Positions 1 through 64,000 of a stretch of DNA of 64,000 nucleotides are shown here, one piece after another. Below the pieces are notes generated by a model. That model did not search any database. It worked only from the letters and a program-made list of their open reading frames with translations, and was not told where the DNA came from. Source of the DNA: Verrucomicrobiales bacterium (GTDB lineage: Bacteria; Verrucomicrobiota; Verrucomicrobiia; Verrucomicrobiales; DEV007); the NCBI GenBank assembly GCA_029213195.1, contig JARGNI010000004.1:124001-188000 (forward strand). The letters are read 5' to 3'. Each line of letters opens with the position of its first letter. The stretch's first letter is position 1. The position numbers and the translations under genes were made by a program.

Positions 1-350
1 TCCGCCGGAAGTGCGATCATCGTTGCCTCGGGATCCCGCGCGGCGATCCAACCGGCCGCAAGCGCGATCGCTGGTGCGGTATCGCGTCTCGCCGGCTCCG
101 CGACGATGTTCTCTTCGGGCAGCTCGGGAAGGACGGCACGGACTCCTTCCTTCTGCGCTTCATTCGTCAGCACGAGAATTCTTTCCGGAGGAATCAGGCC
201 GCTCAGTCGACGAACCGACTTCTCGATGAGGGTCTCTTCGTCGAAGAGATTGAGAAGCTGCTTGGGTCGCGTGTTTCGACTCAGGGGCCAGAATCGTGTC
301 CCGCTTCCACCGGCGAGGATCAATGCATAAGGGGTGGAGGAAAGTTCCAT
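1..350 (-). CDS. manC: Mannose-1-phosphate guanylyltransferase, N-terminal part (cut by window edge)
   Basis: Reading the minus strand from an ATG at 348-350 gives an uninterrupted frame to the window edge, about 116 residues. It starts MELSSTPYALILAGGSGTRF and contains the nucleotidyltransferase signature LAGGSGTRFWPLSR followed by RPKQLL. A later stretch, EPARRDTAPAIALAA, is typical of GDP-mannose pyrophosphorylases. The enzyme makes GDP-mannose from mannose-1-phosphate and GTP for cell-surface glycans. The C-terminal part lies outside the window. Its start codon shares the tetranucleotide CATG with the start codon of the divergent gene on the plus strand, so no room remains for a conventional leader on either side. 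Confidence 0.9.
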   Translation of the reverse strand, partial: MELSSTPYALILAGGSGTRFWPLSRNTRPKQLLNLFDEETLIEKSVRRLSGLIPPERILVLTNEAQKEGVRAVLPELPEENIVAEPARRDTAPAIALAAGWIAARDPEATMIALPA

Positions 351-1359
351 GCTGAATCTCTTTGAATCAGAACTCGATTCGGAGTCCTGTTACCTCTTGC
401 GAATAACCCAATCTGACCAACTCATCAAACGCTTCTTCCGGGTTCTGATCCTGCTCCCTTCCTTCCTTTGTCTCGACGCTGCTTTCGTCGCACTGGGGTG
501 GAGTCGGTTTCTCGCTTTCGATTCTGTTGGCGTGAGCGAACCCGTTCCCATCGCTCCGACGGAATGGGGCCTCACGATACGAGAGACGGCCCTATTCCTC
601 AGTGTGTGGGTCATCTACCTCTTTGATCGTCTCTACGATACGCGAAGGCATTCCTGGTCCGGAGCGAACCTGGCCGATTCGTCTCCTTTTTCTACCAGCT
701 CCGATTCGGGTTTCCCTCTCCGACATCAGTTTGCGATACGGCACTCGAAATGGCTCCTGATGCTCTTCCTAGTCGGCGTTCTTCTACTCGGCCTGCTTTC
801 CCCCCAGTTAGAAGGTTCCGACTGGCTTCTCGGCCTTTGGGTGGGAGTCGGGGTGTTCGGGTATTTCATTCTCTTTCGTTTTGCCAAGCAACTCCGGGGA
901 ACCCAGGGTCTTGTTTCTCATTTCCCGGCCAAGGAAACCGCCCTCGCAGTCTTTTTCACTTTCGGTGTTCTCGGTGCCGCAGAGCGCTTCGAAGGTTCCC
1001 CTCATCCGTGGATCGAGACCTTCCTGATCGGAGCAGCGTTCGCCCTCCTCGTTCTTTCCGATTGCCTTCTCATCGCCTATGCAGAACGGAAGTTCGATCG
1101 GGATCACGACACCGCTTCCTATTTTTCCCGGAGGAAGTCGCCAGGGATGCGGATCGTTTTCTCGCTTCTTGCTATCGTCCTGCTGATTTCCGTCTCGCTG
1201 GCGACCCTGTTCGGCGAAAGCACCACCGGACTCATCCTCGCTGGAAGTGCGACAGGATTGATACTGGTGCATTTGTCTTCCCTTCCGAGTCGGTACCGGC
1301 AACCCGTCTTCGATGCGATTCTCCTCTTGCCCTGGATTCCCCTCCTGTTCTTCTCGTGA
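349..1359 (+). CDS. Polytopic membrane protein, UbiA-like prenyltransferase fold
   Basis: A 336-residue protein with about eight hydrophobic segments. The stretch YLFDRLYDTRR resembles the first Asp-rich motif of the UbiA prenyltransferase superfamily. A second cluster, YAERKFDRDHD, could be the second Asp-rich site. The family transfers prenyl groups to aromatic acceptors in the membrane, but no substrate can be inferred. I chose ATG 349 over an in-frame GTG at 334 because it gives a cleaner N-terminus; it overlaps the start codon of the divergent manC gene by two bases. It could also be an uncharacterised membrane protein that only shares the fold. Confidence 0.7.
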   Translation: MLNLFESELDSESCYLLRITQSDQLIKRFFRVLILLPSFLCLDAAFVALGWSRFLAFDSVGVSEPVPIAPTEWGLTIRETALFLSVWVIYLFDRLYDTRRHSWSGANLADSSPFSTSSDSGFPLRHQFAIRHSKWLLMLFLVGVLLLGLLSPQLEGSDWLLGLWVGVGVFGYFILFRFAKQLRGTQGLVSHFPAKETALAVFFTFGVLGAAERFEGSPHPWIETFLIGAAFALLVLSDCLLIAYAERKFDRDHDTASYFSRRKSPGMRIVFSLLAIVLLISVSLATLFGESTTGLILAGSATGLILVHLSSLPSRYRQPVFDAILLLPWIPLLFFS

Positions 1360-1432
1360 AATCGGCCTCCTCCTTCCTCCACTCTCTATCTATAAAGGGG
1401 GCCCTCGTTCATCATCCCATTCGGGTGGCACG

Positions 1433-1460
1433 TTGACGCTTCCGATCTCTGGGCTACAAT
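1433..1460 (+). promoter_or_regulatory. Sigma-70 type promoter of serS, probably leaderless
   Basis: TTGACG (1433-1438), a 16-base spacer, then TACAAT (1455-1460): five of six matches in each hexamer. Only nine bases separate the -10 box from the ATG at 1470, so transcription should begin at or within about three bases of the start codon. Confidence 0.6.
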
Positions 1461-1469
1461 CTGCCCGTC

Positions 1470-2747
1470 ATGCTCGATATCCGATTTCTCCGTGAAGACC
1501 CCCAGAAAGTGCAAGCCCAGGTCAAGACCCGTGGAGGCTCCGCATGGGAATTGATCGATGAAATCCTCGAATGCGATGTGAAACGTCGCGAAGGCGAGAC
1601 CGAAAAGCAGCGTCTGCAGTCCGAGCGGAATCGCATCTCCAAGGAGATCGGTGCGCTGAAAAAGGCAGGCGAGGACAGCTCCGAGATCGAGGCCGAGGTT
1701 CGGAAAATTGGAGAACAGATCAAGGCGATTGGAGAAGAAGCCAACGCAGCCGAAGAACGTCAGAAAACCCTGCTACTCCAGGTGCCCAATACACCCCACC
1801 CCGAATGTCCTGTCGGGGAAGACGAGACCGCGAACCCCACGATCCGGGAATGGGGCAGCCAGCCAAGCTTCGATTTCGACCCCGTGGACCACGTGGAGTT
1901 GGGACAGAAACTCGGCCTTTTTGACTTCGAGATCGCAACCAAGATCAGTTCCGGTGGATTCGTGACCTTCACCGGTGCCGGGGCTCGACTGGAGCGGGGT
2001 CTGATCCAGTTCCTCCTCGATCTGCACACGCAGGAACACGGATACCGAGAAGTATCGCCGCCCTTCATCATCAATCGAGATTCCATGTTCGGAACCGGAC
2101 AGTTGCCGAAATTCGAAGATGACATGTACGCCCTTGAAGAGGGTGCCTACTTCCTCGCGCCAACGGCCGAGGTCCCCGTGACGAATCTGTATCGCGAAGA
2201 GTTGCTACCCGTAGGTGATCTTCCCAAGAAAGTAACGGCCTACACCCCCTGCTTTCGGCGAGAAGCCGGTTCGGCCGGACGGGAAAGCCGCGGGCTGATC
2301 CGGATGCACCAGTTCGACAAGGTCGAGCTGGTCAATATCGTTCATCCCGATGACTCCTATGCCTTTCTCGAAAAGCTCACGGAGGAAGCCGAGACTGTCC
2401 TTCAGAAACTCGGTCTCCACTATCGCACGATCGAACTCTGCACGGGCGACCTGGGTTTCAGCTCGGCCAAGACCTATGACATCGAGGTTTGGGCTCCGGG
2501 GCACGGAGGCTATCTCGAAGTTTCCAGCTGTTCCAATTTCCTCGACTACCAGGCACGAAGGATGAGACTTCGGTTCAAGGACGAGGACGGAAAGAACCGG
2601 TTCTGCCACACCCTCAACGGATCGGGAACGGCCCTTCCCCGGCTGTATGTCGCCCTGTTGGAAACCTACCAGCAGGCCGACGGATCGGTTGTCGTACCGG
2701 AGGTTCTGCAACCCTACGTCGGTTGTGAGAGACTGACCGCGGATTGA
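1470..2747 (+). CDS. serS: Seryl-tRNA synthetase
   Basis: 425 residues, the usual length. Residues 1-105 form the N-terminal tRNA-binding coiled coil (VKRREGETEKQRLQSERN and onward). The class II catalytic core follows: motif 2 around PCFRREAGSAGRESRGLIRMHQF and motif 3 near the C-terminus in LNGSGTALPRLYVALLETYQ. It charges tRNA-Ser with serine in the cytoplasm. It is transcribed alone from a near-consensus promoter that sits directly on the ATG. It ends at a terminator hairpin shared with the convergent glnB gene. Confidence 0.97.
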   Translation: MLDIRFLREDPQKVQAQVKTRGGSAWELIDEILECDVKRREGETEKQRLQSERNRISKEIGALKKAGEDSSEIEAEVRKIGEQIKAIGEEANAAEERQKTLLLQVPNTPHPECPVGEDETANPTIREWGSQPSFDFDPVDHVELGQKLGLFDFEIATKISSGGFVTFTGAGARLERGLIQFLLDLHTQEHGYREVSPPFIINRDSMFGTGQLPKFEDDMYALEEGAYFLAPTAEVPVTNLYREELLPVGDLPKKVTAYTPCFRREAGSAGRESRGLIRMHQFDKVELVNIVHPDDSYAFLEKLTEEAETVLQKLGLHYRTIELCTGDLGFSSAKTYDIEVWAPGHGGYLEVSSCSNFLDYQARRMRLRFKDEDGKNRFCHTLNGSGTALPRLYVALLETYQQADGSVVVPEVLQPYVGCERLTAD

Positions 2748-2806
2748 GAATCGAATACCAGCTCTATTGGGAGACCGGGTCAGAAAGACCTGCTTCCCCC
2801 GAAACG

Positions 2807-2843
2807 AAAAAAGCCCGGAACCGTGGAAACGGTCCGGGCTTTT
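2807..2843. terminator. Bidirectional intrinsic terminator between serS and glnB
   Basis: Hairpin with arms AAAAGCCCGGAACCG and CGGTCCGGGCTTTT, one bulged A, loop TGGAAA. The A-run on the left and T-run on the right let it work on both strands. It lies between the ends of two convergent genes (serS ends at 2747, glnB at 2864). Confidence 0.85.
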
Positions 2844-2863
2844 CCGAAATTTGATGGAGAAGA

Positions 2864-3373
<510 letters not shown>

Positions 3374-3401
3374 GTGACCGAAAAGTGACTGCCCAGTACG
3401 C

Positions 3402-4826
3402 ATGCGAAATCCTTCTGCTCTCCTCGTGATCGATCCCGATCCTGAAATACCGGGCGAGATCGGAGATACCCTGCAGGAATTTGAGCTGCGAATTCTCTCC
3501 GCCCATTCCGTGGAAGAAGGGGAATCGATTCTGGGAGAGACAGAAATTTCGGTCATCTTTTGCGATCTCGGCTTGGATCCTTCGCAGGGATTTTCTTTTC
3601 TCAAGCGAACCCGCAAGACGACCCCGCATCTTCCCATCATCGCCACGAGCGCATCCGCCGAGAGTCGCATTGCGATCGAGGCGGTCAAGAATGGTGCCTT
3701 CGATTTCCTCGCCAAACCCCTCGTGGCATCGGAGGTGCGCCGTTCGGTCACCGATGCCCTGAACTGTGCCCGCAAGGCCAACGAGCCCGTCGAGATCGAT
3801 CCTCGGAACGAGAATGAGGACCAGCACGACACCCTCGTCGGAAACAGTCGAGCCATGCTCGATGTTTACAAAGCCCTGGGGCGACTCTCCCCCACTCCGG
3901 TCACGGTATTAATCCGGGGAGAAACCGGGACCGGAAAAGAACTCATCGCAAGGGCCCTCTTTCAATATGGTCACCGATCGCACCAACCCTTCATCACCAT
4001 CAACTGTGCCGCCATCCCAGAGAATCTTCTCGAGTCGGAGCTCTTCGGTCATGAGAAAGGATCCTTCACCGGAGCCGTCAATCGCCGGATCGGAAAGTTC
4101 GAGCAGGCCAATGGTGCCACGCTTTTTCTCGATGAGATCGGAGATTTGAATCTTGCCCTCCAAGCAAAGCTTCTCCGGGTCCTGCAGGAAAAACGATTTC
4201 AGCGAGTCGGTGGGACCGAAGAAATCTCCGTCGATGTTCGCATCATTGCCGCCACTCATCGAAACCTGGAAAAGATGATCGCCGAGGGAGAGTTTCGCGA
4301 GGACCTCTTCTACCGGCTCAACGTAGCCACGATCAAACTGCCCCCTCTGCGGGACCGCACCGGCGATATCTCGCTGCTCTGTGGATTCTTTCTTCGACGC
4401 TTCAGTGAAGAGCTCGGCCTACCCCCTGTTTCGATGACCCGGGAGGCCATCGCACGGCTCGAGTCTGCGCAGCTCCCCGGGAACATCCGTCAACTGCAGA
4501 ACATGATTCGCAAGGCTCTGTTGCGGAGCCGAGGCTACTCCATCGATCGTGACATGATCGAAGACCTTCTCGTCGAGACCGAACCGCCCGATACGGGAAA
4601 TTCAGGCACGGAAACCTTCTCGCAATACTGCGAGGATCTCGTTCGACAAGCCGAATCTGGATCTCTCGAATCGATTCACACCGTGGCAGTAGAGAAACTC
4701 GAATCCGAACTTCTCCGTCTCGCGCTTCAGAAAACGGGAGGCAACATCAGCAAGACCGCTCAATGGGTCGGTCTCTCTCGCCTCACCGTTCGGGAGAAGG
4801 GACGGAAATACGGGCTTCTCCCCTGA
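3402..4826 (+). CDS. NtrC-family sigma-54-dependent response regulator
   Basis: 474 residues with three domains. Residues 5-125 are a receiver with phospho-acceptor Asp55 in VIFCDLGLDP and KPL near 108-110. Residues about 145-375 are the AAA+ sigma-54 activator domain: Walker A GETGTGKE, sigma-54 contact loop GSFTGA (GAFTGA with A to S), Walker B LFLDEIGD, and a sensor region around FYRLNV. The C-terminus is a Fis-type helix-turn-helix (GGNISKTAQWVGLSRLTVREK). It should activate sigma-54 promoters when phosphorylated. The gene runs tail to tail with a soluble histidine kinase five bases away and is divergent from glnB, suggesting an NtrBC-like role. The exact signal is not shown by the sequence. 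Confidence 0.92.
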   Translation: MRNPSALLVIDPDPEIPGEIGDTLQEFELRILSAHSVEEGESILGETEISVIFCDLGLDPSQGFSFLKRTRKTTPHLPIIATSASAESRIAIEAVKNGAFDFLAKPLVASEVRRSVTDALNCARKANEPVEIDPRNENEDQHDTLVGNSRAMLDVYKALGRLSPTPVTVLIRGETGTGKELIARALFQYGHRSHQPFITINCAAIPENLLESELFGHEKGSFTGAVNRRIGKFEQANGATLFLDEIGDLNLALQAKLLRVLQEKRFQRVGGTEEISVDVRIIAATHRNLEKMIAEGEFREDLFYRLNVATIKLPPLRDRTGDISLLCGFFLRRFSEELGLPPVSMTREAIARLESAQLPGNIRQLQNMIRKALLRSRGYSIDRDMIEDLLVETEPPDTGNSGTETFSQYCEDLVRQAESGSLESIHTVAVEKLESELLRLALQKTGGNISKTAQWVGLSRLTVREKGRKYGLLP

Positions 4827-4831
4827 TCGAA

Positions 4832-5557
4832 TCAGCCCGCTGGAGGCAGCGAGAGCCAGGCTGTCATCGTCGAATCCGCATACCGCAATCCGAGCCGCAG
4901 ATTCATCTGTCCGGCCAACACTGCGGCGGATGTCAAACCGAGTCCAAAATGCTCGCTGCCCTTGGTCGTGTGAAATGGCTCGAACGCTTTCGCCACCTTT
5001 TCAGGAGTCTGTTCCACGGAAGAATTGCGGATAAAGAGATCGACCTGGTTCCCGGGACTCGCCTCGCCGGGCGGAAAGATATCGACCGCAACCGAACCTC
5101 CGGAAACCTCACTGGCAGCTTCTGCTGCGTTCTGAATCAGATAGGAAAAGATCCCGGACAGCTTTCCGCTGTCTGCGGCAACGGGAACGAGGCAATCCCG
5201 ACTCGTGAAATGAAGGGGAACGCCGACCGCGTCACAAATCTCTTTGGCTTTTCCTTCCCAATAAGCTTGGACATCAGACAGATTGACCACTCCCATCTCG
5301 CAGCGGCTACAGCCGGAGGACTCGAGGACCTCGCGATTCAAGTCGGACGCCATTCGGGCGGAATCCTGCATTTGTTGGGCGCTGTCGCGGACTTCGCGGG
5401 AGATTCCTTCATCATAGAGAATCAGGCTCGAGAATCCCTGGATCACCCCCATCAGATTATTGTGCTTGTGCACAAGGCCCTTGAGAAACACCTCGTAGAA
5501 GGATCGAGTGGAGCCTTCGTCGAGCCGATAGTCGTCAGCGAAGATAAAGTCGGACAT
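4832..5557 (-). CDS. Soluble sensor histidine kinase, NtrB/HWE-like core without sensor domain
   Basis: 241 residues, no signal peptide, no transmembrane segment and no room for a PAS or HAMP domain. The H box is VHKHNNLMGVIQG with His30 as likely phospho-acceptor. The N box is YLIQNAAEAASE, then the F box AFEPFHTTK and the G box FGLGLTSAAV of the HATPase domain. It probably phosphorylates the convergent NtrC-type regulator ending at 4826. With no visible sensor domain, its input could come from a partner protein such as PII encoded nearby. That link is inferred from context only. Confidence 0.82.
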   Translation of the reverse strand: MSDFIFADDYRLDEGSTRSFYEVFLKGLVHKHNNLMGVIQGFSSLILYDEGISREVRDSAQQMQDSARMASDLNREVLESSGCSRCEMGVVNLSDVQAYWEGKAKEICDAVGVPLHFTSRDCLVPVAADSGKLSGIFSYLIQNAAEAASEVSGGSVAVDIFPPGEASPGNQVDLFIRNSSVEQTPEKVAKAFEPFHTTKGSEHFGLGLTSAAVLAGQMNLRLGLRYADSTMTAWLSLPPAG

Positions 5558-5653
5558 TTTTCAGCAGGATACAGGGTCATCATATCGGTTGATTTGCTTA
5601 AGACAACTTAAATAATTGAACCAGTCATCAAGTCTCCGCCCTCTACTGCGATC

Positions 5654-6457
5654 CTAACAAATCTCTATTTTCTCGGCTGAAATGATGGTCCGAATTTCTC
5701 CCGATTCCAGCACAACCTGAAGTTCACCATCGCAACCGAGTCCACTAGCAAGTCCCGTGATCTCCTCGTTCACGGTTCTTACCCGGATTATTTTTCCGGC
5801 CAGAAAATCCCTTTCCCGATACCATTCGAGGACGGGATCGAAGTCTTCGAGGAGCCCTGGATAGTCGGTTAAGAATGCCTGGAGAATCAATCCCAGCAAA
5901 TACCACCGGCTTGCCTCACACCCTTCGACTTCACAAATGGAGGTGGCCACGCCCGACAACTCGGGAGGAAAGTCGGCCTGCTTCATGTTCACGTTCAATC
6001 CCACTCCGACGATTGCGAAAGGACGGGGAGAGGGAGTTATTTCCACAAGGATGCCGCAGAACTTCCGGGAGCCGAAATAAAGGTCGTTGGGCCACTTCGC
6101 AAGAACTGGATGTGCTTCGGTCAGGATAGACTCGACGGCGTTCGCGACACACATCGCGGTGAGGTGAGGGAGCCGAGACCAATGCTGCGGCTCCTCAGGC
6201 AATTCGAGTGCGAGAGAAAAAAGAAGATTGGATCCCGGGGTCGCTTCCCAGCGGTCGCCTCGACGACCCCGTCCGGCGGACTGGTGGTCGGCCGCGAGGA
6301 CAGAGAAATGACCGGACTCACCCCTTTGAACCGATTCCCGAAGAACTGTGCTGGTCGAGGTGGTGGATTCGAGAAACCGGAATGACGTTTCGGGAAAAAC
6401 CTCGCGATCCGAAGTAGGCCAATCCTGGGTGATCGATCGGTAGAGGGAGGAGCTCAT
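5654..6457 (-). CDS. birA: Biotin--[acetyl-CoA-carboxylase] ligase, no DNA-binding domain
   Basis: 267 residues. The biotin-binding loop is SAGRGRRGDRWEA; KWPNDLYF and GILVEI follow in the catalytic core, and a short C-terminal SH3-like domain ends the protein. It attaches biotin to the carboxyl carrier protein of acetyl-CoA carboxylase through biotinyl-AMP. There is no N-terminal helix-turn-helix, so it is the monofunctional type that does not repress transcription. Its ATG overlaps the nadC stop codon by four bases, giving translational coupling in a cofactor-related operon. Confidence 0.93.
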   Translation of the reverse strand: MSSSLYRSITQDWPTSDREVFPETSFRFLESTTSTSTVLRESVQRGESGHFSVLAADHQSAGRGRRGDRWEATPGSNLLFSLALELPEEPQHWSRLPHLTAMCVANAVESILTEAHPVLAKWPNDLYFGSRKFCGILVEITPSPRPFAIVGVGLNVNMKQADFPPELSGVATSICEVEGCEASRWYLLGLILQAFLTDYPGLLEDFDPVLEWYRERDFLAGKIIRVRTVNEEITGLASGLGCDGELQVVLESGEIRTIISAEKIEIC

Positions 6458-7317
6458 TCCTCGACGAGGTCGAGTCCAAGATCGATAGACCGTACCGAGT
6501 GGGTCAATGCACCCACGGAAATATAATCGACTCCCGTCTCCGCGATCTCACGAATCGTGGATCGATTTACTCCTCCACTCGCCTCCAATTTCATGTGCTC
6601 TCCGGGGAGTCCCGATTCATCCCGCATTCGAACGGATTCCCGAAGCTCTTCATTGGTCATGTTGTCGAGCAGGATGACATCGATCCCAGGCAGAGTGAGA
6701 AAGGCTTCCACCTGTTCGAGAAGATCAGCTTCCACTTCGATTTTCAGATCCGGATCTTTCGATTTCAGCTCCTTGACGGCTGCACCGAGATCAACGGGAG
6801 AGGAATTGGCAGCAAGATGATTGTCTTTCACCATCACCGCGTCGAAGAGCCCCATCCGGTGGTTGGTCGCTCCGCCATGAGTTACCGCCTCTTTTTCCAA
6901 TTCCCGCATCCCGGGAGTCGTCTTCCGAGTATCGAGGAGGACGGCGGAAGTGTGGGCAATCTTGGCCCGGTACTCGGCAGCGACTGTCGCAATTCCCGAG
7001 AGCCGTTGCATGAAGTTCAGGATGGTTCTTTCTGCGGTCAGGATGAGATGGGTCGGACCGCTGATCTCGGCTACAGCGTCCCCCTTTTCCACTCGATCCC
7101 CGTCACTCACGATCGCGGTGTAGATCAGCTCGGGTGACACGGAGGCGGCGACCCATCGCCCGACTTCCTGGCCGGAGATCACGGCCGGCTCACGACTCAC
7201 GATCCGCGCCAGGGAACGATGGCTGGGGTCGACGAAATGACGACTGGTGAGATCCCCGGCATCGCGAAGATCTTCTTCCAAGGCAAGTTCGATCAGGATG
7301 CGAGAGAGTCGGTTCAT
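6454..7317 (-). CDS. nadC: Nicotinate-nucleotide pyrophosphorylase (quinolinate phosphoribosyltransferase)
   Basis: 287 residues, the usual length. Family signatures include TILNFMQRLSGIAT, LLDTRKTTPGMRELEK (catalytic Arg and Lys), HRMGLFDAVMVKDNH, and the C-terminal barrel strand EASGGVNRSTI followed by GVDYISVGALTHS. It converts quinolinate and PRPP to nicotinate mononucleotide in NAD synthesis. Four-base overlaps link it to the gene upstream (stop at 7314) and to birA downstream. Confidence 0.95.
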   Translation of the reverse strand: MNRLSRILIELALEEDLRDAGDLTSRHFVDPSHRSLARIVSREPAVISGQEVGRWVAASVSPELIYTAIVSDGDRVEKGDAVAEISGPTHLILTAERTILNFMQRLSGIATVAAEYRAKIAHTSAVLLDTRKTTPGMRELEKEAVTHGGATNHRMGLFDAVMVKDNHLAANSSPVDLGAAVKELKSKDPDLKIEVEADLLEQVEAFLTLPGIDVILLDNMTNEELRESVRMRDESGLPGEHMKLEASGGVNRSTIREIAETGVDYISVGALTHSVRSIDLGLDLVEE

Positions 7318-8135
7318 GGCGCTTTGGGTTTTTCCGCAGCAGGCATTGTCAGTTCACGGAAATAGAGTCGATCGAAATCCGGGTGAAGATCACGATAGAA
7401 ATCGATCAGGACATCGACCTTGTGATCGATACGGGGATGGTCCCGACAAAATCTCCAGAGCTCGATATTGGTAAACAGGTGGGCTGCCAGCTCGTTGAGA
7501 TCTTGTTCAATGGAGACCCGATTGTAATTCGTCAGGAAACCTTCTTTCATCAATTCTTCGTTCAGGGCGAGAAGACTGCTTCCGGATCCGCCCGTCTTTT
7601 TCTGCTCCGCCTCGAGAACCTTGGTGGCCTCGGAGCGATCCCCGGATTGTTCTTCGATCACTCCGGGAGCACGATAGACGAACCTGGATTCATTTCCGTT
7701 CCGCCACCTTTCCTCATCGAACCGGTTCTCATTCTTCTTCAGGAGGATGGAAGAGAATTCATGATGGAATCGCTGTTCGAATCCTTTGGGGTCAAAGCTC
7801 GCCCGATAGACCAGCACGACCCGCTCTGCATTGGCCATGTAGGTACCGCCGTACCCGACATCGTAGAATCGAAGTGAACCGACAATGTAAACCCCATTGA
7901 GGAACTCCTTGATGATCTCGGGTGGATACTTGGCAATTCCCCGCTCGATAATCTCTTTGGCGTCGGCAATGAGAGATTCATCCAGTGGTTCGGTTTCGGC
8001 TTCGATGGGTGCCTCGAGCCAACTCTCGGGGAGAAACGAGTTGTCCCCCGGGAAGTGAACCAAGTCTTTGGCGGAAGCTACCGACACCGCCAGCAAGACC
8101 AACGCGAGGGTGGCCAAACGCAACCAAACCAGCAT
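7314..8135 (-). CDS. Exported protein resembling a zinc metallopeptidase, function unknown
   Basis: 273 residues from the ATG at 8135; an upstream in-frame ATG at 8180 would add 15 residues before the signal sequence. The N-terminus MLVWLRLATLALVLLAVSVA is a clear signal peptide. A central RFHHEFSSILL sits where gluzincin-like exported proteins carry HExxH, but the second His is Ser here. A later NELAAHLF could be the glutamate helix. The zinc site therefore looks incomplete and activity is doubtful. It is translationally coupled to nadC and lies 33 bases after mnmG on the same strand. Confidence 0.65.
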   Translation of the reverse strand: MLVWLRLATLALVLLAVSVASAKDLVHFPGDNSFLPESWLEAPIEAETEPLDESLIADAKEIIERGIAKYPPEIIKEFLNGVYIVGSLRFYDVGYGGTYMANAERVVLVYRASFDPKGFEQRFHHEFSSILLKKNENRFDEERWRNGNESRFVYRAPGVIEEQSGDRSEATKVLEAEQKKTGGSGSSLLALNEELMKEGFLTNYNRVSIEQDLNELAAHLFTNIELWRFCRDHPRIDHKVDVLIDFYRDLHPDFDRLYFRELTMPAAEKPKAP

Positions 8136-8213
8136 CACCTCTTTCGGTCTTGGGAGAGACAAATTCACAACGTGCATCATGGAGCCAGATCGAGAGAACG
8201 AAAAGCACAGAAC

Positions 8214-10073
8214 TCAGCGATGTCCCTTTTCCAACCATACGGCAAGAAGAGAAATGTCAGCAGGGGTAATTCCACTGATTCGTCCAGCCTGCCCGAGCGT
8301 GGTAGGCCGGATATGCTCGAGCTTTGCCTGGGCCTCTCTTTTCAATCCAGTGATTCCGAGGTAGTCGATATCGGCAGGGATGAGCTTCCCATCGAGTCGC
8401 CGCGTCTTCTCCACCATCTCGGTCTGGCGACGGATATAGCCATCGTATTTGATGTCCGTTTCAGCCTGAAGCCAGATCTCGGTTTCGAAACGTGCCTTGA
8501 GCTCGTCATCGAACCCGCTCCAACTCGACTCGGGACGACGCAACCATTTCGCCAGTGATCCTGATTCGGTATGGGTGTTCTCCAAGTGATCTCGAAGCTC
8601 CGCGATGGTAGCCTCTTTCTCCTTTGCCGCCGCGATGCGATCTTGATCGATCAAGCCCGCCTGGGACGCTTTGGCTAGAAGCCGAAGATCGGCATTGTCG
8701 TGCCGAAGAAGAAGCCGATGCTCGGCACGACTGGTGAACATGCGATAGGGCTCGTCCGTTCCCTTGGTCACGAGATCATCGATCATCACCCCGATGTAGG
8801 ATTCGTCTCGCCCAAGAATGAACTCCTCCTTGCCGGCCACCTTCAGAGCAGCATTGGTCCCGGCGACGAGACCTTGACCGGCAGCTTCCTCGTAACCGGA
8901 AGTGCCATTGATCTGTCCGGCGAAATAGAGACCCTCGACTTTCTTGGTCTGCAGGGTGGGATACAACTGGGTCGGGATGCAGTAGTCGTATTCCACGGCA
9001 TAGCCGGGCCGAATGATCTCAGCATTCTCCAAACCGGCAATCGATCGAATGAAATCAAACTGAACCGAAAACGGAAGCGAAGTGGAGACCCCGTTCACAT
9101 AGTACTCGTGAGTCTGGCGGCCCTCCGGTTCGAGGAAAACCTGGTGACGCTCCTTGTCCGCAAAGCGCACCACCTTGTCCTCGATCGACGGGCAGTAGCG
9201 AGGACCCACCCCCTCGATCTTTCCTGAATACATTGGAGACTGGTCCAGGTTATCGAGAATCACTTCGTGGGTCGAAGGGTTGGTGTAGGAGATCCAGCAA
9301 GGCAATTGTTCCACGTGGAACATCGGATCCGACCAGTCGTTCAGCGAAAAAATATCATCCTCGCCGAGAGCGGCCCGCTGATACCCGAAGGAAAACAGCG
9401 GAGGCGGATCGTCCCCCTTCTGTTCCTCGCATTGAGAGAAATCGATCGACCTTCCGTTGAGGCGACAGGGTGTTCCGGTTTTGAAACGCTCCACCTCGAA
9501 CCCGAGTCGAATCAAATCATCACTCAGCGTAGAGGTCGCATCCCCCATCCGACCGCCTTTCTGATTCTGCATTCCGACGTGCATCAGACCGCGCATGAAA
9601 GTCCCCGTGGTCACAATGACGGTCTCACTCCAGATCCGAAGACCAAGACCTGTTTCGATTCCCTTCACCTGATCATCTTCTACGATGAGCCGCGCCACAT
9701 TTCCCTGGTGAAGATCGATCTGATCCTCTCCCTCGATGAGCCACTTCATCCGAAACTGGTAGGCCTTCTTGTCGCACTGCGCTCGCGGCGCCCGGACACT
9801 CGGTCCCTTGGTCGCATTGAGAACCCGAAACTGGATTCCGGTCGCATCCGTGTTGTCGGCCATGACCCCACCAAGGGCATCGATCTCCCGAACCATGTGC
9901 CCCTTCCCCAATCCCCCGATGGCCGGATTGCAGGACATCTGCCCTAGGGTGTCGAGATTCTGACTGAGAAGAGCGACACGAGCACCGACACGAGCCGCTG
10001 CCATCGCAGCCTCCACTCCGGCATGCCCCCCACCGATGATCAGTACATCGTATTTTTCTGGATACTCAAACAT
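8214..10073 (-). CDS. mnmG: tRNA uridine-5-carboxymethylaminomethyl modification enzyme
   Basis: 619 residues from the ATG at 10073 (MFEYPEKYDVLIIGGGHAG); the frame stays open to an ATG at 10112, which would run through the upstream parS site. Features are the FAD motif GGGHAGVEAA, the GidA signatures CNPAIGGLGKGHMVREIDALGG and GTPCRLNGRSIDF, and EYDYCIPTQLYPTLQTK. With MnmE it modifies the wobble uridine of several tRNAs. The gene carries an internal perfect parS site, encoded as MFHVEQ, and has a second one just upstream. It probably leads an operon with the metallopeptidase-like gene, nadC and birA. Confidence 0.96.
   Translation of the reverse strand: MFEYPEKYDVLIIGGGHAGVEAAMAAARVGARVALLSQNLDTLGQMSCNPAIGGLGKGHMVREIDALGGVMADNTDATGIQFRVLNATKGPSVRAPRAQCDKKAYQFRMKWLIEGEDQIDLHQGNVARLIVEDDQVKGIETGLGLRIWSETVIVTTGTFMRGLMHVGMQNQKGGRMGDATSTLSDDLIRLGFEVERFKTGTPCRLNGRSIDFSQCEEQKGDDPPPLFSFGYQRAALGEDDIFSLNDWSDPMFHVEQLPCWISYTNPSTHEVILDNLDQSPMYSGKIEGVGPRYCPSIEDKVVRFADKERHQVFLEPEGRQTHEYYVNGVSTSLPFSVQFDFIRSIAGLENAEIIRPGYAVEYDYCIPTQLYPTLQTKKVEGLYFAGQINGTSGYEEAAGQGLVAGTNAALKVAGKEEFILGRDESYIGVMIDDLVTKGTDEPYRMFTSRAEHRLLLRHDNADLRLLAKASQAGLIDQDRIAAAKEKEATIAELRDHLENTHTESGSLAKWLRRPESSWSGFDDELKARFETEIWLQAETDIKYDGYIRRQTEMVEKTRRLDGKLIPADIDYLGITGLKREAQAKLEHIRPTTLGQAGRISGITPADISLLAVWLEKGHR
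9307..9322. promoter_or_regulatory. parS centromere-like site inside mnmG
   Basis: TGTTCCACGTGGAACA, a perfect 16-base palindrome that fits the widely conserved parS consensus TGTTNCACGTGNAACA bound by ParB. It is one of two identical copies 782 bases apart. Confidence 0.85.
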
Positions 10074-10088
10074 CTCAATTTTCCGAAA

Positions 10089-10104
10089 TGTTCCACGTGG
10101 AACA
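10089..10104. promoter_or_regulatory. parS centromere-like site upstream of mnmG
   Basis: Second identical TGTTCCACGTGGAACA palindrome, between the preferred mnmG start (10073) and the pdhA start (10222). Chromosomal parS sites usually lie close to the replication origin, often near mnmG and parAB. No parA, parB, dnaA or clustered DnaA boxes were seen in this window. Confidence 0.85.
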
Positions 10105-10221
10105 TTGTTCAACAGACCGTGTAAAAAGCGTCAAAAATCCGCTACTTACCGTTTTCTTTAGTAGGGACTTTACGCTACCGTTCGCGCCCTTCCAACTGTG
10201 AGGGGAAACTTTCTGAAAGAG

Positions 10222-11307
10222 ATGGCCGAAAAGAAGAAATCCAAACCGACCGCACCCTATGCGGATGACCCCATCAACGCGAATCTGACCGACGAGGAGA
10301 AGATCGACATGCTCCGGACTTTGGTGCGGATTCGTCGCTTCGAACAGACTTCCCTGAAACACTATCACTCGGGATCGATCGGTGGATTCCTCCACCTCTA
10401 CATCGGTCAGGAATCCGTCGCTGTCGGTTCGATCTCCCTCCTCGGAGACGACGACCATGTCATCACTGCCTATCGCGATCATGGACATGCTCTCTCCGTT
10501 GGAATGGGAATGGACGAATGCATGGCTGAACTCTTCGGAAAGAAGACCGGATGCTCAAAAGGCAAGGGTGGATCGATGCACTACTTTGCCCCCGACAAAA
10601 ACTACTGGGGCGGCCACGGAATTGTGGGAGGACAAACCCCACTCGGAGCGGGTCTCGCCTTCGCTCTGAAATACCAGGGCAAGAAAGGATGCTGTCTCTG
10701 TTACCTCGGTGATGGCGCGATCAACCAGGGAGCGTTTCATGAGGCACTGAACCTCGCCGCCCTTTGGGATCTTCCCGTCATCTTCATCATCGAGAACAAC
10801 GGATACTCCATGGGGACTTCCCAGGCTCGCTCATCTGCCTTCCCCGAGGAAGGACTCGCTGCGAGAGCGAAGGGCTACAACATGGACTGGGACGTCATGG
10901 AAGGCGTCAGTCTCTACGAGATTCGTGCCGGTGTTCAGAAAGCGATCACCCGGGCTCACGAAGAATCCCGCCCCACCCTTCTCGAAATCAAAACCTATCG
11001 TCACAAGGGACACTCCGTCGCCGATGCCAATGCGGAGAAGTACCGGACCAAAGAGGAGATCCAGAAATACATCCAGGAACACGACCCGATCGACTTCTGG
11101 AAACACACGCTTATCGAAGAGGGCGTCATCACCGAGGACGATTACAAGGCGATCAATAAGGAAGCAGGTGACGAAGCCAACGCTGCCGCCGATTTTGCGA
11201 TCAAGTCCCCCTTTCCGGACGAGTCCGAAATCTTCGACGACATCTATTGGGAGGTCGACAACAACACCGCCGCGGGAAGAACCGGACGTCATTTCTTCCA
11301 CAAGTAA
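10222..11307 (+). CDS. pdhA: Pyruvate dehydrogenase E1 component, alpha subunit
   Basis: 361 residues from the ATG at 10222, which is preceded by GAAAGAG; an in-frame GTG at 10198 would add eight residues. It contains HVITAYRDHGHAL, GGSMHYF, and the thiamine diphosphate motif GDGAINQGAFHEALNLAALW followed by IENN. With the beta subunit it decarboxylates pyruvate and acetylates the E2 lipoyl group. First of four ordered PDH genes. The 120-base gap before pdhB is large enough to hold a separate promoter, though none was recognised. Confidence 0.96.
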   Translation: MAEKKKSKPTAPYADDPINANLTDEEKIDMLRTLVRIRRFEQTSLKHYHSGSIGGFLHLYIGQESVAVGSISLLGDDDHVITAYRDHGHALSVGMGMDECMAELFGKKTGCSKGKGGSMHYFAPDKNYWGGHGIVGGQTPLGAGLAFALKYQGKKGCCLCYLGDGAINQGAFHEALNLAALWDLPVIFIIENNGYSMGTSQARSSAFPEEGLAARAKGYNMDWDVMEGVSLYEIRAGVQKAITRAHEESRPTLLEIKTYRHKGHSVADANAEKYRTKEEIQKYIQEHDPIDFWKHTLIEEGVITEDDYKAINKEAGDEANAAADFAIKSPFPDESEIFDDIYWEVDNNTAAGRTGRHFFHK

Positions 11308-11427
11308 TTCTTTCCCGACCTTACCCTGTTCCGTCACTGACCAGATTGACTCCAGTCCCCTCCGTCTTTCTCCATTTCATTCCGAATCTGTTACCAGTTA
11401 TCTGATACCTCTTTCCCTTTCCATTTC

Positions 11428-12423
11428 ATGCCACGAGAAATCACCTATCGAGAAGCACTCCGCGAAGGACTCGACGAAGAGCTCGCCTTCGACGACAACG
11501 TCGTCATCATCGGCGAAGAAGTTGCCGAGTACAACGGCGCCTACAAAGTCACCGAAGGCCTCTGGAAAAAGTGGGGCGACAAGCGCATCATCGACGCTCC
11601 CATTTCCGAAGCCGGATTCATCGGGATGGGCATCGGCGCTTCCATGCTCGGCATCCGCCCTGTCATGGAATTGATGTTCTTCAGCTTTGCCTATGTCGCC
11701 TTCGACCAGATGATGAACAACGCCGCGACTTGCCGATACATGTCCGGTGGACTGATCCATGTTCCCATCGTCGTCCGCGGACCCGCCAATGGCGGAACCA
11801 ACGTCGGAGCGACCCACTCCCACACTCCGGAAAACATTTTCGCCAACATGCCCGGACTCAAGGTCGTCTCTCCCTCCGATGGATACGATGCCAAAGGATT
11901 GATCAAGTCTGCGATTCGCGACAACGATCCCGTCTACTTCATGGAGAGCACGGTCCTCTACGGAGAGAAATGCGAGGTGCCCAGCAACGACGAACTCGAA
12001 GACGGAGAACTCGTCATCCCCCTGGGCAAAGCGAAGGTGAAGCGAGAAGGAGCCGACATTTCTCTCATCGCACACGGACGCGCTGTAGTGACCTCTCTCG
12101 AAGCCGCCCAGATCCTCGAAGAGAAACACAGCATCCACGCCGAGGTTCTCGACCTGCGAAGCATTCGCCCTCTCGACGAGCAGGCCATCCTCGACACGGT
12201 ACGCAAAACCCATCGGGCGGTTTACATCGAGGAGAACAAACCTTTCTGCGGAGTCGGGGCCCAGATCTCATCCATGATCATGGAGCAGGCCTTCGACGAT
12301 CTCGACGCCCCCGTCCTCCGAATCACCTCCGCCGACGCTCCTGCTTTCTACAGCCCGCCCATCGAGGAGCTCCAACTCCCCACTGCCGAAGAAATCGCAG
12401 AGCGAGCTTTGTCTATCTGTTAG
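11428..12423 (+). CDS. pdhB: Pyruvate dehydrogenase E1 component, beta subunit
   Basis: 331 residues starting MPREITYREALREGLDEELA. It contains GEEVAEYNGAYKVTEGL, FEMF-like helix region ELMFFSFAYVAFDQ, and GLKVVSPSDGYDAKGL, all typical of the beta subunit of the alpha2beta2 E1. The C-terminal transketolase domain includes VLDLRSIRPLD and IEENKPFCGVG. It pairs with the gene just upstream. Confidence 0.96.
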   Translation: MPREITYREALREGLDEELAFDDNVVIIGEEVAEYNGAYKVTEGLWKKWGDKRIIDAPISEAGFIGMGIGASMLGIRPVMELMFFSFAYVAFDQMMNNAATCRYMSGGLIHVPIVVRGPANGGTNVGATHSHTPENIFANMPGLKVVSPSDGYDAKGLIKSAIRDNDPVYFMESTVLYGEKCEVPSNDELEDGELVIPLGKAKVKREGADISLIAHGRAVVTSLEAAQILEEKHSIHAEVLDLRSIRPLDEQAILDTVRKTHRAVYIEENKPFCGVGAQISSMIMEQAFDDLDAPVLRITSADAPAFYSPPIEELQLPTAEEIAERALSIC

Positions 12424-12462
12424 AGTCTAACAAACCAATATTTTCGATCCCAATTTGATCTC

Positions 12463-13743
12463 ATGGCCGCATATCTGACAATGCCAAAATTGAGCGACAC
12501 GATGAGTGAAGGCACTCTCGTAAAATGGCTCAAACAGGAAGGTGACTCCGTCACGATGGACGAAGAAGTCGCCGAAGTGGAAACCGACAAGGCGACGATG
12601 GCGATGCCGTCTTTCGATGAAGGTGTCATCCACAGGATTTACGTGAAGGAAGGCGAAACGGTCGCTCTCGGAGCTACCCTTGCCCTGATCCTCGAAGAAG
12701 GCGAAGAGCCGCCCGAAGATGCAGACAATCCGCCGGCCCCTCCCGAAGCTTCCCAGCCGGAAGAAGATACCGCTGCCAAATCGGAAAGCGAACCTGCACC
12801 CGAAGAAGTTCCAGCATCAGCTCCCTCCCCGAGCACTCCGGCTCCTGCACCAAGCGCCCCCGCCGCCAGCGGAGGTCGGGTCAAAGCCTCTCCTCTCGCG
12901 AGAAAACTGGCCGCAGAACTTGGAGTCGACCTCGGTCGGGTCAAGGGCACCGGTCCCGGTGGACGAATCATCAAGAAGGACGTCGAATCCGCACCTGTCG
13001 GTGGCGGCGGTGGATCCAATCTCGGACTTCTCCCGGAAACCAATGGTCTATCCGATGAGAGAATCCCTCTTTCCGGAATGCGTCGGGTCATCGCCCAGCG
13101 TCTCCTTGAGAGCAAGACTACGATTCCCCACTTCTACCTCAATATCGAGGTCGACACGGAACCCCTCATAAACCTGCGGGCCCAAGTCAACGAAGCCAGC
13201 CTCGAGAATGGTGGACCGAAATATACGGTCAACGACTTCGTGATGCGCGCCACCGTTCTCGCAACCATGGCGACTCCGGAAGTGAATGCCTCCTTCGCCG
13301 GAGATGCAATCCAGCAGTATTCAGACGTCCACCTCTCCATCGCCGTCGCGATCGACGAGGGTCTCGTCACTCCCGTGATCCGATCGGCTCAGGACAAATC
13401 CATCAAGGATCTCGCTGCCGAGATCAAGGATCTCGCGACCCGAGCACGAGACAAAAAACTGGCGCCCGAAGAAATGCAGGGTGGCACCATCACGATTTCC
13501 AATCTCGGTGCCTACGGAGTCTCCAACTTCGATGCCATCATCAATCCGCCGCAGGCCGCGATCCTCTCGATCGGAACCATCACGAAGCAACCCGTCGTCA
13601 ACGCGAACAACCAGATCGTTCCCGGTCAACGCATGTGGATCGGAATGAGCTGTGACCACCGCGTCATCGACGGCGCCGTCGGAGCGACCTTCCTTGCCCA
13701 TCTCAAGCGCTTCATCGAAACACCGATTCTCTTGATTTCTTAA
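12463..13743 (+). CDS. pdhC: Dihydrolipoamide acetyltransferase (E2) of pyruvate dehydrogenase
   Basis: 426 residues. One lipoyl domain (residues 1-80) has the modified Lys43 in ETDKATMAM. A Pro/Ala/Glu-rich linker (85-130) leads to the peripheral subunit-binding domain (KASPLARKLAAELGVDLGRV). The catalytic domain ends with the active-site motif DHRVIDGAVGATFL. It transfers the acetyl group to CoA and forms the complex core. Only one lipoyl domain is present. It lies 39 bases after pdhB. Confidence 0.96.
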   Translation: MAAYLTMPKLSDTMSEGTLVKWLKQEGDSVTMDEEVAEVETDKATMAMPSFDEGVIHRIYVKEGETVALGATLALILEEGEEPPEDADNPPAPPEASQPEEDTAAKSESEPAPEEVPASAPSPSTPAPAPSAPAASGGRVKASPLARKLAAELGVDLGRVKGTGPGGRIIKKDVESAPVGGGGGSNLGLLPETNGLSDERIPLSGMRRVIAQRLLESKTTIPHFYLNIEVDTEPLINLRAQVNEASLENGGPKYTVNDFVMRATVLATMATPEVNASFAGDAIQQYSDVHLSIAVAIDEGLVTPVIRSAQDKSIKDLAAEIKDLATRARDKKLAPEEMQGGTITISNLGAYGVSNFDAIINPPQAAILSIGTITKQPVVNANNQIVPGQRMWIGMSCDHRVIDGAVGATFLAHLKRFIETPILLIS

Positions 13744-13783
13744 ACGAATCTTCCCTCACTCCTCTCTTCCTAATCTACATCTC

Positions 13784-15175
13784 ATGGCCAACTACGATCT
13801 CATCGTCATCGGCGGAGGCCCCGCCGGATATGTCGGCGCCATCCGCGCCGCTCAACTCGGAAAAAAAGTCGCCTGCGTCGAAAAGGAACGCGCCGGTGGA
13901 ACCTGCCTCAATTGGGGTTGTATTCCCACCAAAGCTCTCCTCAAGAATGCCGAACTCTATCACACCATGACTCATCATGCGGATGACTTCGGCCTGTCAT
14001 TCGACAACCTGAGCTACGACTGGGAAAAGGTCATCAAGCGCTCTCGCAATGTCTCCGACAAGCTCGCCGGCGGGATCGAGTTCCTCTTCAAGAAGAACAA
14101 GATCGATTACATCCGGGGAGTCGGAGGACTCGCCGCCAACGGAAAAGTCGAAGTCATCGATGCCGATGGAAAGACCGAGATGTATCAGACCGAGAACATT
14201 CTCGTCGCGACCGGATGCGTCTCCCGCGAGCTCCCGTTCCTCCCTTTCGACGGAGAGAAAGTCATCGGATCTCGTGAGGCGATGAATCTCCCGAAGCAAC
14301 CCAAGTCGATCACCATCATTGGCGCCGGTGCCATCGGAATCGAGTTCGCCTACTTCTTCAACGCCTATGGAACCGAAGTGACCGTGATTGAAATGCTCGA
14401 CACCGTTCTCCCGATCGAGGACAACGAAGTCAGCAAGACCCTCGAGAAATCACTCACCAGCCAGGGGATCACCGTCAAGACTTCGACGAAGACCGTATCG
14501 GCAGACACCGAAGGAGACGGAGTCAAACTGACCGTCGAACCTGCCGACGGCGGTGACAGCGAAATCATCGAATCCGAGATCGTCCTCGTTGCCATCGGAA
14601 TCGCCCCCGTGCTTCCCAACAACGCCGAGCAGCTCAAGCTCGAGCGCGGCTACATTGACACCGACGACAACTACCAGACCAGCATTCCCAACGTCTACGC
14701 AGCCGGAGACATCACTGGTCCTCCCTGGCTCGCCCACGTCGGAAGCTTCGAGGCCGTCCAGGCCGTGGAAGGCATGTTCGTCGACGGACACAAGCCGAAG
14801 AAAGTCGGATTGTTCCCCGCCTGCACCTACTGCCATCCCGAGGTCGCTTCCATCGGTCTCACCGAGGAAGCCTGCAAGGAGCAAGGTCTCGAGTACACCG
14901 TGGGTAAGTTCCCCTTCGCCGCGAGCGGACGAGCCCTCGCCGTCGCCGACTCCGAAGGCTTCGTAAAAATGATTTTCGACAAGAAGCACGGAGAAATCCT
15001 CGGTGCTCACATGATCGGGGGAGGAGCCACCGAGCTCATCGCCGAGGTCGGACTCGCGATGAACCTCGAAGCCACCAACGAGGAAATCGAAGATACGATT
15101 CACGCTCACCCCACACTCGCCGAAGCCATTCACGAGGCAACGGGAGAGGCCTTTGGCCACGCCATTCACATCTAG
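13784..15175 (+). CDS. lpdA: Dihydrolipoyl dehydrogenase (E3)
   Basis: 463 residues. FAD motif GGGPAGYVGAIRAAQLG, redox disulfide GGTCLNWGCIPTKALL, NAD motif IIGAGAIGIEFAYFF, second FAD contact VYAAGDITG, and the C-terminal catalytic HAHPTLAEAIHEA. It reoxidises dihydrolipoamide using NAD. It completes a full PDH gene set (E1alpha, E1beta, E2, E3) and may also serve 2-oxoglutarate dehydrogenase or glycine cleavage. Confidence 0.97.
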   Translation: MANYDLIVIGGGPAGYVGAIRAAQLGKKVACVEKERAGGTCLNWGCIPTKALLKNAELYHTMTHHADDFGLSFDNLSYDWEKVIKRSRNVSDKLAGGIEFLFKKNKIDYIRGVGGLAANGKVEVIDADGKTEMYQTENILVATGCVSRELPFLPFDGEKVIGSREAMNLPKQPKSITIIGAGAIGIEFAYFFNAYGTEVTVIEMLDTVLPIEDNEVSKTLEKSLTSQGITVKTSTKTVSADTEGDGVKLTVEPADGGDSEIIESEIVLVAIGIAPVLPNNAEQLKLERGYIDTDDNYQTSIPNVYAAGDITGPPWLAHVGSFEAVQAVEGMFVDGHKPKKVGLFPACTYCHPEVASIGLTEEACKEQGLEYTVGKFPFAASGRALAVADSEGFVKMIFDKKHGEILGAHMIGGGATELIAEVGLAMNLEATNEEIEDTIHAHPTLAEAIHEATGEAFGHAIHI

Positions 15176-15203
15176 GATTTTCTCCTGACAAAACACTATC
15201 CGG

Positions 15204-15728
15204 ATGGATCAGGTCGTGCTCAACGAAGAGATCCACCAGGCTCTCTTTCACGACCTGATCCCATCCGCGAAGAAATTTCTCTGGATCGCAACGGCCGATC
15301 TCAAGGATCTGCACTACCAGCGAACCGCGAGAAAGTTCGAGACCTTTCTCGCCCTCTTCGACGAGCTCATCGAAGAAGGGATCGAAATCCGCCTGATCCA
15401 CGCCAAGGAACCCGGGCCCCGTTTTCGGAAAGACTTCGATCGGTTCCCCAACCTGATCACTTCCGATCGTTTCGAGCGCGTCCTGTGTCCTCGAAACCAT
15501 ATGAAGTGTGTCATCGTCGATGGCAAGCGAGCCTTTCTCGGATCCGCGAATCTCACGGGAGCCGGGATGGGGGCAAAGTCGGTGCACCGCCGCAACTTCG
15601 AGTGCGGGATGATACTCGAAACCAAAGAACACGTTTCACCGCTCATGGAGCTGTTCGATCAGCTCTTCATGGGAGAACACTGCACCGCCTGCGATCGACG
15701 CGACGTCTGCCCGGATCCGATCGTGTGA
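15204..15728 (+). CDS. Phospholipase D-like protein with a single HKD motif
   Basis: 174 residues. One active-site motif, NHMKCVIVDGKRAFLGSANLTGAG, fits HxKx4Dx6GSxN. A single motif means it would need to dimerise to form a full PLD site, as Nuc-type nucleases do. The C-terminus carries three Cys (EHCTACDRRDVC) that could bind a metal. No signal peptide is evident. It lies 28 bases after lpdA on the same strand. The substrate is unknown; nuclease or phosphodiesterase activity is possible. Confidence 0.8.
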   Translation: MDQVVLNEEIHQALFHDLIPSAKKFLWIATADLKDLHYQRTARKFETFLALFDELIEEGIEIRLIHAKEPGPRFRKDFDRFPNLITSDRFERVLCPRNHMKCVIVDGKRAFLGSANLTGAGMGAKSVHRRNFECGMILETKEHVSPLMELFDQLFMGEHCTACDRRDVCPDPIV

Positions 15729-15762
15729 AGAAGGACACCTCTTCTGTCCTCGAACTCCGAAA

Positions 15763-16311
15763 CTAGATCCCAATCTCGAGCTTCTCGCGAGAAAGGCTCT
15801 TCCGGAGCGCATCCATTCCATACCGATACCGGGAGGCCGCCGTATTGGGAGAAATGGAAAGGGTTTCTCCAATCTGATCAAAGGTCTGTTCGCCCCAGAT
15901 CTTCAAAGTGATCACCTCGCGAAATTTCTCGGGAATCTTGGCGAGCGCCACCTGGAGAGCACGAGAAGTATCATCTTCCGGCAAAGAGAACCAGGCGACC
16001 ATCTCGCCGCGATCTCGGGCCGCTTCCTCTTCCCGGCGTTTCCGTCGATCGAGGCTCCGGGCATAGTCGATCGCACAGCGCTTCACATTGGTGTAGGCGA
16101 GGCTCAGCACTTTGCGATCGGGTTTCCCATGATGAGTCTTCCACGTCTTAACCAGGGCCATCTGCAAAACGTCCTCGGCATCGGCTTCGCACCGAGTCTG
16201 CTGCCTTGCAAACAACATCAATCGGCTCCCGTAATCACTGAGCCACTCGCGCCAATCTTCGGAAAATGCCTGCATCCCTATATCAGACGCAGGAGATCCA
16301 AAGATGTTCAC
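15763..16311 (-). CDS. ECF-type RNA polymerase sigma factor
   Basis: 182 residues. Region 2 spans about residues 28-85 (DAEDVLQMALVKTWK, then DYARSLDRRKR), and region 4 about 115-170 (KIPEKFREVITLKIWGEQTFDQIGETLSISPNTAASRYRYGMDALR). It directs RNA polymerase to its own promoter class. It is the last gene of a tight minus-strand set (sulfatase, methyltransferase, FAD oxidoreductase, sigma), six bases after the oxidoreductase. No anti-sigma gene is adjacent. Confidence 0.88.
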   Translation of the reverse strand: MNIFGSPASDIGMQAFSEDWREWLSDYGSRLMLFARQQTRCEADAEDVLQMALVKTWKTHHGKPDRKVLSLAYTNVKRCAIDYARSLDRRKRREEEAARDRGEMVAWFSLPEDDTSRALQVALAKIPEKFREVITLKIWGEQTFDQIGETLSISPNTAASRYRYGMDALRKSLSREKLEIGI

Positions 16312-16317
16312 AATAAA

Positions 16318-17355
16318 TTACCGGGTTTTCTGAAAAAGCCATTCAAAGGGGAGACATCTCGTCTTCATCGCCCCGCGAATGAAAGTCCGACCCACCCGAT
16401 TGGCCATGACCGGGTGAAACAATCGCGAAACCCCAAGTCTCCGTCGGAATCGCTTCCGGAGTGCCTGGTCGAATGCGGACTGCATCGTGTCCCATTCCAC
16501 CTTTCCTTCGGAATATCGGACCAGCGAATCAAGCGCCATCTCCGCCGACTCGAAGGCCATGCTCATGCCGTTCCCGGTGAAGGGCGGGATGATCGCCCCC
16601 CGGTCTCCCAATCGCAGATACGGAGACTCCTTCTCCAACTGATAGCCGAAGGTGAACGCGCTGACGCCGACACAAGATTCAGGATCCTGCCCTCCCTTTT
16701 CCAACCGATCTGCCAGGTCGTTGAGACCGACGGCTCGAACATACTCCTGCAATGCGGTTTCCCGCGAGACCTTGAGATCCGATCTTCGACGAAACAATCC
16801 ACAGACATTGACTCGGCCATTCTCGACCCCACTCATTCCGAGGTAGCCCCCTTTGCCGAGATGCATCTCCAGATCCTGCACCAGGGGGAGGGCCGTGTAG
16901 TGCGCTTTCAAACCCATCCATTCGCTGCCCTTCTTGACAGGGCGTCCCGTCGAAAGCACCACCCCAGCGTCATCGCTCCCCTCGGTTCGATATCGGGTCC
17001 CCTCCTCGACGACCCCGCCCAGTTCCACGATTTTCTCCGCCATCCGCTGATCGAGCCGGTAGCGGGAGATCCCACGAGCCGGGACCGGGAGCCTGGCTTC
17101 GAGCACAGAACCCCGGTCGTCGTACCAACCTGTCGAGACCAGCGACTCCGAGTCGCTCAAAATTTCTTCGACCCCGAGTTTTTGAAGGGTCTCTGGCTTC
17201 ACCCCAGAGATGAATTCCCCACAGACCCGATGTCGCGGGTAGTGCGAGGCTTCCAGCAACCGCACCGGAACCTCGCGAAGTCGGAGCGCAATCCCCAGGG
17301 AGAGCCCTGCGATGCCTCCCCCTACGATGGTGATTTCTTCTCGACGCGACGCCAT
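16318..17355 (-). CDS. FAD-dependent oxidoreductase, geranylgeranyl-reductase-like
   Basis: 345 residues from the ATG at 17355 (MASRREEITIVGGGIAGLSL); longer in-frame starts exist up to 17406. It has the Rossmann FAD motif GGGIAGLSLGIAL, a YPRHRVCGEFISG segment common in the geranylgeranyl reductase/FAD-hydroxylase group, and RLGDRGAIIPPFTGNGMSMA as second FAD motif. Relatives hydroxylate or reduce lipid or polyketide substrates. The start overlaps the upstream methyltransferase by 34 bases, so the two are probably coexpressed. In related bacteria such pairs accompany a type III polyketide synthase, but none is in this window. Confidence 0.8.
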   Translation of the reverse strand: MASRREEITIVGGGIAGLSLGIALRLREVPVRLLEASHYPRHRVCGEFISGVKPETLQKLGVEEILSDSESLVSTGWYDDRGSVLEARLPVPARGISRYRLDQRMAEKIVELGGVVEEGTRYRTEGSDDAGVVLSTGRPVKKGSEWMGLKAHYTALPLVQDLEMHLGKGGYLGMSGVENGRVNVCGLFRRRSDLKVSRETALQEYVRAVGLNDLADRLEKGGQDPESCVGVSAFTFGYQLEKESPYLRLGDRGAIIPPFTGNGMSMAFESAEMALDSLVRYSEGKVEWDTMQSAFDQALRKRFRRRLGVSRLFHPVMANRVGRTFIRGAMKTRCLPFEWLFQKTR

Positions 17356-17996
17356 GCTTCCAAACGATACGCACCCAGGATGGACGTCGAATCTCGAATC
17401 TCCCACTCATCCCCCAGTCCCAAGGACGTCGGCAGTTCCCCCTTCCGAAATCCCGCACCGATACTGACTCGCATGTCATAACGAGTCACCCGATTCACGA
17501 AAGGATCGAAGAAACAGGAAGCAAATCGAAAGAACGGGTAGCGAGCAGGTTCGGAAAAGACGAGACGCGAACATTCTCGATCGATAACATCGCCGAGACG
17601 CCGAAGATCTTCCGGTTCAAAATGATGTAGAAAGAGATTGGCGATGATACCTCGATCCCGGCTCGGATTCTCGCCGAGACCATCGAAGACATCGCTCTGT
17701 CTCCATCCCCACCGGGAAGGCCAGTTGCCAGGTCGAGAAATGAAATCCAGCCCGGTGACGGAAAGTCGCTCCACCTCCTCCTCGGAGAACATGGATACGA
17801 GATGTCCATCGCCGGCACCCACCTCAACCCATTCAGAAACGAGATCTTCCGGGGTCTCACGAATCTGACGAGCCACCCAGCGGTAGTTCCCCATGAACCC
17901 GTTGACGAGACGAAGGTCACGGCGACTGCGAATCGCCTCCGGATCATCGTCCGGAAGCGAGTCGAGAATCTCGGGGATGACGAGGCGCTCTTTCAA
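17322..17996 (-). CDS. Class I SAM-dependent methyltransferase
   Basis: 224 residues. Motif I is VEVGAGDGHLVSMF and the post-I acidic strand is VTGLDFI. ANLFLHHFEPEDL matches the motif seen in small-molecule methyltransferases. A hydrophobic segment near 150-165 (FFRFASCFFDPFV) suggests a membrane-near or lipid substrate. Its 3' end overlaps the FAD oxidoreductase start, and the sulfatase stop lies five bases upstream. The substrate is unknown. Confidence 0.78.
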   Translation of the reverse strand: MKERLVIPEILDSLPDDDPEAIRSRRDLRLVNGFMGNYRWVARQIRETPEDLVSEWVEVGAGDGHLVSMFSEEEVERLSVTGLDFISRPGNWPSRWGWRQSDVFDGLGENPSRDRGIIANLFLHHFEPEDLRRLGDVIDRECSRLVFSEPARYPFFRFASCFFDPFVNRVTRYDMRVSIGAGFRKGELPTSLGLGDEWEIRDSTSILGAYRLEAWRRVEKKSPS

Positions 17997-18001
17997 ACGC
18001 G

Positions 18002-19369
18002 CTACTTGTCGCCCTCCATGTCAGCTTCCATCTTCTTGCGAAACTCCAGCATCGCCTTCACCTGGTCGGGATGTTCCGAGGCAACGTTCGTGGTTTCCCC
18101 GACATCGTCCTTCAGATTCACGAGAAACAGCTTCCTGTCCTCTTTGCTGAGTTCTTTCACGCCCTCGGGCCGAACATTCTCGGCGACGTTACCGAGAAGC
18201 TTCCAGTCGCCATCGCGAACAACCCACTTCGCGTTGGCCGGATTGCCTCCCAATCGCCAGTAGAACTTCTCGTGAGGGGAGGCGGCATCTCCCTTTTTCA
18301 AAACCGGAAGAATCGATTTCCCATCGAGAACGTGATCGTCCGCAATCTCGACTCCAGCCATCTCGGCAAAGGTCGGAAACCAGTCCATCCCCGTCACCAT
18401 CTGATCCCGAACCTCACCTTGGGGAAGGTTTCCTGCCGGCCAGCTGATGACCGACGGGACACGAATCCCTCCCTCGAAGAGATTGCCCTTGTGACCTCGA
18501 TACGGACCTGCCGAACCTCCGCCCCCAAAGGTTCGCTCCTCTACGGAGTGACCATGATCCGATTGGAAAAGAACCACGGTGTTCTCTCGAATTCCGCTCT
18601 CCTCCAGGTGATCCAGCAATTCTCCGAGCAGATCATCCGTCGACGACATAAAGGCGGCATACTTGTCCCGAGGGTGCGGAAGGTCTTTGTAGTGCTCGCG
18701 CCACTTCGCGGTTCCCTGGAGTGGGTAGTGAGGCCAGTTGATCGCCCAGTAGACGAAGAACGGTCCCTCTTTCTCCTTGTCGATAAAACCTTTCAACTCC
18801 CGCACCATCGAGTCACCAAAATAGACCCCATCCTCCCAGATCTCGGTCCCATTTCTCCAGAGGTCGTGCCGATTCGGACCGTTCCAGTAAAAGAAGTGGG
18901 AGTAGTTGTCGATGCATCCCCCCATGTGACCGTACGAGTAATCGAAACCCTGCGCATTGGGCATCGTCTCCGGAGTGTATCCGAGGTGCCACTTCCCAAT
19001 ATGCCCGGTCGCGTAGCCACCACTCTTCAACAACTCGGCGATCGTCACTTTCTCGGTGGGCATTCCTGAATTTCCCTTCGCCGAAGAAACGTTCGCCGGA
19101 ACGCCCGCGCGAGCGGGCAATTGCCCGGTCAGCAATCCCGCCCTCGAAGCGGAACAGATCGCAGAAGGCGCATACATCTGCGTGAAGCGAACCCCGGTTT
19201 CCGCGAGTCGATCGATATTCGGCGTCGCCAGGTCCTCGGATCCATAGCAGTGGGCATCGACCGATCCCTGGTCATCCGTGTAGACGATAATAATGTTGGG
19301 CTTTTCCGCAGAGGAAACGAAATTCCACGGAGAGAGGGCCAAACAGGTGAGGAGAAGGAAGCAACGCAT
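18002..19369 (-). CDS. Exported arylsulfatase-type sulfatase with CxAxR active site
   Basis: 455 residues from the ATG at 19369; the signal peptide is MRCFLLLTCLALSPWNFVSS. The metal-binding opening is NIIIVYTDDQG. The formylglycine site reads ICSASRAGLLTG with Cys72, a CxAxR form of the usual CxPxR. Also present are GKWHLGY and FQSDHGHS. It would hydrolyse sulfate esters of polysaccharides in the periplasm after activation by a formylglycine-generating enzyme, which is not encoded here. First gene of a four-gene minus-strand set. Confidence 0.9.
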   Translation of the reverse strand: MRCFLLLTCLALSPWNFVSSAEKPNIIIVYTDDQGSVDAHCYGSEDLATPNIDRLAETGVRFTQMYAPSAICSASRAGLLTGQLPARAGVPANVSSAKGNSGMPTEKVTIAELLKSGGYATGHIGKWHLGYTPETMPNAQGFDYSYGHMGGCIDNYSHFFYWNGPNRHDLWRNGTEIWEDGVYFGDSMVRELKGFIDKEKEGPFFVYWAINWPHYPLQGTAKWREHYKDLPHPRDKYAAFMSSTDDLLGELLDHLEESGIRENTVVLFQSDHGHSVEERTFGGGGSAGPYRGHKGNLFEGGIRVPSVISWPAGNLPQGEVRDQMVTGMDWFPTFAEMAGVEIADDHVLDGKSILPVLKKGDAASPHEKFYWRLGGNPANAKWVVRDGDWKLLGNVAENVRPEGVKELSKEDRKLFLVNLKDDVGETTNVASEHPDQVKAMLEFRKKMEADMEGDK

Positions 19370-19557
19370 GAGATGAGTATCCACTCCCGGCTCTCCAACG
19401 ACAAGGGCACAAACACGGAATCGGAGAGGCCACCCTCCCAAATCCTGACATTGCGGTTTTCACCAAAGTCTGATACCCAGAGGACATGAAGTCCACGCTC
19501 TTCGGATTTCTCCCCCAGACCAAACCTTCCAGAATCCCCTCCCCGTAACCCATCCTG

Positions 19558-20589
19558 ATGCCCGACGACTATGCATTCATGGCGGAAGCCATTCGCGAAG
19601 GCGAGAAAGGACTCGGTCTCACCAGTCCGAACCCAGCCGTCGGAGCCATCGTCACTCGCGATAACGAGATCCTCGGACGCGGTTGGCATCGAGTTGCAGG
19701 AGGTCCGCATGCCGAGGTCGAAGCCATTCAGGACGGAGAAAAGATTCATGGGACCGGATCCTTGGAAGGGGCGACGATCTACGTCACCCTTGAACCCTGC
19801 TCGACGACCGGGCGAACTCCTCCCTGTGTCGAAGCCATCCAGAAAGCCGGAATCCAGCGAGTCGTGGTGGGATCGACCGATCCCAACCCTGACCACGCGG
19901 GCGCCGGTTTCGCAATTCTTCGCGAAGCAGGCATCGAAGTCGTCACCGGCGTCCTCGAGGAAGAGGCCGATCATCTTCTCCGCTATTTTCGAAGCCGGGT
20001 CGAACGAGGTCGCCCCTGGGTCATTGCCAAGTCTGCGATCACCCTCGACGGGCGAACCACCCTCGAACCGGGAGCGGGCCAGTGGATCTCCAGCCCCGAA
20101 TCGCGAGAGGATGTCCAGAAATGGCGCAGGCAGTGCGATGCCATACTCGTCGGCGGACAGTCGTTTCGCACCGACAATCCCCAACTGACTCTCCGCGGAC
20201 CCTACGCCGAAGGTCGAACCCAACCCCTCCGGGTCGTCTTCACCTCCGACGAAAATCTGCCCCAGGATTTCCATCTCTTTACCGACGAGTTCAAAGATCG
20301 AACCCGGATTCACCGAGGCATCTCTCTCGCCAAGTCTCTCACTTCCCTCGCCGAAGAGGGGGTAAATGCGGTCATGCTGGAGTCCGGGGGGCGCCTCCTC
20401 GGGCACGCTCTTTCCGAAGGGCTCGTCGATGAGGTCATCCTGTATCTGGCTCCACGTCTCGGCGGCGGATCCTCACGCTTGCTTCCGACCGACTCGGTCA
20501 TGGCACAACTGGAGAGAATCGAGAGCACCTCCATCGGTCCCGATCTCCGCATCCGTGGCAGGGTGAAAGAAAGCCGACGCCTCTTCTGA
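19558..20589 (+). CDS. ribD: Bifunctional riboflavin deaminase/reductase
   Basis: 343 residues. The N-terminal deaminase has zinc ligands in GGPHAEVEAI and TLEPCSTTGRTPPCVEAI. The C-terminal reductase (about 145-343) includes KSAITLDGRTTLEPGAGQWIS and GVNAVMLESGGRLLGHAL. It carries out two consecutive steps of riboflavin synthesis. The gene stands alone: no other rib genes are adjacent and I saw no FMN riboswitch in the 188 bases upstream. Confidence 0.94.
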   Translation: MPDDYAFMAEAIREGEKGLGLTSPNPAVGAIVTRDNEILGRGWHRVAGGPHAEVEAIQDGEKIHGTGSLEGATIYVTLEPCSTTGRTPPCVEAIQKAGIQRVVVGSTDPNPDHAGAGFAILREAGIEVVTGVLEEEADHLLRYFRSRVERGRPWVIAKSAITLDGRTTLEPGAGQWISSPESREDVQKWRRQCDAILVGGQSFRTDNPQLTLRGPYAEGRTQPLRVVFTSDENLPQDFHLFTDEFKDRTRIHRGISLAKSLTSLAEEGVNAVMLESGGRLLGHALSEGLVDEVILYLAPRLGGGSSRLLPTDSVMAQLERIESTSIGPDLRIRGRVKESRRLF

Positions 20590-20683
20590 TCCCTCGCCCT
20601 CGGGAACCGATGCGGAGGTGACAGAATCCTCACAGCCGATATACCAAGTTGTCGAAAACCGCTTCTGCATCTATCTCTTTGCC

Positions 20684-21877
20684 ATGAAACCATTGGTTCC
20701 TTTTCTGCTCCTCATCTTCTCATGGTTTCCCTTGGCAGCGCAGGACCTCGTCGCCCAACCGACGCCTGCCCCTATCGCAGAAATCAATGATGCGACCGCT
20801 TTCCTCGCCGGGACGGAATTGCCTCATCAAACGGATCATCCTCTCGCCGCGACGATGACGTGGAAGGGCCACTGTGATCAAATGAATCGAGAGTTCGGGA
20901 GCCACCGAGAGCGAGTTCTCAGTCCCATGAGCGAATGGTCCCACAAAGAGATCGACAGCCATCTCGTCTCCGGCACCACCGTCCGCTATCTCTTTTCGGG
21001 TCCCGATATCCTGCACGCTTTTCACATGTTCCCCACCGCCGACATCTTCGTAATGTGCGGCCTCGAACCGGTCGGAGAAATCCCCCAGCTTTCGGATCTC
21101 TCCACCGCCACCGAAGGCCGGGCCCTCGCGGAAGTCCGCAACGCTCTCGGCGAGATCATCAATTTCTCCTTCTTCCGCACCAAGGACATGAAGGAAGACC
21201 TCAAGTTCGCGACCTTTCATGGCACCACCCCCATCATGATGATCTTCCTCAATCGGTCGGGACAATACATCAAGGGGATCGAATTTCTCACACTGAACAA
21301 GGACGGAACCCTCACCTCGCAGGGACTCGAATCCGAGGGCGCCGATGGAGTGAAGATCGATTTCGGCCCGCTTCGCCTCGATCAGCAAAAGACGCTCTAC
21401 TATTTCTCCTCCGACCTTTCGAATGGTGGGTTTGCGAAATCCGGTTTCGAAGCCTGGCTGGAAACCCTTCCCAAGGGCAATGCCTATCTCAAGGCCGCCT
21501 CCTTCCTGATGCACTCGAGTTGGTTCAGCGAGGTCCGCGATCATCTTCTGACGCACAGCTTCCAGGTCGTGCAGGACGATTCCGGGATTCCTTTTCGACA
21601 CTTCCCTGCTGGCACCTGGGATGCCCTGCTCTACGGGACCTATACCGGGCCCATCGATCTTTTCGAAGAATACTACCAGGCCGATCTCCGCACCGCCTAC
21701 CAGCGAAAGGTGAGCCCGCTACCCTTCGGCACCGGATACAAATGGAGACCCGGGGAATCCAACCTCATGCGAATGATCAATCCCTCACTCGTACCGGAGC
21801 AAGAGCCTCCAGCTCCGGCCCCAGCAACTCCCGAGACAGATCCACCCAGCCCCGCTTCGGAAGATCCCGCAGTCTAA
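20684..21877 (+). CDS. Secreted protein of unknown function
   Basis: 397 residues from the ATG at 20684; the frame is open from 20618 but the signal peptide (MKPLVPFLLLIFSWFPLAAQ) fixes the start. The mature part has no motif I recognise. Features include GTTVRYLFSGPDILHAFHMFPTADIFVMC and a Pro/Ala-rich tail (PAPAPATPETDPPSPASED). The pattern resembles conserved exported proteins of Verrucomicrobiota without assigned function. It lies 94 bases after ribD and 132 bases before the Bat-like operon. Confidence 0.75.
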   Translation: MKPLVPFLLLIFSWFPLAAQDLVAQPTPAPIAEINDATAFLAGTELPHQTDHPLAATMTWKGHCDQMNREFGSHRERVLSPMSEWSHKEIDSHLVSGTTVRYLFSGPDILHAFHMFPTADIFVMCGLEPVGEIPQLSDLSTATEGRALAEVRNALGEIINFSFFRTKDMKEDLKFATFHGTTPIMMIFLNRSGQYIKGIEFLTLNKDGTLTSQGLESEGADGVKIDFGPLRLDQQKTLYYFSSDLSNGGFAKSGFEAWLETLPKGNAYLKAASFLMHSSWFSEVRDHLLTHSFQVVQDDSGIPFRHFPAGTWDALLYGTYTGPIDLFEEYYQADLRTAYQRKVSPLPFGTGYKWRPGESNLMRMINPSLVPEQEPPAPAPATPETDPPSPASEDPAV

Positions 21878-22009
21878 ACCTGTTCCCGAGCTTGAGGAAC
21901 GGGGCCACGGCAAACCCGACACGATCGACAACCCTTCTCCATCCGGGTTTTTTCAAACGCGAAAACGTCCTCGCGTGGATTCTGAAAACGTGTCAGATTT
22001 GACGCTGTT

Positions 22010-24037
22010 GTGAGTTTTCTCTTCCCGCTCTATCTGCTCGGTGCCGCCGCTCTCGCGATCCCGATCCTGCTGCATTTGCGGAGAAGACCCCCGAAAGAAC
22101 ATATCGAGTTCAGTTCTCACCTCTTCCTCGAGAAAACTCCCGAGCGCCTCACGAGACGGACCCGACTCGAAAAGCTCCTTCTTCTCGCGCTTCGCTGTCT
22201 CGCGATTCTCCTTCTTGCCTTTGCCTTTGGACGACCCTACCTGCCCTCGTGGGGCGAAGCCGCCCAGGTCGACTCCATCACCCGGGCCGTCATCCTCCTC
22301 GATCGAAGCGCCTCACTGCAACGGGAAGACCTCTGGCAACAGTCCATCGAAGCCGCTGTGGAAGCGGTCGAGCTCTACGACAGCGGAGACGAAGTCGCCT
22401 TCGCCGTGTTCGATGAAAGCTTTGCCCTGGTTGCGGATTTCCCGGCCTGGGCAACGCTCGGGAAAAGCGGCCGCAAGTCGGCCCTGAAATCTTTCGCCGA
22501 CGACGCGGAGTCTCCCTCCTGGCTGGGAACCGATCTGGGGGATGCCATGACGGCGGCTGCCGATCTCCTCGTTTCAGCGGACTCCGATCGCCCCGCCGGT
22601 CGACGCGAAGTCGTCGTGATCAGTGACTTTCAGGACGGAGCACGTCGCACCGAGCTGCAATCCGCCGCGTGGCCCGAGGAAGTTCTCGTTCGCCCCGTCA
22701 AGATTGCGGCGAGTGAGCCCGCCAACCTCACGCTCAACCTCGCCGCCACGCCCCCTCGAGCCAATGTCGAAGACGCCGAAGTCTACCGAGTCCGCGTCCG
22801 CAACGCTGAAGAATCGGAGGAAACCCAGGCCACGCTCTCCTGGAAAGGATTTCCGGATACCTCCCTGCCGGTCACTGTCGCCCCGGGGACCAGTCGTATC
22901 GTCACCTCGGCTCCTCGTCCCGAGGGAGCGGAAGAGGGCATTCTCGTCATCGAGGGAGACGACCACCCCTTCGACAACGAGATCTATGTTTCTCCCGTCC
23001 AGGCTCGCCCACTCCGGATCCTCTTTCTTTCGGAGGACGGAATCGCTGAAACAGCGGGGTCTCCCCTCTTCTATCTCCAACGTGCCTTGCAGCCCACCCC
23101 GATCCTCGAACCTCGCCTCATCGCAGCCGAAGAACTCTCCGAAGAGACGCTGGAAAAGAGCGACGTCATCATTGTCGCGGACGCCTGGAAAAAGGAAACT
23201 GGGCTCCAGCTCGCAGCTTTTGCCGAGAAGGGCGGCCTCGTCATTGCCCTGCCTTCCGAAAAAGCCTCGCCGGATACATTCACTCACCTCACTGGGAATG
23301 ATTCCTGGAAACTCAGTGAAGCGAGTGTCGATGACTACGCCCTCCTCGCGGATCTCAACTTCGATCACCCCGTGCTCCAACCCTTCGCCCGAGCGCAGAT
23401 CCGGGATTTTACGAAGGTTCGATTCTGGAAACATCGCCTTCTCGAACTTCCCAACGAACCGGAAGAAGAAACTCGCGTCCTCGCGACCTTCGATGGTGAA
23501 AGCCCTGCCCTGATCGAGCGAACCCAGGGAGAAGGGGCACTGTTTGTATTCTTGTCAGGATGGGAACCCCAGGAAAGCCAACTCGCCCTTTCCTCCAAGT
23601 TCGTTCCCCTGCTTTTCTCCCTTTTCGAACACAGCGGATTCAGCATCCGCTCCGCCGCCACTCTTTATGTTGGCGAAACCGATCGGGAGAAACCGGGGTT
23701 CTATACTCGTGGAGAAGAAGGAGGACTCGTGGAAGCCATCAATCTCGAACCGACTGAAGGAAACGTTTCCCCGTTCGACCCAGCCGTCGTTTTCCCAGAC
23801 TGGGGAATCCCTCTCGTCGATGAAGAGGCCGAGAGGCAGAAACAGAATCTCACCGAAGCCCAACTCGCCCGTCTTGCCTCCGAAGAAAAAGAAGAGAACC
23901 AGAAACTCTGGAAATGGCTCATCCTCGGGGCACTGATTCTGCTCCTGATCGAGTCGATCCTGTCAGGCCGACCTTTCGGCAAAAGCCGTGGACGCACCCG
24001 ACGTGACCCTGCTCCTGCTGCCACTCCGGCAACGTAA
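22010..24037 (+). CDS. BatA-domain / VWA-domain membrane protein
   Basis: 675 residues from a GTG start (MSFLFPLYLLGAAALAIPIL), the standard BatA opening. Residues 1-75 are the BatA domain with two membrane segments around a basic loop (HLRRRPPKEHIEF). Residues about 90-220 are a von Willebrand A domain with MIDAS motif DRSAS. A beta-rich middle part and a C-terminal membrane helix (about 628-645) follow, so the bulk faces the periplasm. Such proteins are usually encoded with a MoxR ATPase and a DUF58 protein; neither is adjacent. First gene of a five-gene plus-strand operon. Confidence 0.85.
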   Translation: MSFLFPLYLLGAAALAIPILLHLRRRPPKEHIEFSSHLFLEKTPERLTRRTRLEKLLLLALRCLAILLLAFAFGRPYLPSWGEAAQVDSITRAVILLDRSASLQREDLWQQSIEAAVEAVELYDSGDEVAFAVFDESFALVADFPAWATLGKSGRKSALKSFADDAESPSWLGTDLGDAMTAAADLLVSADSDRPAGRREVVVISDFQDGARRTELQSAAWPEEVLVRPVKIAASEPANLTLNLAATPPRANVEDAEVYRVRVRNAEESEETQATLSWKGFPDTSLPVTVAPGTSRIVTSAPRPEGAEEGILVIEGDDHPFDNEIYVSPVQARPLRILFLSEDGIAETAGSPLFYLQRALQPTPILEPRLIAAEELSEETLEKSDVIIVADAWKKETGLQLAAFAEKGGLVIALPSEKASPDTFTHLTGNDSWKLSEASVDDYALLADLNFDHPVLQPFARAQIRDFTKVRFWKHRLLELPNEPEEETRVLATFDGESPALIERTQGEGALFVFLSGWEPQESQLALSSKFVPLLFSLFEHSGFSIRSAATLYVGETDREKPGFYTRGEEGGLVEAINLEPTEGNVSPFDPAVVFPDWGIPLVDEEAERQKQNLTEAQLARLASEEKEENQKLWKWLILGALILLLIESILSGRPFGKSRGRTRRDPAPAATPAT

Positions 24038-24049
24038 CCACTCATCCTC

Positions 24050-27000
24050 ATGATCGAAAAACTGCTCGCTTCTTGCCTCCGACCTGTTCTCGACGCCGAG
24101 ATTCAGCTCCGTCGGCGACGCATCATCACGAGTCTATTGCTTTTCGGAACGGTGGTCTTCCTCGGACTCCTGGCCTTGGCGAAATGGCAGGGCTACTGGT
24201 CCTGGGAGGTCATCTTTGCCGCCCTTGGCGGGATCGCCCTCGTCGGATTGATCGCCCTCGTCCGCGCCGGGAGAGATCCCGATTGGAAGGCGATGGCCCG
24301 CAAGATCGAGGATCACCACCCCGATCTCAATACCGCACTGCTCACAGCTCTCGACCAGAAGCCCGATGCCGACGGGAATCTCGGTTATCTCCAGCGCCGC
24401 CTCCTCTCCGAGGTTTCCGAACACGCCGTCCGAAACCGCTGGGTTCGAAATGTCTCGGGAAAACGGCTCCGGCTCGCCGCGTGGGGACAATTTGCTTCCG
24501 TGATCGGTTTCGTTCTTTCCGTTTGGTTCCTTCTTGGATTTGCCCCCGGGGCCAGGACCCTGCTTCCTGAACCCGGCATCACCGGGGTCGAAGAACCGAA
24601 GCCGGCTGTTCCCGAAATCCAGCTCAGCGTCTCACCTGGAGATGTGGAGTTGGAAAAAGGCTCTCGACTCATCGTCGAAGGAAGCTTTTCGGGTCGAGCT
24701 CCCGCAGCAGCCCAATTAATTCTGCAGACCGAAGAAGGGGAAAAATCCATCCCGATGAATGTCGGTCTCGATGACAATGTTTTCTCCGCCCTGATTCCCC
24801 GTGTCGATGTCCCGGGCAACTACCAGGTCCGCTACGAGGGGAAAAACTCGGAGAGCTACGAAATCGAAGTCTTCGAGCTCCCCAAGCTGGTACAGGCGGA
24901 TGTGACGGTCACTCCCCCCGCCTTTCTCGAAAAGGAACCCGAAACGATCGAAGACACCCGAAAGTTCACGGTCATGGAGGGTTCCCGTCTCGACTGGAGT
25001 CTTCGGGTCAACAAACCCATCGAAGCGGGAGAGCTCTTTGGCGAAGATGAAACCTCCATCCCTCTCGCACCAAGCAAGGAGGACCCCACGCTTCTCGTCG
25101 CCACCCAGGTTCCCACCAAAAGCCAACGCTACCGGGTGCACCTGGTCGACAACAAGGACCGTGCCAATCGCCGCCCCCCCTGGATCACCGTAAACGTGAA
25201 GCGCAACCAGGCTCCCAAGCTCAAGCTTCTCTTCCCCGGAAAAGACTTCGAAGTCTCCGCGGTTCAGGAACTCCCCCTCGAGGCTGAGGTCTGGGACGAC
25301 GTAAAGGTCGAATCCGTCGGCTATGCCTATCAATTTGGAGAAAAGGAAACCGTTGTGACGATCTCCTCCGATCCCCTCATCGGCGAGAAGAAGCATGTCG
25401 TCACCGAAAAGCTCGATCTCGAACCTCTCGGCGCCGAGCCGCGAGATCTCATCACCTACTATTTCTGGGCTGAGGACCGCGACAACGACGGAAATATCCG
25501 CCGCACCACCAGCGATATGTTTTTTGCCGAAGTCCGGTTTTTCGAGGAGATCATCCGAGAAGGAGCTCCTCAACAAGGCAGCCCGGGTGAGGGTGGCGGC
25601 GAGTCCGAAGAACTTCTCAAGCTTCAGAAAGAGGTCATCAACGCCGCCTGGAAGCTGCGGCGGGATCACGATCTCGGGAAGGCTTTCGATCTTCTCGTTT
25701 CCGATGTCGAGGTGGTGGCCGAATCCCAGGGGGTCGTCCTCGGAATGATCCAACCCGTCATCGAGGAAACAGAAGATCCGGAACTGAAGAAAATTTTTCT
25801 CGAGGCCCAGGCTCTCATGCAACAGGCGGAGTCGGAATTCGTTCTCGTCGTTGAAAAAGAGGATGGTGACCTGATTTCCCCGGCTCACCAGACCGCTCGC
25901 TCGGTCTTCGCAAAACTCATCGAAGCCCGCTCTCGCGAACAGGAGATCTCCATGTCGAAGAGCCAACAGGGCAGTGGTTCGCAGCAGGAGCAACAGCGGA
26001 ACATGAATCTCGAGCTGGAGCAGAAGGAGCTCAAATACGAAGAGCAGTCCCAGGCGCAGATGGAGCAGCAGACTGCCGAGCAGAAAGAGAATCTCGCTGT
26101 CCTCAGTCGCCTCAAGGAGCTCGCCCGCCGCCAGGAAGCGATCGCCGAAAAAATCAAGGAGTTGGAAAACCAGCTCCAGGATGCGGACGAGGAGGAAAAG
26201 GCCGAGATCGAACGCCAGCTCAAGCGACTCGAAGAGGAGCAGCGAGAGCTCCTGCGGGAAGCCGATGATCTTTCCGAGAGGATGGATTCCGAAGAGAACC
26301 GCGCCAACATGACCGAAGAACGGGAGCAGTTGGAGAAAACCCGGGAGAATATTCAGGACACCGCAGAAGAGCTCAGCGAAGGCAACCTCGCCGATGCAGC
26401 CAACTCCGCGACTCGAGCCTCGCGAGAACTCAACGAAATCGAGGAAGAATTTCGCGAGCGCACCTCTCGGCAGTTTGCCGAAGAAATGCGGGGCATGCGG
26501 GACAAGGCTCGCGAACTGGCCGAAGCCCAGGAAGAGTTGGGAAAAGAGCTGGCTGATCTCAACGCCACCGACGCCGATGATCCTTACACCGCAGAGAGCC
26601 AGAAGAAACGCGGAGAGCTGGCCCAGCAGATTACCGCCGAAGCTCGCGAGCTGAGTGATCTCATCAATGAAATGAAACAGCTCAGCGAGGATTCCGAAAC
26701 CTCCGAGCCGATTCTTTCCGATGCCCTCTACGAGGCGATCCGCAACACGATCACCAGCGGAACCGAGGAGTCCCTCCAGGAAGCTCGCGATATGACCTTC
26801 TACAATCGCCCCGAGCAGGCTCTCGCCTCCCAGCAGGCGGCGGCACGAGGAATCGAGCAACTCAAAGAGGCCGTCGAAGAAGCGGCCGACAAGGTGCTCG
26901 GCAACGAAGCGGATGCCCTCCGTCTTGCGCGCTCCGAACTGGATCGTCTCATTGAAGACAGCCAGAAAGAAGCCGAGAGACTCGCCCAACAGAATGGTCA

Positions 27001-28126
27001 GCCCAATGGAGAAGGACAGGAGAATTCCGAGCCAGGTGACCCACAGGGACAGGGAGCTTCGGATACACCGGGTGAGAAAGGAGAAACCTCCCCCGATGGG
27101 AAACAGCCCGGACAACAGGGGAAAGGGGAAAATGTCGCCGAAGCCAGCAATCCCGAAGGCCAGCCATCGCCAGGAAATCAACCTGGTGAAGAAGGACAAC
27201 CTGGAAGCGAGGGCCAGCAGCCCGGAGAAGAAGGTCAGGGTCTCGCTCAGAATTCCGAAGAAGGCCAACAGCCCGGTCAGGGTCAGCAACCCGGCGAATC
27301 CGCCCAGCCTGGAGAAGGTCAGCAGCCCGGAGAAGGCGAGGGACAACAACCGGGTCAAGGGGAAGGCCAAAACCCCGAGATGGCAGAAAATGGTCAACAA
27401 CCCGGACAAGGTCAAAGCCCGGGTGAGGGACAGGGTGAAACTCCAGGCCAGGGCCAGAGCCCCGGTGAAGGACAGTCTCCCGGAGAAGGGCAAAGCCCCG
27501 GGCAAGGCCAGGGACAAAGCCCCGAGATGGCTCAGGGCGGGGAACAACCCGGACAGGGACAGAGCCCTGGCCAGGGACAATCGCCAGGCGAGGGGCAAGG
27601 TCAGCAACCCGGCGAAGGTCAGGGGCAATCTCCCCAGGGAAGCTCCGGCCAGACGGCCTCCAACAGCTCTTCTCCCCGGAGAGGATCCCTCAGTCTCGGC
27701 GGAGACGATCGTGGAAGCGGAATGCCAACCGGTGGCCAGCCGAGCGGGCCTCTCTTCTTCCAGCAACAGTCCGAGCAGAGAACCGAAGGGGCCATCACCG
27801 GAGAAGACTACACGGATTTTCGTGACCGACTCGGGAACATCGAGGAAATGTTACCCCAGGAGGACCTGCGAAATGCCGCCGCCCGCGTCGCCGACAATGC
27901 CCGCTCCATGCGTGTCGACTTCAGCCGAGACAACCTGCCCCCCGGAGCCGCCGATATCGAGCAGCGAATTACCGATCCTCTCATCGAGCTCCGCCAGCGG
28001 GTCAGTGAAGAAATCGCAAAACTGAATCGGGAGAATCCGATCGCCCCGGTCGATCGCGATCCGGTACCCTCCGAATTCCGCGACCTCGTCCGTCGCTACT
28101 ACGAAGAACTCGGTGCCGGGAAATAA
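24050..28126 (+). CDS. Giant DUF4175-like membrane-anchored coiled-coil protein with Gly/Gln/Pro repeat tail
   Basis: 1358 residues. Residues 1-170 hold three membrane segments around RRRRIITSLLLFGTVVFLGL, GGIALVGLIALVRA and a third near 150. Residues 175-500 are beta-rich, Ig-like. Residues about 640-980 are a long charged coiled coil (repeated ELARRQEAIAEKIKELENQL-type heptads). Residues about 985-1205 are a low-complexity tract of GQ, PGEG and PGQGQ repeats. A short alpha-helical end domain follows. The layout matches DUF4175-type proteins of PVC and Bacteroidetes Bat operons. A structural or tethering role in the periplasm is plausible, but the function is unknown. Confidence 0.82.
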   Translation: MIEKLLASCLRPVLDAEIQLRRRRIITSLLLFGTVVFLGLLALAKWQGYWSWEVIFAALGGIALVGLIALVRAGRDPDWKAMARKIEDHHPDLNTALLTALDQKPDADGNLGYLQRRLLSEVSEHAVRNRWVRNVSGKRLRLAAWGQFASVIGFVLSVWFLLGFAPGARTLLPEPGITGVEEPKPAVPEIQLSVSPGDVELEKGSRLIVEGSFSGRAPAAAQLILQTEEGEKSIPMNVGLDDNVFSALIPRVDVPGNYQVRYEGKNSESYEIEVFELPKLVQADVTVTPPAFLEKEPETIEDTRKFTVMEGSRLDWSLRVNKPIEAGELFGEDETSIPLAPSKEDPTLLVATQVPTKSQRYRVHLVDNKDRANRRPPWITVNVKRNQAPKLKLLFPGKDFEVSAVQELPLEAEVWDDVKVESVGYAYQFGEKETVVTISSDPLIGEKKHVVTEKLDLEPLGAEPRDLITYYFWAEDRDNDGNIRRTTSDMFFAEVRFFEEIIREGAPQQGSPGEGGGESEELLKLQKEVINAAWKLRRDHDLGKAFDLLVSDVEVVAESQGVVLGMIQPVIEETEDPELKKIFLEAQALMQQAESEFVLVVEKEDGDLISPAHQTARSVFAKLIEARSREQEISMSKSQQGSGSQQEQQRNMNLELEQKELKYEEQSQAQMEQQTAEQKENLAVLSRLKELARRQEAIAEKIKELENQLQDADEEEKAEIERQLKRLEEEQRELLREADDLSERMDSEENRANMTEEREQLEKTRENIQDTAEELSEGNLADAANSATRASRELNEIEEEFRERTSRQFAEEMRGMRDKARELAEAQEELGKELADLNATDADDPYTAESQKKRGELAQQITAEARELSDLINEMKQLSEDSETSEPILSDALYEAIRNTITSGTEESLQEARDMTFYNRPEQALASQQAAARGIEQLKEAVEEAADKVLGNEADALRLARSELDRLIEDSQKEAERLAQQNGQPNGEGQENSEPGDPQGQGASDTPGEKGETSPDGKQPGQQGKGENVAEASNPEGQPSPGNQPGEEGQPGSEGQQPGEEGQGLAQNSEEGQQPGQGQQPGESAQPGEGQQPGEGEGQQPGQGEGQNPEMAENGQQPGQGQSPGEGQGETPGQGQSPGEGQSPGEGQSPGQGQGQSPEMAQGGEQPGQGQSPGQGQSPGEGQGQQPGEGQGQSPQGSSGQTASNSSSPRRGSLSLGGDDRGSGMPTGGQPSGPLFFQQQSEQRTEGAITGEDYTDFRDRLGNIEEMLPQEDLRNAAARVADNARSMRVDFSRDNLPPGAADIEQRITDPLIELRQRVSEEIAKLNRENPIAPVDRDPVPSEFRDLVRRYYEELGAGK
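26997..27655 (+). repeat. In-frame Gly/Gln/Pro/Glu low-complexity repeat tract
   Basis: About 220 codons dominated by GQQPGEGQ, PGQGQSPGEGQ and similar short units within the DUF4175-like gene. Units vary in length and codon use, so this is an old or selected repeat and not a fresh microsatellite. The tract creates a large antisense open frame on the minus strand. Confidence 0.9.
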
Positions 28127-28150
28127 GCCCGCTGCTCCCCTCCCCATTCG

Positions 28151-30553
28151 ATGATGCTGTCTGCTTCCTATTCTCCCGTGCTCTCCTCGATCGCTTTTGC
28201 GAGCGAGTCATGGGCCTGGGTCGCCGTTGGCTTCGGAGTCGCTTCGCTTCTCATTCTCTTCTTCAGCTATCGCAACTCTCCCCTGAGAGGTGCTCCACGG
28301 ATCTTTGCTCTTCTCTTCAAGGCGATCGGTCTCATTCTCCTCGCCCTTGTACTTCTCGAGCCGGTCCGACTCGACGAGCAACCAAAGAAAAACGCCAACG
28401 ATCTCGTCATTGCCGCTGACAATTCGTCAGGGATGACGATTGCGCTCCAGGAAGAAAACCCGACACCCGCTGACCTGCTCGCTGACGCCCTTGGAAAAGA
28501 AAATCCCGACAGTTATCCCGAGTGGATGGATAACATGCAGGACACCTTCCGTCTGCAGACCTTCCTCTTCGATCGCAACCTGAGACGTTCTGCGACCTTT
28601 GCCGATCTCGATTTTGAAACTCCCTATTCGGATCTCGAAACCGTCCTGACAGGAATCGAAACACGATTCAAGGATCGGCCTCATGCGGCGACTCTGCTCC
28701 TCACCGATGGCAACGCCACCGACTCGGCCAAGATCGAAAGCTGGCTCGAAGCCATCGAAACCGAAAATGAGGAACGACCGCCCATTTACCCGGTCCTCAT
28801 CGGAGAAGAGAATCCGGAAGCCACCGATCTCGCCATCACCGAGGTCGATGCCAGCCTCACCCAGTTCGAAGACGCCCGAGTCAGTCTCTCCATCGAAACC
28901 TCGGCTCGGGGAGTCTTCCCCAACCCCGTCGAAGTCTTTGTTCTCAACGAAAAGGGAGAAGAACTCGCCAAAAAACAGATCGCCTTCTCTCCGGAAGCCG
29001 CGCCGCAAAAGGTCCCTGTCCGACTTCGCCTCGCGGCGATCCCTCCCGGGATTTCCTTCCTCACCGCCGGGATCCGCCAGATCGGCGATGAAACCATCCC
29101 GGAATTGACCGAGAAAAACAATCAGTTCCAGATCACCGTCAACCAGGGGAGCGGACCCTACCGCATCCTCTATGTCAGCGGTCGCCCCAACTGGGAATAC
29201 AAATTCCTGCGACGCGCTCTCGCCGAAGATGCCGAGCTCGATCTCGTCGGGCTCATCCGCATTGCCAAAAGAGAACCCAAGTTCGAGTGGCGCGGCCGTA
29301 CCGGTGAATCGAGCAACCCCCTTTTCCGAGGCTTCAACAGCGACATCCCCGAAGAAACCCAGAAATACGACGAACCCGTTCTGATCCGACTCAACACGGC
29401 CACTCCCGAGGAACTGCGAGACGGCTTCCCGTCCTCGGAAGAGGAGTTGTTCCCTCACTACCGGGCCATCGTTCTCGATGACATCGAATCCGAGTTCTTC
29501 ACCCAGGAGCAACAGGAGCTCGTCGATCGCTTTGTGTCTTTGCGAGGAGGAACTCTCGTCATGCTGGGGGGACAAGAGTCTTTCCAGTCCGGAGAATGGC
29601 AGAATACCGCAATCGGGCGGCTTCTCCCTGTCTACCTCGAGCGACTTGGATCGGGCCCTCCCGCCATCCAGGGTGCCTACAACCTGACCCGTGAAGGCTG
29701 GCTCGAACCCTGGATGCGACTGCGCGCCAACCAGAACGATGAAACGACCCGGCTCGCCTACATGACACCGTTCTTCGCGATCAACCAGATCCGTGCCATC
29801 AAGCCCGGCGCTCGACTCCTCGCCACGGTCAAGGACTCGGAGGATCGCCTCCTCCCCGCCATCGTGACCCAACGATATGGCGAAGGAAGGTCTGCCGCGG
29901 TGCCGGTGGGAGATTTCTGGAGATGGGGAATGAAAGATGCCGAGCAACAAGCCGAGCTCGGAAAATCGTGGAGACAACTCCTGCGCTGGAGCGTCAACGA
30001 AGTCGCGACTCGGGTCAATCTCCAGAAAGAAGAGCTCAACGAAGGCGGACTCCCCCTGACCGAGATCTCGGTCCGCGTCCGTGATGAAACGTTCCGCGCC
30101 CAGGACGACGCCACGGTGATGCTGACGGTGACGGGACAGGATGGATCTTCCACCGTTCTCAGCGGCGAGCCCTCCCTCGATGAACCGGGCCTTTTTACCG
30201 CGCAATACTCCACCATCGATCCGGTCGGATATCGCATCACCGCCACCGTGCTCGACGGGGACGGCGAGGAAATTGGGTCTGCGGAAACCGCTCGCGCCGT
30301 CAATCCCGAGGCCAGGGAGCTGGCAAGCCTCGGCCCCAATCGAGATCTTCTTCAGCGAATCGCGGACGTAACCGGAGGAAAGTTGCTCACCCTCGAGGAC
30401 CTCGATCGACTCCCCGCCCTTCTCGAAGATCTCGATCTTCCTGTTTCAGAAATGCGCCAAACTCCGCTCTGGCATGCGCCCTGGCTCTTTCTCCTCGCCC
30501 TTGCCTTTTTTCTCGGGGAATGGATCATTCGTCGACGCCAGGGCATTCTCTAA
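28151..30553 (+). CDS. VWA / class I glutamine-amidotransferase-like membrane protein
   Basis: 800 residues. Two N-terminal membrane segments lie at about 20-38 and 52-70. A VWA-like domain follows from about residue 80 with a degenerate MIDAS (DLVIAADNSSGM). A middle domain beginning YRILYVSGRPNWEYKFLRRAL contains GGTLVMLGGQESFQSG, the GATase1-like fold used by these proteins; no catalytic Cys triad is visible. A C-terminal membrane helix (LFLLALAFFLGEWIIRRR) ends it. It is the standard third member of PVC Bat-type operons. It lies 24 bases after the DUF4175-like gene. Confidence 0.82.
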   Translation: MMLSASYSPVLSSIAFASESWAWVAVGFGVASLLILFFSYRNSPLRGAPRIFALLFKAIGLILLALVLLEPVRLDEQPKKNANDLVIAADNSSGMTIALQEENPTPADLLADALGKENPDSYPEWMDNMQDTFRLQTFLFDRNLRRSATFADLDFETPYSDLETVLTGIETRFKDRPHAATLLLTDGNATDSAKIESWLEAIETENEERPPIYPVLIGEENPEATDLAITEVDASLTQFEDARVSLSIETSARGVFPNPVEVFVLNEKGEELAKKQIAFSPEAAPQKVPVRLRLAAIPPGISFLTAGIRQIGDETIPELTEKNNQFQITVNQGSGPYRILYVSGRPNWEYKFLRRALAEDAELDLVGLIRIAKREPKFEWRGRTGESSNPLFRGFNSDIPEETQKYDEPVLIRLNTATPEELRDGFPSSEEELFPHYRAIVLDDIESEFFTQEQQELVDRFVSLRGGTLVMLGGQESFQSGEWQNTAIGRLLPVYLERLGSGPPAIQGAYNLTREGWLEPWMRLRANQNDETTRLAYMTPFFAINQIRAIKPGARLLATVKDSEDRLLPAIVTQRYGEGRSAAVPVGDFWRWGMKDAEQQAELGKSWRQLLRWSVNEVATRVNLQKEELNEGGLPLTEISVRVRDETFRAQDDATVMLTVTGQDGSSTVLSGEPSLDEPGLFTAQYSTIDPVGYRITATVLDGDGEEIGSAETARAVNPEARELASLGPNRDLLQRIADVTGGKLLTLEDLDRLPALLEDLDLPVSEMRQTPLWHAPWLFLLALAFFLGEWIIRRRQGIL

Positions 30554-30562
30554 TACCTCTCC

Positions 30563-31528
30563 ATGTTGCGATTTCTCATTCTCGGACTCACCCTGTTTCT
30601 TTCGCTGCCACTCGTGGCCGAGGAAAAGGAGATCCGTATTCTCGTGGTCACCGGAACCAGCGGAACCGACAAGTTCGAAACCATCTTTGCCGAGAACGCA
30701 CTCAGATGGAAAGAAGCGGCCGAACTCGGAGGCGCCACTTTCGAGTTGATCGGCCAGGATCGAGGAGTGGAAGACAACCAAGCCAGCGACGCGGAAAAAC
30801 TCAAGGCCGCCATTGCCGCGGCCAGGGAACCTGAGCTCTGGATCGTGCTCATCGGGCACGGCTCCTTCGATACACGGGAAGTGAAATTCAATCTCGAAGG
30901 TCCCGATGTGACCGACACCGAAATCGCCGAGTGGGTGAAGGCGTATCCCGGAAAGCTGACCTTCATCAATACCGCATCGGCAAGTGGTAGCTTTGTCAGG
31001 AAACTTTCCGGGAAAGATCGAGTTGTCATCACCGCAACCAAGAATGAAGCCGAAGTCTTCTACACTCGTTTCGGAAACTACTTCGTCGAAGCGATCCAGG
31101 GGAAGGAGGACGCCGATCTCGACAACGACGACCAGGTATCACTTCTCGAAGCCTTCATCTTCGCCTCGGACGAAGTCTCCACGTTTTTTGAGGTCGAAGG
31201 GCGCCTCGCCACGGAGCACGCCCTGATCGACGACAACGCGGATGGCCTTGGTTCCCGGGCCGAATGGTATGAAGGGACCACCCCCACTCGGACTCCGGCA
31301 AAAGACAAGGAGGCCGACGGAGAGCTGGCTTCCCGACGTGTCCTCGTGAAAAACGAATTTGAAAGACGGCTCACCGCCGAGCAGCGCGCGCAGCGCGACG
31401 AGTGGGAGCAGCAGGTCAGGGCCCTGCGTCGAGCCAGAGACGATATGGAGGAAGAGGCTTACTACGATCAGCTCGAATCTCTCCTCCTGAAACTGGGAGC
31501 TCTTTACAAGGAAGTCAGCGACTCCTGA
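30563..31528 (+). CDS. Exported caspase/C13-peptidase-fold protein with substituted catalytic Cys
   Basis: 321 residues with signal peptide MLRFLILGLTLFLSLPLVAE. The core resembles caspase-like peptidases: VLIGHGSFDT gives the catalytic-His motif (His99). The strand that should carry DxCxSG reads FINTASASGSF, with Ser139 at the Cys position. An acidic EF-hand/dockerin-like loop (DADLDNDDQVSLLEAF, from Asp183) follows. The C-terminus is helical and charged. The protein is probably not a cysteine protease and may be a binding or scaffold member of the operon. It starts 10 bases after the previous gene. Confidence 0.75.
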   Translation: MLRFLILGLTLFLSLPLVAEEKEIRILVVTGTSGTDKFETIFAENALRWKEAAELGGATFELIGQDRGVEDNQASDAEKLKAAIAAAREPELWIVLIGHGSFDTREVKFNLEGPDVTDTEIAEWVKAYPGKLTFINTASASGSFVRKLSGKDRVVITATKNEAEVFYTRFGNYFVEAIQGKEDADLDNDDQVSLLEAFIFASDEVSTFFEVEGRLATEHALIDDNADGLGSRAEWYEGTTPTRTPAKDKEADGELASRRVLVKNEFERRLTAEQRAQRDEWEQQVRALRRARDDMEEEAYYDQLESLLLKLGALYKEVSDS

Positions 31529-31535
31529 AGCCGAG

Positions 31536-32876
31536 ATGGATGAGTCTCCTCAAGAGATTGCCGAGTCCCCCGCGACTGGTTCCCGCTCCGCCGAGACGCG
31601 CCCGAAATGGGCGAAACGATCACAGCTGAGCAGTGGGGGTCGCCTTTTCGCCGGGCTCCTCTTTGCGATTCTCTCCGGTGCCGTATTCTTCATCGACATC
31701 CAACCCGAACCCGCCAAGTGGGTTTTCTTCCTCCTTGGCCTGGCGGGAATACTCCTCCTCACCTTCTGGCGAGCTCCCGCAGAAGAGAAAAAAGATGAGG
31801 ACGATATCGTCGAGATCGCTCGCCAGGCGATCAAGAACGAGGCGACTCGACTCGATCACAAGCGAGCCGATCTCGAGAAAGTCCTCATGTCCTATGGCGA
31901 GTGGATGGAGTTTCCCGACTACCAGGTACTCCAGACCATCGATTGGAAGGATGCCGCTCATCACACCCTCGACGAGCGGGTCGCCAATCTGCTCGATGCG
32001 GAGGCGGATCTCGTCATCCAGCGTTTTTCCAGCGGTGTTTATTGGAAAGACGGGCAGTTCGAGGGGCGTCAACTACTCCTCGATCTCGTGTCCTTCACGG
32101 AGTCCATTGCCCGGATCTATCAACCCGAAGCCAAGCTTCCCCTGCTCGAGCTCAATCTCGAGAGTCTGCTCAAGGCCGTCAATCGCGCTTCGCTTCAGAT
32201 CATTCTCCTCCTCGAAGAATTGCCCATCGTCGAGGTCCAGCAGATGAACCTGCGCAAGATGTCGGACAACATCCGCAAGGCATCCTCTGTCTACAAAAAG
32301 GTCGAGGGGATGCAACCCTACCTGAAGCCTGTTCGATACCTCTGGCAGGGCAGCAAGCTTCTGCTCGCCTCCAATCCACTGCTCGCTGCAGGGTGGATCG
32401 CCGGATCCGAGGTGCTCTGGAAAGGGGGCAAGCACCTGGGAAAGAAAGCCGTCGATGCCTACCTCCTCAGCCTCGTCCGCCAGACCCTGGGCATCATCGC
32501 CTGGGAGACAGCCGGGATCTACGATTCGACCCACCGTTATCGGAATCCCGACTGGATCTACGGCGTCGAGCTGGCGCACCTACTCAGCAAATTCGATGCG
32601 ACCCAGGAAGTGCTCAGGGAGACCTTTCGCGAGTTGGGGCGCCTTCCTCTGCGCAGCAGCTACGACCGAATTTTTCTCTATCGCTGCATTGCCCAGAACG
32701 CGAGCCCGAAGCCCAAGCACTTTGCTCAGCCGGATTCCCTCGGTCGTGAAATTCGAGAACAACTCCGGGATCAGCTCCTCGCATTCTACGAGAAAAACAT
32801 CAGCGCCAACGCCGATGCCGAGAATGAAAAGACGGTTGAATGGCGCAAGGGGTTGAAGGAGCGCCTCGGACTCTGA
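31536..32876 (+). CDS. Two-TM membrane protein with large cytoplasmic helical domain, unknown
   Basis: 446 residues. Two membrane helices near 36-72 (LFAGLLFAILSGAVFFID, WVFFLLGLAGILLLTFW) form a hairpin anchor. About 370 mostly helical residues follow, with weak hydrophobic stretches near 270-300. I recognise no catalytic motif. It starts eight bases after the caspase-like gene, so it belongs to the same operon and probably to the same complex. It is the last gene before the hsp20 promoter. Confidence 0.7.
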   Translation: MDESPQEIAESPATGSRSAETRPKWAKRSQLSSGGRLFAGLLFAILSGAVFFIDIQPEPAKWVFFLLGLAGILLLTFWRAPAEEKKDEDDIVEIARQAIKNEATRLDHKRADLEKVLMSYGEWMEFPDYQVLQTIDWKDAAHHTLDERVANLLDAEADLVIQRFSSGVYWKDGQFEGRQLLLDLVSFTESIARIYQPEAKLPLLELNLESLLKAVNRASLQIILLLEELPIVEVQQMNLRKMSDNIRKASSVYKKVEGMQPYLKPVRYLWQGSKLLLASNPLLAAGWIAGSEVLWKGGKHLGKKAVDAYLLSLVRQTLGIIAWETAGIYDSTHRYRNPDWIYGVELAHLLSKFDATQEVLRETFRELGRLPLRSSYDRIFLYRCIAQNASPKPKHFAQPDSLGREIREQLRDQLLAFYEKNISANADAENEKTVEWRKGLKERLGL

Positions 32877-32903
32877 GACAAGCCGAGGCCCCTCGCGAAA
32901 GCA

Positions 32904-32932
32904 TTGAAAACCGCACCGAGCGACCGTAGACT
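32904..32932 (+). promoter_or_regulatory. Sigma-70 type promoter of hsp20, probably leaderless
   Basis: TTGAAA (32904-32909), a 17-base spacer, then TAGACT (32927-32932). Eight bases separate it from the ATG at 32941, so the mRNA would start at or next to the start codon, as at serS. Confidence 0.5.
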
Positions 32933-32940
32933 GTTCGACC

Positions 32941-33348
32941 ATGTCGCGGAAAGTTCGTCTCACTCGCATCATCGGCCGGACCGGTGAAGTTGCCCAGGAC
33001 CTGAGCAATCTCCATTTCTCCGGATTCCGCCCTGATCAGGGTTGGAAGCCCGAGATCAATGCCTACCGGTATGACAACCGTTTCGAACTCTGGGTCGATC
33101 TGGCCGGCGTCGACAAGGAGAACATCGAGGTCGACGTTCTGCCTGACAAAGTGAGAATCTCCGGAACCCGCCAGACTCCCGCACCGACCCGCGATGCTTC
33201 CAGCCAATGCCGCGAAGTTCTCGCCATGGAAATCGAGAGTGGACGCTTCGTCAGAGAGATCAAACTGCCCCGTGAGATCGATCGTAACGAAGTAACCGCC
33301 AAGCAGGAAAATGGCCTGCTCTGGGTCGTGCTCCCCTTCGTCTCCTAG
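32941..33348 (+). CDS. Small heat-shock protein, Hsp20/alpha-crystallin family
   Basis: 135 residues. The alpha-crystallin domain spans about 40-132, from PEINAYRYDNRFELWVDLAGV through RFVREIKLPREIDRNEVTAKQENGLLWVVLP. The C-terminal IxI-type tail is missing, so oligomer assembly may differ. It is an ATP-independent holdase. It lies 34 bases before lon; the two probably form a protein-quality-control transcript from the promoter at 32904. Confidence 0.9.
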   Translation: MSRKVRLTRIIGRTGEVAQDLSNLHFSGFRPDQGWKPEINAYRYDNRFELWVDLAGVDKENIEVDVLPDKVRISGTRQTPAPTRDASSQCREVLAMEIESGRFVREIKLPREIDRNEVTAKQENGLLWVVLPFVS

Positions 33349-33382
33349 GCACCCTGCTCTTTTCCCTTTTTTCAATTCCTGT

Positions 33383-35791
<2,409 letters not shown>

Positions 35792-35904
35792 AATGCCGCA
35801 CTCTTTCCTTTGCGGGATTGCCCAACGGGGAGAAAACACGGTATCCTTGGAAGAGTTTTTTTCGTGAGTCCGCTTCTTCTGACGGATCGCTTCTCGCATC
35901 GACC

Positions 35905-36579
35905 ATGTTTTTCTTCGCCAACTCCTGCTTTTTTCGAAAGGCTCATATTGCCTTCTCCGGAGCAGTCCTACTCTTTTCCCCCATGGTGATCGGAGAGGAG
36001 ACGGAAAAGGATTTTATTCTCCCCGAGAAGATCGACGAACAACAGTTCACGGCCTTGAAAGAACAATCTCCGTTTACCCGCGTCCTCGACTTCGCCGAGA
36101 CGGTTCGGCTGACGGGGATCGCGATCATTGATGGCGAGCAAGTGGCCACAGTTCGAGATCGGCAGAAAGGGAATAGCTACGTGATCTCAGGAAAAGCCAA
36201 TGACCAGGGATGGAAGATGGTCGGAGTGGATTCCAACACGGATCTCGCGGAAGTCGTCGCCACCTTTTCCGTGAACGGAGGAGAAGAGATCACCCTTCAG
36301 TTCGATGAGAAGCAGCTCAATCCCGTGCCATCGCCCAAAGGCACGCGATCGATCCAGGTGAATCGTGATCTCGCTCGCAAACCTCCACCCACCCAGGAAG
36401 AACGCAAAAAGTTTGGCGAATGGGTCCGCAATCGGATGAGCAAGATGTCGGATGAACAGAAGAAACGAGTCGGTCAAATCATGCAGGAAAAGATGAAGGC
36501 CAATCAAAATCTCACCGATCGCCAGAAAGGCGACATTTTCGTCAAAATCCTCGACTACGTGGAGTCTGGGAAGAAGTAG
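35905..36579 (+). CDS. Small exported protein, unknown
   Basis: 224 residues from the ATG at 35905, which places a signal peptide (about residues 1-32, hydrophobic AHIAFSGAVLLFSP) at the N-terminus; the frame is open from 35788. The middle is beta-rich (RLTGIAIIDGEQVATVRDR), and the C-terminal 70 residues are charged and helical, ending IFVKILDYVESGKK. That ending resembles FIRILDYIRSNGK in the PQQ protein at 53304-55784; the match is short. Function unknown. Confidence 0.65.
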   Translation: MFFFANSCFFRKAHIAFSGAVLLFSPMVIGEETEKDFILPEKIDEQQFTALKEQSPFTRVLDFAETVRLTGIAIIDGEQVATVRDRQKGNSYVISGKANDQGWKMVGVDSNTDLAEVVATFSVNGGEEITLQFDEKQLNPVPSPKGTRSIQVNRDLARKPPPTQEERKKFGEWVRNRMSKMSDEQKKRVGQIMQEKMKANQNLTDRQKGDIFVKILDYVESGKK

Positions 36580-36622
36580 TCGTCGGATTCGATTCTCCTC
36601 GAAGAGACTTCCAGCGAAGGTA

Positions 36623-37051
36623 TCAGGACTTCGCAGTACGCCTCTTGAAAATCCAGAGCGACACTCCAGCGAGGAAACCAAAGACGAGGGTTCCCGCATA
36701 CGACAATCCAAGAGTGGTGTTGCTGATTGGCATCCTTTCAAAAATGGGCAGCAGCAAAGCTCCAGCAGCAGCGAAAAGAAATGGGAGCACCCATTTCTGC
36801 CCAAGACAAAAAAGCCAGATCATCCCTGGGACCGCACCCACGCAGCCCGCTCCGATCGCCATGGTATGCTGAAAACAACTCAGCGCAAAACGACTGGTCC
36901 ACCACGAATCTCCAGCAAAGGCAGCAATGAAACTCCCGAAGATTCCTCCCAGGGCAGCGCCAACCAAGCTGACTGCCGCTGCGAAATAAAACTGCCACTT
37001 GAGTTTCGCACTGCTCTTCTTCAAGGAGGGGTTTGGGGATGGTGCAGGCAT
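36623..37051 (-). CDS. Small membrane protein with four TM segments, unknown
   Basis: 142 residues from the ATG at 37051; an ATG at 37078 would add nine residues. Four hydrophobic helices separated by short loops (FYFAAAVSLVGAALGGIFGS first, GTLVFGFLAGVSLWIF last). No motif points to a function. Composition is less GC-rich than the neighbours. Confidence 0.55.
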   Translation of the reverse strand: MPAPSPNPSLKKSSAKLKWQFYFAAAVSLVGAALGGIFGSFIAAFAGDSWWTSRFALSCFQHTMAIGAGCVGAVPGMIWLFCLGQKWVLPFLFAAAGALLLPIFERMPISNTTLGLSYAGTLVFGFLAGVSLWIFKRRTAKS

Positions 37052-37201
37052 ATTCTTCGTCACACGAAAGACTGCCACATCACCATCAAATCCCTAAATC
37101 GTTAAATCGAATCCTCGCATCGCCTCAATCAATCGAGCAAAGGACTCCATTGCTGAAGAGTGGTCTCGCAACAAAAGGACCTTCCCCGGACAGGGAAAGT
37201 C

Positions 37202-37612
37202 TCAACACTCCACCCCCTCCTTCGATTCCCAGAAGGAAATCGCCGCCCCCTGCGGATCGACGATGACGGCGAAGCGTCCCATGGGAAGGTCGGTCACTTC
37301 CTTCACGACCTGCGCTCCGAGATCCACCGCTTTGGCAACGGCTGCGTCGGCATCTTGCACCGTGACATAGGCACACCACATCGGAGGACAGTCTCCCATC
37401 TCTTCGGTGATCTGAACCATCCCAGCAACGGGGCGATCTCCAAGCTTGAACATGTGATACTCCCCATAGGGCATCGGGACGGATTCATGTGTCCATCCCA
37501 GGAGACTCTTGTAGAACTCAATCGATCCTCCCACATCCGGACTCATCAACTCGTTCCAAGAGATCATTCCGGGGGTCATGTCTGGCTCATATGAATCGGC
37601 TTGTTCGCTCAT
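37202..37612 (-). CDS. VOC-superfamily (glyoxalase-like) protein
   Basis: 136 residues forming one vicinal-oxygen-chelate module pair: GMISWNELMSPDVGGSIEFY opens the fold, LLGWTHES and GEYHMFKLGDRPVAGM follow, and RFAVIVDPQGAAISFWE closes it. Such proteins include glyoxalases, dioxygenases and antibiotic-binding proteins. Metal ligands cannot be assigned with certainty. Monocistronic on the minus strand. Confidence 0.88.
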   Translation of the reverse strand: MSEQADSYEPDMTPGMISWNELMSPDVGGSIEFYKSLLGWTHESVPMPYGEYHMFKLGDRPVAGMVQITEEMGDCPPMWCAYVTVQDADAAVAKAVDLGAQVVKEVTDLPMGRFAVIVDPQGAAISFWESKEGVEC

Positions 37613-37762
37613 AATTTCTTCGATGGGCTAATGATTGGAAATCGGATCCACAAGAATTGCAGATCCTATACTGTATCTATGAACACTTCTTTTCGATCTT
37701 CCAAGCAAATTCTTGTAAATTCTTTCCTGCGTTCCTCGAAGAATCGGTGAGAAGTGGGTTTC

Positions 37763-39205
37763 TCACTCTTTCACATCGAAACAGGCAAGATAGTTCTGGT
37801 CTCGAATATAAAGGCGACCCCCTGCCACGACGGGATAGGCCCAGGTATTCCGCCCGGACAATTGCTCGATCTCGAATTGCCCGAGCTTCTCGAATCCGTC
37901 CGGACTCGCCTTGGCCAGGGTGACCCCTCCGCCTTCCTCGTTGTAGCAAAAGAGGAGACCGTCAGCGATCAGGACGCTGCCCTTGGTCGTGAAACGCTCT
38001 TTGTGATTCCACACCATCTCCCCGGCCTCCCAGGACTGGCAGATGAGACCGGCCCCATCCGAGAAGCCATAAATGTGGTCGCCGAGTTTCACGACTCCGC
38101 CATGATGGTTTTTCATCTCGCGATTGTCCCATTCGTCGCTGGTCGATCGGCCCCGCACGTTTACGAGCTTGCATCCGACTCCGTATCCGGTCGTGATAAA
38201 GACCTGGTCATTGGCGACAACAGGAGTCGCCGCGACTGCCGTGGCCCCCCGCCAGTCGCTATCCCAAAGCTTCTTCCCTGTTTCCGCCTCGACACCCACA
38301 AGCATATTCATAAAGAGCTTCACGTATTGCTTTGTGCCCTTGATCTCAGCACCGACGATGGAGGTGTATTCCGCCGAACCCGCATTGTCGATATCGGCAC
38401 CCCAGATTTTCTCTCCTGTCGCGAGGTCGAGGGCGACGATGGAATCGCTCGAACCGCCGGGAGAAATGACGACGCGATCTCCGTCGACGAGAGGAGACTC
38501 GGTGTAGCCCCAGTGGCCCATGGCCCCGGAAAAGTCCGATCGGTAGTCCACCGACCAAAGCTCGCTTCCATTCTCGGCGTTGAGACAGACCAGTTTCCCG
38601 AGAGGAGAAAGCACGAGCAGTTTTCCATCCGCATAGGTCGGGGTCGAACGAGGACCAGCGCCCATACCTCCGTATCCTTCCCCATCATCACTCCCAAACG
38701 TCGTCTCCCAGATCTTCTCTCCCGTCTCTGGATTCAAGGCAAACGCCGTGAGCTGACCATTCACCGTGGCATTGTGGAACAAGGTCCCGTTCGCCACGAC
38801 AATGGTACTGTATCCTTCCCCGGCCTGATCGATCGACCACAATTTCTCCGGACCTCCTTCGGGCCACGATTTCAAAAGCCCGGTTTCCTGCGAAACATTC
38901 GTTTGCTCCGGACCACGAAAGCGGGGCCACTCTCCCGCACTTCCACCCGAGGTCGCAGTCGCGCTCTTTCCGGGATTGGCCGAGACGAAATCACGATCTT
39001 CCTGCGATAGACTGGTAAGGGGAACGCTGACTTCGCGGCCCTGGAAACCGAGAACGACATTTCCGTTTTCCGTTCGGAGAAACTCCGCCTCGATCTGTCG
39101 ACCAGTCGCCGCCTGTGTCCACGTTCGTGCCTCCAACGGCAGCGGCATCGAGGCCGCGGAAAAGAGGAAGGCGATGAGAATTGAAATAGGTGTTCGATTT
39201 TTCAT
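37763..39205 (-). CDS. Exported PQQ-like beta-propeller protein with N-terminal SHD1-like domain
   Basis: 480 residues from the ATG at 39205 (signal peptide MKNRTPISILIAFLFSAASM). Residues about 25-75 (RTWTQAATGRQIEAEFL then VPLTSLSQEDRDFV) resemble the SHD1 domain common in PVC exported proteins. Residues 95-480 form repeated propeller blades (GEWPRFRGPEQTNVS, NPETGEKIWE, LATGEKIWG, AETGKKLWD). Such proteins usually lack bound PQQ and act in assembly or binding. It is divergent from an ECF sigma and kinase pair 82 bases away, which may control it. A GTGAGAA/TTCTCAC hairpin overlaps its stop codon. Confidence 0.85.
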   Translation of the reverse strand: MKNRTPISILIAFLFSAASMPLPLEARTWTQAATGRQIEAEFLRTENGNVVLGFQGREVSVPLTSLSQEDRDFVSANPGKSATATSGGSAGEWPRFRGPEQTNVSQETGLLKSWPEGGPEKLWSIDQAGEGYSTIVVANGTLFHNATVNGQLTAFALNPETGEKIWETTFGSDDGEGYGGMGAGPRSTPTYADGKLLVLSPLGKLVCLNAENGSELWSVDYRSDFSGAMGHWGYTESPLVDGDRVVISPGGSSDSIVALDLATGEKIWGADIDNAGSAEYTSIVGAEIKGTKQYVKLFMNMLVGVEAETGKKLWDSDWRGATAVAATPVVANDQVFITTGYGVGCKLVNVRGRSTSDEWDNREMKNHHGGVVKLGDHIYGFSDGAGLICQSWEAGEMVWNHKERFTTKGSVLIADGLLFCYNEEGGGVTLAKASPDGFEKLGQFEIEQLSGRNTWAYPVVAGGRLYIRDQNYLACFDVKE

Positions 39206-39287
39206 ATACTCTCTTCTTCGAGAAAACGGGAAGCCGGTCGCAAGAAAAAGAAAAAAAGACCGTTCCCGATTTTCCTCCTTTCCTGCC

Positions 39288-40013
39288 ATGTCCGATCCCC
39301 ACCGAAATACTCAGGCCTTTTTCGCGACGACACGCTGGAGCATCGTGGCCCAGAGCCAGGGTGAGGGGCCCGACGCGCAACACGCGTTGGAAACCCTTTG
39401 CCGCACCTATTGGGAACCGCTCTATGCCTTCGCCCGGAGATCGGGCCAAAGATCGAGCGACGCCGAAGATTCGGTGCAGAGTTACTTCCGGATGCTGGTG
39501 GAAAAGGAACTCTTCACCGAGGCCGATGCGGATCGAGGGAAGCTGAGAACCTTTCTCCTGACCACCTTTCGCCGCTTCATTACCGATGAGCATCGTCACG
39601 CTTCCGCCCAGAAGCGGGGAGGTGCCTTCGAGCATCTGCCCTTCGATGCCGAGAAGGGAGAGTCCTGGTATGAACGACAGAGCAGTGAAGAGTCCGCCGA
39701 AAAGATCTTCGACCGTCGCTGGGCCCTCACCGTGATGGAGCAGGCCATGAAGAAACTCCGGGATCGCTGGGAGTCCCGAGGCAAGGTCGAGCAGTTCGAC
39801 CTGATCCGTCCCTACCTCACGGCTCCACCGGAGCCTCACGCCTACGCAGAGATCGGGGAAAAAACTGGTCTCGGACTGAGCGGGGTCAAATCTGCGGTCG
39901 CAAGGCTGCGGTCCCAGTTCGGAGAATTTCTCCGCGCCGAAGTTCGGGAAACGCAACTCGACGAGAAAAATTTCGAAGAAGAGATGCAGGCGCTTTTCTC
40001 CGCATTCTCCTGA
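39288..40013 (+). CDS. ECF-type sigma factor, PVC-expanded group, paired with a Ser/Thr kinase
   Basis: 241 residues from the ATG at 39288 (MSDPHRNTQAFFATTRWSIV). The TRWSIV opening, YWEPLYAFARR, DAEDSVQSYF and the C-terminal YAEIGEKTGLGLSGVKSAVARLRSQFGEFLR match the large ECF sigma families of Planctomycetes and Verrucomicrobiota. These are typically encoded beside a Ser/Thr protein kinase, as here, where the kinase starts one base after the sigma stop codon. The kinase may control sigma activity; this is inferred from position. Confidence 0.88.
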   Translation: MSDPHRNTQAFFATTRWSIVAQSQGEGPDAQHALETLCRTYWEPLYAFARRSGQRSSDAEDSVQSYFRMLVEKELFTEADADRGKLRTFLLTTFRRFITDEHRHASAQKRGGAFEHLPFDAEKGESWYERQSSEESAEKIFDRRWALTVMEQAMKKLRDRWESRGKVEQFDLIRPYLTAPPEPHAYAEIGEKTGLGLSGVKSAVARLRSQFGEFLRAEVRETQLDEKNFEEEMQALFSAFS

Positions 40014-40014
40014 C

Positions 40015-41352
40015 ATGGCTGACCCATCCGACAACTCCGACGACCTCCTCGAGGGGCTCGATCCCCAGGTGCTTTTTTCGGAAGGCTTCTCGACCCAGTC
40101 ACCCCTTCCGGAAATCCCCGGCTTCGCCCTGCGATCGAAGCTGGGGGAGGGGGGCATGGGAACCGTCTACCGTGCCTGGCAGGAGAGCCTGCAACGCGAG
40201 GTCGCTCTCAAACTCGTCCGGCCTGAACTGATCGCGCTGGAGCCGGACGCCACTTTCGAACGACTCGAACGAGAAGCACACTCGATGGCCAGGCTGAGCC
40301 ATCCCCACATCGTCTCTGTCTACGACTTCATTCGCTTCGATGACGAAACCGTCGCTCTCGTCCTGGAATTGATCGAGGGAGAAACGCTCCGTACCCTCCT
40401 TCACCGTCACAAGGAAAGCGGTCTCCCTGTCGGAGAATCCATGCGGCTGATCCGCGAGATCGGACAGGCCCTCGACGCAGCTCACGAAGCGGGCTTGGTT
40501 CACCGCGATATCAAGCCCGAGAACGTCCTGATCGATCTAGAAGGACACGCCCATGTCACCGATTTCGGGTTGGCGATTCCAATTGACGATGCCTCGACCC
40601 GATTGACGGCCTCCGGCACCACGGTGGGAACCCTCGCCTACCTCGCCCCGGAACAACTCGACGGGGCCCCGGTCGGCGTCGCGGCTGACCAGTTCAGCTT
40701 CTCCGTCTTGATTTACGAAATGTGGACGGGAGTCTGCCCGCGGGGGGTCGTCGAGCCACCCCACGAACTGCGCCGGGCGATTCATCCTGCAACCAGCCGG
40801 GTTCTCCTGCGAGCCATGAGCCGGAAACCCGAAGAACGTTTCCCTTCCGTCGCAGAGTTTGTGACCCGACTCTTCGGTGCCCAGAGGAAACGAAAGGGAT
40901 CCGGTCGCTCGAGGCGCATCCATTCCGGACGCGCAGGTTCCCGGAAAACCCTTTCCCGACGAAATGCCCTCCTTCTCGGCGGCGCTGCCACAGGAGCAGC
41001 GAGTCTTGCCGGTCTCGCCATCGGCATTCCCGCGTGGCAGGAGGAAAGAAGCTGGAATGATTTGCTGAAAACCGCCGAGGTAGACCGTCCTACCAAGGGA
41101 TATTGGATCCGAAACTCCAATGGATCCCTCACTTCGAAACCCGGTCTTGCCGTCCTCCCTCTATCCATCGGAGAAAACGAACTGGGCTACCGCTACGAGG
41201 TGCGTTGCCGGGTGAAGCAGGAAGACCGAGTCGATGGCTTCGCCTTGTGCTTTCAAACCCCGAAAGGATTCGGCTCCGTCGAGTTCAACGCCCACGGACG
41301 GATCAGGCTATCCGGGATTCAGAAAGTCAACGGGGTCATGCTCTGGGACTAG
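40015..41352 (+). CDS. Ser/Thr protein kinase, membrane-anchored, ending at an in-frame amber codon
   Basis: 445 residues. The kinase domain (about 36-290) has G-loop LGEGGMGTVY, Lys66 in VALKLV, HRDIKPENV (Asp165), DFGLA (Asp183) and APEQ. A basic stretch leads to SRRNALLLGGAATGAASLAG (about 314-333), a membrane helix with a twin-arginine-like motif. The extracytoplasmic domain then begins but is cut by TAG at 41350-41352. The same frame continues cleanly for 79 more codons to TGA at 41590-41592, completing what looks like a LamG/DUF1080-like domain. Nonsense mutation, sequencing error and stop readthrough are all possible. Confidence 0.85.
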   Translation: MADPSDNSDDLLEGLDPQVLFSEGFSTQSPLPEIPGFALRSKLGEGGMGTVYRAWQESLQREVALKLVRPELIALEPDATFERLEREAHSMARLSHPHIVSVYDFIRFDDETVALVLELIEGETLRTLLHRHKESGLPVGESMRLIREIGQALDAAHEAGLVHRDIKPENVLIDLEGHAHVTDFGLAIPIDDASTRLTASGTTVGTLAYLAPEQLDGAPVGVAADQFSFSVLIYEMWTGVCPRGVVEPPHELRRAIHPATSRVLLRAMSRKPEERFPSVAEFVTRLFGAQRKRKGSGRSRRIHSGRAGSRKTLSRRNALLLGGAATGAASLAGLAIGIPAWQEERSWNDLLKTAEVDRPTKGYWIRNSNGSLTSKPGLAVLPLSIGENELGYRYEVRCRVKQEDRVDGFALCFQTPKGFGSVEFNAHGRIRLSGIQKVNGVMLWD

Positions 41353-41592
41353 CCCGACTCACCCACGGTGGAAACTCCGCTCGGAAAATCCTTCGAGTTT
41401 CGACTTCGGGTCGAGGATTCCAAGCTCTCCTACTTTGTCGGAAAGCAGAAGATCGACGAGATCACGCTGGCTCCGGGAGACAATATCCACCTGCTCTGGC
41501 CCTGGGATTGGGACCAGCCACAAAATGGACTGGCGATCGCCTCGTATGATTCCCCGACCACCTTCCTCGAGGTCAAGTGGAGGGCGCTCTGA
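41353..41592 (+). other. In-frame continuation of the kinase after the TAG codon
   Basis: The frame downstream of TAG (PDSPTVETPLGKSFEFRLRV, then LLWPWDWDQPQNGLAIASYD, ending FLEVKWRAL) has the same codon style and completes the beta-rich domain begun at about residue 350 of the kinase. An internal ATG-like restart (GTG at 41368) is available but would make a fragment with no signal sequence. This is not an independent gene. Confidence 0.8.
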
Positions 41593-41701
41593 TTGGGCCC
41601 GTGCGAATGCCGGAAGAGACTCTGGTCGGGACGGATATTGAGAGTGAGTCATTTATCTACTGAATCAAAAGGGAATAACCTCTCACCTAGTACGCTCCCA
41701 T

Positions 41702-41853
41702 GGCCTGAAGGGCCGCCTGCACAAAGCCCAGGCGTTCAGGCCTGGATTCCCGATCCATCAAATTCCCACGGCCTGAAGGGCCGCCCGCACAAAGCGCAGG
41801 TCTTCAGGCCTGGGGATTTCCGATCCATCAAATTCGTGCGGCCTGAAAGGTCG
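41702..41853. repeat. REP-like palindromic repeats, two full units and one partial, left of transposase
   Basis: Two near-identical units start at 41702 and 41770, and a partial third at 41840 (spacing 68 and 70 bases). Each full unit is bounded by GGCCTGAA and TTCAGGCC, so it folds into a hairpin, and units are joined by CGATCCATCAAATT. The third unit includes TGCGGCCTGAAAGGTCG (41837-41853), whose exact inverted copy lies right of the transposase. Confidence 0.8.
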
Positions 41854-41867
41854 GGCGCGAGCGCGTG

Positions 41868-42320
41868 TCAGTCCCACACGTAACGCTCATCGTAATCGAC
41901 CTCATACCTTCGAAGAAACTCTCGGAATTCTTCCTGAAAAGAGACTTCCGAATGATGCTCTTTCTGGTTTCGAATATAATTCCTCGCAATTTCGACCTTC
42001 CCGGGGGAAACGCTGAACCAACCATATCCGGCCTGCCATTGGAACCTCGGATCCTTCTCAAACGTGAGATTCATCCACCGAGATGAATCCCCTTTTAACC
42101 GCCCGATGAAATCCTGATCGGATACTGATTTCGACTCGCACACCAAGAGATGCACGTGATCCGGCATTCCGTTGATCTCGATCAAGGTGCCACCCGCGCC
42201 GCGTACAATTCCACCAAGATACTCATACATTCGCTGCTCAACTTCGCCCGAAATCATCGGTTCGCGATTCTTGGTTGAAAAGATCAGGTGACCGTAATTG
42301 CAATGAAGCGATTGGGGCAT
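41868..42320 (-). mobile_element. IS200-like / REP-associated (RAYT) Y1 transposase
   Basis: 150 residues, the size of single-domain Y1 transposases. The HUH motif is MPDHVHLLV (His55, His57) and the catalytic Tyr is in IARNYIRNQKEHH (Tyr115). This class cleaves and joins single-stranded DNA at hairpins. The gene sits between REP-like palindromes on both sides with a perfect 17-base inverted repeat (41837-41853 and 42354-42370). There is no TnpB gene. The arrangement fits a RAYT with its REP sequences better than a complete IS200 element. Confidence 0.88.
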
Positions 42321-42353
42321 AGCGACATTCTACTTCAAATGAAAGCCCCCGGG

Positions 42354-42435
42354 CGACCTTTCAGGCCGCATTCTTCAGGACTCCCGGTTCCCGGTCCTGA
42401 AGGACCGGGCTTTGTTCGAAAGGGCCTTCAGCCCT
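42354..42435. repeat. REP-like hairpins right of the transposase
   Basis: CGACCTTTCAGGCCGCA at 42354-42370 is the exact reverse complement of the left repeat. A perfect hairpin follows: CCCGGTCC (42390-42397), loop TGAA, GGACCGGG (42402-42409). A third hairpin, AGGGC/GCCCT, is at 42421-42435. Confidence 0.75.
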
Positions 42436-42520
42436 GTTCAGGACTGAGTTCAGAAAAAATGATGAAATGCGATCCGCCAGAACAGGGTCGCATCATGGAC
42501 TCAACCCTATTGGGGAGAGT

Positions 42521-43996
42521 TCACTCCTCGGAAAAATCTGGATTCGGCTCAGGCATGGCAGCACCGAGATCCTTTTGCCAGGCTGACAGTTTCTCCTGCA
42601 GCTCCTTCACTTTCTCCGGATTCTCCGTAGCAAGGTTTTCGGACTCCCTTTCGTCGAGAGCGAGATCGTAAAGCTCGACTTCGTCGTATTCCCAGAACTC
42701 GATCAGTTTCCAACGGCCGTCCCGAATCGCCGCTCCGGGTGCCCATCCGGACCCGTGGTAATGCGGATAGTGCCAATGCAGGCTGCGTGGGGATTTCCAG
42801 CTGCCTCCTCGCAAGAGGGGCATCAGGGATTCTCCGTCCGGGTGAAGCTCCGGCTCGGGAACGAGATCGGCCAGCTCGAGGATGGTCGGGAAAAAATCGG
42901 TGCTCATGACCGGATCGATGCAGACAGAGCCAGCGGTCGTGACGCCCGGGACGCGGACCAGGGTCGCCTCGCGAATTCCTCCCTCATAGAGCCAGCCTTT
43001 GCCGGCACGCAGAGGGAGGTTGGACGTCGGCCCGACTCGATCTTTTCCATCATCGGGCCGGGTGCAGAGCCCTCCGTTGTCGGAGAAAAAGAAGACCGCG
43101 GTGGTTTCGGCAAGCCCTTCATCTTCGAGCGCCCTCAGGATGGCTCCGACGCTCTGGTCGACGGCTGCCACCATGGAAGCAAACTCGGGATTGTCCTGCC
43201 GGGACCGGGACTGGGCATTCTTTTCCGGGATCGGGTCCGGTGTCTCTCCCGGAAACAACTCCGCCGCCTTCGCACGGAAATGCTCGATCTCTTTCTCGTA
43301 GGGTTGGATGGGGGTGTGGACGTTGTAGTAGGAGAGATAGAGCAGGAAAGGCTTCTCCGGATCTCGATCGGCGAGAAACTGGATCGACTCCTCGGTGAGC
43401 CGCTCGGTCAGGTATTCGCCTTTCTCCTTCGCTTCGAGACGAGGATTCTTCCATGGAGCATAGTAGCCTCCGGGAGGGCTTCCCCGATCATGCCCGCCGA
43501 TGTTGATGTCGAATCCCTGGTCCTCGGGCCAGAACCCCTCGTCACCGAGGTGCCACTTGCCGGCAAAGAAGGTCGCGTACCCGTTTTCCTTCAGCTTCTC
43601 AGCAATGGTGACTTCTTCGAGCGCGAGCTGGTTGTGGTCTTCCAGCTTGAGAAACCGCTGCTTCCCGCCCTTGGGCGGGCTGGCTCCCGGGATCCAGTCC
43701 GTGATCCCGAGACGGGCGGGATGTTTTCCCGTCATGATGCTGGCTCGTGTCGGAGAACAGATCGAAGCCGCGGCGTAGCCGTTGGTGAACCGCATTCCCG
43801 ACTCGGCAAGAGCGTCAATATTCGGCGTCTCGTGAAAGGTGCTGCCGTTGCACCCGACATCGGCCCAGCCGAGGTCGTCGACGAGAAAGAAAAGGATGTT
43901 CCTTGGCTTGGCTTCGCTCGAGGAAACCAGGAACAGAAAAAGTGCGACGAAGAGAGTGGAGTTCCCACAAATTCTTCTCGCCATCATCTCAGTCAC
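42521..43996 (-). CDS. Exported arylsulfatase-type sulfatase
   Basis: 491 residues, possibly from the second ATG at 43984; signal peptide around [15 protein letters not shown]. The metal site opens [16 protein letters not shown]. The formylglycine motif is [19 protein letters not shown] with Cys80 (CxPxR). GKWHLGDEG and FFFSDNGG follow. It should release sulfate from sulfated glycans. A small Cys-rich exported protein is encoded three bases upstream on the same strand. Confidence 0.93.
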
Positions 43997-43999
43997 GGA

Positions 44000-44311
44000 T
44001 CACTTGTTGCACTCGTAGCAACGAGAGTCCCGGACGACGCACTTCCAGGTGCGCTGGACACCGTTGGAGTAACGATCGCGATAGGTGATCACCTTGACGG
44101 TGTATTTCTCGTAGCGACCGCAGGGAAGACAGATCTTGCGCTCCTCGCACTCTGTCTTGATGCGAACCGTGTAGTACTTGATGACTCCGCGCGGTGGCTT
44201 GTAATCGCCGCGTCCACATTCGCAGTGAGAAAAGCGACCCGCTTCGGCCGAGGGAACGACAAAAGCGAATGCGATCGCGAAGAGGGAAAGGAAGAGCCAG
44301 GTTTTCGTCAT
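44000..44311 (-). CDS. Small exported Cys-rich protein, unknown
   Basis: 103 residues with signal peptide MTKTWLFLSLFAIAFAFVVP followed by SAEAG. The mature part of about 80 residues has eight Cys in pairs (HCECG, ECEERKICLPCG, WKC, RCYECNK) and many basic residues, suggesting disulfides or a zinc site. I recognise no family. The stop codon lies three bases before the sulfatase start, so the two are probably cotranscribed. A perfect 10-base-arm inverted repeat stands 13 bases upstream of its ATG. Confidence 0.7.
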   Translation of the reverse strand: MTKTWLFLSLFAIAFAFVVPSAEAGRFSHCECGRGDYKPPRGVIKYYTVRIKTECEERKICLPCGRYEKYTVKVITYRDRYSNGVQRTWKCVVRDSRCYECNK

Positions 44312-44324
44312 CGTAAAAAGCAGG

Positions 44325-44346
44325 TTGTCCTATTGGAATAGGACAA
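44325..44346. promoter_or_regulatory. Perfect inverted repeat, 10-base arms, before the Cys-rich/sulfatase operon
   Basis: Arms TTGTCCTATT (44325-44334) and AATAGGACAA (44337-44346) around a two-base centre. It lies 13 bases upstream of the ATG at 44311, where an operator is expected. It is also downstream of the FKBP gene on the same strand and is followed by a short T-run, so a terminator is the alternative. Confidence 0.6.
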
Positions 44347-44421
44347 ATGCGGCGACGAATCAAACCCTATTTCGCGCCAGCTGCGCAATTCCGAGCGCCA
44401 GGGCCGGGTTTGGAAACTCGA

Positions 44422-44895
44422 TCAGAGGACCTCGATCAGCTCGACCTCGAAGATCAGGGTCTCGTTGGGCCCAATCTTGGGAGGAGCGCCGCGAGCGCCA
44501 TAGGCGAGATGCGGTGGAACGATAAATCGATACTTGGCGCCTTCCTTCATCAGGGGAATGCCTTCCCTCCAACCCGGAATGACCTGGTTCAGCCCGAGAA
44601 CGGTGGGCTGACCTCGTTGCACACTGCTGTCGAAGACGGTGCCGTTCTGAAGAGTCCCGTGGTAGTGCACCCGCACCCGATTGTACTCGGTGGGGCGTTG
44701 TCCTTTCCCCGGACGAAGGACCTCATACTGCAGACCCGAGTAGGTCTTCTTCATGCCTCCCGAATTTCCCTGTCCGGAAATGGATTGCGGATCCGAGGGC
44801 TGCACGGTCGCAGATTCGACATCCGAGTCATTGGTCTGACAGGAGACCGATCCGAGGACACAGAGAGAGAGAAAGGGGAGAAACAGGCGCTTCAT
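44422..44895 (-). CDS. FKBP-type peptidyl-prolyl cis-trans isomerase, exported
   Basis: 157 residues from the ATG at 44895 (MKRLFLPFLSLCVLGSVSCQ); the Cys suggests a possible but weak lipobox. The FKBP domain covers the C-terminal 110 residues: VRVHYHGTLQNGTVFDSS, VIPGWREGIPLMKEGAKY, PHLAYGARGAPPKIGPNETL and FEVELIEV. It speeds folding of exported proteins. The frame extends upstream to 45060 but that part has no support. Confidence 0.92.
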   Translation of the reverse strand: MKRLFLPFLSLCVLGSVSCQTNDSDVESATVQPSDPQSISGQGNSGGMKKTYSGLQYEVLRPGKGQRPTEYNRVRVHYHGTLQNGTVFDSSVQRGQPTVLGLNQVIPGWREGIPLMKEGAKYRFIVPPHLAYGARGAPPKIGPNETLIFEVELIEVL

Positions 44896-45252
44896 AGGCA
44901 AGGCAGAGTTTCGTCTCGATCCGGCAGCTCCGAAAGGAAAAGTTTTCGTGGTCGGACCAGGAGCTATGGCAACGCGAATGGTAAAGAATGGAATCGAATG
45001 ATCGCGAATTGATTGCCTATTTCGTCTGAATCGCAACGGTTCCACTCGACCAAACGACAAGAATCCAAAAGGGAAATTTCATCTCCCGAAAAAGCCACCA
45101 CCATTCGCGGCCATTCTGTCACATTCGCGTCGCGAAGCGATTCGCGTTTTCTTTTAACGCGAAGGAAAACAATTCGCGAATCAATCGATTATCCCAACTC
45201 AATGCTGACCCTTCCCTTCGACCGAACGAGAAGACTGCGGCCCGCAGTAGCC
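44896..45252. other. Non-coding gap with clustered ATTCGCG motifs
   Basis: 357 bases without a credible gene. ATTCGCG or its complement occurs five times (around 45004, 45108, 45123, 45140 and 45172), once as the palindrome ATTCGCGAAT. TTCGCGTT (45141-45148) and AACGCGAA (45156-45163) form a perfect 8-base stem. It lies upstream of the FKBP gene and downstream of the rhodanese gene, both on the minus strand, so a regulatory cluster for the FKBP gene is possible. Confidence 0.5.
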
Positions 45253-45813
45253 CTACGGTTCCGGCTCCAGCTCGCCCCGCTTCTCCTCGTCGAGGAGACG
45301 TCCCCAGACCGAATTGTAGGGATGCACCCTGGCAGCCGGTTCCCCCGAAGCCGAGACCAGTTCCCCGCCTTCGTTGGCCCATCGGAAAATCCCGCCTTCG
45401 AGATGGAAGAGACGAACCGGGGAAACCTCGGCCAGCTCGCGAGCGATCTCGGCAGATCGCAAACCGACCGAACCATAGAGGAGCACCGTCTCGACCGGTT
45501 TCTCGGATCCTTCGAGGTGGTCGAGAATCGCTACGGCGGACGAAAGGGAAATCGCTCCGGGCAGGTGGGACATCGCATACTCTGCTTCCCCACGAATATC
45601 GACGAGAAGGGGAGGGGGGTCCTGCTGCAGGTAGAGTTGCAAAGTCGCCCCATCAATCGGAGCGACTTCGGGAAATTCCTGTCGGACGTGGGCGACGAGA
45701 CTGTCGATGGACTGATAAATCTCCAGTTTCCCGTAGCCGCATTTGCCGAGGAACAGGATCGCAAAGGTCCCCAGGAACATTCCCGCAATGATGAGAAGCC
45801 CTCGCGTCGTCAT
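45253..45813 (-). CDS. Membrane-anchored rhodanese-like protein lacking the catalytic Cys
   Basis: 186 residues. An N-terminal membrane helix (LLIIAGMFLGTFAILFLG) precedes a rhodanese domain (about 52-160): PPLLVDIRGEAEYAMSHLPGAI and LFHLEGGIFRWANEGGEL. The active-site loop, normally CxxGxRS, reads YGSVGLRSAE with Gly114 (codon GGT) where Cys (TGT/TGC) is expected. Sulfur transfer is therefore unlikely; a binding role is possible. The gene lies 12 bases after lspA on the same strand. Confidence 0.85.
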   Translation of the reverse strand: MTTRGLLIIAGMFLGTFAILFLGKCGYGKLEIYQSIDSLVAHVRQEFPEVAPIDGATLQLYLQQDPPPLLVDIRGEAEYAMSHLPGAISLSSAVAILDHLEGSEKPVETVLLYGSVGLRSAEIARELAEVSPVRLFHLEGGIFRWANEGGELVSASGEPAARVHPYNSVWGRLLDEEKRGELEPEP

Positions 45814-45825
45814 CGTGTCAGCGGA

Positions 45826-46401
45826 TCAGTCCCGGGCAGGCTCGTCGACTTTCTCGCCGTCTTCTTCTTTCGATGCCTTCGGATCAGGTGTCCCGGGCCC
45901 CCGAAACGCAGAGATCACGAGCAGGCCGGCGGCCACGCAAATGCAGGAGTCGGCCACATTGAAAGACGGAAAATGTCCTCCCGAAGAAGGCACGATCCGA
46001 TCATAGAATGGCAGGATGAAATCGAGAAAGTCGACGACATACCCTCGACCCGGGAGGGCACGGTCGGTGATATTCCCAAGAATCCCACTGATCAGCAATG
46101 CGGCTGCTACCTGGGTGATCTTGTCGGGAAAGGCTCCCTTTTTCCAAAGCAGGATGATCCCCGTCAGCGCTGTGATCCCGATCGCTCCGAAGATCCAGTT
46201 CGCATAGGGATTGCCATTGAACATGCCAAAGGCCATCCCCGTGTTGTGCACCCGGACGAGATTGAAGAAATCCGGGATGACCTCGATGACCTTGAATCCG
46301 TTCCCGGGCACCGTCGGATCAGGAAATGACTTCACGATCCACAGCTTGGTCAGCTGATCGAGAACGTAGAGCGGAAGGCTCAAGTAGAGGAGAAGTTTCA
46401 T
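45826..46401 (-). CDS. lspA: Lipoprotein signal peptidase
   Basis: 191 residues from the ATG at 46401 (MKLLLYLSLPLYVLDQLTKL). Four membrane helices are present, and the two catalytic Asp motifs are GNITDRALPGRGYVVDFLDF and FNVADSCICVAAG. A charged tail (ASKEEDGEKVDEP) extends the C-terminus. It removes signal peptides of prolipoproteins after Lgt acts. It overlaps the end of ileS by four bases, the classic ileS-lspA pair. Confidence 0.95.
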   Translation of the reverse strand: MKLLLYLSLPLYVLDQLTKLWIVKSFPDPTVPGNGFKVIEVIPDFFNLVRVHNTGMAFGMFNGNPYANWIFGAIGITALTGIILLWKKGAFPDKITQVAAALLISGILGNITDRALPGRGYVVDFLDFILPFYDRIVPSSGGHFPSFNVADSCICVAAGLLVISAFRGPGTPDPKASKEEDGEKVDEPARD

Positions 46402-49211
46402 GAGGCGGGCTCTTGCCAATTTTCCATCACTGAAGAGCATCGTCCACAAAGTCCATCGCCTTCTACAAGAGGAAGAGACCGTCGACAACGAGGACACTCC
46501 TCCTCGCTCGTCTCGTTGACCAGGGCAGAGGCTGCGCCGCCGCCATCGGTGACCGAGAAGGAAGACACCATGAGGAACTCGAGCGCCTCCTCGGGAACTT
46601 TTTCCAGAACGGCACGCGCAGGATCATCCAATGGAAGCGCAAAGGTCACCGCGGCTCGTTCCCGTTTCTTGAACTGGTCGTCCTTGACCGCAGCGTCGAT
46701 CGCCACCTGGGCGAGATCGCGGAGACGGCTGAGTTGCTCGATGGAATCGCCTGCCTCGTTGTGGGCAAACCGAGGATCCGGTGTCGGAAAGACCTCGAGG
46801 TGCACCGAAGTCTTGTTGCCGGCATACTCCCACGCTTCATCCGCGGTGTAGGCCAGGATCGGGGCGATGAGCTTGACCAGCGAATGGAAGACCCGATGCA
46901 TCGCGGTCTGGGTCGCGCGACGTCGCACCGAGTCCTCGGCGTCGCAGTACATCCGGTCCTTCGTGATGTCGACGTAGAACGCACTCAGGTCGGAGGCGCA
47001 GAACTGGTTCAGGGTATTGAAGACCTTTCGGAACTCAAAGGCCTCGTAGGCTTCCTGGCATTCCCGCTCGACATCGTGAAGACGTTCCAGGATCCACCAG
47101 TCGATGAGTGGCAATTGATCATTGGCCACTGCGTCTTTGTCAGGATCGAATCCCTTCAGGTTCGCGAGGAGAATCCGAAGGATGTTTCGGAAGCGCCGAT
47201 ACGGCTCGGCGGTCTGCTTGAAGATGTCTTCGCTGAAAGGCACCTCGTTCTGCCAATCGACCGATCCGGCCCAGAGGCGAACGATGTCGGCACCGAACTT
47301 GTTGTAGAAGTGAGCCGCATTCATCGGCTTGCCGCCGCTCTCGTCCGATTTCGAAACCTTGAGATTCTTGACCGGCTCCATGCCCTGCTGCTTGCGCTTG
47401 TCGTTCTCTTCCTTCGTGGCGCGGCGAACGACGAATCCGTGGGTCATCACCGACTTGTAGGGAGCGGCATCCCGAACCGCAGTGCTGAGCATGAGCGAGC
47501 TCTGGAACCAGCCACGATGCTGGTCCGTCGCCTCGAGATAGAGATCGGCAGGACAGCTCAGCTCCGGATGGCGATCCATGACCGCGACATGACTCGATCC
47601 GGAATCGATCCAGACGTCGAGAGTGTCGGTGCAGCGCTTCGTGCCTTCGGGCAGTCCCAGTTTCTCCGCCCACCAGGCATCGTCTTTTTCAAACCAGAGG
47701 TTGGTTCCCCCTTCTTCGGTGAGATCGGCCACCTTGCGGGCAAGGTCGGCATCGATGTTGGGGACCGCTTCTCCCGGAGGATAAAACACGGGAAGCGGCA
47801 CCCCCCAGGTGCGCTGACGCGAGATGCACCAGTCAGGACGGGATTCCACCGTTCCGTAGATGCGATTCCGTCCCCAGTGCGGCAACCACTCGACCTTGTC
47901 GATTTCCTTCAGCGCTGTTTCTCGCAACTCATCGATGCGGATGAAAAACTGGGGCACCGAGCGGAAAATGATCGGGGTCTTGGATCGCCAGCAGTGCGGG
48001 TAGCTGTGCTTGTATTTCTCTTTCCCGATGAGCGCGCCCTTTCCGGCGAGCAACTTGATGATGGGGATGTTGGATTCGAGGACGTGTTCGCCGACGAGGG
48101 AATCGACGCCGACTTCGTCCGTGAAACGACCTTCGTCATCCACGGGCGAAAGAAGACCGAGATCATTCTGTTGTCCGGCGAGGTAGTCATCGGCACCATG
48201 TCCGGGAGCGATGTGCACCGCGCCCGTTCCGGATTCGGTCGTCACGAACTCGGCGAGGATCACTTTCGAGGTTCGATCGAGAAACGGGTGCTGCGCCTCG
48301 GCCCCTTCGAGGGCCTCGCCCTTGATCTCGGTCAATTCGCCCGAAGGAGCAAATCCGGTCTTCGCTTCGAAGGCTTCGAGCAACTCTTTCACCACAACAA
48401 AGGTCTCCGTCACCTCCCGCTCGGCATGAGTAAATTCTCCAACCAGGTAGGTGAAACGAGGATGCACCGCGATCCCGAGGTTGGCCGGAAGCGTCCACGG
48501 GGTCGTCGTCCAAATCACCATCGAGGCCTTCCCGGCAAGTTCGCCGGTGATGAGGGGAAACTTCACGAAGATCGCGATGTCCTTGACGTCCTCGTACTCG
48601 ACTTCCGCCTCGGCGAGCGCCGTCTGCGCCCCATAACTCCACTGCACCGGCTTCTTGCTCTGGTAGACAAGACCGCGATCGATGAGTTGGGCAAACACCC
48701 GGATGATGTCGGCCTCGTATTCGGGGGCAAGAGTGAGGTAAGGATTGTCCCAATCACCCAAGACCCCGAGACGTCGAAACGACTCGCGCTGGGTATCGAT
48801 CCAACCGCGGGCGAAGGCTTCGGAACGAGTCCGGATCTCCGCAGGCTCGAGACCTTTGGATTCCTTCACGACCTTGAATTCGATCGGCAGACCATGACAG
48901 TCCCAGCCGGGGATGTAGGGGCACTCGTAGCCGGCCATGGATTTGCTCTTCAGCACGAGGTCCTTGAGCACCTTGTTGAGAGCCGTTCCCATGTGGACAT
49001 CTCCGTTCGCAAAAGGGGGACCGTCGTGGAGAATGAAACGCTCGGATCCGTCTTCTTTTCGCTTCGCGATAATCTGCTCGTAGAGTTTGCTGCCTTCCCA
49101 CTTTTCGAGGCGGGCGGGCTCACGCTTCACGAGATCTCCCCGCATCGGAAATTCCGTATCGGGAAGGTTCAGGGTCGCTTTGTAGCTGGTGGAACCGTCG
49201 TTGTTGCTCAT
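46398..49211 (-). CDS. ileS: Isoleucyl-tRNA synthetase
   Basis: 937 residues from the ATG at 49211 (MSNNDGSTSYKATLNLPDTE); the frame is open to 49361. HIGH-type motif PPFANGDVHMGTA; class I signature KVSKSDESGG; CP1 editing domain with TTTPWTLPANLGIAV. The C-terminal zinc finger CPRCRRSLPLVEGDGLCGRC is intact. It charges tRNA-Ile and edits valine. It is followed directly by lspA. Confidence 0.97.
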   Translation of the reverse strand: MSNNDGSTSYKATLNLPDTEFPMRGDLVKREPARLEKWEGSKLYEQIIAKRKEDGSERFILHDGPPFANGDVHMGTALNKVLKDLVLKSKSMAGYECPYIPGWDCHGLPIEFKVVKESKGLEPAEIRTRSEAFARGWIDTQRESFRRLGVLGDWDNPYLTLAPEYEADIIRVFAQLIDRGLVYQSKKPVQWSYGAQTALAEAEVEYEDVKDIAIFVKFPLITGELAGKASMVIWTTTPWTLPANLGIAVHPRFTYLVGEFTHAEREVTETFVVVKELLEAFEAKTGFAPSGELTEIKGEALEGAEAQHPFLDRTSKVILAEFVTTESGTGAVHIAPGHGADDYLAGQQNDLGLLSPVDDEGRFTDEVGVDSLVGEHVLESNIPIIKLLAGKGALIGKEKYKHSYPHCWRSKTPIIFRSVPQFFIRIDELRETALKEIDKVEWLPHWGRNRIYGTVESRPDWCISRQRTWGVPLPVFYPPGEAVPNIDADLARKVADLTEEGGTNLWFEKDDAWWAEKLGLPEGTKRCTDTLDVWIDSGSSHVAVMDRHPELSCPADLYLEATDQHRGWFQSSLMLSTAVRDAAPYKSVMTHGFVVRRATKEENDKRKQQGMEPVKNLKVSKSDESGGKPMNAAHFYNKFGADIVRLWAGSVDWQNEVPFSEDIFKQTAEPYRRFRNILRILLANLKGFDPDKDAVANDQLPLIDWWILERLHDVERECQEAYEAFEFRKVFNTLNQFCASDLSAFYVDITKDRMYCDAEDSVRRRATQTAMHRVFHSLVKLIAPILAYTADEAWEYAGNKTSVHLEVFPTPDPRFAHNEAGDSIEQLSRLRDLAQVAIDAAVKDDQFKKRERAAVTFALPLDDPARAVLEKVPEEALEFLMVSSFSVTDGGGAASALVNETSEEECPRCRRSLPLVEGDGLCGRCSSVMENWQEPAS

Positions 49212-49326
49212 AAAATCTGGCCTTACCAAAAGGCGCCGAACGTAGCACCCCCGTCCCTCACGGTCAAAGCCGAAGGCAAGGCGGCGAGAGGGATGCTGGT
49301 TCCCCGGAATTCGTGCGCGACACCCC

Positions 49327-50406
49327 TCAGGAAGTTCTTTTCCCGGACTCGTTTCCGGCAATCAAATCCGGCAGGTGATTCCGACGCTTCGCCTTCATCG
49401 CATAGGCGAGAAATGCGATTCCGATTCCGATCATGAAGAGAGAGTAGAACTGCCCCTTGGTCATTCCCATGATGGAAGAAGAATCGGGCTCGCGGAAATT
49501 CTCGACGAGGATCCTTCCGATCGCGTAGAGGATGAAAAAGATCCCGGTGATGATCCCGTGATACAAGTTCTTCCAATAGACCCGGACGACGAGGAGGAGA
49601 AGAAAAGGGAGCAATCCCTCGACCACGGCTTCGTAAAGCTGAGAAGGGTGGCGAGGATTCAGAATCTCCCCGAGTATTGCCCGGAATCCTTCATTCTCCC
49701 GGGAGGTTTCGATGAGAAGATTCGCCACGGGTCGATGCGGGTCGAATCCGTTGGCCTGCGCCGTCGAAGCCACGGTATTCATTCGAGCAAGGAGATCGGG
49801 CCCGACCGTCGAAGCTTTCTCGGCAAGCGCGCGGAGCTGTTCCATGGGGAAAACCCACGCCATCCCCTGGCTTGTTTTCTCGACCTCATGCAGCTCGTCG
49901 GGAAATTTCATCGCCCACGAGCTCGTCGTAACACGGCCGTAGAGCTCGCCATTGATGAAGTTGGCGAGACGACCAAAGAAAACCCCCACTGGCGCGACGA
50001 CGACGAGACTGTCCCCAAAACCCAGCCAGGATTTCTTCGTGTAGCGAGCGTAGAACCACGCGGCAATACAGATCCCGGCGATCCCGCCATGACTCGACAT
50101 CCCTCCTCCCATGACATCGAAGATGCTGAGCGGATTGCTCATCATTTCTCCGAAGTTGTAGAGAAACATGTAGCCGAGCCGTCCCCCGACCATCGTCCCG
50201 ACGGCACAGATCGTCACAAAATCCGCGACCTGGCTTTCCTTGAGCTCGGACGCTCCCATCCGCACAAACCAGCGGATGATGAGAAAGGCGGCGACGAAAC
50301 CCGCGACATAGGCCAGGCCATACCACCGGATCCCGAAGGTCTCCGTAAACTGGATCGCAAAGGGGTCGAGATGGTGGATGTAGGTGGCGAGAAGGGGATC
50401 GCTCAT
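49327..50406 (-). CDS. lgt: Prolipoprotein diacylglyceryl transferase
   Basis: 359 residues from the ATG at 50406 (MSDPLLATYIHHLDPFAIQF). Seven membrane segments; signatures GIRWYGLAYVAGF, GGRLGYMFLYN, HGGIAG, and FFGRLANFINGELYGR. An insert of about 75 residues (about 190-265) lies between the core helices and is longer than in E. coli. It transfers diacylglycerol to the lipobox Cys. With lspA nearby, two steps of lipoprotein maturation flank ileS. Confidence 0.95.
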   Translation of the reverse strand: MSDPLLATYIHHLDPFAIQFTETFGIRWYGLAYVAGFVAAFLIIRWFVRMGASELKESQVADFVTICAVGTMVGGRLGYMFLYNFGEMMSNPLSIFDVMGGGMSSHGGIAGICIAAWFYARYTKKSWLGFGDSLVVVAPVGVFFGRLANFINGELYGRVTTSSWAMKFPDELHEVEKTSQGMAWVFPMEQLRALAEKASTVGPDLLARMNTVASTAQANGFDPHRPVANLLIETSRENEGFRAILGEILNPRHPSQLYEAVVEGLLPFLLLLVVRVYWKNLYHGIITGIFFILYAIGRILVENFREPDSSSIMGMTKGQFYSLFMIGIGIAFLAYAMKAKRRNHLPDLIAGNESGKRTS

Positions 50407-50644
50407 AGGCTCAGGCAGAGAGAGGGGAGAGGGTGACATGGTCGGCACATTTCTCCCGCGGATGCGGGACCGCTACATCATGCAACCGTAGCGGCGTTGG
50501 CAACAACGCCGACCGGCCAGTGTGGATTGAGGACATCCCTGAAAGCAGTGACATTCGGAGCGCGGGGTGAAACCTCTGCAACTTGTGAGCGGGCCAAGAG
50601 GTTGCAAGCAAAGAATCGGATGCCTCGCTCCCGGGGCGTTAGGC
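50407..50644. repeat. Non-coding gap with an intergenic hairpin repeat
   Basis: 238 bases between lgt and the toxin gene, both minus strand. CGGCGTTG (50492-50499), loop GCAA, CAACGCCG (50504-50511) forms a perfect 8-base stem with a GNRA loop. The surrounding text looks like a dispersed intergenic repeat, but only one copy is in this window. Confidence 0.45.
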
Positions 50645-51211
50645 TTACGTGACAAACCGGTCCGCCCAACCGGGGCATTCTCCTTCGCCGCAACGGGAAC
50701 AACTTCCGTCCCGGAATTCGGCGAGAAACTGATACGGCGAGGCAAAGGAACTGTTGTCGTATAGCAATACCCGCGGCAGTCGTTGGATGGCACGTTCGAG
50801 ATTGTCGAGGGAACGCCGATACCGAGCTTCCAACTTTTCGGGAGGCACATCGTGACCGCCGGCCGCTACCCGGGTGCGCACCCTTTCTCGCGAGAGATCG
50901 CTGCTCTCGATCCCGATGTAGATCAAGGTCACATCCAATCCACGAGCCCCCGCGCCCGCGAGGACCTCGACCTTCTCACCGACAGGATCCGAAAAGACCG
51001 TCTCGGTGATGAAACTTTCCCCTCGCTCGATACATCCATCCCGAATCGAGGCAATGGCGCGGGCCGCCTCATAGGCATCCACCCCGATCTCGCGGGCCAG
51101 GATGTCGGCATTGAGAAAAGGAAGGCCAAGGGATTTCAGGTTCGCTTCGTAGAAGGTCGACTTCCCCGCGCCATTCGGTCCGGCGAGCATCACGAGCAGA
51201 GGCGCTGCCAT
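50645..51211 (-). CDS. Zeta-toxin-like P-loop kinase, toxin of a type II TA module
   Basis: 188 residues. Walker A is AGPNGAGKSTFYEANL and LPFLNADILAREI carries the Asn-Ala-Asp that follows in zeta/PezT-like kinases. ESFITETVFSDP and RVRTRVAAGGHDVP are also family-like. The C-terminus has SCSRCGEGECPGW, a possible metal-binding knuckle. Zeta toxins phosphorylate UDP-amino sugars and block wall synthesis; this short relative could act on another substrate. The gene starts six bases after a ParD-like antitoxin gene. Confidence 0.78.
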   Translation of the reverse strand: MAAPLLVMLAGPNGAGKSTFYEANLKSLGLPFLNADILAREIGVDAYEAARAIASIRDGCIERGESFITETVFSDPVGEKVEVLAGAGARGLDVTLIYIGIESSDLSRERVRTRVAAGGHDVPPEKLEARYRRSLDNLERAIQRLPRVLLYDNSSFASPYQFLAEFRDGSCSRCGEGECPGWADRFVT

Positions 51212-51217
51212 CGTCGC

Positions 51218-51496
51218 CTACGAATCGGTGGATACGATTTCACCCGAGGTGTTCCGGATCATCTCCTGCGTACGCTGCACCGTTTCCGGAGTCCCCACTT
51301 CGTTCAACGCGGCATCGAGATCCGCCCGGCCAACCCGCTTGACCGCCGACTCTGCCCGGTAGGAAAGAGCCGGTTCCAGGACCCGCCCAATCTGCGCCCA
51401 ATGCTCGATCTGCTGAGGCGGCGAACGATGAGACTCGACCGCAGCCGCTTCCGCAAACTCGGCCAGCTCGTCACTGATGCGGATCGATTTACTCAT
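51218..51496 (-). CDS. ParD-like antitoxin
   Basis: 92 residues from the ATG at 51496 (MSKSIRISDELAEFAEAAAV). The N-terminal ribbon-helix-helix-like segment and RSPPQQIEHWAQIGRVLEPA match ParD-like antitoxins. The upstream part of the open frame to 51622 has no support. Antitoxin first and toxin second with a 6-base gap is the usual TA order. The start codon directly abuts a GGGGTCA repeat end and lies 10 bases from a 17-base palindrome that could be its operator. Confidence 0.75.
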   Translation of the reverse strand: MSKSIRISDELAEFAEAAAVESHRSPPQQIEHWAQIGRVLEPALSYRAESAVKRVGRADLDAALNEVGTPETVQRTQEMIRNTSGEIVSTDS

Positions 51497-51583
51497 GGGG
51501 TCAAGTTGTGGTAATTTACCACAGAAGTCAAAAACAAAGAAAGAAGGGGCATCCCAAAAGCGCACGAATTTTTGTCTGACCCC
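51497..51583. repeat. REPIN-like element with inverted GGGGTCA ends
   Basis: 87 bases beginning GGGGTCA (51497-51503) and ending TGACCCC (51577-51583). A perfect palindrome lies just inside the left end. The same GGGGTCA ends appear at 53210-53216, 62572-62578 and 62786-62792, the last pair flanking a transposase relic, which suggests one repeat family. Confidence 0.5.
51507..51523. promoter_or_regulatory. 17-base palindrome upstream of the antitoxin start
   Basis: TGTGGTAA, central T, TTACCACA: perfect 8-base arms ending 10 bases before the antitoxin ATG. The position fits an autoregulatory operator. It may instead be the hairpin of the REPIN-like element it lies in. Its core TGGTAA/TTACCA is the same as the repeat at 3357-3373. 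Confidence 0.5.
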
Positions 51584-51682
51584 AGGTCCAAGATGAGCCA
51601 TTGCATGGACGTGCGCAGGCAACTAATCGATTGGATATCGAGTCGTTCTAAGTATAATCGATCAACCGCAAGAATACGATCA

Positions 51683-52855
51683 ATGACACTATCTCCTCTA
51701 CTTTCAGCACGGACCTGGCTGAGTGTCTTCATGACGCTTGTCGTCGCTTCAGCCACATTCGCGGATACTCTGGAACGGCGCCAAGCCGCATTTGAGGGGC
51801 AACTCGATCTGCTTCAAGCCCCTTTTGAAAAGAAAGTAGAGCAGCTGAAGGAAAGCTATCGCGGAGCCTTGGAGAAGCTCCAGGTTGAGGTTCAGAAACG
51901 AGGCGATCTCGATCAGGTGCTCAAGGTAGTAGAAGAAATAAAGCTCCTCGACGCGTCGCCGGAGAACGGGGCTGGCAAAGATTCGTCCGTGCCGAAACTG
52001 GCCGCGCTTCAGAAGACCTACGCCGTATCGATGACAAAGCTCGAGGCAGAGCTTCAAGCTCAGCAAAGCCAGGTACTCCGCCTCCACCTCGCAGATCTCG
52101 CCAAACTTCAACGCACCTTAACCACCGAGGGGAAAATTGATGAAGCTGTCGCTGTTCGCAAGGAAGTCGAAATTCTCAACAAAACCCCACTGGGAAAACT
52201 CGCCGCGGGGCAGCCAAAGGATGCGCTGATCCCACTGGGCTTTGCATTGTATTATTCTTTTGATGAAAAAGAGGAGGATCGTCGCGTGCTCGATCAGAGC
52301 AGCAACAAGTTTCACGGAAAGAGCGAGAAAAACGGGTGGATCGAAGACGGAAAACGCGGCGGAGCGTTTGATGGTACCATTGCTGACACGATCAAGGTTG
52401 CTCACGACGAGAAGCTCGCTAGCGAGAGTTTCACCATTGCTGGGTGGTTCAACCTCGAGCGGCCTATCAGTCACGGTCGGATCTTTGACAAATTCAATCA
52501 TGACAAAAAGTCCGGCTACTCCTTTAACGTTCACGAGTTGAAACCCGAGTTGGAGCTTTGGGGCGCCGATGGTGAGCACTACCGAATCACCACCGAAGAG
52601 AAATTGCAGCCCGGTGTATGGCAGCATGTCGCGGTTACCTTTGAACCTGGGAAATCCTTGATTTATATTGATGGCAAACTCTCGGCTGAAAGTGAAATGC
52701 CAGAGGCCGTTGGGAAAGATTCAGGTGAGGTGCGTATCGGCCGAGAAGGGAGGAGCATCTTGGGCGGTTTTCTCGATGAGTTGATGTTCTATTCTCGCGT
52801 TCTGTCCTCTGAGGAAGTCGGGCATGTGATGGCGGTAACGGGGAAGGAGAGTTAG
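51683..52855 (+). CDS. Exported coiled-coil plus LamG-domain protein
   Basis: 390 residues from the ATG at 51683; signal peptide around LSARTWLSVFMTLVVASATFA. Residues 30-165 are helical and Lys/Glu-rich (LQVEVQKRGDLDQVLKVVEE). Residues 190-385 are a LamG/concanavalin-like domain: ALYYSFDEKEEDR, ESFTIAGWFNLE, WQHVAVTFEPGKSLIYIDGK, and GGFLDELMFYSRVLSSEEV. It probably binds glycans or surfaces outside the cytoplasm. GC content is lower than in upstream genes, marking entry into a different region. Confidence 0.82.
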   Translation: MTLSPLLSARTWLSVFMTLVVASATFADTLERRQAAFEGQLDLLQAPFEKKVEQLKESYRGALEKLQVEVQKRGDLDQVLKVVEEIKLLDASPENGAGKDSSVPKLAALQKTYAVSMTKLEAELQAQQSQVLRLHLADLAKLQRTLTTEGKIDEAVAVRKEVEILNKTPLGKLAAGQPKDALIPLGFALYYSFDEKEEDRRVLDQSSNKFHGKSEKNGWIEDGKRGGAFDGTIADTIKVAHDEKLASESFTIAGWFNLERPISHGRIFDKFNHDKKSGYSFNVHELKPELELWGADGEHYRITTEEKLQPGVWQHVAVTFEPGKSLIYIDGKLSAESEMPEAVGKDSGEVRIGREGRSILGGFLDELMFYSRVLSSEEVGHVMAVTGKES

Positions 52856-52932
52856 GGTTCGCCAGTCCCCATGCTTCGGTGGCAAGGAGGCAGGTCACTG
52901 TGGTAGCTTTTGATAGCCAGAGCTCGGCGTCT

Positions 52933-53178
52933 TCAATTCCAACCTCCGCCGCCCTTGCTCACAGGCAAAGTCGTCGGTCCCTTCACGATAGCTCCGAGCC
53001 TTTGGAGATTTCTTTCGAATGTGGATCCATAACCGCCCTCCCACCTGATTGTCGCGTCCTCCTGAAGGCCAGGAATTGATCCGAGGGCCTTTCGATAGTC
53101 TTTGTCGCGGGCTTCAAGAATTCTGATAAATTTTCCAAACTCACTTTCCGAAAGGGGAACATCTACCCACCCTTTCAC
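52933..53178 (-). CDS. Short open frame, possible gene fragment
   Basis: 81 codons from a GTG at 53178 preceded directly by an in-frame TAG, so nothing extends it upstream. The translated product (from MKGWVDVPLSESEFGKFIRI to a Gly-rich end) has plausible protein composition but no motif I know. It abuts the GGGGTCA/palindrome repeat at 53186-53217, so it may be what remains of a gene cut by that element. It may also be spurious. Confidence 0.3.
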   Translation of the reverse strand: MKGWVDVPLSESEFGKFIRILEARDKDYRKALGSIPGLQEDATIRWEGGYGSTFERNLQRLGAIVKGPTTLPVSKGGGGWN

Positions 53179-53185
53179 CTAGTAT

Positions 53186-53217
53186 CAACTTTTGTCAAAA
53201 GTTGTCGATTGACCCCT
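53186..53217. repeat. Palindrome plus inverted GGGGTCA repeat end (left edge of accessory block)
   Basis: CAACTTTTG (53186-53194), central T, CAAAAGTTG (53196-53204) is a perfect 19-base palindrome. It runs into TCGATTGACCCCT (53205-53217). The minus-strand text AGGGGTCAATCGACA matches the start of the two direct repeats at 62571 and 62785. Confidence 0.7.
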
Positions 53218-53303
53218 TTCATAAGGAAGGCTGCTGCACACCTGTGTCCGGGACCCCCGATCTTTCGACCAAATCCCCAACATTACATAGCGGCTCAGTA
53301 GAT

Positions 53304-55784
53304 TCATGGCTCACAGCCTTGACTCCAGCTTGTTTTGATGCCCAAATCTCTCCATGAAGACAAGATTTCACCCTTTCTCCCCCTGCACCCCCTCAATCCC
53401 GCTAGGACCGACGCACCGATAAGAACTCCTTGAAAAAGCGAATTCCTGTCAGTAACGATCGTGTCTTTGGTGTGGGGGTAGAGACCGCCAAAGCCATCCA
53501 TCCTCGTAATCATCGTTTCCCAGTCGACCGGCTTCTCCGGGGAGCGGAAACCGGGCGTTCCGATTTGATGACAGTAGGTGCACATCATTTTGAAATTGAG
53601 GCGGTCGCGTGGGCTGTCGAACTGCAACTGAGAGAAAGCACTCGTCGCCGGGCGTTGCTCTTCCAGGGCTTCGCCAGTGGCAGGCTGCATCGCGATGGAA
53701 ATATCATCCCGGCCGAGCTTCACCTTTTCGATCAATCGGTCTTGTTGGCCGGGCAAACGGGCGCGGACTTTAAAAACAGCGTCAGCTAGATCATCGATTT
53801 GGAAGCTGCCATTAGGCTGTGAGAAAACAGAGGTGCTCTGGCGACGTTCGTCATCGAAAGCGGAAACCATGACGCCGCCCATCGGCTTTCCGGATGAGTC
53901 TTTCACGATTCCGGAAACTGATCCGCTTTTGCCGGGGTGCTTTCCGGGTTCGCGACGAATTTCAGCTTTCACTTTCCGTTTGATGTTCGGATTTCCCTGC
54001 GGCTTTGGCTGGGTTTTGGCTGGTGGCTTTCCGTTTGATCGGATGTAGTCGAGAATTCGGATGAAAGACTCTCCGCGGTTTTTCATCTCCGGGAAGAGAC
54101 GCACTTGTTCTTTCCAGAGTCGGGCAACTTCACCGCCTTTTTCGGGCGGTGCCGAGGCGAGCCATTTGTCGACGAATGGCTGATGTTTGTCACCGCCCTC
54201 ATAGTCCTTGGGAATTGTGCGCTTCGAAATAGACTCGAGTAGCTGGCGGAGCTCGGCCTCGGCTTTCAGTCCAGCGAGCCATTGTTTCACATTCTCTTCC
54301 TCCCCGGGGAAAGCAGCGAGATAAATCTCGATCGATTCCTCGCCGGTGATTTTTCCGGCCTCGACCATCTTCCGGAGCTTGTCACCGAGCCCCTTTTTCG
54401 GGTCTGCAGGTGTGCTCGCCCGGGCCTTTGGTTCAGGAGCGGCTGAGGACTTCATTGCATTGCCATCGATCGTCCCGCCTTCCACTAGGCAGTAGAGAAA
54501 TCGCATCCCGCGCAGAAAAATCTGTTTCCCGGCGAGGGCGGGGGATGCGTGAAAGTTGTCGTCGAGCTGGTTTGTCGCCAGCACTTTGAATTCATTGCCC
54601 GGCTCAATCACGATCGTCGTTCCTTTCCTGCCGGTAAAATAAATCCGGCCATCCGCTCCAACCGGCGACGCATAAATATCGCCGAGATCCGGAACCCGCG
54701 TGCGCGGAATCACCTCGCTGCCGTCTGCAGATTTTATGGATGTTAGGATTCCCTGATTCGATTGCGTAAAATAAAGCTGCCCCTCATAAAGAATCGGCGA
54801 CGGCACATATGGCGTTCCCCGGTCTGCTTTCCATTTGATCTGACTGGTCACATCACCTGTGCCCGTGATCGGGATCGCCAGCAGCGCATGGCCTTTGTAA
54901 CCTGTCATGCAATAGACTGTGTCACCCTCGACGATGGGGCAGGGCGCGCTGTTGTTCGTCAATCCAGCCGCGCGCCATATGAGTTCGCCATTGTTCAAAT
55001 CGTAGCTGCGCACCGCATTCGTTCCGGTGGTGATGACCTGGGTTTTTCCATCATGCTCAGCAATCGCCGGGGTGGCCCAGGTATTGCCTTCATCGCGCTC
55101 CTTCTTCCAAAGTGTTTCTCCCGTTTCCGCATTCAGACACTTGATCGTTGATTGCCCCGCGTGATCGCGAACGATGATCAGCTTCCCATCATGCACCACC
55201 GGCGAGCTGCCTTCGCCCAAACTGGCGCCCATCTTCGCTGGGCCGAGATCGCGTTCCCACACCTTTTTCCCATCCAGCGAATAGGCATACATCCCCGCCG
55301 ATCCAAACCAGAAATAGATTCGTTCCCCATCGCAAAATGGCGAAGCCGAAGCAAAACTCGCATCTTTGTGGTGCCCTTCGTGCGGCACGACTGTTTTTGC
55401 GACATCGCGCCACAGCTGCTTTCCTGATTTCCGGTCGAAGCACAGCACCACCATTTCATAAGTCGTGTTGGGATGTTTGATCCCAAAAACCCGCTCCGGC
55501 TGATCCTCGGGTTTCGGCAACTTGGGATCCACCTTGCCCGTGTTGATCGCCGTCGTGACGAATACTTTATCACCCCACACGATAGGGCTGGAAGTCCCAT
55601 GACCTTTGATTTCCGCTTTCCACGCCAGATTCTTTTTCTCGCTCCACTCAAGCGGCGGCTTTGCCGTTTTTGAAACCCCATTGTTCTCCGGTCCGCGCCA
55701 TTGGTGCCAGTTGTCGGCATTGGACTGAGCATGGGCAATGGATACTGCGAAAATGGAAAGAGTCAGGAGAATCGAAATTTTCAT
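53304..55784 (-). CDS. Exported PQQ-like beta-propeller with carboxypeptidase-regulatory-like and c-type heme segments, aberrant C-terminus
   Basis: 826 residues with signal peptide MKISILLTLSIFAVSIAHAQ. Residues 25-460 form a propeller opening WHQWRGPENNGVS, with repeats such as AETGETLWKK and NNGELIW. A linker with a helical segment (ESFIRILDYIRSNGK) leads to a carboxypeptidase-regulatory-like domain (SGIVKDSSGKPMGGVMVSA). Near residue 735 MMCTYCHQIGTPGF is a CxxCH heme site. After KDTIV the last 50 residues are low-quality sequence where the cytochrome domain should continue, so the gene appears truncated or fused to foreign DNA near 53,460. Confidence 0.8.
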   Translation of the reverse strand: MKISILLTLSIFAVSIAHAQSNADNWHQWRGPENNGVSKTAKPPLEWSEKKNLAWKAEIKGHGTSSPIVWGDKVFVTTAINTGKVDPKLPKPEDQPERVFGIKHPNTTYEMVVLCFDRKSGKQLWRDVAKTVVPHEGHHKDASFASASPFCDGERIYFWFGSAGMYAYSLDGKKVWERDLGPAKMGASLGEGSSPVVHDGKLIIVRDHAGQSTIKCLNAETGETLWKKERDEGNTWATPAIAEHDGKTQVITTGTNAVRSYDLNNGELIWRAAGLTNNSAPCPIVEGDTVYCMTGYKGHALLAIPITGTGDVTSQIKWKADRGTPYVPSPILYEGQLYFTQSNQGILTSIKSADGSEVIPRTRVPDLGDIYASPVGADGRIYFTGRKGTTIVIEPGNEFKVLATNQLDDNFHASPALAGKQIFLRGMRFLYCLVEGGTIDGNAMKSSAAPEPKARASTPADPKKGLGDKLRKMVEAGKITGEESIEIYLAAFPGEEENVKQWLAGLKAEAELRQLLESISKRTIPKDYEGGDKHQPFVDKWLASAPPEKGGEVARLWKEQVRLFPEMKNRGESFIRILDYIRSNGKPPAKTQPKPQGNPNIKRKVKAEIRREPGKHPGKSGSVSGIVKDSSGKPMGGVMVSAFDDERRQSTSVFSQPNGSFQIDDLADAVFKVRARLPGQQDRLIEKVKLGRDDISIAMQPATGEALEEQRPATSAFSQLQFDSPRDRLNFKMMCTYCHQIGTPGFRSPEKPVDWETMITRMDGFGGLYPHTKDTIVTDRNSLFQGVLIGASVLAGLRGCRGRKGEILSSWRDLGIKTSWSQGCEP

Positions 55785-56044
55785 GATGATGGCTTTCCTT
55801 TTCTCAGCAGTGCAGGCGAGTATTCGGAAAATAAGGAGAGAAAATATTTCCTCCTGTTTACGAACGAACAGGGTTGCTTCATCGAACGTACTCTATTTGA
55901 TCGAAACGGTAAAACGAACGTATTCTGTTGATTCGTCGAACTGACCCTGTTGCTTCGATTAAACGAAAACTGGTGCCTGTAAATTTTCTTAAAAAAATCC
56001 AATAATCTCATGATTCTACGCATTGGAAGCGGTGCGCACCCAAT
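55785..56044. promoter_or_regulatory. AT-rich divergent promoter region with direct repeats
   Basis: 260 bases between two divergent genes. CGAACGTACTCTATTTGAT (55883-55901) recurs in altered form as CGAACGTATTCTGTTGAT at 55915-55932, 32 bases apart (about three helical turns). CAGGGTTGCTTC and CCCTGTTGCTTC occur on either side. GAAC in the repeats resembles ECF -35 elements, so autoregulation by the sigma at 56045 is possible. Confidence 0.4.
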
Positions 56045-56668
56045 ATGTCACTCTCATCATCCAATCCGGAACTCGATTCTGCGAGCGATCGTTCGTTGAT
56101 CGAATGCTATCTGGGGCAGGGTGATGATCAGGCCGGCGAGGCTTTGATTCAGCGTCATGCGAAAAGTGTCTACCGATTTGTCTTTTCGATATTGGGGAAT
56201 ATGGAGGACAGCGAAGACGTTTGCCAGCAGGCCTTTACGCGCGCCTTTTCGGCGCTCCCTGCCTATCGCGATGAAGATCGATTCCGAAGCTGGTTGTTTC
56301 GCATCGCAAAGAACGAGGCATTGGGATTGCTTAGAAAGAAGGGAGCTCGCCCTCAGATTGAACGTGAATTGAGTGAGCAGGACCTCGGTGCGCCCTCAAC
56401 GGCTGAGGAGGTTCAGTCCCGGGGCTCTGTCGCAGCGATTGCCTCAGCGGTCCAGGAGCTTCCGCCCGCCGAGCGCGAGGTCGTATTTTTGAGGATGCGG
56501 GAAGGGCTCTCTTTTCGCGAAATCGCTGAGCTTACGGATGCGCCGCTGGGAACCGTGTTAAGCCGGATGAGTAAGGCTCGTGAGCGTCTTCGAAAATCTT
56601 TAATGCCCATTTTAGGGGCGGAATCTATTCCATCCAATCCATCCAACTCATCGAATTGCCATGAATGA
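56045..56668 (+). CDS. ECF sigma factor, RpoE-like
   Basis: 207 residues. Region 2: FVFSILGNMEDSEDVCQQAFTRAF then FRSWLFRIAKNEALGLLR. Region 4: VQELPPAEREVVFLRMREGL then LTDAPLGTVLSRMSKARERL. The C-terminal tail is a short Ser/Asn/Pro repeat. It overlaps the next gene, a membrane protein likely to be its anti-sigma factor, by eight bases. It leads a five-gene operon ending with the DUF1552 protein. Confidence 0.9.
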   Translation: MSLSSSNPELDSASDRSLIECYLGQGDDQAGEALIQRHAKSVYRFVFSILGNMEDSEDVCQQAFTRAFSALPAYRDEDRFRSWLFRIAKNEALGLLRKKGARPQIERELSEQDLGAPSTAEEVQSRGSVAAIASAVQELPPAEREVVFLRMREGLSFREIAELTDAPLGTVLSRMSKARERLRKSLMPILGAESIPSNPSNSSNCHE

Positions 56669-57074
56669 ACCAACTGAAAATGAACTGGAACTCTGGCTCG
56701 AATCCGAAGAGGGGCAGCAAATTCAACGGGCCCTCGTGGACGAAATCGGAGAACTTCCTGGTGAGAACACCATTGCAGATAAGGTGACCGCTGAGGTTTT
56801 TTTGCCGACAACAAATCGTATCGCACAACTGGAGTCGGGCCTGCGTCGCTGGCGTATCGCAGCTATTTTTGCCGTCGCTGCGTGTGTCGCGTTTGCATTG
56901 CTGGTGCTTTCGAATCCGAGGTCATTGAAGCGTGAGGCCACAGAAATAGCGGCGGCTCCAAGCTCGACTCCCCGAGTCAGTAGTGTCGCGGCTAAGCTCT
57001 CGGAGACTCGCGAGAAACTGGCTCGTATCACACCAAGTTCTGACTTCGCATCAACTCGAAAATTCAAACGGTAA
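56661..57074 (+). CDS. Single-TM protein, candidate anti-sigma factor
   Basis: 137 residues. The N-terminal 65 are acidic and cytoplasmic; one membrane helix (WRIAAIFAVAACVAFALLVL) follows; the rest is a Ser/Ala-rich outer tail. No zinc HxxxCxxC motif is visible. The eight-base overlap with the upstream ECF sigma gene and the topology support an anti-sigma role, but this rests on context and not on a recognised domain. Confidence 0.65.
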   Translation: MNEPTENELELWLESEEGQQIQRALVDEIGELPGENTIADKVTAEVFLPTTNRIAQLESGLRRWRIAAIFAVAACVAFALLVLSNPRSLKREATEIAAAPSSTPRVSSVAAKLSETREKLARITPSSDFASTRKFKR

Positions 57075-57094
57075 CCCTCTAAAAATTCGCAGTC

Positions 57095-57679
57095 ATGAAA
57101 TCAAAAACCAATCTATCCATGATCAAAAAATCCATTGCTACCGCTCTCACCCTACTGGCATTCGCAACGACATGCCTTTCAGATGATCACAAAAACGACA
57201 AAGAGGACTGGAAGGATAAAGAGTTTCCGGGCTTCACCAAAGTTGAAGAATTCCTTGAGGAGCACCTTCCGGTTTACGCGGAGTGGCTGAATGAAGCGAA
57301 GGAGGAAAACTGGTTGGAATATCACGAGGGCGTAGAGAAAGCCGGGAAGCTTTTCATGGAATATCAGGAGATGGCGGAGCACAACAAAGGCAAAGCAATA
57401 TTGTTTCTCCAGCTCCATAAAGTCGAAGGCCGGATCGATCGTTTGACCCACGAATGGCATGAAGTGGAAGGCGCGGAAAAAGCCGAAACCAAAAATGAAC
57501 TTAGGGAATCGATCGGTGAGCTCTTTGACATTGAGCAGGATTTGAACGCCGCAAAAATTGACATGTTGCGTCAGGAAATCGAGGACCACGAGGCGGAAAT
57601 CGCCGAAGAAAAGGAAAAACGCGAAGTTATTGTAAACGCGGAACTCAAGGATCGGCTTCGCGAGAAGAAGGATGAATGA
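57095..57679 (+). CDS. Exported helical protein, unknown
   Basis: 194 residues with an N-terminal signal peptide (hydrophobic SIATALTLLAFATTCLS). The mature part is highly charged and helical (KVEEFLEEHLPVYAEWLNEA, IEDHEAEIAEEKEKREVIV). Its pattern resembles the helical middle segment of the next gene (FLQENAPSIVEVYRELEKEL onward), so the two may share a domain. Its stop overlaps an upstream-possible start of the next gene. Confidence 0.7.
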   Translation: MKSKTNLSMIKKSIATALTLLAFATTCLSDDHKNDKEDWKDKEFPGFTKVEEFLEEHLPVYAEWLNEAKEENWLEYHEGVEKAGKLFMEYQEMAEHNKGKAILFLQLHKVEGRIDRLTHEWHEVEGAEKAETKNELRESIGELFDIEQDLNAAKIDMLRQEIEDHEAEIAEEKEKREVIVNAELKDRLREKKDE

Positions 57680-57707
57680 GTTGGATTCTGGTGTCAGCAA
57701 ATTGAAA

Positions 57708-60700
57708 ATGAAAAGACTATTCCTATTTCTCTCTGTGGCGTGTTTTTCCCTGAACATTCAGGCTGACGAAATCAAGAGCGGCGAGTATTTCGTAACCCAG
57801 AGCTGGTCACAGGAACGCGATTTTGATCGGCCGTATTTTGTGAGTGTTCCCAACGTTTCGGATTCTGGAGCACTTCCCGTCTTGATTTTTCTCCACGGAA
57901 ATGGAGGAAATGCGGAGCGTGCCATGAAAGGTTTCATGAATCGTTATCGGACGGTTTCCTCCCGTTGCATTCTCGTCTTTGCGCAGGGCTACAAGGAAAG
58001 TTGGAACATTGTCTCAGAACGGGCCAGATCTGATGATCTCGGTTTTATCGAGGAAATCGTCACGACGTTAACGAAATACGAGAATGTTCAGGGTGAGAAT
58101 TTCACGATTGTGGGGAGCTCCAACGGCGCTGCGTTGGTGAATCAGATTGCGATCGAGACAACGCTGCCTCAGATCAAGAATTACGTTTCTCTGGTCAGTC
58201 CGTTGAATGGGTTTCAGCACGATGGGGAAAATTTTAAGGCCAAAGGTGAGGATAATAACTACACGAAGATCGCCCGTCCGATGCCTGGAAAGCGGATTCT
58301 AAATGTATCAGGGACGGACGATCATCTTGTTCCTTATAACGGCGGAGCGTCCAAAGGTATTCCTGCAAAGGGCGGAAAGTTGTCTTTTGTTGCTGCTGAG
58401 GAATCCATCTTTTTGTGGGCGAAGCATTTTGGTTATGAGGGAAGGAAACTGACAAAGCCCACGAGGATCGAGGGTGAAATTGAAAAATTTGTCTATCTGG
58501 ACGGAGATGCGATTCACATCAAAGTGAAGGACGAAGGGCATGGAGCAGGTGGCGCGCTCAAAGAAAAGGAGCTGCTCAGATTTCTGAAACTCCCCGCTGA
58601 GGATGTCCTGCCAAAAAAGAATGATCGGAAAAAAGATAAGCCCTTGCCCGATGGACTCGACGATGAACTCGGAAAGTTTCTACAGGAAAACGCTCCCTCA
58701 ATTGTCGAGGTCTATCGTGAACTGGAAAAAGAACTGGCGGCCGGGGAACTCGAAGAAGTTCGTGAGCGGATGGCGGAACTGCGCGAAGCCTATCTCGAAG
58801 TCAAAGAGGACGCAGGTGAAAAATGGGCCTTGCTCGAAGTGGCTGAATTGGAAAGCGAAGCTCTCGTCGAATTTACGATGTGGCTGCTTGAGGAAGAGAA
58901 AATCGGGGAAGACGAGGCGGAAAAGAGAATCCTCATACTGCTCCGCGAGAGGCTCGCCATTCATACGCGGGCCAATCGCCTTGAGATGGAGGAACTGGAG
59001 GAGGTTGAAAATCTGGAGGAGGAAATCGAGGAACGCGAGGATCGGGCTGATGAGATCATCGCGGAATGGATGGAAGAATTGCTTGAGGGTTTTGACCGGG
59101 AAGAGGACGAACTTCCCAGGGGTGCGATCTACACTCCCTCACCAAGGCAGAATACAGATTCGGGCAAGGCGGAGCTTGCTTCGGTGACCTACGATTTCGA
59201 CAAAGGCATTGCTCCCGTTCTTGAGAAATTTTGTTTTGACTGCCACGACCGGGACTCCGCCAAAGGCGATATCGATATTGAATCGGCGCTCGATCAGAGG
59301 CCGTTGGTTCGGAACCTCAATCACTGGAGAAATGTGGCGGAGCGAATCAAAAACGAAGACATGCCTCCGGAGGATGAGACGCAACCGTCAGCGAAGCAGC
59401 GGCTGCAACTTCTTGCCTGGCTGACGCGGGAGATTGATAAGTTTGATTATGCTTCGGTTCGAAATCCCGGCCATGTGCCGCCGCGCCGATTGACCCGAGA
59501 GGAATACAACCGGACGATCCGCGATCTGGTCGGCCTCGATTTGCGGCCGGCAGATGATTTCCCGATGGATTTCAGCGGGACGAGTGGATTCTCGAATTCT
59601 GCGAACACGCTCTTTCTGCAAACCGCTCATCTGGACCGCTATATGACCGCGGCGGATGATGTGATTGATGCGGTTCAGAAAGATCCACACGGGGCGTGGC
59701 AAAGTCTGAAAGGAGACAGTGTAATTAATGCCGCGCTCGCAACATTTCTTCGCCGGGCCTATCGCCGACCGCCGAGCGAAAAGGAATTGGCGCTAGTTCT
59801 GAGTCAGTTTTCCAAAGCGAAAGATGCAGGGGAATCGGATGACGATGCTTTCGCCCGAGTGTTGAAATTCATTCTGATTTCTCCAAACTTCCTGCTGCGA
59901 ACGGAGCAGCTCGACGATGAAAACCCCCAGGATCAGCCTGTCCTCGATTACGATGTCGCATCGCGATTGTCCTATTTTTTATGGGCATCGTTACCTGACG
60001 AAGCACTGTTCGCGGCGGCTGAACTGAAGGAGCTGAACACGTCGGGTCAGCGGCGCGCTCACGTGCTCCGAATGCTTGACGATCCGCGCAGTTTTGCACT
60101 CGGCGAGATTTTTGCCGGAGAATGGCTGGGAACCGATGACCTAGGCCCGCGAATCCGAAAAGATCCGATCGACAATCCCTGGTGCACCGAATCGCTTATG
60201 GCAGCGATGCGAAATGAAACCGCCCATTTTGTGCATTCACTGATTGTTGATAACGCACCTGTTTCCAGCCTTCTCGAGGCAGACTACACATTTCTCAATC
60301 AGGAGCTGGCGCGGTTTTATCGAATCGGCGGAGTCGAGGGCGATGAAATGCAGCGGGTTTCTCTAAAAACGAAGAACCGTGGAGGCCTTTTGGGCCAGGC
60401 GAGTGTGCTCGCGACCACTTCGTTCCCAGACCGAACCAGCCCGGTTGTTCGAGGGGCGTGGATTCTTGAAACATTGCTAGGAACACCGCCGCCTCCACCT
60501 CCGCCGAATGTGGATGAAATCGAAGTCGAAGGTCGGGGACGAAAAGCAGCTGTGACCTTACGTCGTAAATTGGAGCACCATCGCGAATCGAAACAGTGTG
60601 CCGGGTGCCACGCTCAAATCGATCCGCTCGGATTTGCTTTGGAAAACTATGCTGAATTCGGCCAATGGCGAAACGACATCGATAGTCGAGGCACGCTTCC

Positions 60701-60971
60701 AAACGGCGCGACATTTCGCGGCCCGGCGGGTCTAAAGCTGGCGCTGATTGATAACCGCCTCGACGATCTCGGTTCTCAGGTGATTCGCAAAATGCTCGCC
60801 TATGCCCTCGGTCGGCAACTGGAATACTACGATGAAGCCGTCGTTCGTGAAATCGCTGCCAGGCTAAAACCAAAAGGCTATCCGCTTCGTGACTTGGTGA
60901 TGGAGGTTGCCAATTCCTACCCATTCACGACACGTCGACTCCCTGCTGAAGTTGAAACAACCTCGCTATGA
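57708..60971 (+). CDS. Alpha/beta-hydrolase fused to a DUF1587/1592/1588/1585-type cytochrome
   Basis: 1087 residues from the ATG at 57708, which begins a signal peptide (MKRLFLFLSVACFSLNIQA); an ATG at 57672 would add 12 residues and overlap the previous gene. Residues 20-290 are a PHB-depolymerase-like hydrolase: IFLHGNGGN, nucleophile in VGSSNGAAL, Asp in SGTDDHLVP and His in DEGHGAGG. Residues about 310-470 are helical and acidic. A CxxCH (FCFDCHD) lies near 508, then RRLTREEYNRTIRDLVGLDL, DYDVASRLSYFLWAS, a second CxxCH (KQCAGCHAQIDPLGFALE) near 963, and MLAYALGRQLEYYDE. The cytochrome part is standard for Verrucomicrobiota; the hydrolase fusion is unusual. Confidence 0.87.
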   Translation: MKRLFLFLSVACFSLNIQADEIKSGEYFVTQSWSQERDFDRPYFVSVPNVSDSGALPVLIFLHGNGGNAERAMKGFMNRYRTVSSRCILVFAQGYKESWNIVSERARSDDLGFIEEIVTTLTKYENVQGENFTIVGSSNGAALVNQIAIETTLPQIKNYVSLVSPLNGFQHDGENFKAKGEDNNYTKIARPMPGKRILNVSGTDDHLVPYNGGASKGIPAKGGKLSFVAAEESIFLWAKHFGYEGRKLTKPTRIEGEIEKFVYLDGDAIHIKVKDEGHGAGGALKEKELLRFLKLPAEDVLPKKNDRKKDKPLPDGLDDELGKFLQENAPSIVEVYRELEKELAAGELEEVRERMAELREAYLEVKEDAGEKWALLEVAELESEALVEFTMWLLEEEKIGEDEAEKRILILLRERLAIHTRANRLEMEELEEVENLEEEIEEREDRADEIIAEWMEELLEGFDREEDELPRGAIYTPSPRQNTDSGKAELASVTYDFDKGIAPVLEKFCFDCHDRDSAKGDIDIESALDQRPLVRNLNHWRNVAERIKNEDMPPEDETQPSAKQRLQLLAWLTREIDKFDYASVRNPGHVPPRRLTREEYNRTIRDLVGLDLRPADDFPMDFSGTSGFSNSANTLFLQTAHLDRYMTAADDVIDAVQKDPHGAWQSLKGDSVINAALATFLRRAYRRPPSEKELALVLSQFSKAKDAGESDDDAFARVLKFILISPNFLLRTEQLDDENPQDQPVLDYDVASRLSYFLWASLPDEALFAAAELKELNTSGQRRAHVLRMLDDPRSFALGEIFAGEWLGTDDLGPRIRKDPIDNPWCTESLMAAMRNETAHFVHSLIVDNAPVSSLLEADYTFLNQELARFYRIGGVEGDEMQRVSLKTKNRGGLLGQASVLATTSFPDRTSPVVRGAWILETLLGTPPPPPPPNVDEIEVEGRGRKAAVTLRRKLEHHRESKQCAGCHAQIDPLGFALENYAEFGQWRNDIDSRGTLPNGATFRGPAGLKLALIDNRLDDLGSQVIRKMLAYALGRQLEYYDEAVVREIAARLKPKGYPLRDLVMEVANSYPFTTRRLPAEVETTSL

Positions 60972-62311
60972 ATTTCCCATCTCAGAACAACTTCGGAAAT
61001 CGCCGGGCTTTCCTCCGCAATCTCGGGGCCTGTCTCGCCTTGCCGGCGTTGGAAAGCTTCGGACAAGTGTCTGGAAAAAACGGACCCGCCACGAACCTCG
61101 CCTATCTCTACTTCCCCAACGGCAGCGCCGAGGGGTCGTGGACTCCTGAAAGAGTCGGCCCTGATGGGAAACTGCACGAATTGAACTCCTGGATGAAACC
61201 GCTCGATGAGCTGAAATCTGAACTCATCCTCATGAGAAATCTGTGGACGCCACGCGGCAACGGTCACGGTGCAGGAACCGCGACCTGGCTGACAGGCGGT
61301 CGTTACAATGGGCGGAAAAACGATGTTGGCGGTCCCTCCGTCGATCAACTCGTTGCCCGGCATTTATCTAAGGGAACGCCTCTGCCCTCCCTAGAAATCA
61401 GCACCTCTGGCGAGGGGAGTTTTGCCGGCAGCCTCCCACGCAATTGCCTTTCGTGGACCGCCCGCGACATTCCGGCCGCACGTGAAACCGTGCCTCGTGC
61501 CATCTTCGATAAATTGTTTCGCCGGTCCAACGAAGGCTTCGTGGACCAGAGCGTTCTCGATTTAATCCTCGAAGAATCCAAGGCACTGAAAAGACGGACC
61601 AGTTCTGCAGACTCACGAAAAATCGACGAGTATCTCGAAGCGGTTCGCTCGGTCGAAAAGCGTGTCGAGTTTGCAGAAAACCAGGCCCGCCGAGCGGCGA
61701 GCGATCAAGCCCTGACCGATACCCTTCAGCGACCGACCGCTGGTATTCCCATCAATCATGGCGACTATGTAAAACAAATGCTGGAGCTCATGGCCCTGTC
61801 ATTCTGGTCCGGTGCGACTCGCGTTTCCACCTTCATGCTCGATCACGGGCAGAGCAATCGTTACTTCAATTTCGTGCCGGGCGTCAAAGGCACCTGGCAT
61901 GCGCTTTCCCACTGGAAAGATTCCAGCGGTCGAACCGAAGACGACGACGGAAAAACCTCCTGGAATGACGTAAAGACCAAACGCGATCAATATAACGCCG
62001 TGACACGCTGGCATCACGAGCAACTCGCCTGGTTCCTCAAGCGGCTCAAAGCGTTGAAGAATGCCGATGGATCAACCGTCCTCGATCGCTCGATGATCGT
62101 CTATGGTTCCAGCATTGCCGACGGACACGAGCATGCCGAGAAAAACCTCCCCATCCTCGTGGCTGGAGGCGGATCGGGTTCATTGCAGACAGGTCGCTTT
62201 CACGATTTCCGTAGAGATACGTCGATGTCCAGACTGCATCTTTCCATGATGCAAAAAATGGGAATGGCCACAACCCGCTTTGCCGATGCGGACGAGGGGT
62301 TGGTCTTGTGA
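60968..62311 (+). CDS. DUF1552 exported protein
   Basis: 447 residues. The N-terminus NRRAFLRNLGACLALPALES is a twin-arginine signal. FPNGSAEGSWTPERVG, MRNLWTPRGNGHGAGTATWL, and STFMLDHGQSNRYFNFVPGV are characteristic of DUF1552 proteins. It is translationally coupled to the previous gene (ATGA overlap), the usual DUF1592-DUF1552 pair of PVC bacteria. Both lack a firm biochemical role; an exported redox or polymer-degrading function is often proposed. Confidence 0.9.
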   Translation: MNFPSQNNFGNRRAFLRNLGACLALPALESFGQVSGKNGPATNLAYLYFPNGSAEGSWTPERVGPDGKLHELNSWMKPLDELKSELILMRNLWTPRGNGHGAGTATWLTGGRYNGRKNDVGGPSVDQLVARHLSKGTPLPSLEISTSGEGSFAGSLPRNCLSWTARDIPAARETVPRAIFDKLFRRSNEGFVDQSVLDLILEESKALKRRTSSADSRKIDEYLEAVRSVEKRVEFAENQARRAASDQALTDTLQRPTAGIPINHGDYVKQMLELMALSFWSGATRVSTFMLDHGQSNRYFNFVPGVKGTWHALSHWKDSSGRTEDDDGKTSWNDVKTKRDQYNAVTRWHHEQLAWFLKRLKALKNADGSTVLDRSMIVYGSSIADGHEHAEKNLPILVAGGGSGSLQTGRFHDFRRDTSMSRLHLSMMQKMGMATTRFADADEGLVL

Positions 62312-62403
62312 GAAGTCTATTAGGCCATACTTCTCAACCCACATTGTACCGATTACCTCATGCAGCATGATCGTTTTCGACACGGTACGTCAGAGCCGAT
62401 CCT

Positions 62404-62490
62404 ACGGCTTCGGTTTTGAAGAATCGACCTTGTCCTTGTTGATCGCTGTCGTGATGAAAATACTGTCTTCTCAGACAATTGGGCAGGATC
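62404..62490 (-). pseudogene. Relic of a PQQ-like beta-propeller gene
   Basis: The minus strand reads S-C-P-I-V, stop, E-D, then IFITTAINKDKVDSSKPKP and a stop. It aligns without gaps to SSPIVWGDKVFVTTAINTG and the following KVDPKLPKP in the N-terminal propeller of the gene at 53304-55784, 17 of 28 positions identical. TGA replaces a Trp codon. The rest of the gene is gone. Confidence 0.65.
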
Positions 62491-62570
62491 ACTCCGCCTC
62501 GAATTTTAGTCCTTCGACCGGTTTTCCGCCATTGGTCAATGTGCAGGTAAACCTGCCATCCCTTTTAAAA

Positions 62571-62591
62571 AGGGGTCAATCGACATCTTTC
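62571..62591 (+). repeat. 21-base direct repeat, copy 1
   Basis: Begins AGGGGTCAATCGACATC and is identical over 21 bases to copy 2 at 62785. A variant inverted copy lies at 53201-53217. The pair brackets a transposase relic. Confidence 0.8.
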
Positions 62592-62800
62592 TACAATTGC
62601 TTCCATTTTCGATTCAATGTAGGCAGTTCTTTCTCCTTCACCGCATCGAATCTTCGTATCGTCTGACTGGCGTTTGCGGAGGAACTCAGGTTCAATCGGT
62701 CAGCGATCCAGCTCTGGGATACCGTTGTTTCTTTCCAGATCCTCCAAGCAACCGAAGCTCGAGTCCAGTCACCGCGTAGAAAGAAGGGGTCAATCGACAT
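62591..62800 (-). pseudogene. C-terminal remnant of an IS200-like/RAYT transposase
   Basis: The frame translates to a 65-residue tail containing RGDWTRASVAWRIWKETTVS, SWIADRLNLSS and TIRRFDAVKEKEL. It resembles the C-terminal helix-turn-helix extension (KxETTxSxxWIAxRLxM pattern) of IS200-like REP-associated transposases. The HUH and Tyr regions are missing, so this is a relic. Its apparent ATG lies within the flanking direct repeat and is not a true start. The segment is bracketed by 21-base direct repeats. Confidence 0.6.
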
Positions 62801-62805
62801 CTTTC
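62785..62805 (+). repeat. 21-base direct repeat, copy 2
   Basis: Identical to copy 1 at 62571-62591, 214 bases apart. It lies about 65 bases upstream of the sulfatase gene starting at 62870. Confidence 0.8.
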
Positions 62806-62869
62806 AACAAACCGCAACCAAACCTCTCCACACTCGACGAGCGGGCCAGCACGTGGCATTCTCCGCATC

Positions 62870-64000
62870 ATGTCTGGACGACTTTTCTTTTTCCGTATCG
62901 CGAGCCTTCTTTTCCTACCTCTCGGATTGGCCACCGCCAAGCCTGCGAAACCCAACGTGCTCTTCATCTCGGTCGATGACCTTGCCGCCTCTCTCGGTTG
63001 CTACGGGGACCTCATCGCGAAGACTCCCCACATTGATCGGCTCGCCGCGACCGGAGTGCGTTTCGATCGGGCCTACAATCAGCTTCCGCTCTGCAATCCC
63101 ACCCGGGCCAGTGTCATGACGGGGCTCCGACCCGACACGATCAAGGTCTACGATCTCGATCGTCACTTCCGCGACGAGGTTCCCGATGTCGTCACCCTCT
63201 CCCAGCAGTTCATGAAATCGGGCTACTTTGCGGCCCGGGTCGGGAAGATCTATCACTACAACGTCCCCGCGAGCATCGGGACCGATGGGTTCGATGATCC
63301 ACCCTCGTGGCAGAGAACGGTGAACCCCAAGGGTCGCGACAAGGACGAGGAAGATCTCATTTTCAACGCCGAACCCCATCGCAAGATCAGTGCTGCCCTG
63401 AGCTGGCTCGCTGCCGAAGGCACCGACGAGGAGCAGACCGATGGCATGATCACCACGGAGGCGATCCAGTTGCTCGAAGAGAAGAAGGACGAACCCTTCT
63501 TCCTCGCCGTCGGATTCTTTCGTCCCCACACCCCCTTCGTCGCGCCGAAGAAATATTTCGGTCTCTATCCGGTCGAGGAGATGCGCATTCCCTACGCACC
63601 CGAAGATGATCGCGAAGACATCCCGACCGCAGCCTTTGCCCACAATTGTCCCGTTCCTCACTACAATCTCGAGAAACCGATTCTTCTCCAGGCCCTGCAG
63701 GCCTACTATGCCTGTGTCTCCTTCATCGATGCCCAGGTCGGACGGCTCCTCGATGCCCTCGACGAGAACGGCCTCGCAGAAAATACCATCGTCGTCTTCT
63801 GGAGCGATCACGGCTACCATCTCGGTGAGCACAATGGGATCTGGCAGAAGCGCACCCTCTTCGAGCAGTCCTCGCGTTCGCCGCTCATCATTCGCGTCCC
63901 CGGGGCGAAAGGGAACGGCACGCCTTCTCCCCGCATCGTCGAGTTTGTCGACATCTACCCGACCCTGACAGAAGTCGCCGGGGTCGGCTCTCCCGAGGGG
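62870..64000 (+). CDS. Iduronate-2-sulfatase-like exported sulfatase, C-terminus beyond the window
   Basis: An ATG at 62870 opens 377 codons that continue past the window edge. The signal peptide is [20 protein letters not shown] followed by [21 protein letters not shown] is the metal-binding opening. The formylglycine site is [15 protein letters not shown] with Cys75 (CxPxR). [26 protein letters not shown] and [13 protein letters not shown] match the iduronate-2-sulfatase-like branch. It would act on sulfated polysaccharides. It follows the transposase relic and direct repeat. Confidence 0.92.

Follow-up and report, generated by a model that had tools for sequence, protein, structure and literature searches.

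Organisation of the five-gene run

The window analysed here is a 64,000-nt stretch of contig C81. Its positions 22010-32876 hold five open reading frames, all on the + strand and separated by gaps of 12, 24, 9 and 7 nt, with gene starts in the computed ORFs taken as the longest possible. The tight run of five genes described in the initial annotation was thus confirmed. Its gene order is kept in many relatives despite differing flanking genes, so that the run reflects more than chance. Hydropathy analysis detected 3, 3, 3, 1 (signal-like) and 2 hydrophobic segments in the products of genes 1 to 5, respectively, and all five are predicted to be membrane-anchored or exported, in line with the envelope location proposed earlier.

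Gene 1 (22010..24037, + strand, 675 aa) encodes a BatA N-terminal domain followed by a VWA domain. It was matched by the Pfam profiles BatA (2.5e-17) and VWA_2 (2.7e-6) and by TIGR02226 (3.2e-19), and carries the MIDAS motif DRSAS at residue 98, which upholds its assignment as a BatA/VWA protein. It has three predicted transmembrane segments (3-21, 56-74 and 633-651). Gene 2 (24050..28126, + strand, 1358 aa) encodes an N-terminally anchored protein with hydrophobic segments at 25-43, 53-71 and 148-166 and with long coiled-coil-like and Gly/Gln/Pro-rich parts. In a 22-member alignment, 14 members matched PF13779 DUF4175 (E up to 0.1, best 3.1e-9); at the same threshold the window copy had no Pfam match of its own to this family, and NCBIfam gave only scattered weak matches. 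From the alignment, gene 2 appears to represent a divergent DUF4175 group.

The product of gene 3 (28151..30553, + strand, 800 aa) is a transmembrane-anchored GATase1_like protein (PF07090, 1.5e-6) with hydrophobic segments at 20-38, 51-69 and 775-793. Its N-terminal half is VWA-like: in a 14-member alignment D90, S92, D186 and G187 are invariant, and the last Ser of the DxSxS motif is kept in 10 members and is Gly in the window copy, where VWA is not a Pfam match. The description of gene 3 as a second VWA/GATase-like protein therefore holds by PF07090 for the GATase part and by the alignment for the VWA part. Gene 5 (31536..32876, + strand, 446 aa) encodes a protein with two hydrophobic segments, consistent with the two-TM protein announced, with sub-threshold Pfam matches only and a poor structural model (pLDDT 61.3). 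It was found in 31 of 56 relatives, every one in the window's family, and as judged from these sequences it is a family-restricted addition to the module. None of the five proteins has a Pfam match to a BatD or TPR (BatC/E) domain.

A predicted legumain-like fold in gene 4

Gene 4 (30563..31528, + strand, 321 aa) encodes an exported protein with two EF-hand-like Asp-rich loops. Its fold was taken from an AlphaFold2 model (pLDDT 91.1), since sequence searches gave no usable match: the score against Pfam C13 was below that family's cut-off, and a profile search against PDB chains returned a single weak and irrelevant match (E 0.67). The top Foldseek match of the model was 2fp3 (8.7e-7) and the top VIA match was legumain 4nol (Z 18.0, rmsd 2.4, 184 aligned), with 11-17% identity to the legumain/asparaginyl-endopeptidase structures among the matches listed. 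The modelled protein is thus predicted to adopt the clan CD fold of caspases, legumain and GPI transamidase, with the GHG His motif retained.

The window protein contains no Cys anywhere in its sequence, so that its earlier description as a Cys-less caspase-fold protein stands. Position 139 is presumably the place of the catalytic Cys; we located it by matching the motif that follows the strand to the legumain and caspase motifs, rather than by residue-level superposition. Unlike in clan CD peptidases, this place is occupied by Ser in 35 of 36 members and by Ala in the remaining one. H99, within the GHG motif, and S141 are kept in 36/36 members, as is each of D185, D187, Q191, S193, E196, D224 and D227. 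One could imagine an active hydrolase on the legumain fold acting through S139, or through a nearby Cys in a few members, together with H99. The near-complete conservation of S139, S141 and H99 would fit such an enzyme, as would the best structural match being legumain and the presence of Cys at position 137, two residues before 139, in three members (L135, L138 and L157) and at or beside 140 in L058. Against it, residues 129-148 are Cys-free in 33/36 members, the His is also lost in more distant relatives (in L193, LLGTSV replaces GHG), and we know of no natural serine version of the legumain/caspase fold. We regard an active hydrolase as very unlikely; the gene 4 product, a secreted protein, probably does not cut.

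In other members of the class (L191, L192 and L193), a distant version of the gene 4 domain is fused to DUF3857-transglutaminase proteins, whose genes lie directly upstream of MoxR-DUF58-BatA. In a phylum-wide sample, weighted towards one genus without gene 4 among the matches listed, gene 4 matches occurred in 6 of 115 genomes and the gene is therefore patchy; the matches were full-length in the window's genome and in G139 and shorter in the other four.

Position of MoxR and DUF58 in relatives and in the window's genome

Contig C81 carries none of the genome's 10 MoxR (AAA_3) matches and none of its DUF58 matches, in agreement with the initial annotation, which had found neither gene next to the run and had proposed a separate, ATPase-less assembly. 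Among 80 homologous loci, 37 contain gene 1. The linkage count leaves out the other 43, many of which are cut by contig ends and 12 of which are not. A window-like clade was defined by a gene 3 identity of at least 55%, the clade labels being assigned in this analysis. Outside this clade, DUF58 and MoxR lie directly upstream of gene 1 in 18 of 21 loci; of the other three, L119 has DUF58 only and L111 and L112 have neither. Loci with a short upstream region were counted as positive when MoxR-DUF58 was visible (e.g. L116, L148) and set apart otherwise (L094, L107), an unequal treatment that slightly tilts the count towards linkage. The linked loci span Verrucomicrobiota and Planctomycetota, and 12 of the 18 also contain DUF4159. 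Brevifollis gellanilyticus, too, carries the module in linked form (L110). An upstream MoxR-DUF58 pair was seen as well in L052-L056, L058 and L190, the latter being a seven-gene run in a one-contig 6.1-Mb genome. At L114 all eight genes are consecutive, with gene 5 behind gene 4, and in L124 and L126 all four junctions of MoxR, DUF58 and genes 1-3 are 4-nt overlaps (longest-ORF starts). Within the window's family, G034 shows MoxR-DUF58-BatA-gene 2 up to a contig end, and a second contig, not joined to the first, opens partway through gene 2, with genes 3-4 after it. In G053, one contig carries MoxR-DUF58-gene 1 and a different one genes 2-4.

By contrast, none of the 16 window-like gene 1 loci has MoxR-DUF58 upstream (14 with at least 2.6 kb of upstream sequence, 2 with less). 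No locus linking the pair to the operon was seen in the window's clade except L059, where G029 has an additional, divergent copy of the operon in the order DUF4159-MoxR-gene 1-2-3-4-WD40-DUF58. The operon itself often breaks among the homologous loci, and in 12 of the 80, with about 10 kb of upstream sequence, genes 3-4 occur without recognisable genes 1-2.

The search for moxR and DUF58 elsewhere in the genome, suggested with the initial annotation, led to contig C50, where a MoxR-DUF58 pair lies on the minus strand at L067:2939-5106. Its MoxR is the only one of the genome's 10 that falls within the operon-linked MoxR clade (100/100), and its DUF58 the only one of 9 within the operon-linked DUF58 clade (84/97, below the tool's star). 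The MoxR motifs GAPGLAKT and LILADE are intact, and the DUF58 carries a DRSKS MIDAS. The DUF4159 protein of the genome, on contig C17 (L180:7083-7982), pairs in the tree with that of L114 (98/97). Judged by these trees, the genome encodes an orthologous MoxR and an orthologous DUF58 in trans, on C50, and they are not adjacent to BatA, which is on C81. Three other candidate partners were discarded. The orphan DUF58 of C97, beside a DUF4381 protein, and the lone MoxR of C65 both pair in the trees with copies from L139 and not with operon-linked copies; the lone MoxR of C53 is near a transglutaminase gene. L139, a Phycisphaerae contig, has a MoxR-DUF58 of another kind 6 kb behind gene 4, related to the C65 MoxR and the C97 DUF58. 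In all six linked-operon relatives compared (G036, G040, G044, G047, G050 and G055), the best DUF58 match was the operon copy.

DUF58 of the operon class was recovered in 29 of 33 same-genus genomes, the window's own included, at an identity of at least 63%, and MoxR adjoins it in 27 of these 29. For the co-occurrence counts, genome sets were compiled by hand from the match tables with cut-offs that we chose. Among 56 genomes, 36 have both DUF58 and the operon, 2 DUF58 only (G018, and G004 with gene 5 at a contig start, both lacking genes 1, 3 and 4), 4 the operon only (G015, G017, G021 and G022, lacking DUF58 of the operon class) and 14 neither (Fisher 5e-8, uncorrected for relatedness). The corresponding numbers for MoxR are 38, 2, 2 and 14. 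Of the 23 relatives outside the genus, 9 have operon-class DUF58 together with the operon and 14 have neither.

The proposal of a separate assembly fails because most loci outside the clade have MoxR-DUF58 immediately in front of this operon, and an orthologous pair is present on C50. The initial annotation had named a moxR-DUF58 pair belonging to this operon in close relatives, or a lack of physical association, as what would speak against it; the genomic side of this is what was found, in loci outside the window-like clade. Since linkage disappears in the window's clade, the detached pair could nevertheless have another job there. The five genes might form an independent unit in this clade, with no need of MoxR-DUF58, gene 5 taking over their role and the pair serving another target. 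The pair and the operon are indeed on different contigs in the window's genome and in the compared same-genus relatives, gene 5 is present in only one (L114) of the 18 loci with upstream MoxR-DUF58, and the pair has other neighbours: in the neighbourhood view, built from 20 regions taken from the listed DUF58/MoxR loci of relatives, 7 of the 12 detached loci inspected have a 369-aa protein and a TIM-barrel protein behind it. However, 36 of the 38 genomes with DUF58 of this class possess an operon gene, the two are never found apart in the 23 relatives outside the genus, L114 combines gene 5 with MoxR-DUF58, and gene 5 has no ATPase domain in Pfam. Independence of the five genes therefore appears unlikely to us.

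A probable divided MoxR-DUF58-BatA module and its known counterparts

We consider it probable that the run represents the membrane/periplasmic half of an envelope-maintenance module of the MoxR-DUF58-BatA type, whose MoxR-DUF58 half is located apart in the same genome and drives it in trans. The ancestral order would have been DUF4159 - MoxR - DUF58 - BatA/VWA (gene 1) - DUF4175-like (gene 2) - VWA/GATase-like (gene 3) - pseudo-legumain (gene 4). In the window's clade, MoxR-DUF58 and DUF4159 would have split off and gene 5 joined, a direction of change that we infer in preference to repeated joining. In the cytosol, an AAA+ ring of MoxR, joined by DUF58 as an adaptor that bears a MIDAS, would remodel or assemble from that side a membrane complex of the products of genes 1-3, whose VWA, GATase-like and long coiled-coil parts would extend into the periplasm. 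There the gene 4 product may be a subunit with a binding or sensing role, possibly one that depends on calcium. We put forward more tentatively that this presumably dead legumain/caspase-fold protein, with its pair of EF-hand-like loops, is specifically dedicated to recognition or calcium sensing in the periplasm, as a subunit of the MoxR-DUF58-BatA machine of Verrucomicrobiota and Planctomycetota. If so, gene 4 would define a hitherto undescribed family of pseudo-peptidases that act as adaptors of MoxR/VWA machines, and such a recurrent subunit could reveal the envelope target that these modules recognise.

By analogy with Rhizobium leguminosarum RL3499-RL3502 (cmdA-D), the whole module would maintain envelope integrity. 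We take the other genes of that operon to be DUF58, DUF4159/BatA and GATase-like. In the sections relied on here, this MoxR operon is assigned a role in cell morphology and membrane/envelope integrity (PMC5700661, PMC3893208), and a table lists RL3499/RL3500 among growth-impaired insertions (PMC5118466). Both systems have a MoxR of the MRP kind, which in R. leguminosarum, from another phylum, is encoded within the operon, whereas MoxR-DUF58 is detached in the window's clade. The module of the window differs further by its separate BatA and DUF4159 genes and by the addition of a large DUF4175-like protein, the pseudo-legumain and gene 5. In a Caulobacter control, the DUF4159 and DUF58 profiles matched and the DUF4175 profile did not; plasmid searches retrieved distant homologues in Gemmatirosa and Planctomyces.

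The Bat operon of Bacteroides, Leptospira and Borrelia (moxR-DUF58-batA-...) shares MoxR, DUF58 and a BatA/VWA protein with MIDAS, and differs in the BatD and TPR components, which the five proteins of the window lack by Pfam. In the portions of the literature drawn upon, BB0173 is reported as an inner-membrane VWA protein facing the periplasm (PMC5700661), and the mechanism reported for one MoxR/VWA pair, NorQ-NorD (PMC13036017), speaks for the proposed working. Deletion of the bat genes in Leptospira biflexa gave no morphology or growth phenotype (PMC3557215), which speaks against it. The five-gene/seven-gene composition was not found described in the literature searched. The module type is known; the gene set as a whole may be undescribed, and its most novel element is the pseudo-legumain subunit. 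A partner gene need not be a neighbour, and here relatives reveal the location of the ATPase genes. For the poorly understood MoxR-DUF58-BatA modules, this would supply a defined version of seven genes in two phyla, Verrucomicrobiota and Planctomycetota, with an engine in the cytosol and a machine in the membrane and periplasm, a split that can be tested.

The MoxR-VWA core combined with a caspase-fold protein also recalls the ternary biological-conflict systems, in some of which, as reported in one paper (PMC7159879), MoxR-VWA pairs have caspase-fold partners; the module would then be a defence system with a caspase-like effector. The WD40 protein in L059 could point the same way, as could the C50 MoxR, which scores above the Pfam bpMoxR cut-off (45.6 bits), its AAA_3 score being far higher. 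We give this reading hardly any credence: that paper makes no mention of DUF58, PADLOC matched none of the seven proteins at E up to 0.001, a third component resembling STAND or FtsH proteins was absent from the Pfam scans of the operon proteins, in none of 36 members is position 139 of gene 4 a Cys, and the gene set is of a stable envelope type, its order being maintained across two phyla.

The five-gene run and its linkage to MoxR-DUF58

The genome studied comprises 5.9 Mb in 115 contigs, the window lying on contig C81. Five genes occupy 22010-32876, all on the + strand, with intergenic gaps of 12, 24, 9 and 7 nt. Membrane segments or signal sequences were predicted by hydropathy in all five products, in agreement with the initial annotation, which had described closely spaced envelope-type genes. 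Gene 1 was assigned by Pfam to the BatA/VWA proteins, and gene 3, using Pfam and alignment, was identified as a TM-anchored GATase1_like protein with one VWA-like half. The window copies of genes 2, 4 and 5 had no Pfam match over the cut-off. The run is flanked upstream by ribD and a 419-aa gene and downstream by lon. Neither ribD nor lon was found in the relatives' stretches compared (each up to about 18 kb); thus, the flanks vary while the genes stay together. Opposite gene 2, the - strand carries an open frame of 1016 aa (24716-27766), probably a shadow of the composition of gene 2.

A profile search of the genome yielded 10 MoxR matches, DUF58 on nine contigs and 8 BatA matches. None of the MoxR or DUF58 matches lies on C81, so that the operon indeed has neither beside it. 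A separate assembly devoid of its ATPase had been proposed as a possibility from this absence, a proposal that the gene order in relatives speaks against. Linkage was surveyed via gene 3 on 80 named loci, the best 80 of 538 candidates, 37 of which contain gene 1. Among the 21 gene-1 loci outside the window-like clade (gene 3 identity of 55% or more), again within the best 80 of 538, 18 have DUF58 and MoxR just upstream, 1 has DUF58 only and 2 have neither. Within that clade, no upstream MoxR-DUF58 was detected in the 16 gene-1 loci of the best 80 of 538, of which 14 have room upstream and 2 are short. DUF4159 was found in 12 of the best 80 of 538 loci, every one among the 18 with DUF58 and MoxR. 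The record titles of six of these 18 name Planctomycetes, Planctomycetota, Phycisphaerales or Sedimentisphaerales (L121, L124, L126, L140, L152, L157). Because the linked order is found across two phyla, we infer that it would be the older state.

In the order-level relatives L052, L053, L054, L055, L056 and L058, the operon starts with MoxR and DUF58, with DUF4159 additionally ahead of them in L056. Locus L114 exhibits eight genes in a row, DUF4159-MoxR-DUF58-gene 1-2-3-4-5, and a one-contig genome from another family of the class (L190) a seven-gene run without gene 5. In L124 and L126, 4-nt overlaps, the usual sign of translational coupling, occur at four consecutive junctions from MoxR through gene 3. 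In G034, of the same family and another genus, MoxR-DUF58-gene 1-gene 2 reach a contig end (L159), and a second contig (L060) starts within gene 2 and continues with genes 3 and 4; these contigs are not joined and look like one operon split by the contig end. The break falls at a different place in G053, with MoxR-DUF58-gene 1 on one contig (L163) and genes 2-4 on another (L057). Among the best 80 of 538 loci, genes 2-4 also occur in L151, a public MAG whose record bears the title Klebsiella pneumoniae; this label looks wrong.

The detached MoxR-DUF58 pair

Trees were built from 35 MoxR and 35 DUF58 sequences. The MoxR on contig C50 was the sole one of 10 own copies placed among the operon-linked MoxR (support 100/100), and the C50 DUF58 the sole one of 9 placed among the operon-linked DUF58 (support 84/97, under the tool's star). 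The two adjoin each other (L067): looking for moxR and DUF58 elsewhere in the genome, as had been advised, thus revealed the operon-linked type as neighbours. The own DUF4159, on C17, groups with that of L114 (support 98/97). In a search of 56 relatives, DUF58 of the C50 class was detected at 63% identity or more in 29 of the 33 genomes labelled as the same genus, own included, and MoxR adjoins it by listed coordinates in 27 of these 29 (exceptions G023 and G029). In six relatives with a linked operon (G036, G040, G044, G047, G050, G055), the best match to the C50 pair is the operon copy.

Co-occurrence was scored over 56 genomes, the operon being counted as present if any of genes 1, 3 and 4 was found. 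C50-class DUF58 and operon occur together in 36 genomes, DUF58 alone in 2, the operon alone in 4 and neither in 14 (Fisher 5e-8, relatedness not corrected). The corresponding counts were 38, 2, 2 and 14 for MoxR, and 9, 0, 0 and 14 for DUF58 outside the genus. DUF58 alone was found in G004 and G018 (92 and 77% complete), and the operon alone in G015, G017, G021 and G022 (77, 52, 97 and 63%). In G004, gene 5 lies where a contig starts, and G021 has a partial MoxR, 87% identical. G029 contains a further copy of the operon (L059), in the order DUF4159-MoxR-gene 1-2-3-4-WD40 protein-DUF58, the WD40 protein being encoded at L059:1168-3045 (- strand).

The detached pair is followed by genes for a 369-aa protein without Pfam family over the cut-off and a TIM-barrel protein (L067:962-2914, - strand), found likewise in 7 of the 12 detached genus loci examined. 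A MoxR-DUF58 pair of another kind stands 6 kb behind gene 4 on a Phycisphaerae contig (L139:11915-13860); its own-genome relatives are not neighbours, the MoxR being on C65 and the DUF58 on C97. The genome also holds a second, linked module, MoxR-DUF58-BatA-VWA/GATase-DUF4175-DUF4159, on C32 (L068:2844-12748).

Gene 4 and the proposed working of the module

The structure model of gene 4, a predicted pseudo-legumain, was built from 36 sequences (pLDDT 91.1). Foldseek returned 45 matches at E up to 0.001, consisting of caspases, MALT1 and GPI transamidase, and their re-ranking by VIA-align put legumain on top (4nol, Z 18.0, rmsd 2.4, 184 aligned). H99 is conserved in 36/36 sequences. The position that we take to be that of the legumain Cys, set by the legumain motif and not by superposition, is Ser in 35/36 and Ala in 1/36; a Cys stands two residues before it in 3/36, and the window protein contains zero Cys residues. 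Judging by their sequence pattern, two Asp-rich segments that are invariant, one at D185-E196 and one starting from D224, may resemble EF-hand loops. Distant gene-4-like domains, which lack a Cys at the corresponding position, are N-terminal in four transglutaminase proteins. Three of these, also comprising DUF3857, are encoded directly upstream of MoxR-DUF58-BatA (L191:6706-9333, - strand; L192:8417-11068, + strand; L193:7181-9727, - strand), and the fourth beside DUF4159 (L194:5916-8279, - strand).

By analogy with NorQ-NorD, a MoxR/VWA pair in which the VWA partner is proposed to be twisted and stretched (PMC13036017), cytosolic MoxR and DUF58 would remodel a membrane complex of genes 1-3. 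The gene 4 product would bind in the periplasm without cutting; the BatA-type VWA of Borrelia BB0173 is reported to face the periplasm (PMC5700661). Our best guess for the module, by analogy, would be envelope maintenance, because reports on RL3499 of R. leguminosarum and its operon concern integrity, morphology and growth: papers describe a role of RL3499 in membrane integrity and cell morphology (PMC3893208) and altered envelope and morphology in operon mutants (PMC5700661), and a table lists RL3499 and RL3500 as growth-impaired on one medium (PMC5118466). Leptospira biflexa provides a counter-example, its bat deletion leaving both morphology and growth unaltered according to PMC3557215.

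The MoxR-DUF58-BatA module type is already known, the pseudo-legumain subunit being the most distinctive part here. What appears new is the composition, of which no description was found in the open-licence PMC papers that the searches reached; nor was DUF4159 mentioned in the open-licence PMC literature searched.

Genes 2 and 5

DUF4175 was matched by 14 of the 22 members of the gene 2 family (best 3.1e-9), the window copy being unmatched. The sole mention of this domain found in the open-licence PMC literature searched concerns AdvA, an Acinetobacter baumannii division protein reported to combine a DUF4175 domain and a pair of TM helices (PMC7481262). Gene 5, encoding a two-TM protein, was detected in 31 of the 56 relatives, every one in the window's family f1, and is separated from the remaining operon in some of them (for instance G027, G029, G032 and G034). 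It looks like a late joiner and not a core part. In G019, two tandem copies of gene 5 follow gene 4 (L183:8426-11309).
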